Positions 1 to 25,952 of a stretch of DNA of 25,952 nt are shown piece after piece; within the stretch, counting starts at the first letter, position 1, and each line of letters begins with the position of its first letter. Both the position numbers and the translations under genes were made by a program. Location of the stretch: the IMG/VR virus record IMGVR_UViG_3300006026_000087, positions 1-25,952 of that record, one strand, 5' to 3'. The notes under the pieces were generated by a model. The model had not been told where the DNA came from. It was given only the letters and a program-made list of their open reading frames with translations, and ran no database searches. This DNA is from a virus.

Positions 1-669
1 GCAATTGATCCTGAAGAATTAGAAATGGCAAAGCAGGAAATTGGTTCTCTGACATTTGCACAGGAGTATGAAGCAGAATTTGTAAATGAAGGAACTCAGC
101 TTTTCAAATCAGATTGGTTTAAATACTATCAACCTGCTGTTCGTGGTGCCAAAATAGATGGTTTCTTGTATGAATTTGATAATATGCCTAAGTTTGCAAC
201 TGTTGACTTAGCAACTTCTACCAAACAAACTGCCGACTACACAGTATTTACAGCATTTGCACAAGATCCTGTAGAAGATAAATTGTTTGTCGTTGATATG
301 TTAAGAAAAAGAATGGAAGCTCCAGACATAATTCCTGCAATGAAACAGTTCTATAAAAAAAATAATCTTGATTGGATAGGAATTGAAAGAGCAGGATTTC
401 AGTTATCGATTATTCAGTTTGCCAGAAGAGAAGGAATCCAAGTCCGAGAGTTAAAAGCTGACAAAGACAAACGCAGTCGTGCCATACCTTTGTCTGCTAA
501 AATGGAAGGTGGACAAGTATTCTTTCCTGATGACCCAATGGTTGATTGGGTACACGAAGCTGAAAGAGAATTATTGACTTTTCCCTTAGGAGCACATGAC
601 GATATTGTTGATACGCTAGCTTATGGTGTATTAAACTTAACTAAGAGAGTGAATTGGAAAGCGTACTAG
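1..669 (+). CDS. terL: Terminase large subunit, C-terminal nuclease part (5' truncated)
   Basis: The gene enters from outside the window: the frame is open from base 1, eight codons before the first Met at base 25, so that Met is internal. The visible 222 residues hold the end of the ATPase linker and the RNase H-like headful nuclease domain. Counting from the internal Met, candidate metal-binding acidic residues are D61 in the ATVDLA strand, E121 in IGIERAG and D193 in the HDDIVDTLAYG motif near the C-terminus. This enzyme pumps DNA into the prohead and cuts the concatemer. The stop TAG is followed directly by the portal ATG, which is the usual terminase-portal order. The call rests on motifs and context; the Walker motifs lie outside the window. 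Confidence 0.93.
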   Translation, partial: AIDPEELEMAKQEIGSLTFAQEYEAEFVNEGTQLFKSDWFKYYQPAVRGAKIDGFLYEFDNMPKFATVDLATSTKQTADYTVFTAFAQDPVEDKLFVVDMLRKRMEAPDIIPAMKQFYKKNNLDWIGIERAGFQLSIIQFARREGIQVRELKADKDKRSRAIPLSAKMEGGQVFFPDDPMVDWVHEAERELLTFPLGAHDDIVDTLAYGVLNLTKRVNWKAY

Positions 670-3246
670 ATGGCAGAAAATAAAAGTTTTTACAGACGAG
701 CAGTAGAATATCTTCAGGCTCCACCACAAAGAACACAACAAAAAAGTTTTTTAGGATCAACCTCTTCGGTTGATTCAAGTATCTATGGATACAATACACA
801 ATCAGGTTTTATGCCTGACAAACTCATTAAAGAGATTGGAGATGGAACAGGCAACTCTGCTGTAGTCGCTTGTTTGAATGTACTCTCTACTTCATTCGCT
901 GAACCAAGACTAAAAGTTTATAGAGAGATAGGGGATTCAGATTATGAAATGGTTGATAGCCACCCTGTAACTACTTTAATTAACAGACCTAATCCTTACA
1001 CTTCAGGTTCTTTATTAGCACACTACATTGTTACAGCACTAAATGCTGAAGGCGATGCTTATTTATTGAAGAACAAAAATAAAGCAGGCAGAGTTATTGA
1101 ACTTGTTCCTCTTATGCCTCACTACATAAAACCAAGAGGTAACGAAAAACAATTAATTACTCACTACGAATATTATGTTAAAGACTCTAACTCACTCAAC
1201 CAAAATGAATTTGTTGTAATCCCTGCAAATGACATTGTTCATATTCGACAAGGTGTTGATCCTAATAATCACAGAAAAGGATTTGCACCACTTAAAGCTG
1301 TATTAAGAGAAATTTTAGGAGACGAGGCTGCAGGTCAGTACGCAGCTGCTTTGTTACACAACATGGCAGTACCTGGTGTTATTCTTTCTCCTAAAGATGA
1401 CGCAATGGGTGGACCTAGCCAAGATGAGGCTGAAGCGATTGCTCAAATATACAAACAAAAATTTGGTGGTTCTAATAGAGGAGCACCAATGATACTTACA
1501 GGTGCAATGGATGTAAAAGTAGTATCTTGGTCTCCAGAACAATTAAACCTTAACCAACTAAGGAGATTGCCTGAGGAAAGAGTTTCTGCAGTTTTAGGTG
1601 TCCCAGCAATTCTCGCTGGACTCGGAGCTGGACTGGAATCGGCGACATACAACAATACGAGAGAATTGAGAGAGTTCTTTACTGAACAAAAACTTATTCC
1701 TCTATGGCAAACAGTAGCTAATGAAATTACTCATCAGTTATTGCAATCAGACTTTACTGCAGATCCAAAAATATTATGTAAGTATGACCTTAATGAAGTT
1801 AGAGCTTTGGATGTAGATAAAGGCGAAATATTTAAAAGAATGCAAACAGGTGTTACAGGTGGTTGGATAACAGTAGCTGAGGCTAGAAAAGCTGTTGGTC
1901 TTGAATTTGGAGATGAACATGATGTGTTTTTACGACCACTCAACCTCGAACCTACATTACCTGAAAATTATAACAAGCCATTAGTAATGGAAGAACCTAA
2001 AGATGAGCCTGAAGATGAAATGGGCGAAGAACCAAATCCTAGAGAGGAAGAAAATGAACTGCTCATGGCTGATGGATATGACGAAGCCATCACAATTAAA
2101 GCTGTATTAGATACAACGAGTACAGAAGCTGAAGTTACAAGAGAAGGCAACATTGTTATGACACCAACTTATCTTGATAATGAAAAAGCACCTGCAATAT
2201 CAGAAAAAGTCAAAAAAACTTTAAAAGACAAAGTAGCAAAACACAATGCTTCTAATCCTAAATACAGAGCTACTTATGGAATGTTAGCTGCAGTATTTAG
2301 AAGAGGTGTCGGTGCTTATCGTACTAACCCTGCCTCAGTGAGAGGTAATGTTACAAGTGCAACCCAGTGGGGAATAGCTAGAGTGAACGCTTTTATAAAA
2401 GGACTTAAAGGTTCTTTCCCAAGAAAACCATTTGACCAAGACTTACTACCTGCAGGACATCCAAAAAGTTCTAAAGGTATTGAACTTATTGACGAATTAA
2501 AAGTATCTTACGAAGAAGCTGAAACATTATTTGAACAGGCTTTTGAAATAGAACCTGAGAATATAAAAGCAGAATCAGTAAAAGTAGGACAAGCTGTTAG
2601 TTGGTCAATAAATAAAGATCCTGATCCTCCCTCAACAGTCCATGGAATTGTAGTTTCTGTTTCTAAAGAAAATGCAACAATGAATGTTTGGGCAATCATG
2701 GAAGATGGTTCTCACAAGAAAACAGATAGAAATGTTACTATGCCAATTTCTAAACTTACTGTTATAAAAGATTTCAGAAAAGGAGATAAAGCTCCTAATG
2801 ATGTTACAAATTTTCCAGGCAGTGGCGATAATCAAAAGATAAGTATGTCGAACTCTAAGTTCAGACAGTTCCCTGATTACGCTTATGTTAAAAATCTAAA
2901 AGAAAATTATCCTGAGATATGGAGAAGAGCAGGTACAGGTGGAAACCCTCCTACTTCTTTTACAGGAAATGATGCTTTTAGAAATTGGACTAAATACAAA
3001 GCAGGAGACCGAAGTGCCTCAGTACTTTCGTGGGTAAAAAGAAGAGAACGATTTATGAATCGACACCAAGGTAACAACCGACTCAATGGAACTATTGCAG
3101 TTATGAAGTGGGGTGGTGTTACTAAGTCTGGTGTATCTGCTATGAAAAAAATTGTCAATGAACAAAAGAAGAAAATTGACGAGCGTAAAAAAAAGGCAGA
3201 ACAACTCGTAGATCAGTCTGTTAAAATAAATAGTACAGAAAGTTAA
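670..3246 (+). CDS. Portal protein with long C-terminal extension
   Basis: Residues 1 to about 430 look like an HK97/SPP1-type portal, the dodecameric vertex through which DNA passes: ACLNVLS near the start, HPVTTLINRPNP, and the VLGVPAILAGLG segment near residue 315, typical of the family. At 858 aa it is roughly twice the usual length of 400-500. After an acidic linker (about 440-470) come three further blocks: a basic block about 525-600 (RATYGMLAAVFRRG to DQDLLPAGHP), a small beta block about 633-702 (VKVGQAVSW to TMPISKL) resembling a TUDOR/DUF2945-like fold, and a basic helical block about 730-840 (FPDYAYVKNLKENYPEIW onward) ending in a Lys-rich coiled coil. These extension assignments are inference. 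It starts immediately after the terminase stop and is followed by the protease, as in HK97-like head operons. Confidence 0.9.
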   Translation: MAENKSFYRRAVEYLQAPPQRTQQKSFLGSTSSVDSSIYGYNTQSGFMPDKLIKEIGDGTGNSAVVACLNVLSTSFAEPRLKVYREIGDSDYEMVDSHPVTTLINRPNPYTSGSLLAHYIVTALNAEGDAYLLKNKNKAGRVIELVPLMPHYIKPRGNEKQLITHYEYYVKDSNSLNQNEFVVIPANDIVHIRQGVDPNNHRKGFAPLKAVLREILGDEAAGQYAAALLHNMAVPGVILSPKDDAMGGPSQDEAEAIAQIYKQKFGGSNRGAPMILTGAMDVKVVSWSPEQLNLNQLRRLPEERVSAVLGVPAILAGLGAGLESATYNNTRELREFFTEQKLIPLWQTVANEITHQLLQSDFTADPKILCKYDLNEVRALDVDKGEIFKRMQTGVTGGWITVAEARKAVGLEFGDEHDVFLRPLNLEPTLPENYNKPLVMEEPKDEPEDEMGEEPNPREEENELLMADGYDEAITIKAVLDTTSTEAEVTREGNIVMTPTYLDNEKAPAISEKVKKTLKDKVAKHNASNPKYRATYGMLAAVFRRGVGAYRTNPASVRGNVTSATQWGIARVNAFIKGLKGSFPRKPFDQDLLPAGHPKSSKGIELIDELKVSYEEAETLFEQAFEIEPENIKAESVKVGQAVSWSINKDPDPPSTVHGIVVSVSKENATMNVWAIMEDGSHKKTDRNVTMPISKLTVIKDFRKGDKAPNDVTNFPGSGDNQKISMSNSKFRQFPDYAYVKNLKENYPEIWRRAGTGGNPPTSFTGNDAFRNWTKYKAGDRSASVLSWVKRRERFMNRHQGNNRLNGTIAVMKWGGVTKSGVSAMKKIVNEQKKKIDERKKKAEQLVDQSVKINSTES

Positions 3247-3251
3247 ATTTG

Positions 3252-3272
3252 ATACTGTAGTATCTACAGTAT
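3252..3272. repeat. Perfect 9-bp inverted repeat in the portal-protease gap
   Basis: ATACTGTAG and CTACAGTAT flank a 3-nt TAT loop in the 52-nt gap between portal and protease. No U-tract follows, so it is not a standard terminator. It could be an RNA hairpin that sets processing or stability of the head mRNA, or a dimeric protein site. The symmetry is seen directly; the role is unknown. Confidence 0.6.
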
Positions 3273-3298
3273 TAATATAGATTAAGAGGTATAGGTTA

Positions 3299-4600
3299 AT
3301 GGATAAAGAAATTAAAAGTTTCGACCTCTCCATCAAAGAAGATGGAGAAGAGAAAGGTAGTGTTGAAGCTGTCTTCTCAGTATATAATAATCTCGACAGC
3401 GATGGCGATGTTGTAGTTCCTGGTGCTGTCAAATCAGGTTTTAAAGATAATCAAGTTCCAATGGTATTCGCACATAAGTGGGATCAACCAATTGGTAAAG
3501 GTGTTATCGTAGAAGGCGAAGATTCTGCTGTGTTTAAAGGTTCATTTTTTATGGACACAGAAGCAGGAAAAGAAGCATATAACTTAGTTAAATCAATGGG
3601 CGATCTTCAACAATGGTCTTTTGGTTTTAGAGTCAATGATTCAGAAGTTGGTAAATTTCAAAAAGACGATTCTGAATCTGATGTTCGCTTTCTTAAAGAT
3701 TTAACTGTTTACGAAGTATCTCCTGTCCTTGTTGGTGCAAATCAAGAAACCTATACCCTTGCAATCAAATCAGGCGAAGATACAGTTTACGAGAAAAAAG
3801 AAGAAAAAGAACCTGTTGCTTTTATGGACGACCACTTCACAACAGAAGATGAAGCTATGGCTCGTGCAAAAGAACTAGGTTGTGATGGTATTCACTCTGT
3901 CGATAGAAATGGCACTACTTACTATATGCCATGTAAAACTCACGAAGATTATGAAAAAATGTCAGCAGGTAAAGAAGCTGATGTTGAAGTAGAGAATACT
4001 GAAGAATCATCTTGCAACTGCGGTTGCAAAAAAGACGCAAAAGAAATGCACTGCTCTTATGGAGATGGTGGCAAATGTGCAAAAGAGATGGAAGATGATA
4101 AAAAAGATTTAGAAGTTTCAGAAGACGATTCCAGCGTGTCAGGAAAGCGTTTCTCTGATGAAGTCAAAGATGTGCTTGCTGCATTAGAAGACTTAATCGT
4201 TAGGTCCAAAGCTATTGGATTGTTACGAGAGAAAGATGGTAGGAAATTGTCAGAAAAGGCTACACAGGCTTTAAGGGCGATTCAAGAAGACCTTAATGAT
4301 GCTTGGGAAGAGATTGATGAAGTCATTTCTCAAGTTGGTACTGTCCCAGAAGTAGAAGAAGAAGTTGAAGCTATTGCTGAAGCTGAGGCTACAGAAGTTG
4401 AAGCACCTGAAGAAATATCTGAAGATGTTGAAATTGAAGAAGCAGAAGCAGAAGTTGTAGAAGAAGCTACTGAAGAAGTTTCTGAGGAAGAAGTAACTGA
4501 GGAAGAAGTTGATGAAGGTATAGACGAAGTAATTCTCGAAGCCCAAGTTAACATTACAGAATCGTTAATAGCCGAACAAGAACTAGAAGAAGAAATTTAA
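3299..4600 (+). CDS. HK97-type prohead maturation protease with Cys-rich and acidic C-terminal extensions
   Basis: Residues 1-155 match the U35 prohead protease fold that trims scaffold and capsid during maturation. The pattern includes AVFSVYNNLDSDGD, then H59 in FAHKW, S107 in QQWSFGF and the YEVSPVLVGAN strand with E139, giving a plausible catalytic His, Ser and acidic residue. The protein is 433 aa where about 200 is usual. Residues 175-222 form a small module with C195 and C212 (GCDGIHS, YYMPCKTHEDYE). Residues 239-260 carry a C-x-C-x-C cluster (C239, C241, C243) plus C252 and C260. Residues 349-433 are almost pure Glu/Val/Ala, as in scaffold-like delta tails. An AGAGG ribosome site precedes the ATG. 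It sits directly before the capsid gene; the C-terminal part may serve as scaffold (inference). Confidence 0.88.
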   Translation: MDKEIKSFDLSIKEDGEEKGSVEAVFSVYNNLDSDGDVVVPGAVKSGFKDNQVPMVFAHKWDQPIGKGVIVEGEDSAVFKGSFFMDTEAGKEAYNLVKSMGDLQQWSFGFRVNDSEVGKFQKDDSESDVRFLKDLTVYEVSPVLVGANQETYTLAIKSGEDTVYEKKEEKEPVAFMDDHFTTEDEAMARAKELGCDGIHSVDRNGTTYYMPCKTHEDYEKMSAGKEADVEVENTEESSCNCGCKKDAKEMHCSYGDGGKCAKEMEDDKKDLEVSEDDSSVSGKRFSDEVKDVLAALEDLIVRSKAIGLLREKDGRKLSEKATQALRAIQEDLNDAWEEIDEVISQVGTVPEVEEEVEAIAEAEATEVEAPEEISEDVEIEEAEAEVVEEATEEVSEEEVTEEEVDEGIDEVILEAQVNITESLIAEQELEEEI

Positions 4601-4618
4601 GCTATATAGGAGATTATC

Positions 4619-5878
4619 GTGTCAGATATAAAAGACCTCCGAGAAAAGCTTGCTGCTAAAAGAGTTGAATTAAAAGAACTTTTTGAATCTGCAGAAGATG
4701 GCAAGTACACCTCTGAACAAAAAGAGGAAATTTCCAAAAGAAATGAAGAACTTGCTGGACTTGTAGAACAAGTAAATCTTAAATCAGCTCAAACAAAAAA
4801 TGAGAAAGCTATGGAAGTAGATTCTCAACCACAAGAGCAAGCTTATCCATCGGAAAAAGCTGCACCTAAAACTCTTGGAGAGCAATTTGTTAATTCAGAT
4901 GCTTACAATAATTACAAGAGCAATGGTGTAAAAGGCATTGATTCCAAAGCTAACTTTAGCCCAATGGAATACAAAGCATCTCTTACAACCACAGGTTATC
5001 CACCAGAGGTTTTAAGAGAACCAGGCATACTTGAAACTGCCTTAAGAGATCCTAATGCTGTTATTAGTTTATTCGATCAAATCGAATCTACTCAAAACGC
5101 ATTTTCATATCTCGAAGAGACAACATTCTCAGACAGCGTAGCTGTTGAAAAAGCTGAGGGTGCTGCTGTTGCTGAAGGCGAACTTGCTTTCACAGAGCAA
5201 ACCGAAGCTATCAGAAAAATTGGTGTTTATTTACCAGTTACTGATGAATTGTTGTCCGATGTTGCAGGTATCCAAGGATATGTCAACTCAAGATTACAAA
5301 CAATGATCCGACTTCGTTTGGACAGCCAACTCCTCGTTGGAGATGGTACTGCTCCTAACTTAGAAGGTATCTTAGATGCAGGTAAAAGTTCTGTAGGTTC
5401 CACAGACTTCTCAGCTTACGCAGGTAACTTAGGAAGACTTGGAGCTCTATATGGAGCAATTACCAACATTCGTGTTAACGCTTTCACAGAGCCTGACGCA
5501 ATTGTCATGCACCCAAATAACTGGAATCAAGTTGTAACAGACTTAACAGGATTCGCAGGTACAGACTCTGCAGGATATGCAGCTAATGTTCCTCTATTCA
5601 TAGCATCTGGTGCTATGGGTAACGCACCTGTTGCTTCCATTTGGGGATTAAAAGTAGTTCCTACTACTGCTATCACTGAGAACACAGTTCTCGTTGGTAA
5701 ATTCGGTGGTGGAGAAGCTGCTCATGTTGTTATGAGACAAGGTATTGATTTAGCTGTCTCAGATAGCCACTCAGATTACTTTATTAAGAATCAATTAGCT
5801 ATCAGAGCAACTATGAGAGTCGGTTTCCCTGTTTACAGGCAAGCTGCTTTCCATAAGATTACAGCTTTCAATAGCTAA
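4619..5878 (+). CDS. Major capsid protein, HK97 fold
   Basis: This 419-aa protein has the layout of the HK97 capsid family. An N-terminal helical, charged delta domain (about 1-65) serves as internal scaffold. A disordered Gln/Pro linker follows, and the shell-forming domain runs from about residue 120, with the PVTDELLSDV and LRLDSQLLVGDG blocks and an IVMHPNNWNQVV strand typical of the family. By analogy with HK97, cleavage of the delta domain may fall near K119-A120 in EYKASLTTTG; this is inference. The start is GTG at 4619, eight bases after an AGGAG ribosome site, and the preceding gene is the protease expected to process it. A strong hairpin follows the stop. Confidence 0.92.
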   Translation: MSDIKDLREKLAAKRVELKELFESAEDGKYTSEQKEEISKRNEELAGLVEQVNLKSAQTKNEKAMEVDSQPQEQAYPSEKAAPKTLGEQFVNSDAYNNYKSNGVKGIDSKANFSPMEYKASLTTTGYPPEVLREPGILETALRDPNAVISLFDQIESTQNAFSYLEETTFSDSVAVEKAEGAAVAEGELAFTEQTEAIRKIGVYLPVTDELLSDVAGIQGYVNSRLQTMIRLRLDSQLLVGDGTAPNLEGILDAGKSSVGSTDFSAYAGNLGRLGALYGAITNIRVNAFTEPDAIVMHPNNWNQVVTDLTGFAGTDSAGYAANVPLFIASGAMGNAPVASIWGLKVVPTTAITENTVLVGKFGGGEAAHVVMRQGIDLAVSDSHSDYFIKNQLAIRATMRVGFPVYRQAAFHKITAFNS

Positions 5879-5891
5879 TAATCAATCGTTC

Positions 5892-5934
5892 GATAAGGGG
5901 TGGTAACACCCCTTATCAAACTTAACAAATTTTT
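5892..5934 (+). terminator. Strong hairpin after the capsid gene, possible terminator or attenuator
   Basis: GATAAGGGGTG and CACCCCTTATC form a perfect 11-bp stem (5892-5902 and 5907-5917) with a GTAA loop, 14 nt after the capsid stop. A short T-run lies only at 5930-5934, about 12 nt past the stem, so it is not a textbook intrinsic terminator. It may partially terminate, or protect the 3' end of the abundant capsid message. Confidence 0.6.
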
Positions 5935-5947
5935 AAGAAGGAAAATA

Positions 5948-6199
5948 ATGTCAGAATTTACAAAAGTTGAAAAGAATGTCTACAAGATGAAAGATGGTTC
6001 TATTTGGGAAGGTGTCCCTGCTGATTTACCAAGATCAGGTGCTTCTTTAATTGCTAAAGCAGGAAAAGAATATCCTACAGAATGGTTAAAAGAACAAGGT
6101 TGGGGTAAAAAAGCTCCTGCTAAGAAAAAAGCAGAACCTAAAAAATCATCAAAGAAAAAAGTAGAAACTAAAGCTGTAAAACCATCAGAAGATAAGTAG
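5948..6199 (+). CDS. Small basic protein downstream of capsid, unknown function
   Basis: This 83-aa protein starts at ATG 5948, six bases after an AAGAAGGAA ribosome site; an upstream in-frame start at 5900 would lie inside the hairpin and is rejected. Residues 1-50 form a compact region with MKDGSIWEGVPADLPRSG. Residues 52-83 are a Lys/Ala/Pro-rich tail with repeated KKK blocks that should be disordered and could contact DNA or RNA. It lies between the major capsid and the connector gene, a position often held by head decoration or small head proteins, but no family is recognised. Function unknown. Confidence 0.75.
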   Translation: MSEFTKVEKNVYKMKDGSIWEGVPADLPRSGASLIAKAGKEYPTEWLKEQGWGKKAPAKKKAEPKKSSKKKVETKAVKPSEDK

Positions 6200-6206
6200 G
6201 TCCTAA

Positions 6207-6893
6207 ATGGCACTTTGTACTGTTTCTGATGTAGAGAAAGTGCTAGGTATTGACTTAGGATCAACAGACGAATCTGCAGTTACTAACCTATTCATTCCTA
6301 CTGTAGAAGATTCTATCGCTAATTACATTGGGTATAACCCAAAATACTCTGCTTCAATTACTGAAATATTTGATGGAGACAAAACAGAAGATTTATTTTT
6401 AAGTCGTTCTCCTGTTATCTCTGTATCTTCAGTTACTGAAGATGGCAATGCACTCGTATCAGGTAATGATAATGATTATGTTGTCTATGCTTCATTAGGA
6501 AGACTTCGTAAAGTAGGTAGAGAAAAATGGTCTTCTGCTAAATTACAAAACATTACAGTTGTTTATTCTGCAGGTTATTCTGATGACGAAGCAACAGCAG
6601 AGGATATTCCAAAAGATATGAAGTTTATCTGTGCAAGGGCTGCAGGAAGACTAATTGTTTCTGCATTATCACTATCTTCACAACAAAGCACAGGAGAAGT
6701 AAATACAAACATTGCAGACAATACAACAGATTCAAAATTCCAAATGGTAAGAAATGAAGGAATTGGAGATTACCAGGTTACTTATGAATCTGTATTAGAT
6801 CAACTTAACGCTGAAGTATTAAATCAAAATGACAAAATGATACTTAACAAGTATAAGAGACAATATTTCACTTCAGCAGGTATACTAGACTAA
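6207..6893 (+). CDS. Head-tail connector, gp6-like adaptor
   Basis: This 228-aa protein has the pattern of the phage gp6-like adaptor that docks under the portal ring. An alpha-helical N-terminus (DVEKVLGI, then IPTVEDSIANYIGY) is followed by a beta stretch (ITEIFDGDKTEDLFLSRSPVISVSSVT), the YSAGYSDDEATAEDIPKDMKFICARAAGRLI helix and a C-terminal arm. Position after the capsid gene and before head-closure genes supports this. Its stop overlaps the next start by one base (TAATG). The family is recognised by layout rather than by a strict motif, so exact subfamily is uncertain. Confidence 0.82.
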   Translation: MALCTVSDVEKVLGIDLGSTDESAVTNLFIPTVEDSIANYIGYNPKYSASITEIFDGDKTEDLFLSRSPVISVSSVTEDGNALVSGNDNDYVVYASLGRLRKVGREKWSSAKLQNITVVYSAGYSDDEATAEDIPKDMKFICARAAGRLIVSALSLSSQQSTGEVNTNIADNTTDSKFQMVRNEGIGDYQVTYESVLDQLNAEVLNQNDKMILNKYKRQYFTSAGILD

Positions 6894-7084
6894 TGAGTGA
6901 AATTAATTTTCCAGAGGGTACTAAGCGAGAAGACGCTGTTAATGAACTTATTGATGACGAACAGTTCAAAGAAATGGTGTTAAAGCAATTCAATTATATG
7001 CGTATCAAAGGAATTAATCTTGTAGAAGATGCAGATGATATGGTAAATCTTTATCTTAAAATCTGTAAAGCTCTTGATGAATAA
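6893..7084 (+). CDS. Small acidic protein of unknown function
   Basis: A 63-aa, acidic, mostly helical protein (KREDAVNELIDDEQFKEMVL, then EDADDMVNLYLKICKALDE). It is joined to genes on both sides by TAATG overlaps, which implies translational coupling within the head operon and supports a real gene. No domain is recognised. Confidence 0.7.
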   Translation: MSEINFPEGTKREDAVNELIDDEQFKEMVLKQFNYMRIKGINLVEDADDMVNLYLKICKALDE

Positions 7085-7323
7085 TGGCTAGATACGACTA
7101 CAAGTGTTCTAAATGTGAACACATCTTTGAAGTTACCCATTCAATACACGAAGAACCAAAGGTAAAATGTGAAAAATGTAAAGCACTATCTAATAGACAA
7201 ATTAGCAGTAGGGTTAATCTCTATGGAACTGTTGGCATTGATTGGAATACTGATCCTAGTAAAGTTTCTCAATCTATGAGAGATAAGGCTAAAAAAGCCT
7301 CTAAAAGAAAAGTTAAGTTTTAA
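7084..7323 (+). CDS. FmdB-type zinc-ribbon protein
   Basis: This 79-aa protein begins with a zinc ribbon, C8-x2-C11 and C29-x2-C32, in the MARYDYKCSKCEHIFEV context typical of the FmdB putative regulatory family. The ribbon ends with residues around SNRQISSRVN, and a Lys-rich tail (DKAKKASKRKVKF) completes the protein. Members are widespread in bacteria and occur in phage head operons; their role is poorly known. It closes the head operon and overlaps the tail of the convergent SET gene by 11 bases. The family call is good; the function is not established. Confidence 0.85.
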   Translation: MARYDYKCSKCEHIFEVTHSIHEEPKVKCEKCKALSNRQISSRVNLYGTVGIDWNTDPSKVSQSMRDKAKKASKRKVKF

Positions 7324-7642
7324 CTTTGTACATTTTGTACTTTAAAGTTATTTCCTCTAATGGTTCTATGTCTCTGTTAGCAATTAAGTAATTTATATTA
7401 TCTATTTCTAACAAACGACAGTTAGGTGTATCACTATGATTTATAAATCCACCCAATGGCGTTCTAATAGGTTCATTTTCTCTTCCTTTGTTAAAAATAT
7501 GTGTTTTTCCTAATGAAATATCTTTATGTATTTTTTTAAGTGCAAACAAACCTAGACCTTCTATTTTGCTAGGCATAATAGTTAAACTATCTGGTAAAGG
7601 TCTGTAGGTCTTAGACTCCACAATAACCCTCACATTCATCAT
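7313..7642 (-). CDS. Minimal SET-domain protein (putative protein-lysine methyltransferase)
   Basis: The 109-aa protein is essentially only a SET domain, the fold that transfers methyl from S-adenosylmethionine to lysine. Key pieces in order are GLGLFALKKIHKD (29-41), FINHSDTPNC (66-75) with the NHS motif that shapes the SAM pocket, Y85 in DNINYLIANRDI, and EPLEEITLKYKMY (93-105) with the C-terminal tyrosines. The length resembles single-domain viral SET enzymes. The frame is open to 7693, but ATG-ATG at 7642/7639 is preferred because the longer form would overlap the PP-loop gene by 83 nt; the chosen start still overlaps by 32. It is the last gene of the minus-strand operon. The substrate is unknown; host or virion proteins are possible. 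Confidence 0.8.
   Translation of the reverse strand: MMNVRVIVESKTYRPLPDSLTIMPSKIEGLGLFALKKIHKDISLGKTHIFNKGRENEPIRTPLGGFINHSDTPNCRLLEIDNINYLIANRDIEPLEEITLKYKMYKVKT
7321..7350. terminator. Hairpin at the convergent FmdB/SET junction, possible terminator
   Basis: TAACTTT (7321-7327) pairs with AAAGTTA (7344-7350), and an inner GTAC pair (7328-7331 with 7337-7340) extends the stem with a bulge. It begins at the FmdB stop codon and lies inside the last codons of the minus-strand SET gene. A short T-run follows on the plus strand, and a T-rich stretch follows on the minus strand. It may end one or both transcripts; this is weak. Confidence 0.35.
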
Positions 7643-8489
7643 CGAATAAACTACCTTGAAACTCCTCAGATGATACTTCATCAAAGCTAGCATCTTTCAA
7701 TGGTATTCTTTCTTTATATAAAAACAATTCACTATCTAATTTATTAACAAATTGGCTTCGTGATCCACTCTCTCTTAATTTTTTATCAAAATTTACTGCG
7801 TATTCAAACTCATTTGGGCTTTCATTTTTTAACTTCCTCCACTCTTGTTGGTTGTGATAAGGACATATTATACAAGCTGATCTTGGTGGTTGTGGCATAC
7901 CTAACTTACCAAAGTATTCCAGGCATTGATGTCTTGATATGTTATTTTCTACTAATGGATAACAGTTTACTTGCCATTTATTAGGTGGGTACTTTGCTCT
8001 TTGGATTTCATCAGAAGATATACCCATTACAATTTCAACTACTTTTCCCCTAAGGCTTCCTACTTCTAATATTTCTCTAACTTTTTCTTGTATTGGTCTA
8101 ATTTTATATCTATCAGTACAGGTTCTTAAAGTAATACCTTTTTTTTCTGTTTCTTTATTTTTTGTGTAAACAGGAATGCTTGCAAAAAACCCAACTTCAG
8201 TTAAAAGATCTTCAGCTATATTACCTGTGTTTCTTTCGTTCTTAACAATAATTATTTTAATTTTGTCTTTAACTTTTTCTTTTAAAAATTCAAACCAATC
8301 ATAAACTTCTTGAGGTTCGTTACCAGTATCAGCAAATATTGCATAGTCAACAGGAGCGATTTCTCCATTGTATATTTTCATTAACAAAGTAGAACTTTGC
8401 ACTCCAGCACCTAATGAAAGTATTCTTAAATCTGGCTTTTTTTCAGAAATGCTTTCATCTGAAAGTCTCATTTCTGCAAGATAATTCAT
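7611..8489 (-). CDS. PP-loop ATPase / PAPS-reductase-family protein
   Basis: This 292-aa protein has a PP-loop at residues 25-34 (SLGAGVQSST), a FADTGNEP strand (52-59), RTCTDRYKIRP (122-132) and a CxxC pair, C206 and C209, in SACIICPYHNQQEW. This is the layout of the phosphoadenosine-phosphosulfate reductase family, adenylate-using enzymes that include CysH, DndC and related sulfur- or nucleotide-handling proteins. The ECGxH-type C-terminal motif of true CysH is absent, so assimilatory sulfate reduction is not supported. The C-terminus has a further Cys pair (CEGYC). The start has a GGAG site eight bases upstream and overlaps the preceding 32-aa gene by ATGA. Its partner gene downstream is the SET protein. 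The substrate is unknown. Confidence 0.85.
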   Translation of the reverse strand: MNYLAEMRLSDESISEKKPDLRILSLGAGVQSSTLLMKIYNGEIAPVDYAIFADTGNEPQEVYDWFEFLKEKVKDKIKIIIVKNERNTGNIAEDLLTEVGFFASIPVYTKNKETEKKGITLRTCTDRYKIRPIQEKVREILEVGSLRGKVVEIVMGISSDEIQRAKYPPNKWQVNCYPLVENNISRHQCLEYFGKLGMPQPPRSACIICPYHNQQEWRKLKNESPNEFEYAVNFDKKLRESGSRSQFVNKLDSELFLYKERIPLKDASFDEVSSEEFQGSLFDDECEGYCGV

Positions 8490-8584
8490 AACTTATCTCC
8501 ATAAACACATTTATCACAAATTATGAGAACATCTGATACTTTGAGTTCTTGTTTACATAACCTGCAAAAATATTTTTCTATCAT
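8486..8584 (-). CDS. 32-aa mini zinc-ribbon protein
   Basis: A very short gene sits exactly in the gap between two others. It begins MIEKYFCRLCKQEL and carries two CxxC pairs (C7/C10 and C23/C26), a complete minimal zinc ribbon. Its ATG overlaps the stop of the 60-aa gene (ATGA) and its stop overlaps the ATG of the PP-loop gene (ATGA), so translational coupling on both sides argues it is real despite its length. A structural or regulatory zinc-binding role, possibly as partner of the PP-loop protein, is inference. No family is recognised. Confidence 0.68.
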   Translation of the reverse strand: MIEKYFCRLCKQELKVSDVLIICDKCVYGDKL

Positions 8585-8763
8585 TCTTCAAACCATTCTT
8601 CAGGAAAAGATTTATTTCTTTTTTCCACTTCCCACTCTTTAGCTTCCACATAGTAATCCAAGCGAACAATAAACCAACTAGATATTTTATCTATGATTTT
8701 ACTTGTAGACCTAGCTAATTCCATAATCTTAACTTCTAAGGTTGCTGTAATCCAAAACCACAT
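8581..8763 (-). CDS. Small protein of unknown function (60 aa)
   Basis: A 60-aa protein with hydrophobic and aromatic residues at the N-terminus (MWFWITATLEV), then a charged amphipathic helix and an acidic end. The start at 8763 follows a GAGGA site about nine bases upstream and overlaps the 79-aa gene by 28 nt. An alternative ATG at 8724 gives 47 aa and starts 11 nt after the upstream stop, but lacks a clear ribosome site. The stop overlaps the next ATG by ATGA. The N-terminus could be a membrane anchor if the long form is made. No family is recognised. Confidence 0.55.
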   Translation of the reverse strand: MWFWITATLEVKIMELARSTSKIIDKISSWFIVRLDYYVEAKEWEVEKRNKSFPEEWFEE

Positions 8764-8975
8764 GATCCATCTTCCTCACTTTCTGTTGTACAATCTTCAG
8801 GTATTCCTGTAAATCCACCATGACCTTCTTCATCACACCTTACACCTGCACACCAAAAATTATAATGTTCTTGATATCCCATATTATGAACTAAGTCTGC
8901 AAATAAGTGATCTGGCATAGAAGGTTGTGGGATTGCAGTTCCACCCATCAATATAACAATTATAAATCCAATCAT
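8736..8975 (-). CDS. Small putatively exported Cys-containing protein
   Basis: This 79-aa protein begins with a hydrophobic stretch (residues 2-10, IGFIIVILM) followed by small and Pro residues, resembling a short signal peptide or anchor with possible cleavage near A14. The rest has four cysteines (C42, C47, C62, C72), enough for two disulfides, plus Gly/Glu-rich segments. The GGGAGAGGAAG ribosome site directly before the ATG is strong, and the ATG overlaps the stop of the 49-aa gene. It might act at the cell surface, for instance with the nearby lysozyme or in superinfection exclusion; this is speculation. Confidence 0.65.
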   Translation of the reverse strand: MIGFIIVILMGGTAIPQPSMPDHLFADLVHNMGYQEHYNFWCAGVRCDEEGHGGFTGIPEDCTTESEEDGSCGFGLQQP

Positions 8976-9121
8976 TCTTCCTCTCCCTTAACACCACTAA
9001 CTTCTAAATTGAATTTAGGGTGCATATATTTAATGTCTTCTTCTGCAAGAGCTATTGCTCTTTCTTCTGTATCTACTAGGTAAGTAAGCTTACCTAATAA
9101 ATATACTGTATGTTTTTTCAT
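8972..9121 (-). CDS. Small protein of unknown function (49 aa)
   Basis: A 49-aa reading frame starting MKKHTVYLLGKLTYLVDTEE fills the space between two other small genes. Its ATG and TGA overlap the neighbouring stop and start by four bases (ATGA at both ends), and its GAGGAAGA ribosome site lies in the end of the preceding gene. The sequence reads as a beta hairpin followed by an amphipathic helix (RAIALAEEDIKY) and an acidic tail. No family is recognised. Confidence 0.65.
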   Translation of the reverse strand: MKKHTVYLLGKLTYLVDTEERAIALAEEDIKYMHPKFNLEVSGVKGEEE

Positions 9122-9225
9122 TCTTCTTCCTCCACTACTTCAACTTCAAGTTCTAAATCTAAAGGAGCATTTTCAAACTTTATGTCTTGAAATTCTCCAT
9201 ATCTTGTTATTATTTTAATTTTCAT
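9118..9225 (-). CDS. Small acidic protein of unknown function (35 aa)
   Basis: A 35-aa frame beginning MKIKIITRYGEFQDIKFEN and ending in a run of Glu/Val residues. The frame is open to 9333, but the part before 9225 lies inside the lysozyme gene, and the Met at 9225 has an AGTGGAAA ribosome site, so the short form is preferred. It overlaps the lysozyme stop by 11 nt and the 49-aa gene start by ATGA. The predicted beta-rich N-terminus and acidic tail suggest a small folded protein. Function unknown. Confidence 0.55.
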   Translation of the reverse strand: MKIKIITRYGEFQDIKFENAPLDLELEVEVVEEEE

Positions 9226-9754
9226 TTTTCCACTTTCTTTCCCATTTTTTTTCATTACTCCAGCACCATTTGCTAGAACTCCAATCATCCCATTGTACTC
9301 TTTTATATATATCTTGTGATAACAGTGATGCAAATAAAATATTGTAATATGGAGTTAATTGAGCTTTTTTAAATTCAAAACCTAGATCTGTTTTAGATGT
9401 AGGTCCTGTGTAAGGTCTACCATAACGCATCACTATCCATTCATCCCACATTGGCAAATCGTATTCTTCAGCAATCCAATTCCATGTCCAAGGCACAAAC
9501 TGAAATACCCCAGAGTCATTATTGCCTTCAGCAGTTCTAACTGCGTCAGCTTTTCCTCTTGATTCACACCAACTAATACGAACAGCAGTATCAATATTTT
9601 CAAAATTAAAATGCTCTAAGAACAAATCTGAGTGATCACGCATTGATTGAGGTACTTCTCTCCTACATTCAATAGCAGTGTTAATAAATTGAGTTTCATT
9701 ACCTATCAGGGGTGTAGAAAAACTTGCTAAGAATAGCATACATTCAGCTATCAC
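9215..9754 (-). CDS. Lysozyme-like / transglycosylase-type peptidoglycan hydrolase
   Basis: This 179-aa protein has a hydrophobic N-terminus (MLFLASFSTPLIG) that could be a signal peptide or anchor, then a lysozyme-like domain. WCESRG places the likely catalytic Glu at E64. The DSGVFQFVPWTWNWIAEEY segment (80-98) is the family's second conserved block, and WDDWSSSKWCW (155-165) matches the W-SS-CW end of transglycosylase-like domains common in actinobacterial and phage enzymes. Likely roles are host lysis, cell-wall opening or processing. The start is GTG at 9754 with a GGAG site five to six bases upstream; no better ATG is in frame. It is the second gene of the minus-strand operon. No holin is recognisable nearby with certainty. 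Confidence 0.8.
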   Translation of the reverse strand: MIAECMLFLASFSTPLIGNETQFINTAIECRREVPQSMRDHSDLFLEHFNFENIDTAVRISWCESRGKADAVRTAEGNNDSGVFQFVPWTWNWIAEEYDLPMWDEWIVMRYGRPYTGPTSKTDLGFEFKKAQLTPYYNILFASLLSQDIYKRVQWDDWSSSKWCWSNEKKWERKWKNEN

Positions 9755-9776
9755 ATCTCTCCTTTGTTTGTTTAGC

Positions 9777-10001
9777 TTATATTAATTTTTTAGCGTCATC
9801 TACAGCTAAGTTTTTAGACTTACCTGCTCCTGTACCAATCAAAACATAGCTTTGCTTAGTACCAACTGATTTAACTTTAAATAAATCAGCTTCATGACTG
9901 CTCATATATGGATTCCACCTAACATGGATCATATAATCTCCAAAATGAATTTCTTCGTCTTGAAGTGCTTTTGCAGTATCGACATAAGGTACATTTACCA
10001 A
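9777..10001 (-). CDS. Leader gene of the minus-strand operon, unknown function (74 aa)
   Basis: A 74-aa protein starting with TTG at 10001, placed five bases after a GAGGAG ribosome site; no usable ATG is found before residue 24. It reads as a small alpha/beta protein (HFGDYMIHVRWNP, then FKVKSVGTKQSYVLIG). A GTGAGKS stretch looks like a Walker A loop but has one residue too few. It is first in the operon, just behind the minus-strand promoter, and lies 22 nt before the lysozyme gene. Function unknown. Confidence 0.65.
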   Translation of the reverse strand: MVNVPYVDTAKALQDEEIHFGDYMIHVRWNPYMSSHEADLFKVKSVGTKQSYVLIGTGAGKSKNLAVDDAKKLI

Positions 10002-10028
10002 TATATCTCCTCTTCTATCTGATACTTA

Positions 10029-10058
10029 ATTATAAACATAAAATTTGCAATTGTGCAA
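10029..10058 (-). promoter_or_regulatory. Promoter of the minus-strand accessory operon
   Basis: On the minus strand a perfect TATAAT occupies 10034-10029. An 18-nt spacer separates it from TTGCAC (10058-10053), a poor -35 with three matches to consensus. Transcription would begin near 10022, just before the ribosome site at 10006-10014. The -35 lies inside the inverted repeat TTGCA-N4-TGCAA (10045-10058), so a repressor there could block it. Confidence 0.6.
10045..10058. promoter_or_regulatory. Inverted repeat TTGCA-ATTG-TGCAA, candidate operator
   Basis: A 5-bp inverted repeat with 4-nt spacing lies in the centre of the divergent intergenic region and overlaps the predicted -35 of the minus promoter and the predicted -35 of the plus promoter. 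Short arms make chance occurrence possible; position makes it interesting. Confidence 0.4.
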
Positions 10059-10080
10059 TCTTATGTTACAATTTTATTAT
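10051..10080 (+). promoter_or_regulatory. Possible promoter of the HTH regulator gene
   Basis: TTGTGC (10051-10056), an 18-nt spacer and TATTAT (10075-10080) form a plausible promoter, with start near 10087 and an AAAGGA ribosome site before the ATG at 10102. The -10 lies inside the 9-bp inverted repeat 10064-10087, as expected for autoregulation. Matches are moderate in AT-rich DNA. Confidence 0.45.
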
Positions 10081-10087
10081 TGTAACA
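10064..10087. promoter_or_regulatory. 9-bp inverted repeat, candidate operator for the HTH regulator
   Basis: TGTTACAAT and ATTGTAACA flank a 6-nt TTTATT spacer with no mismatch. It lies immediately upstream of the HTH gene, covering its predicted -10. Symmetry and location suit a dimeric repressor binding site; an mRNA hairpin is the alternative. Confidence 0.55.
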
Positions 10088-10101
10088 AACAAAAGGACAT
10101 T

Positions 10102-10893
10102 ATGAAAGTAATAAAGTATACACCGAAAAAATTAACTAAAGATCAATTAGTTGAATTATTTAATCAAACGCCATCTAAGACCAATATGGATTTAGGTAAA
10201 GAACTAGGGATTTCACGAGAAAGGGTTAGACAGCTTAGAAATCAATTTGGATTACCTAGCGTTAAGGAATTTAATCAAGATACATTTAGAAGAGCATTAG
10301 TAGCTATTGAAAATGGTTATGGAACATTAAATAGTAATTTATTTAAAGATATTCCTAATTTTTCAATTAAAAAACTAAGAAGCTGGATGGAAGCTGATCC
10401 TGAAGTAAAAAGGCAAGTAAGAATTGCGAATACTAAAGCGTATCAAAAAAGTTATCAACCTGATTATAAAGTATGTAAAGTTTGCAATGTAAATAAACCT
10501 ATTGACGAATTTTATGTTTCAAAAATAGGAAGAGATAAAAGAAATAGAAAATGTAATCCTTGTAATATAAAGACTGTTCATAGTTACTATGAGAAAAGAT
10601 ACACACCTGAACCAATTGTTACAGAAAAAACTTGCAGTATGTTGAAAGAGTTTGGACCTTTGCCTGCAAGTTTCTTTTACAAATCTAGAAAGACAAGTAC
10701 AGGATTGCAATATTCTTGTAAACAATATCAATATGCTTATGACAAATATAGGAATATGTATAAAAAAATTATGAATAATCCAAACGAAACAGAAAGAAAT
10801 TTACAGCTTTCACAACTTGGTAATTGGAAAGCAAAAGCATTAGTAGAAGCACGAGTGGCTGTAAAAACAGATCTAGCAAAGCTGGAATCTTAA
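10102..10893 (+). CDS. Helix-turn-helix / zinc-ribbon protein, putative transcription regulator
   Basis: The 263-aa protein starts at ATG 10102 with an AAAGGA site; an upstream in-frame Met at 10045 would run through the promoter and is rejected. Residues 27-46 (TNMDLGKELGISRERVRQLR) form a helix-turn-helix very like sigma-70 region 4.2. Residues 122-160 form a zinc ribbon, C125-x2-C128 and C151-x2-C154, of the kind also seen beside phage HNH/endonuclease VII domains. A second, degenerate copy may follow (C178 to C206 with FFYKSRKTSTG between) that has lost one Cys of each pair. No nuclease core is evident. Divergent orientation from the accessory operon and flanking inverted repeats suggest it controls that operon. 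Nuclease activity is the less likely alternative. Confidence 0.7.
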   Translation: MKVIKYTPKKLTKDQLVELFNQTPSKTNMDLGKELGISRERVRQLRNQFGLPSVKEFNQDTFRRALVAIENGYGTLNSNLFKDIPNFSIKKLRSWMEADPEVKRQVRIANTKAYQKSYQPDYKVCKVCNVNKPIDEFYVSKIGRDKRNRKCNPCNIKTVHSYYEKRYTPEPIVTEKTCSMLKEFGPLPASFFYKSRKTSTGLQYSCKQYQYAYDKYRNMYKKIMNNPNETERNLQLSQLGNWKAKALVEARVAVKTDLAKLES

Positions 10894-10905
10894 TAAATAT
10901 TCGGC

Positions 10906-10922
10906 TAGTATTATATATACTA
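10906..10922. repeat. Small inverted repeat after the HTH gene
   Basis: TAGTAT and ATACTA flank a 5-nt TATAT spacer, 13 nt after the HTH stop. In such AT-rich sequence this may be chance; it could be part of the 3' structure of the transcript ahead of the terminator. Confidence 0.3.
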
Positions 10923-10936
10923 TCTGATTTGAAAAT

Positions 10937-10994
10937 AGTCGGTGGGTTATTTAGTTAGACCAATCTAATTCCCCCCTGCCGACTGTTTTCTTTT
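10937..10994 (+). terminator. Rho-independent-type terminator after the HTH gene
   Basis: AGTCGGTGGG (10937-10946) pairs with the CCTGCCGACT arm (10975-10984) over 10 bp with two wobble pairs. An inner TTAGA-CCAA-TCTAA hairpin lies in the loop, and a T-rich tract (TTTTCTTTT, 10986-10994) follows. It would end the HTH transcript and insulate the tail operon, whose own promoter lies just downstream. Confidence 0.65.
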
Positions 10995-11005
10995 ATCCCA
11001 CAATT

Positions 11006-11026
11006 CTCAATGTTATAATTGAGGTA
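11006..11026 (+). promoter_or_regulatory. Promoter giving an apparently leaderless tail-operon transcript
   Basis: A perfect TATAAT at 11014-11019 is followed by six bases and then the ATG at 11026, so transcription would start at or next to the start codon. No good -35 is seen at 16-18 nt. A GAGG lies one base before the ATG, too close for a normal ribosome site. CTCAAT and ATTGAG (11006-11011, 11018-11023) form an inverted repeat across the -10, a possible operator. Confidence 0.5.
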
Positions 11027-11373
11027 TGCCTAAATTAACCACTGCTCTTTTAAATGATTCTATAGATATTGAAAGATATTCAAGTACCGATACATTAGAC
11101 GATAGAGGTAATATTTCTCAAGACTTTTCCTCTAGTTCAACAAGTGTCCAAGCAAGAATAGTATCTGCAAAAGATAGGACAGAAAGAGAAGATGATTTTT
11201 TATCTTCTGATCAGAAAAGATTGAGAATAACAATACCTTCAGATACAGATGTAACTGTAAGAGATCGGGTTGTTTATGATTCTATAACTTGGAACATAAG
11301 AGGAGTAGAACAGGTTAAAGATAGATTTGGAAATATATTTTATAAACAATTAATTGTTGAAAGTGGATATTAA
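11026..11373 (+). CDS. Head closure protein (head-tail adaptor)
   Basis: This 115-aa protein follows the head-tail joining family pattern (PF05521, SPP1 gp16-like). It opens with a short beta start (NDSIDIERYSSTDTLDDRGNIS), then VQARIVSAKDRTEREDD, RLRITIPSDTDVTVRDRVVYDSITWNIRGVEQV, and a last strand. The protein caps the connector after packaging and prepares the tail docking site. It would be expected right after the gp6-like connector but is separated from it by the 3.7-kb accessory cassette. Its stop overlaps the next start (TAATG). Confidence 0.85.
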   Translation: MPKLTTALLNDSIDIERYSSTDTLDDRGNISQDFSSSSTSVQARIVSAKDRTEREDDFLSSDQKRLRITIPSDTDVTVRDRVVYDSITWNIRGVEQVKDRFGNIFYKQLIVESGY

Positions 11374-12521
11374 TGGCTTCTAAAAAAATTTACAAAAACG
11401 AGGTACAACAATCTTTAAAAGGAGCTTCTTTAAGAAGTTTTAGAATTACTGATACTTTGCGTAGAGCTAATAGGTATGCAGTGTATTCAGATCGTAAAAT
11501 TAACGAAGTGGGATTACCTGGAGATGTAAATGAATTAAGAAGTTTTCTTTATACATTTTCTATCATTAGCAACGATACAAGAGCTTTGTTGCCTAATAAT
11601 TTTTTAGATTCTTTAAATAGAACAAATTTAAGATTAGGTAAAGCAGTTGGAGACTTTAACGCTATTAGAAATACTTTGACAGGAAAATCTAGAGATTTTG
11701 ATGTTGCAGGTATAGGGGAAAGAGCTGTGCGAAGAGTTGGAGGAAGAATTTCAGGAAGGCTAATGAATACTATTATTCCTAGTGGTAACGATGTTTTTAG
11801 TAGATCAGTATTTAGATCTATAAGGTCTGTTGCGGGTGCAAACTTAACAATAGAAATGGATAGATTTATTAAAGGTCAAAATGGTAGAGAAACTGCTTCT
11901 TCAAAATTAGCTGCCGATTTTTCTGGCTTAGTAGAAATGGGAGAGAATGCTTCATTGCAAGTTGCAGAATACATAAGACTAAAAGTTCAAGAAAACACCC
12001 CTATAGATACAGGTGCTCTTTTAAAATCACTTAAATTAAGAAAAGGTAGAAAAGGTGGGAATACAAAAAGACATACACCAGACTATACAGTTTCTATAGG
12101 AAATGTAAAACCAATGCCAGATCCTAAAGTACCTTATCCATGGATAGTTGAATTTGGTATTAACGAAGGTTATGGAAAAACTAAAATACCTTTTGAAAGC
12201 GTTTTCCCAACACCACTAAAATTCAGATTTTTATCAAGTGTTTCTGGACCAACACCAGAAGATAATACTTATTATGATGATTATAGCGAAGATAATAGAA
12301 GTCCTTATGATCGTGGACCTGGAAACTGGGGTAAAGGCGCAATGGTTAGAACTGCTCTTTGGAAGATTGTAAAAGATGCTAACAAGTATAAAACATTCTC
12401 AGTTGGTATACCTAAATATAAAACTAATCCAATGAAGGAAATTGTTTGGGATGTTGCGCAAAAGAAAGTAGATGAATATGAAAGATCAAAATCTATGAGA
12501 AACTGGGGAGTACCTTTCTAA
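11373..12521 (+). CDS. Tail completion protein, HK97 gp10-like, with N-terminal extension
   Basis: The part from about residue 185 resembles the HK97 gp10 family: VAEYIRLKVQENTPIDTGALLKSLKL is the hallmark (TPxDTGxLxxS), followed by a VSIGN strand and PYPWIVEFG. Family members are usually 110-160 aa; this one has 382, with about 185 residues of basic helical sequence in front and an acidic Tyr/Asp-rich insert (about 290-315). The neighbours, head closure before and tail terminator after, fit the order closure, completion, terminator. The N-terminal extension is unexplained. Both junctions are TAATG overlaps. Confidence 0.8.
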   Translation: MASKKIYKNEVQQSLKGASLRSFRITDTLRRANRYAVYSDRKINEVGLPGDVNELRSFLYTFSIISNDTRALLPNNFLDSLNRTNLRLGKAVGDFNAIRNTLTGKSRDFDVAGIGERAVRRVGGRISGRLMNTIIPSGNDVFSRSVFRSIRSVAGANLTIEMDRFIKGQNGRETASSKLAADFSGLVEMGENASLQVAEYIRLKVQENTPIDTGALLKSLKLRKGRKGGNTKRHTPDYTVSIGNVKPMPDPKVPYPWIVEFGINEGYGKTKIPFESVFPTPLKFRFLSSVSGPTPEDNTYYDDYSEDNRSPYDRGPGNWGKGAMVRTALWKIVKDANKYKTFSVGIPKYKTNPMKEIVWDVAQKKVDEYERSKSMRNWGVPF

Positions 12522-12970
12522 TGGCAATTGTTTTACCTGATTCGGAAATATTATTTAGAACTTGGGCTTTAGAACAATCTATAATCACTGATCAAGTTAG
12601 CACAAGAATAGCTACTAGATTGCCTTCTAATGCAACTCTACCTTTTGCGGTTATTAATTTAATGAGTTCTTCTGCAGAAAATATAGATAGCGCTCCTTTA
12701 TGGATTTCAATGATAGAAGTTAGTTGTTATGGAGGTAAATATGGATCTAACAATAATAAGCCGAATCCTGATTTTGCTTCTGCTTTTAATTTAGCAAATG
12801 CTTTTGTAAGAAGTGCTTTTGATTTTGCTGGAAAAAAATACACTATCAATGGCGTAGAATCAAGACTGGTTGGATTCAACCCAATAGAAGGTCCATACAG
12901 AATAGAAGATACAGACACAGAATTAGCACGCTATAATGTAAGTATTGGAATGTATTATGGAGAAGCATAA
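12521..12970 (+). CDS. Tail terminator protein
   Basis: The 149-aa protein reads like the HK97 gp11/DUF3168-type tail terminator: LPDSEILFRTWALEQ, a TRIATRLPSNATLPFAVINLMS strand pair, IEVSCYGG, a helix FNLANAFVRSAF, and a closing strand IGMYYGEA. It caps the tail tube and sets the interface to the head. The position between gp10-like and tail tube genes supports it. Junctions on both sides are one-base overlaps. The family is called from secondary-structure pattern and synteny. Confidence 0.75.
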   Translation: MAIVLPDSEILFRTWALEQSIITDQVSTRIATRLPSNATLPFAVINLMSSSAENIDSAPLWISMIEVSCYGGKYGSNNNKPNPDFASAFNLANAFVRSAFDFAGKKYTINGVESRLVGFNPIEGPYRIEDTDTELARYNVSIGMYYGEA

Positions 12971-13254
12971 TGAAAAAAATTAAATTAAATCCATTAATAA
13001 GAGTTTTCGATGCTATAAGAGATGAAAAACTTGATCTTATCATAGGAAAAGATTGGGTAGAAGTAACTGAATCTGATTGGAAGAGAATGAAAGAAGCTCA
13101 GACCAAACAGGGAGATATTTTACTTCCTACTTTTACAGCAGAAAATGATGGTATGGGCGAAATTAAATCACTTGTTAGTGAGAAAATTGCTGTGAGTGAT
13201 GAGATGGAAGAGCTAGAAGAGGAAGCCTACGAAGTAGTAAAAGAAGAGGAATGA
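12970..13254 (+). CDS. Small acidic protein of unknown function upstream of the tail tube gene
   Basis: This 94-aa protein begins with a basic stretch (MKKIKLNPLIRVFDAIRDEK), continues with KDWVEVTESDWKRMKEAQ, and ends with a strongly acidic Glu/Val tail (EELEEEAYEVVKEEE). It is coupled to the tail terminator gene by TAATG and lies 34 nt before the tail tube gene. Acidic C-terminal tails occur in other small proteins of this phage. A minor tail or chaperone role is possible but not shown. Confidence 0.65.
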   Translation: MKKIKLNPLIRVFDAIRDEKLDLIIGKDWVEVTESDWKRMKEAQTKQGDILLPTFTAENDGMGEIKSLVSEKIAVSDEMEELEEEAYEVVKEEE

Positions 13255-13288
13255 CAAGTTCCTCATAAGTTATAGGTAGGTATAAGTA

Positions 13289-13894
13289 ATGGCACAAAGT
13301 ATTACAGAAGTTCTTTTGGGAACAGGTACGCTATACACTGTGTTGGAATCAGATTTAAATGGAGGTAGCCCAACTGCTAGCTTCCCTGCAGATCCTGATG
13401 AAACACCAAATAGCTCATATTTCACTGATATCGGATATTCCGAAGGTGGATTCTCATTAGAATATGACAAGACATTTGAAGATGTCATGGTTGCAGAAGA
13501 GATTGATCCAATTAAGACAATCAAAACTGCACAAGAAGTAAGAATCACAGGAGAATTAGCTCAAGCTTCTCTTGCTAACTTGAAGTTAGCAATGGCTGGT
13601 GGAACAATCACACCATCAAGTCCAGAAGCTGGTTATTCAACAATGGTTCCTCCAACAACAGACTCATTCTTAGAGTATGGTCTTTTGTTAAGAGTTAACG
13701 CACCAGGTACAGATGAAGCTGGAACTGCTAAAGCTAGAGACATTCAAGTCCCTAGAGCAGTTAACATTGGAGCTTTCTCTATGGTTCATGCTAAAGCACC
13801 TCAGAAGGTAACAATCACTATTGAATATAAAGTGTTGAAGCCAAACTCTGATGCACCATTTAGCAATATATTTAAAGTAATTGATGCTGTCTAA
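13289..13894 (+). CDS. Major tail tube protein
   Basis: A 201-aa protein, the usual size for siphovirus tail tubes, beta-rich, with a gpV-like pattern: FTDIGYSEGGFSLEYDKTFEDVMVAE, VRITGELAQASLANLKLAM, and VTITIEYKVLKP near the end. It polymerises in hexameric rings around the tape measure. The position directly before the tail-assembly chaperone genes and the tape measure is the standard tail-module order. A TAGGTAGG site precedes the start. Confidence 0.85.
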   Translation: MAQSITEVLLGTGTLYTVLESDLNGGSPTASFPADPDETPNSSYFTDIGYSEGGFSLEYDKTFEDVMVAEEIDPIKTIKTAQEVRITGELAQASLANLKLAMAGGTITPSSPEAGYSTMVPPTTDSFLEYGLLLRVNAPGTDEAGTAKARDIQVPRAVNIGAFSMVHAKAPQKVTITIEYKVLKPNSDAPFSNIFKVIDAV

Positions 13895-13916
13895 CAGCAT
13901 TTAAGATAGGAGAGTT

Positions 13917-14267
13917 ATGTCAGAATTTAAGGATTTCGATAAAGCTTACGAAGAGCTTACAGAAAAAACGCTAGACTTTAAGGTAGCTGGAAAGAAATAT
14001 AGTATTCCTGGACAGCTACCAGCTAGTGTCGTTTTAGGACAATTGTCAATTTTGAATGATCAAGGTTTAGTTGATCCTAAGATGATAGGTAAATTCTTGG
14101 AGCAATTGTTAGGAGAAGAAGTTCTCAAGGATATGATGGATAATAAAGTATCTTGGAAACAATTGGAAGAATTATTAAATTGGCTTTTGATTCAGTATCA
14201 AGTTATTGCTGATCCAAATGCTCCTGCTGAAGAAGCAGTTGAGGGAGACGAAGACTCCCCAAAATAA
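13917..14267 (+). CDS. Tail assembly chaperone, short form (gpG-like)
   Basis: The 116-aa protein matches the short tail chaperone by place and composition: a helical protein with acidic C-terminus (EEAVEGDEDSPK), between tail tube and tape measure. Chaperones of this type bind the tape measure and recruit tube protein before assembly. An AGGAG ribosome site lies six bases before the ATG. Its last codons contain a slippery heptamer just before the TAA, giving a longer fusion with the following frame. Confidence 0.82.
   Translation: MSEFKDFDKAYEELTEKTLDFKVAGKKYSIPGQLPASVVLGQLSILNDQGLVDPKMIGKFLEQLLGEEVLKDMMDNKVSWKQLEELLNWLLIQYQVIADPNAPAEEAVEGDEDSPK
14258..14264 (+). promoter_or_regulatory. Programmed -1 ribosomal frameshift site C-CCA-AAA
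   Basis: The heptamer CCCAAAA is phased C CCA AAA in the chaperone frame, the X-XXY-YYZ form that lets both tRNAs slip back one base. The zero-frame stop TAA follows at once, and the -1 frame is open from 14243 to 14548. A weak 6-bp stem (14273-14278 with 14291-14296) starts nine bases downstream. The site sits where siphophage G/GT frameshifts occur. Confidence 0.82.
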
Positions 14268-14548
14268 GTATCTCTATTGATGATGTCTTAAATAGATTTT
14301 CAGCAGTAGAGGCAGATTTCCATCGTTTCTATAAACTTGATCCGATGATTATCTCTTGGCGAAAGTTTAAAGTGCTTTTGTTCTCATTAGTGTCTCAAGA
14401 ATCATCCTTTTATGCTCCATATCACGCAGAAATGTATGAGGAAATGAAAGAAAAAAGTAGCAAAGAATCTGATTTCACAAAAAATAAACAAAAGACAAAA
14501 GTTTCTTTAGATGTTGCTATGGGCGAACTTGGATTAGAGAAAGAGTAA
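14264..14548 (+). CDS. Tail assembly chaperone, T part of the G-T frameshift fusion
   Basis: This 94-codon region is read in the -1 frame after the slippery site and begins ISIDDVLNRFSAVEADFHRFY, continuing PMIISWRKFKVLLFSLVSQESSF. The fused product would be about 210 aa (13917-14548). An internal ATG at 14345 exists but has no ribosome site and would drop the conserved-looking N-terminal helix, so it is unlikely to be the true start. In lambda and relatives, the long form contacts the tape measure and the short form contacts the tube protein at a fixed ratio; the same is inferred here. Confidence 0.78.
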   Translation: MSISIDDVLNRFSAVEADFHRFYKLDPMIISWRKFKVLLFSLVSQESSFYAPYHAEMYEEMKEKSSKESDFTKNKQKTKVSLDVAMGELGLEKE

Positions 14549-14551
14549 AAT

Positions 14552-17500
14552 ATGGCTAGATTTGATATTGTAGTTGGCGTAACTACAATGCTTAAAAAAG
14601 CGGCAGGAGAAGTTTCTGCTTTTGCTGGTAAAGCTTCACAAGATATAGCCAAAATAGGAAAATCAATGTCTAGTGCTGCAGGCACAGCAGCTTTGGCTTC
14701 TTTTGCTGGTTTATCATTAGCATTAGCAGGTTCTGCTGTTGCAGCAGTTAGATTTGAAAATGAATTTGCAAATGTTAAAAAAACAATGTCTGATGTTCAA
14801 GATCCAGTTGTTTTTAAATCAATTCAAGATGACTTAGTTAAACTATCAACACAGATTCCGATCTTTGCAGGAGAGTTAGCACAAATAGCAACTGTTGGTG
14901 GACAGCTTGGAATTGGCGCTGATGACATTACTCAATTTACTGAAGTAGTAGCTAAATTAGGTGGTGCTACAAATATGAGTTCCGAACAAGCTGCTACAGG
15001 TATGGCTAGGTTCTTAAATGTAACCAATGAACAAATGGATACAATTGGTAAATATGCCTCTGTTCTTGTTGAGCTTGGAAACAATACTGCTGCTACTGAA
15101 GGAGAAATATTACTTCTTGCACAAAACTTTGGTGCTACAGGCGAAATTACAGGATTAGCAACAGAAGAAATACTTGCATTCTCAGCAGCTATGAGAGAAA
15201 CAGGTCAGCAATCCCAGGCAGGTGCTACTGCTTTAGGTAAATTATTTTTAAACTTGTCTGACGCTGCCAAAATTGGTGGTAAAGAAATGGCAGTATTTGC
15301 TCAAGTTGCAGGACAAGATGTTCATCAATTTAGAAGGTTAATAGAAACAGATATAGGATCTGCTGCACAAATATTCTTAGGTGGATTAAATAGAATGACT
15401 GCAGATGGTAGATCTACTACTGCTACCTTAGAAGAGTTAGGTTTAGGTACTATTCGTGTTCAAAGAGCTTTGCTCTCACTAGCTAACAACGAAGAAGGAT
15501 TAGCAGAAGCTAGACAAAGAGCCAATAAAGAAGCCATTACACAAAATGCTTTGAACGAAGAAGCTGCACAAAAATTTGATACTGTAGCTATGCAAATGCA
15601 ACAGTTTAAATCAACTATGGGTGCTGCTGCTATAACTTTGGGGCAAACACTTATGCCTTTACTTCATGCTTTAGTCAAAATTTTAGTTGTAGTAGCTGAT
15701 GTTCTATTTGGTTTAGCACAATTTTTTGAAGATTTTCCTATAGTTCTTTATGCAACAATGGCTGCGTTAGGTATTCTTTCAACAGTACATTTACGAAATG
15801 TTGCAAAAGAAACCTCTATGTTATTGAAGCTTGGTGGAAAATTAAAAAATCTATTTTTAGGTATTGCCAGTATAGGCGGAATAGTAACAGTAGCTGTAGG
15901 TGCTATGGCTTTAGCGTATAAAAAATATAGAGATGATGTAAAGCATGCAAATGAAGTAACAGCAGAAGCAGGCAATATCATGTCAGAATTAAAAGTTAAT
16001 TTAGAAAAAGGTTTCCAAGCAGAACCTATAACAGAAAATCAATGGGAATCTTTTTTAATGAATTTACCAGATGCAACAAGAAAAGCTCTTTTAAAAGGTG
16101 TAGAAGAGGGGTTAATGGGAAGAGAAACTTTTGATGCTATAACAAAAGCTGCGCCAATGATGTCTGAACAATTTAGTAAAGAATTTGAAAATCTTTTAGA
16201 TATTGATGAAGGGTTCTTTACTGGAGAGAGATCAGCAGTGGGTAAAAGAATCCAAATAGATAATATTATTAAAGAAATTGAAGGTGCTGGTTTAGGTGGG
16301 GATAACGAATTAGGACCATTGGTAGATACTTTAACACAATATAGATCAGTAGTGGGTGCAGTAGTTGGAGAACAAAAAGAATTAAAAGAAGAATTAGAAG
16401 AAATTTTAAGAGTACAATTTGGAATCTTTCAATCAGTTGAAGCAGAATACACCTTAAGAGATAAAGATATCTCAAAAGCTTTAAATAAACATTTTGAAGG
16501 TGTCGCAAAAATAGATCGTAGATCTGCAAGCCTTATGAGAACAGAAGCAGGTAGATTAAAACTTGCAAGAGAACTAGCTAGTGGACCTAATGGTATACAA
16601 AAATTTAAAGATATTCTTGGAGATGTAGTAGACGATGCAGAAGACCTAGGAGAAGAATTTGAAGCTGTTGAAACTAACCTAGATTCTCTTCTTAGAATAG
16701 TTAATGATTTCAGAACTCAAATAGATAATTTATTTGCTCCTACTGAAGCACAATTTAAAGCAGGTATGAATGAGCGTGAATTGATGAAAGCTCATAAAGA
16801 ACACGCAGATTTACACAAAGAACAATCAGATTTAACTCAGGAAGAATTAGATTTAGCTCAGGAAAAAATAGATTTAGCTAATAAAGAACTTGCTACTGCT
16901 GAAGAAAAACTTGAAATACAAGAATTAGAAAACGAAGCTCTTGAAATAGAGAAAAAAATTAGAGAAGGCAATGCTATAAGTGCTGATGACTTTTTAAAGA
17001 AAGAAAAACTTAAAAAAGAACTTGCTAGAGTTAATGCAGCTATTGCTCAAGGTTCCTTGGAGTTCCCTGAAAAAGAACGACAATATATACAAGATCAGAT
17101 TGATGCTATTGATGAAAAAGCACTTACACAAAAAGATGCTGATGATAAAAGAAAGAAAGCACAAGAAATTATTGCTACTGTAGAAGAGCGTAGACAGGAA
17201 CGACTTGCTGCAATAGATACTAGAAGATTAGAAATCCAAGAAAGACTTGCTGAAATTCCTGATGAAATTTACGCAAAACACTATGACATACACAAACTAC
17301 AAAGAGATGGTGTCAATGCACAGTTAGATATGATACAAGCACAAGCAGATTTTAATACTCTTAAAGAAACTGAGTTAAGAATGACTGCTGAATTGCTTGG
17401 TCTTAATATGGCTCAAATTGATGGAATGATGACACTAATGAACCATGCAAGGGTTGAATCAGGACCTATGGGACAAAGTTATCTTTCTAAGTTATTACAA

Positions 17501-17890
17501 AACTTACCGATTTTACAAATGTTGCTTGGATATACCCAAACAAACTCTGCTACAGGTCCCCAAATGGAAGAATTGTATGATGCTTTCAAATCTAGTGGAT
17601 CAAGTTTTGGAAATATGAAACCTGTATATAGGCACATGGGAGGTAACTTTAAGCCTGGACAAAATTATGTTGTTGGAGAATATGGACCTGAAATGATGAA
17701 AGCATTTCCTGGTGGTGGTGGAATGATTACACCTATGGGAAATAGAGGAGGAGGCGACACTATAAATCATGTTACACTTAATGTAACAGGGCTTCCTTCT
17801 GATCCAATTGCTGCAAGAAGAACTGCTCAGTTAATTCAAAAAGAACTTAACAAGCTTAAGTCTGATGGTAGGAGTGGAATTGTTAGATAA
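14552..17890 (+). CDS. Tape measure protein (TP901-type)
   Basis: The 1112-aa protein is the longest helical protein of the tail module. An N-terminal hydrophobic stretch lies at about 43-65, and the domain to about residue 330 has the TP901 pattern (ENEFANVKKTMSDVQDP, QIATVGGQLGIGADDITQFTE, GATALGKLFLNLSDAAKIGG). Hydrophobic segments lie at about 365-410 and 430-458, possible membrane-crossing pieces used in DNA entry. A long coiled coil spans about 740-940, including four heptads beginning Asp-Leu. The C-terminus has the GGNFKPGQNYVVGEYGPE motif typical of the family. At about 0.15 nm per residue the tail would be near 165 nm if not trimmed. Confidence 0.9.
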   Translation: MARFDIVVGVTTMLKKAAGEVSAFAGKASQDIAKIGKSMSSAAGTAALASFAGLSLALAGSAVAAVRFENEFANVKKTMSDVQDPVVFKSIQDDLVKLSTQIPIFAGELAQIATVGGQLGIGADDITQFTEVVAKLGGATNMSSEQAATGMARFLNVTNEQMDTIGKYASVLVELGNNTAATEGEILLLAQNFGATGEITGLATEEILAFSAAMRETGQQSQAGATALGKLFLNLSDAAKIGGKEMAVFAQVAGQDVHQFRRLIETDIGSAAQIFLGGLNRMTADGRSTTATLEELGLGTIRVQRALLSLANNEEGLAEARQRANKEAITQNALNEEAAQKFDTVAMQMQQFKSTMGAAAITLGQTLMPLLHALVKILVVVADVLFGLAQFFEDFPIVLYATMAALGILSTVHLRNVAKETSMLLKLGGKLKNLFLGIASIGGIVTVAVGAMALAYKKYRDDVKHANEVTAEAGNIMSELKVNLEKGFQAEPITENQWESFLMNLPDATRKALLKGVEEGLMGRETFDAITKAAPMMSEQFSKEFENLLDIDEGFFTGERSAVGKRIQIDNIIKEIEGAGLGGDNELGPLVDTLTQYRSVVGAVVGEQKELKEELEEILRVQFGIFQSVEAEYTLRDKDISKALNKHFEGVAKIDRRSASLMRTEAGRLKLARELASGPNGIQKFKDILGDVVDDAEDLGEEFEAVETNLDSLLRIVNDFRTQIDNLFAPTEAQFKAGMNERELMKAHKEHADLHKEQSDLTQEELDLAQEKIDLANKELATAEEKLEIQELENEALEIEKKIREGNAISADDFLKKEKLKKELARVNAAIAQGSLEFPEKERQYIQDQIDAIDEKALTQKDADDKRKKAQEIIATVEERRQERLAAIDTRRLEIQERLAEIPDEIYAKHYDIHKLQRDGVNAQLDMIQAQADFNTLKETELRMTAELLGLNMAQIDGMMTLMNHARVESGPMGQSYLSKLLQNLPILQMLLGYTQTNSATGPQMEELYDAFKSSGSSFGNMKPVYRHMGGNFKPGQNYVVGEYGPEMMKAFPGGGGMITPMGNRGGGDTINHVTLNVTGLPSDPIAARRTAQLIQKELNKLKSDGRSGIVR
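16808..16891 (+). repeat. Four in-frame 21-bp repeats in the tape measure coiled coil
   Basis: Four 21-nt units, each starting GATTTA, encode heptads DLHKEQS, DLTQEEL, DLAQEKI and DLANKEL (residues 753-780). Units diverge at a few positions. In-frame gain or loss of units would change tail length by about 1 nm each. Confidence 0.7.
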
Positions 17891-17993
17891 TAAATCAGGA
17901 AAAGATTTAGAACCTTGTGATGGATGTGGCGATTATTATTACAAAATGCCAAGTAATGAAATATGTGTAAAGTGCAGGTTAAGAAGTGGCTAA
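17880..17993 (+). CDS. 37-aa mini zinc-ribbon protein between tape measure and distal tail genes
   Basis: A frame starting at TTG 17880, five bases after GGAG, encodes 37 residues with two CxxC pairs (EPCDGCGDYYYKM, then EICVKCRLRSG; C13/C16 and C29/C32). It overlaps the tape measure end by 11 nt and the next gene's GTG by 8 nt, filling an otherwise empty gap. Similar mini zinc ribbons occur at 8486-8584, with no close sequence identity. It could be a tail assembly factor; function unknown. Confidence 0.65.
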   Translation: MLDNKSGKDLEPCDGCGDYYYKMPSNEICVKCRLRSG

Positions 17994-19257
17994 TACAATA
18001 ACAATAGGAAGAATAACATTTACCTCTCCAAATTCTATTTCTGAAAGTTCTATTCAAACAGGGCAGAGAAACTCTTTGGATAGAAGTTTTAGTTTTGATG
18101 GAATATTATGTGGAACAGGCACAGGTCAAGACTACATAGATAGTTCTAAAAAATTAAGAGACGAGTTGATTTCTATGGGCAACTCAGACTTATTGTTACC
18201 TATTACTTACGAAGGAGACACAACCATGGCAGGATTTGGAAAGATTACTTCCATGGATGTGTCCCCAGTAAAATTAGCAACAGGTTATTTTTCTTATTCA
18301 ATAGGTTTTGAAATGAAGGGTAGACCTTCTGAAATGATGTTTGAAAGTAATATGTCAGGAGCTTTGCTAACTAACTCGCACAGTTTAACAACAAGCGATA
18401 CTACTTATGGACCTTTTCACGCAGTTCCTGTTAATACTTATAACTACAAACACGATTCAAGACCTGCAAGAGGTTTAAGAAATACTGAGAATGGAAATGT
18501 TTCTGTATTTTATGCTTCTGATCTTAGAGATAATGCTGCTAATTGGATTTGTGAACCTGCAGATTTTTACAAAGGTGCAGTACAGATAACAATAGATAGC
18601 ACAGTTAAAACAGGTTACTTAACTAGAAATCTACCTACAGGGGTAGAAATATCTAATGGATTAATAAAGATTACTTCAGGTAGCACTGCTTCTGAAAGTA
18701 GATTTGATTTACAGTTTTATGACAATGGTACTTGGTCAAGTGCAAGAGAGATTGCAGTATCGTTAGGATCAGCCGAAACAGAATGGAATGTTTGGAAAAC
18801 AGTTCAAATACTTAGAAATGAACCACAAGAATGTGTAGTAAGATTTACCACATATTCAGAAGATAGTTTTGGAGATGGGACATTAACAGTTGATGTTTCT
18901 GTTAAAAGAGGAGCACACCACGCAACATTAATTATTAGTGATGAAGGAACTCCAGATAGAGCTCCTACTTCAAGAAAGAATTTAAAAGTTATTGACTTTA
19001 ATGATATGACTGACGACACAGGGTATATGATTGAAGATACTGCTGATAGTGATGGACAAAAGTTCCTTATTGGCAGTCCTCAAGGTTACACAGCAGATGC
19101 TACAAATGGATTAATATATCTTGGAACTGAGCAGTTTAAGACTTTCGTTGGTTATGTTTATAACTCAGCAGATCCAGAACTTTATGATTCAGCAGACGCT
19201 ATAAGAGATCAATACTTAGAAGGATTATACGAGAATATTAGATTAGTGAGGGCATAG
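17986..19257 (+). CDS. Distal-tail-like (Dit-like) minor tail protein
   Basis: The 423-aa protein starts at GTG 17986 and opens ANTITIGRITFTSPN. The N-terminal part (about 1-125) contains KLRDELISMGNSDLLLPITYEG and a SYSIGFEMKG strand, a layout seen in distal tail proteins that form the ring below the tube. The remainder is beta-rich, with GLRNTENGNVSVFYAS and VWKTVQILRNEPQECVVRF, perhaps a carbohydrate-binding-like insert. Position between tape measure and tail-tip protein supports a Dit or analogous role. The family is assigned from synteny and pattern. Its stop overlaps the next start (TAGTG). Confidence 0.7.
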   Translation: MANTITIGRITFTSPNSISESSIQTGQRNSLDRSFSFDGILCGTGTGQDYIDSSKKLRDELISMGNSDLLLPITYEGDTTMAGFGKITSMDVSPVKLATGYFSYSIGFEMKGRPSEMMFESNMSGALLTNSHSLTTSDTTYGPFHAVPVNTYNYKHDSRPARGLRNTENGNVSVFYASDLRDNAANWICEPADFYKGAVQITIDSTVKTGYLTRNLPTGVEISNGLIKITSGSTASESRFDLQFYDNGTWSSAREIAVSLGSAETEWNVWKTVQILRNEPQECVVRFTTYSEDSFGDGTLTVDVSVKRGAHHATLIISDEGTPDRAPTSRKNLKVIDFNDMTDDTGYMIEDTADSDGQKFLIGSPQGYTADATNGLIYLGTEQFKTFVGYVYNSADPELYDSADAIRDQYLEGLYENIRLVRA

Positions 19258-22200
19258 TGGCAGTTACTGAAAGATTAATGGGTGTAGGTAACTTCTCTGT
19301 TACTTTCTCACAAGAATTTACACCAACAGAAATTATTGAATCTATCAAGGAATGGGGACATATTGTTATTACCCCACAAGAAGTAGATGTAAACACTTTA
19401 TCAGATACTGATATTTTAGATACTTCAAGGTACACAGGTATTGTTCTAAATCGTTCTCTTGAAGAAGGTATTGTTTCTATCAATGGACAAGGACTTCAGC
19501 TTTATCTAGGAGATGGAAACTCTAAAGGTATGGTCATTGCCGAATCTAAAAACATAGGTAAAGTTCGTGTCTTTACAAATACAACTTTATCTGAAACATT
19601 ATTTAACTCGACAGTAAGCTCAGGAAAACCATTTGGAATTATGCGTAATGAAAGTGGTAATACGCAAGCAATAACTCAAGGAACAATATACGAACCTAGT
19701 GGGACTTACATTGGTCAACACTTCGTACAAACTGCACTAGCTGCACTTAAAGAGGTATCAGAATTTTTAAATGTTGAATACAGAATTAATGCAAATGCAA
19801 CTATAGACGCAGGACCTCCTGCGAATTTATTTAATGGTGTCAATGTAAACCCAAGCACAATAGTTGTTAAAACAGGATATGGAGAAGATCCTAACTTTGA
19901 TGGTGTTGTACCACAAGGATTGAGAACAGAGTTTGATGCAACTGATTGGGTTTCTAGAGTAGACTTTATTGGCGAGGTTGGTTATTTTGACAGTGCTACA
20001 GATGTCGCAGGAGAGGCTAACTTAGCGTCAAACCCATATAGAGATTTGCATGGTAATAACTTAACTCGTGTTGGATTAGTTCAACAACCTGAAATTGCAA
20101 TAAATCAATTAAATTCAAGAGCACAGTTAATGTTAAATGAATTAGCTCGTGTGAAAAAAGTTCTTAACTTAGACCTTGAACAATATGAAGTATCAGGCGA
20201 TATGAAAGCAGGAGATTACATATTTGCTTTTGATCCTGATATTGGATTCGTAGATACTTCAACAGAAGCAGCTGCAGATAGCAGAAACTTATACGAAGTA
20301 ACATTTAGAGGTCAAGTTATTACCCCTGTAAAAGTTCGTGTTGTTGGACTTACATTCCCAATTACAAATGGAATGGGTGTTTACTTTAGAGATAAAGATG
20401 GAAACTATACAGACCTAACACAGTATGTTCAGTTTGAATCAGGTTCTGCTCAGGTAGAACTAGGAGATGTCATAAGATTTATCGGAGACGATATGAGATT
20501 TGACGAATACTCATTGAACAAAACAACTGCAGGTGTTTTCTCTATTCCAGATTTACCTGATACACCAACACTACAATCAGGTTCTTATTTAGATACAACA
20601 GGAAACTCAAAAGGATTTATTAGAGTAACAGTAGATAAACCAACTAATGTTGATGGTTCGCAAATTACAGATGGTAGCCATTACCGAGTTAGATATAAAA
20701 AAGTTGGCGACTCACAATATTCTTATCAAAACTTTCCATTTACAGGTGTAACCACCGAAAGTTTATTACTACAAGATTTAACGATTGGATATGTTTATCA
20801 AATAGGTGTAGCTGTTGTAGATAAATCAGGATTTAAAAAAATGTCTGCATACGATGGCACAGGAGAAGATTTATATACTGATAGTTCTAGTATCAACCCT
20901 AGCTTTGCTACAAATGCTAGAGTTGAAATAGAAAAAGATGGACAAGCTCCTTCTCAACCTAAACAAGCACAATCAATTGCAGCAGGTCCACTTCGTGTCC
21001 AGGTTACTCATTATCTAGGAAAAGCAGGAACAGATAGTGGTGGTAATCCTTATGGAAACTTTACTCTTGAAGGAGACTTAGATTACCTAGCTGTTCACGC
21101 AGTTACACAAGATGGTAATACTGCAAATTTTACTATTGACGAAGATAACAAAATAGGAGAGATAAGAGTTACAGCAGGTAACTTACTTCAATCTATCCCT
21201 GTTATTGGAACTATGGAATTAGAAGATAGCGAAGACTATTACTTTAGGTTTGTTGCTGTCGATAAATCAGGAAATGCTTCTGATCCTTCTGATGGACAAG
21301 CAGCAACTGCAGATTTGATTCAGGAAGCACACATAGGAGATGCTACCATAACAACTGCAAAAATTGGTACTGCACAGATTACAAATGCAAAGATAGCTGA
21401 CGCAACAATAACTTCTGCAAAAATAAATGATCTATCAGCAGATAAGATTACTTCAGGAACTATCACAGGTGGAGAAATAACTGTTGGTGGTGTTTCAAAT
21501 ACTGCAGGATTTATTAAGTCTTATAACTATTCAGCAGGTTCAGCAGGTTGGATTATTAACTCTGATGGTAGTGCTGAGTTCCAAAATATTACTCTTGGAG
21601 AATATTTACAAGTGGGAGACGCAGCAGGAGATGTCAATAGTGGTGGTACAACAATTAGTGGTACAAAAATTACTGACGATACTATCACTTCAGATAAAAT
21701 TGTCGCCAATACAATAACTGCAACTGAGATTGCTTCAAACACTATCACAGCTACTGAAATAGCTTCAAACACTATCACGACTTCTGAAATAAACTTTACA
21801 CCTTATGTTGATGGAGAAGATATAGACAATGGAACAATAGGTGGAATAACTATTAATACAGACAGTATTAGTGGTGGACCTGATGGCGATGGCTATGTAG
21901 CAGGATCAAAAGGATTTATTATATACAATGATGGAGAAGCTGAGTTTGATGAGATAACAGTTAGAGGAAACCTCAGTGGTACTATTTATCAAGCTACAAG
22001 TGCTACTGCACCTATTACTACAGGTACAGGTGGAAAAATCAGAACAGCAACTTCTGGTGCGAGAGTTGAAATTAGTTCTGCTTCTTCTGAACCATATATA
22101 AACTTTTACAATAGCTCAGGTGCAGGAAAGTTTGATGTTGGTCTGAATAACTCTACAGGGTTAGGTTATATTGCTAGCAACAATGCAGGTATGCTAATTA

Positions 22201-23471
22201 ACACTTCTGGAACAAGTAATGCTGGAACAGTAAATTCAAATTCAAATCTTATGCTTGCCTCTGATGTTATAGACCTTACAACACAAGGTCAAACAGGAAG
22301 ACCTTTCTTATTATTAGATGGTGGAACTGGAACTACTACCTTAAATAAAGCATTAGGTATTGATGCTAATGGAAGAATAGGTTTTGGAACTGTATCTTCT
22401 GGCTATACAGATTGGGAGATATTTACTAGCGATACTTACAGAGCAGCAGTAACAAGTGGAGAAAGAGTTACTTGGAATGCAGGAAGTGGTTTGAGTGTAG
22501 GGTTCAATGCTACTAATCAAGTAATAACCTATAGTGCAAATATTGGTACTAACTCTGGACAAGTTGCTGAAGGAAATCACTCTCATGGAAGCCATAACCA
22601 CGATGGAGAATATGTAGACACTGTTAGTGGTTCAACAGATGCTTTAACTATTAGTGGTAGAAACATAACATTAAACTTTGGAACAACAGGAACTAGAGTT
22701 GCTGCTGGAAACCATGACCACGATGGGGATTATGCAGCAGCTGCACATGGTACTCATGTAAGTTCTTCTACAGCAGTACAGGCTATTTATCCTGGTGGAT
22801 TAAGAGGAAGTGTTACATTCTCTACAAGTTCAGGTGGTAGATTTCTTGATTATTTAGGTCAATCAGGTCAAACTCTAAATATTTATACAACAAACTATGC
22901 AGGAACTACTCTCTACACAAGAGACATATATCCTGATAGCAACGCAGATGAAGATATAGGAAACAACTTTGGTAGTGGTAGGTATAGAAGTATATATCTT
23001 ATTAATGCACCTAATTACACTTCTGATGAAAGATTAAAAAACACCATAGAAGATATTCCTTATGGTATAGATTATTTAAATACATTAAGACCTGTTCAGT
23101 ATGAATGGAACAGGAGAACAAGAAGTGGTTGCTTGACTTCTAATTATGTATTTCAAACAAAATCAGATGGAGAAACTTTAGAAACTGAATGTCCTGATTG
23201 TGTAGAAAATGATGTTGATTGTATTGTAGGAGAAATAGATACAACAGGTGTACCTGTAGGTCAAAAGTCTTGGGGATTTATTGCACAGGAAGTTTTGAAT
23301 ACCCCACCTGAAACAGATTTGGATATTGCTTTAGTAGACTACAACGAGACTTCTGATGAATATGCACTTAGAGGAACAGAGTTATTAGCACCATTAGTAA
23401 AAGCAGTACAAGAGCTATCTCAACAGAACGCTGATTTACTAGCTAGAATAGAAGTATTGGAAGGTGGGTAA
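19257..23471 (+). CDS. Tail-tip/fibre protein with FnIII-like domains, beta repeats, HxH motifs and C-terminal S74 chaperone
   Basis: The 1404-aa protein starts at GTG 19257. Residues 1-430 are a tail-tip hub-like region. Two fibronectin-III-like domains follow (about 432-545 and 560-680). Repeats of the form T-ITxxKI/T-ITATEIAS (690-850) suggest a trimeric beta structure. Residues 1108-1170 hold clustered His motifs (NHSHGSHNHDG, NHDHDG, HGTH) like the iron-binding HxH knots of T4 gp37. A final S74 intramolecular chaperone begins near S1256 (SDERLKNTIEDI, KSWGFIAQEV), folding the trimer and then cutting itself off; the cut would fall next to S1256. A short insert in that domain has C1292, C1312, C1315 and C1322. 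A C-terminal coiled coil (ELSQQNADLLARIEVLE) ends the protein. It likely joins the tail hub to receptor binding. Confidence 0.82.
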   Translation: MAVTERLMGVGNFSVTFSQEFTPTEIIESIKEWGHIVITPQEVDVNTLSDTDILDTSRYTGIVLNRSLEEGIVSINGQGLQLYLGDGNSKGMVIAESKNIGKVRVFTNTTLSETLFNSTVSSGKPFGIMRNESGNTQAITQGTIYEPSGTYIGQHFVQTALAALKEVSEFLNVEYRINANATIDAGPPANLFNGVNVNPSTIVVKTGYGEDPNFDGVVPQGLRTEFDATDWVSRVDFIGEVGYFDSATDVAGEANLASNPYRDLHGNNLTRVGLVQQPEIAINQLNSRAQLMLNELARVKKVLNLDLEQYEVSGDMKAGDYIFAFDPDIGFVDTSTEAAADSRNLYEVTFRGQVITPVKVRVVGLTFPITNGMGVYFRDKDGNYTDLTQYVQFESGSAQVELGDVIRFIGDDMRFDEYSLNKTTAGVFSIPDLPDTPTLQSGSYLDTTGNSKGFIRVTVDKPTNVDGSQITDGSHYRVRYKKVGDSQYSYQNFPFTGVTTESLLLQDLTIGYVYQIGVAVVDKSGFKKMSAYDGTGEDLYTDSSSINPSFATNARVEIEKDGQAPSQPKQAQSIAAGPLRVQVTHYLGKAGTDSGGNPYGNFTLEGDLDYLAVHAVTQDGNTANFTIDEDNKIGEIRVTAGNLLQSIPVIGTMELEDSEDYYFRFVAVDKSGNASDPSDGQAATADLIQEAHIGDATITTAKIGTAQITNAKIADATITSAKINDLSADKITSGTITGGEITVGGVSNTAGFIKSYNYSAGSAGWIINSDGSAEFQNITLGEYLQVGDAAGDVNSGGTTISGTKITDDTITSDKIVANTITATEIASNTITATEIASNTITTSEINFTPYVDGEDIDNGTIGGITINTDSISGGPDGDGYVAGSKGFIIYNDGEAEFDEITVRGNLSGTIYQATSATAPITTGTGGKIRTATSGARVEISSASSEPYINFYNSSGAGKFDVGLNNSTGLGYIASNNAGMLINTSGTSNAGTVNSNSNLMLASDVIDLTTQGQTGRPFLLLDGGTGTTTLNKALGIDANGRIGFGTVSSGYTDWEIFTSDTYRAAVTSGERVTWNAGSGLSVGFNATNQVITYSANIGTNSGQVAEGNHSHGSHNHDGEYVDTVSGSTDALTISGRNITLNFGTTGTRVAAGNHDHDGDYAAAAHGTHVSSSTAVQAIYPGGLRGSVTFSTSSGGRFLDYLGQSGQTLNIYTTNYAGTTLYTRDIYPDSNADEDIGNNFGSGRYRSIYLINAPNYTSDERLKNTIEDIPYGIDYLNTLRPVQYEWNRRTRSGCLTSNYVFQTKSDGETLETECPDCVENDVDCIVGEIDTTGVPVGQKSWGFIAQEVLNTPPETDLDIALVDYNETSDEYALRGTELLAPLVKAVQELSQQNADLLARIEVLEGG
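21708..21790 (+). repeat. Tandem 30-bp repeat in the tail-tip gene
   Basis: Nearly three copies of a 30-nt unit encode NTITATEIAS, NTITATEIAS and NTITTSEI. Copies two and three are more alike than copy one. Related, more diverged T-I-T-x-x-K-I units lie upstream at about 21340-21480. The pattern fits repeat expansion in a fibrous beta region. Confidence 0.75.
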
Positions 23472-23680
23472 TGCCAGAACTAACTAATTCAGAACAAGAA
23501 CAATTATTACTTAAACAAATTAAAGAAGCACGAAGTGATCTGTTTTACCATCAAATGGACGAAATAACTGAAGCAGATTATGGTGCAGATATGCGTACTG
23601 AGTGGGAGGATGCAGAAACAAAGCTACAAGCTAGAGTAGATAGGCTTGAAGCTAAGTATACAGAGCTATTCGGTAGCTAA
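23471..23680 (+). CDS. Small coiled-coil protein between tail fibre genes
   Basis: A 69-aa, charged, fully helical protein (EQLLLKQIKEARSDLFYHQMDEI, then WEDAETKLQARVDRLEAKYTELFG). TAATG overlaps couple it to both neighbours, so translation is linked to the fibres. It may help fibre assembly or oligomerise beside the fibre, but no family is recognised. Confidence 0.68.
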   Translation: MPELTNSEQEQLLLKQIKEARSDLFYHQMDEITEADYGADMRTEWEDAETKLQARVDRLEAKYTELFGS

Positions 23681-24921
23681 TGGCTGACATAATTAACGAA
23701 GGCGATTCCAAATTAGAGGTAGTAGATAGTTCTACTGATTCCTTAGCCAAAATAATTGCAGAAATCAATGGCGAACTTCGTATTGAACAAACTGCTACAA
23801 ACTTAAGATTTTATAATCCCAATGACCAAATGGAAACAGGGGACGCAACAGACGACCAAAATGGTGCTGCTTCTTCTTTCAATGGTTTCCAAGTTGAAAA
23901 TGGTGTTTTACAGATCCAATCAGGAGATGGTTCTAGCGTTCCTGAATCCAATCTCTATATTGATGGTAAATCTATTATCTCTGATAAAACTCTTGCTATT
24001 GGTACTACAGGGCAAAAAGAACTTCACTTTGGTACAAATGGTACAAAATGGGTAAAGATTACAGAAGGTGGTCTTTTAGATTTTGCTAAAATGTCTATCG
24101 GTGGTTCTCAAGGAACTGCAGGACAATTTATCAGAAACGCAGGAAATGGGACTATCGAATGGGCGAGTATTGATAGCAACAATGCTTTTGGAACTATTTC
24201 TATTGGTGCTACTGATTTAGACGCAGGAAGTGTTGGAGATAGCTTTACAATAACTGCAGGAGATAACATAACTCTTACTCCTGATAGTGGAACAAATACA
24301 CTAACTATTGCTGCTAGCCAACCAAATGTATTTTCAACAATTGCTGTTAGTGGGCAAGATAATATAACACTTGACCAGGCTTCAGATACTTTAAACTTTG
24401 CAGGTGGTACAGGAATATCTATTACCACAGACGCTACTACTGATACTATAACAATTACTAATACAGGAACTTCTAGTGGTTCTACAGAAGATGTATTTAA
24501 AAATATTGCTGTAGCAGATCAACCAACAATATCTGCTGATAGCTCTACCGATACTTTGACATTTATCGAAGGATCTGGAATAAAGATTACTACTGATGAT
24601 TCTTCTGATAGTGTAACTTTTAAAAACGATGCAACAAGACTTTTATCTAAATTAGGGTACTTTAGTTTTACTTATGATGATGGGACAACAGATGAAATGC
24701 CACTTAGAAATTTCTTTATAAATAAGACATATTCAGGTGGTGTTAATGGTGGTGGCACCTCTGTAGGTATGGCAACGAGGGCTATTCGTATGCTAGAATC
24801 AGATAGTAGCACTTATAGTTTTATGGTTATGCCTGCGAATAGTGCAGGGGATAGTTTAACTTTCACTTTCACACAATCAGATGGCACGCTACTTACCAAA
24901 GATGTAACAATGGCAGCTTAG
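23680..24921 (+). CDS. Repeat-containing tail fibre-like structural protein
   Basis: The 413-aa beta-rich protein has a fibre-type N-terminal half (NATNLRFYNP-like strands, SIGGSQGTAGQFIRNAGNGTIEW). Three imperfect repeats of about 48-55 residues start at residues 170, 218 and 273, each opening Phe-x-x-Ile (FGTISIG, FSTIAVSG, FKNIAVAD) and containing a DTL/TLTI and I-T-T-D pattern. The C-terminal 90 residues form a distinct globular end (KLGYFSFTYDDGTTDEM, then VMPANSAGDSLTFTF). Such repeats are common in marine phage virion proteins. It sits between fibre genes; a receptor or fibre-shaft role is inferred. Confidence 0.7.
   Translation: MADIINEGDSKLEVVDSSTDSLAKIIAEINGELRIEQTATNLRFYNPNDQMETGDATDDQNGAASSFNGFQVENGVLQIQSGDGSSVPESNLYIDGKSIISDKTLAIGTTGQKELHFGTNGTKWVKITEGGLLDFAKMSIGGSQGTAGQFIRNAGNGTIEWASIDSNNAFGTISIGATDLDAGSVGDSFTITAGDNITLTPDSGTNTLTIAASQPNVFSTIAVSGQDNITLDQASDTLNFAGGTGISITTDATTDTITITNTGTSSGSTEDVFKNIAVADQPTISADSSTDTLTFIEGSGIKITTDDSSDSVTFKNDATRLLSKLGYFSFTYDDGTTDEMPLRNFFINKTYSGGVNGGGTSVGMATRAIRMLESDSSTYSFMVMPANSAGDSLTFTFTQSDGTLLTKDVTMAA
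24187..24642 (+). repeat. Three imperfect protein-level repeats in the fibre-like gene
   Basis: Units begin at 24187, 24331 and 24496. Each encodes a Phe-x-x-Ile strand, a short Gly/Asp turn, D-T-L and ITTD-x-x-x-D strands. The DNA copies are well diverged, so the duplication is old or relaxed selection has acted. Confidence 0.6.
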
Positions 24922-24929
24922 AGGAATAG

Positions 24930-25952
24930 ATGGCAGCAAAAAATCCAATTAGAGCAGATTATGATGGTTCCGATTTAGTCGGTTTTGCCGAGTTTCAAGC
25001 CTCAGATTTTATAGCAATATCAGATGGTGGTACAGGTGCTATTTCTGCAGCAGGTGCTAGAACTGCATTAGGTCTTGCTATTGGCACAGATATTCAATCT
25101 TGGGATCAACAACTTGATGACATTGCAGGATTAACACCAGGAGATGGTGGATTTATTGTCGGAGATGGTTCTAACTTTGTTATAGAATCAGGCAATACAG
25201 CAAGAGCTTCATTAGGCTTATCTACTTCAGATAGTCCACAATTTAATGGAATAACATTAACAAGTCTTTCTTTAGATAGCGTAACTTTATCATCAATCAT
25301 TACAGAATCAGAAGGAATGTCAGGTTCTGATAATGATACTTCTATCCCAACAACAGCAGCAATTATTGACTACATATCTAATACTGTTGATACAACTGAA
25401 GAAGTCCAAGACATTGTTGGGGGTATGGTCGAAAGTAATACTGAAACATTAATCACTGTTACTTATGACGATACTGATGGAACTTTAGATTTTGTTGTAG
25501 ATAATGATCTTGCAAATTATTCCAATACAAACTCTGCTTTCATTACCCTTACTGATTTAAGTGTTACAGATTCAGGTGGAGATGGAAGTCTAAGCTATGA
25601 CAATGCTACAGGAGTTATTACTTACACAGGTCCAAGTGCTTCTGAAGTTAGAGCTCACTTTTCTGCAGGAACAGGAGTTGGATTAAGTGCAGGAGAAATA
25701 TCAATTGGGCAAGATGTTGGAACAACTGCAGATGTTACTTTTAATAGTGTAAATGCCAACTTAACAGGAAATGTTACAGGAACTGTTTCTTCTATAGCAA
25801 ATCACGATACTGACGATTTATCTGAAGGTTCTACAAACCTTTACTACACAAGTGCTAGAGCCAATACAGACTTTGACACAAGATTAGCCACAAAAGATAC
25901 TGACGATTTATCTGAAGGAACAACTAATTTATATTTTACAAATGCAAGAGTA
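24930..25952 (+). CDS. Tail fibre-like protein (3' end beyond the window)
   Basis: An open frame begins at ATG 24930, five bases after GAGG, and runs 341 codons without a stop to the window end, so the C-terminus is missing. The protein opens MAAKNPIRADYDGSDLVGFA and has fibre features: FIAISDGGTGAISAAGARTALGL, a SDSPQFNGITLTSL strand, and TADVTFNSVNANLTGNVTG. The units TDDLSEGSTNLYYTSARANTD and TDDLSEGTTNLYFTNARV, 90 nt apart, are a classic phage fibre repeat. It likely forms a trimeric beta shaft; whether a receptor tip or S74 domain lies downstream cannot be seen. Confidence 0.8.
   Translation, partial: MAAKNPIRADYDGSDLVGFAEFQASDFIAISDGGTGAISAAGARTALGLAIGTDIQSWDQQLDDIAGLTPGDGGFIVGDGSNFVIESGNTARASLGLSTSDSPQFNGITLTSLSLDSVTLSSIITESEGMSGSDNDTSIPTTAAIIDYISNTVDTTEEVQDIVGGMVESNTETLITVTYDDTDGTLDFVVDNDLANYSNTNSAFITLTDLSVTDSGGDGSLSYDNATGVITYTGPSASEVRAHFSAGTGVGLSAGEISIGQDVGTTADVTFNSVNANLTGNVTGTVSSIANHDTDDLSEGSTNLYYTSARANTDFDTRLATKDTDDLSEGTTNLYFTNARV
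25806..25952 (+). repeat. 90-nt spaced repeat in the partial fibre gene
   Basis: Two copies of a segment encoding DTDDLSEG-T-NLYxT-AR start at 25806 and 25896; the first 23 bases are identical. The second is cut by the window end, and more copies may follow. Confidence 0.7.

Follow-up and report, generated by a model that had tools for sequence, protein, structure and literature searches.

Phage morons are accessory units that separate genes lying side by side in related phages (PMC4378225), and a position antisense to the lytic genes is characteristic of them (PMC7067206). The cassette described here was found in the IMG/VR virus record IMGVR_UViG_3300006026_000087, and the whole analyzed stretch of 25,952 nucleotides is referred to as the window. 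The cassette resembles morons in that it sits between otherwise adjacent genes on the opposite strand, is missing from related phages, and is non-structural; a promoter-like region of its own is predicted from the sequence. In contrast to morons, it comprises nine genes rather than one, has no detectable terminator, and does not differ in composition from its neighbors. It also goes back to one old insertion, in which the core is constant and the cargo exchangeable, and no integrase was found in 24 contigs.

A re-check of open reading frames, strands, and order gave a run of nine minus-strand genes at 7313-10001 opposite a divergent regulator gene. This matched the original prediction except that six genes, not five, have products of 79 aa or less. 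The chaining of genes by ATGA overlaps was verified at four junctions (8486-8489, 8581-8584, 8972-8975, and 9118-9121). Together with the divergent helix-turn-helix/zinc-knuckle gene (10102-10893, plus strand), the cassette separates the head-tail adaptor gene Ad1 (6207-6893, plus strand; phrog_442, 6.1e-20) from the head closure gene Hc1 (11026-11373, plus strand; phrog_501, 4.7e-4; PF05521, 5.3e-5, just under the cut-off). Since cassette-free relatives have Ad1 immediately next to Hc1, two further plus-strand genes at 6893-7323 were counted as part of the insertion: g63 (6893-7084), a small gene that most cassette contigs have between Ad1 and FmdB and that is missing from empty sites, and, at the outer edge, an FmdB-like zinc-ribbon gene (7084-7323; phrog_385, 3.1e-6). 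The latter was present at 49 of the 63 loci with the transglycosylase-like core gene SLT, and overlaps the SET gene of the cassette tail to tail. The GC skew was negative across approximately 7.5-10 kb and positive to the left and right. The G+C content of the cassette (0.31-0.33) graded into that of the flanks (0.29-0.40) and was thus not distinct, and no terminator-like site was detected at the cassette ends, the scan total not exceeding that of shuffled sequences; both results count against an accessory operon.

The gap between Ad1 and Hc1 amounted to 3-5 nt in 23 contigs without the cassette versus 2458-5984 nt in 54 cassette contigs. The order from connector to head closure is therefore interrupted as predicted, the flanking genes adjoin in some relatives, and the insertion lies between genes adjacent in related phages, as in morons. 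In the capsid tree, the occupied site appeared as a single change (100/100) that was inherited afterwards; with an outgroup having uninterrupted connector genes, the occupied-site contigs still formed a clade (90/95). No loss of the cassette after this gain was detected in 33 distinct capsid rows. The SLT gene was carried by 63 IMG/VR contigs; at 54 of these loci it lay at the Ad1-Hc1 site and was without exception inverted; the divergent regulator was present in 52 and the small gene g74 in 50. SLT occurred at other places in nine contigs, in seven of them in an early replication operon, and the SLT tree required at least four changes of place for the genes in such operons. The constant core thus consists of the regulator opposite g74 and SLT (about 50 contigs), often joined by g60 and g79. 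Much of this core reappears as a unit in the early region of contig G008, where regulator, SLT, z32, and SET genes stand side by side. The expectation that the cassette genes travel together elsewhere was borne out to this extent, but the block did not move as a whole and its cargo was swapped. Exchange of SLT and cargo was also evident between capsid-sister contigs (L174 versus L172 and L177). Neither SLT nor the regulator had a match among 50,697 GenBank phages; the carriers are a lineage of uncultured marine phages whose hosts are probably Actinobacteria, as indicated by the presence of WhiB in eight related contigs.

The regulator, with a likely start at ATG 10102, combines a sigma-70 region 4-like helix-turn-helix (PF04545, 0.0019, below the cut-off) with zinc-knuckle repeats whose matches are of the endonuclease-VII type (phrog_1035, 3.6e-7). 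A homing endonuclease was rejected: the zinc knuckles are there, but the family alignment contained no conserved catalytic His/Asp motif of HNH or endonuclease VII type. The divergent promoter region (10002-10101) contains overlapping sigma-70-like hexamers on both strands, and a TATAAT-type -10 element was found upstream of g74 in many relatives from many clades. Of 32 spacers, only 14 had a promoter score above that of shuffled sequences at p<0.05, which counts against an accessory operon. The palindrome TTGCA-N4-TGCAA (10045-10058), a candidate operator, occurred once in the window versus 0.06 expected, and at the same place in all loci of the window clade (L154-L167); a second palindrome, TGTTACAAT-N6-ATTGTAACA (10064-10087), forms inverted repeat I21. 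The regulator probably represses the promoter, given the location of the first palindrome within the promoter region. In 19 cassette-free contigs, a member of the regulator family stands alone at the site on the plus strand. It is therefore not exclusive to the cassette, which again counts against an accessory operon. Accordingly, the predicted discrete, self-regulated unit without a structural role holds in that the cassette is discrete, non-structural, and probably separately promoted, but its regulator family is shared with cassette-free phages.

The small frames are conserved and do not look like chance frames: six families recur in relatives and are under purifying selection (pooled dN/dS 0.25-0.53). 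The first gene of the operon, g74 (9777-10001, minus strand as all following), belongs to the core, with family members at 50 of 63 SLT loci and a dN/dS of 0.28; its model predicted a beta4-alpha fold (pLDDT 86), and the fold search returned no confident fold. The small acidic protein g35 (9118-9225) is 35 aa long when the 71-aa frame is read from its likely start, ATG 9225 (family at eight loci; dN/dS 0.25). It is followed by the small protein g49 (8972-9121; five family members; dN/dS 0.37) and by g79 (8736-8975; family at 30 loci; dN/dS 0.39), a short, probably exported protein with a hydrophobic N-terminus and, in the alignment, two invariant cysteines. The small amphipathic protein g60 (8581-8724; family at 38 loci; dN/dS 0.53) has 47 aa from its likely start, ATG 8724. 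The mini-protein z32 (8486-8584; family at 11 loci; dN/dS 0.42), a zinc ribbon with two CxxC motifs that has an ATGA overlap on each side, was counted as cargo.

The SLT product (9215-9754) was assigned to the lytic transglycosylase/lysozyme-like group by PF01464 matches of its relatives, blastp, and alignment. Each of the 38 SLT relatives gave a PF01464 match at E ≤ 0.1, with 1.2e-7 as the best value; the window protein itself gave E = 0.011 and 15.8 bits, below the curated cut-off of 21.3. The catalytic glutamate (Glu64) and four cysteines were invariant in the 38 aligned sequences, and the motifs CES, which holds this glutamate, and G[VIL][FM]QF[VI] were conserved as in SLT-type lytic transglycosylases. 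It differs from these by an additional C-terminal stretch, in which Trp and Cys are conserved, and by the position of its gene outside the tail and lysis modules. Blastp gave 2e-11 to an Acidimicrobiia protein, and only two cellular relatives, both distant and from Acidimicrobiia, were found in a genome-contig scan; they share the catalytic motif and have a Pro/Thr-rich stretch. A PDB sequence search with the SLT profile found nothing. The structure model (pLDDT 78.6) matched no solved structure at E ≤ 0.001, which counts against an accessory operon, and the fold search matched one viral model (A0A516M385, TM 0.69). Together with the hydrophobic N-terminus, the data suggest an exported transglycosylase that would cleave peptidoglycan.

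The SET-domain protein (7313-7621) has a likely GTG start at 7621, giving 102 aa, and matched PF00856 (5e-9) with 37 bits versus a curated cut-off of 22.4. The neighboring gene (7611-8489) encodes a protein of a phage family annotated as PAPS reductase (phrog_424, 1.2e-43). It shares with SspD of the SspABCD phosphorothioation system a PP-loop, conserved cysteines, and a PADLOC match (2.8e-21), but SspA, SspB, and SspC were absent from the cassette proteins scanned against PADLOC, which counts against an accessory operon; the protein is a candidate for DNA sulfur activity. A PDB sequence search with its profile found nothing. Across relatives, the cargo consisted of C5, Dam, MT-A70, or N6/N4 DNA methyltransferases, the SspD/PAPS-reductase-like protein, the SET protein, or none. 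The methyltransferases resemble phage-borne orphan anti-restriction enzymes in that no nuclease was recognized alongside. They differ in that they are grouped within a single slot, which lies behind the transglycosylase gene and is co-directional, and the window itself has none. Among 44 distinct cassettes, 16 had DNA-acting cargo and 15 SET (one with both); 14 had neither, a count against an accessory operon. The products were originally described as having no recognizable structural role, and none is structural; the SET, SLT-type, and SspD/PAPS-reductase-like proteins and the DNA methyltransferases of relatives are recognizable. A single undescribed system is not supported, since what persists is a small core, around which the cargo changes.

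The transglycosylase/lysozyme-like assignment with its invariant glutamate, the hydrophobic N-terminus of g79, and the four invariant SLT cysteines, which would fit an exported enzyme, are also consistent with a lysis module, in which SLT would be the endolysin, the small proteins with hydrophobic stretches (g79 and g60) would assist it in the manner of holins or spanins, and the module's own promoter would drive late expression. However, in eight long contigs that extend to the end of the late arm, an r1t-type holin lies there beside DUF5675, and immediately ahead of this pair contig G004 also carries an amidase endolysin that has a peptidoglycan-binding domain. SLT never adjoins that holin, so the arrangement of a lysis cassette, an endolysin next to a holin, was not found, and SLT belongs to an early replication operon in seven contigs. 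We consider a lysis module quite unlikely, because long relatives carry a separate holin/lysin set. An enzyme acting like a resuscitation-promoting factor, which would loosen the walls of actinobacterial hosts that grow slowly or lie dormant and so aid infection with support from the rest of the operon, would fit the two Acidimicrobiia relatives, the WhiB genes, and the PF06737 matches of 2 of 38 SLT members. These matches are weak (0.017), PF01464 fits better, and no solved Rpf structure was matched by sequence or fold, making this role very improbable. Lysogenic conversion was rejected: a search of 24 contigs detected no integrase, the control search having succeeded in each of 14 genomes, and lysogenic expression is therefore not indicated.

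The site might also tolerate insertions and gather unrelated accessory genes that share no function, with strand and clustering imposed by a pre-existing promoter. The diversity of the cargo, the cassettes with neither SET nor DNA-acting genes, the exchange between capsid sisters, and the solitary occurrence of some neighbors elsewhere, such as the PAPS-like gene upstream of terL, all agree with such a hotspot. Against it stand the core of fixed orientation in about 50 contigs, the recurrence of much of it as a unit in the early region of G008, and the one gain followed by retention, and we regard it as unlikely. The reading that we favor, and hold to be reasonably probable, is an ancient, moron-like, separately regulated accessory operon for host takeover that was acquired once at the Ad1-Hc1 junction and has exchanged its contents since; the island probably has a counter-defense role.

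Transcription of the operon would start at its own sigma-70-like candidate promoter and run opposite to the late genes, and the helix-turn-helix/zinc-knuckle protein probably controls the divergent promoter via the palindromic candidate operator. The core would supply g74 and an exported, peptidoglycan-cleaving transglycosylase, often joined by g60 and g79. The variable cargo appears mostly DNA-modifying (four methyltransferase types, and in the window the SspD-like sulfur-transfer candidate) or is a SET methyltransferase. Acting most likely early, the cargo would shield phage DNA, and so may evade restriction, or alter host proteins, and the transglycosylase would meanwhile remodel the host wall. 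The combination of a constant gene for a wall-cutting enzyme with changing DNA-modification and other cargo therefore gives the impression of a site reserved for host-takeover tools. A more specific proposal, to which we give only a small chance, is a counter-defense and host-takeover island in the form of an autoregulated inverted slot within the structural module. An exported transglycosylase would always be paired there with interchangeable DNA-modification enzymes, swapped between phages by recombination, and wall remodeling and DNA protection would thereby be deployed jointly.

One would expect structural modules to withstand insertion. Here, one insertion in such a module was retained through deep phage divergence while its contents were swapped, in phages without a close cultured representative in the searched collection. 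The insertion links DNA-modification cargo with an unexplained transglycosylase whose gene lies in early operons in other contigs. The mapped slot in these uncultured marine phages may thus be a place to seek new counter-defense genes by position.

The window, a linear IMG/VR contig 25,952 bases long, encodes portal, protease, capsid, the head-tail adaptor Ad1, the small protein g63 and an FmdB-like zinc-ribbon protein, followed by nine minus-strand genes (7313-10001) and a plus-strand HTH/zinc-knuckle regulator gene (10102-10893), to the right of which lie head closure (Hc1), a neck-type protein (phrog_5, weak match), tail terminator, tape measure and tail genes. The GC skew is inverted across the minus-strand block, ATGA overlaps occur at four of its junctions, and six of the nine products comprise 79 aa or less. 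Comparison with family members of SET (a SET-domain protein), g60, g35 and the regulator, together with an alignment of the regulator family, places the probable starts further in than those of the mechanical ORFs, at 7621, 8724, 9225 and 10102, respectively. Pooled dN/dS values, obtained from non-independent pairs and from small sets for g49 and g35, were 0.28 (g74), 0.25 (g35), 0.37 (g49), 0.39 (g79), 0.42 (z32) and 0.53 (g60) for the small families, and 0.28, 0.41 and 0.18 for the transglycosylase-like gene (SLT), Hc1 and FmdB.

Scans with the capsid protein and SLT retrieved 79 and 63 loci, respectively, giving 96 locus records with readable capsid, Ad1 and Hc1 (some contigs were counted in both scans). 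Between Ad1 and Hc1, 54 records contained the cassette, 19 a plus-strand HTH gene alone, and 23 were empty with a spacing of 3-5 nt (e.g. L061). The capsid tree, built from 63 distinct rows, shows one change of the cassette label (support 100/100). Since the carriers remained a clade (90/95) when L103 and L108, whose connector genes are uninterrupted, were added as outgroup, the simplest history would be one gain followed by retention. The originally proposed check, whether positions 7323 and 11026 adjoin in relatives, revealed no such adjacency, as g63 and the FmdB-like gene belong to the insertion. In the other group, an FmdB-like gene is located upstream of terL. In the cassette-free group (L017, L020, L022, L027, L034, L061 and others), the place of the neck protein (323-382 aa) after Hc1 is taken by a giant frame (1098-1774 aa), which BLAST clustering links to the 382-aa family.

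SLT (9215-9754) was found at the Ad1-Hc1 site in 54 of 63 SLT contigs, where it invariably ran antisense to the structural genes; counted over all 63, whatever the SLT location, the regulator was present in 52 and g74 (9777-10001) in 50. SLT was otherwise encoded in the early replication region (seven contigs) or near the tail end (two). The early region of G008 reads divergent regulator, a 77-aa gene where g74 would be, SLT, z32, SET and replication genes, and its own head-tail site is empty. The SLT tree requires at least four changes of place, and the capsid sisters L172, L174 and L177 carry SLTs from different clades. Exchange thus acts on genes, not on the intact nine-gene block.

Among 44 distinct cassettes, 16 encode a DNA methyltransferase (PF00145, PF05869, PF05063 or PF01555), an SspD/PAPS-reductase-like protein or a possible HhH-GPD glycosylase, 15 encode SET, and 14 neither; the window, with an SspD-like gene plus SET, is tallied in both of the former groups. 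No cassette was found to combine SET with a DNA methyltransferase. The slot of the close relative G014 (capsid 79%) holds a C5 methyltransferase and an SspD-like gene; at the SET position lies a 126-aa frame without Pfam match (L149:7541-7921). L186, L195, L197, L198, L200, L201, L203 and L207 carry two extra conserved genes (222 aa, without Pfam match, and ~91 aa) between regulator and g74; both sit on the regulator side and read in the regulator's direction. In other phages (L102, L103, L105, L107, L108, L109), relatives of the SspD/PAPS-like gene immediately precede terL. In G001 (L131:92-2675), a second, different PAPS-reductase-domain gene (PF01507, 1.8e-9) shares an early minus-strand operon with two genes judged ParB-like by eye, resembling an ibrA/ibrB-type pair.

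The divergent spacer spans 100 bases and contains overlapping promoter-like hexamers on both strands and two palindromes. TTGCA-N4-TGCAA occurs once in the window (0.06 expected) and, with variable N4, in the divergent spacers of the window's clade (L154-L167); outside these it was detected across related loci at one place, in L151, and not at the spacer in other clades. This restriction would fit an operator and regulator changing together. In many divergent clades, a TATAAT-type -10 element precedes g74 by 21-30 nt, with modest single-spacer promoter significance (p<0.05 in 14/32). The spacer palindrome is a candidate operator; binding by the regulator, repression and timing are predictions. 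The repeated intergenic element TAGGTAGCTTGTAGCACATA, absent from the window, is common to distant relatives, with five copies in G001 (L131/L132, 16726-18459) and others in G008 (64300 and 64452) and G004 (801); it may act as a phage-specific promoter or regulatory element.

Each of the 38 SLT relatives matched the SLT domain of Pfam (E≤0.1), with a best value of 1.2e-7; the match of the window SLT (0.011) scored below the cut-off. Glu64 and four Cys are invariant in the alignment, and the closest cellular proteins found were Acidimicrobiia transglycosylase-like proteins (2e-11). The AlphaFold model (pLDDT 79) places Glu64 at a helix end, as is the case in this superfamily; a search with this model matched no solved structure. 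Because the N-terminus is short and hydrophobic and lacks positive charge, export is probable, not certain. A role as endolysin was considered; given that eight long contigs have adjacent genes for DUF5675 and an r1t-type holin, immediately preceded in G004 by an amidase with peptidoglycan-binding domain, SLT is probably not the endolysin. In G014, a single-cluster ferredoxin (L151:10647-10910; PF13459, 1.7e-15) is encoded close to where the late arm ends.

WhiB, which is typical of Actinobacteria, is encoded in 8 of 24 related contigs and is absent from the window and its closest relatives, which are incomplete. No integrase was found in the related contigs. The first phages reported for Ca. 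Actinomarinales are 24-29 kb sequences with WhiB (PMC7771536). GenBank phages gave no match to SLT or regulator, with the closest capsid being 34% identical, and the literature searched contained no description of the cassette. The cassette is well supported as an accessory island, ancient and moron-like, with exchangeable content around a constant transglycosylase core; judged from its cargo, it is best read as a putative slot for host takeover or counter-defence.
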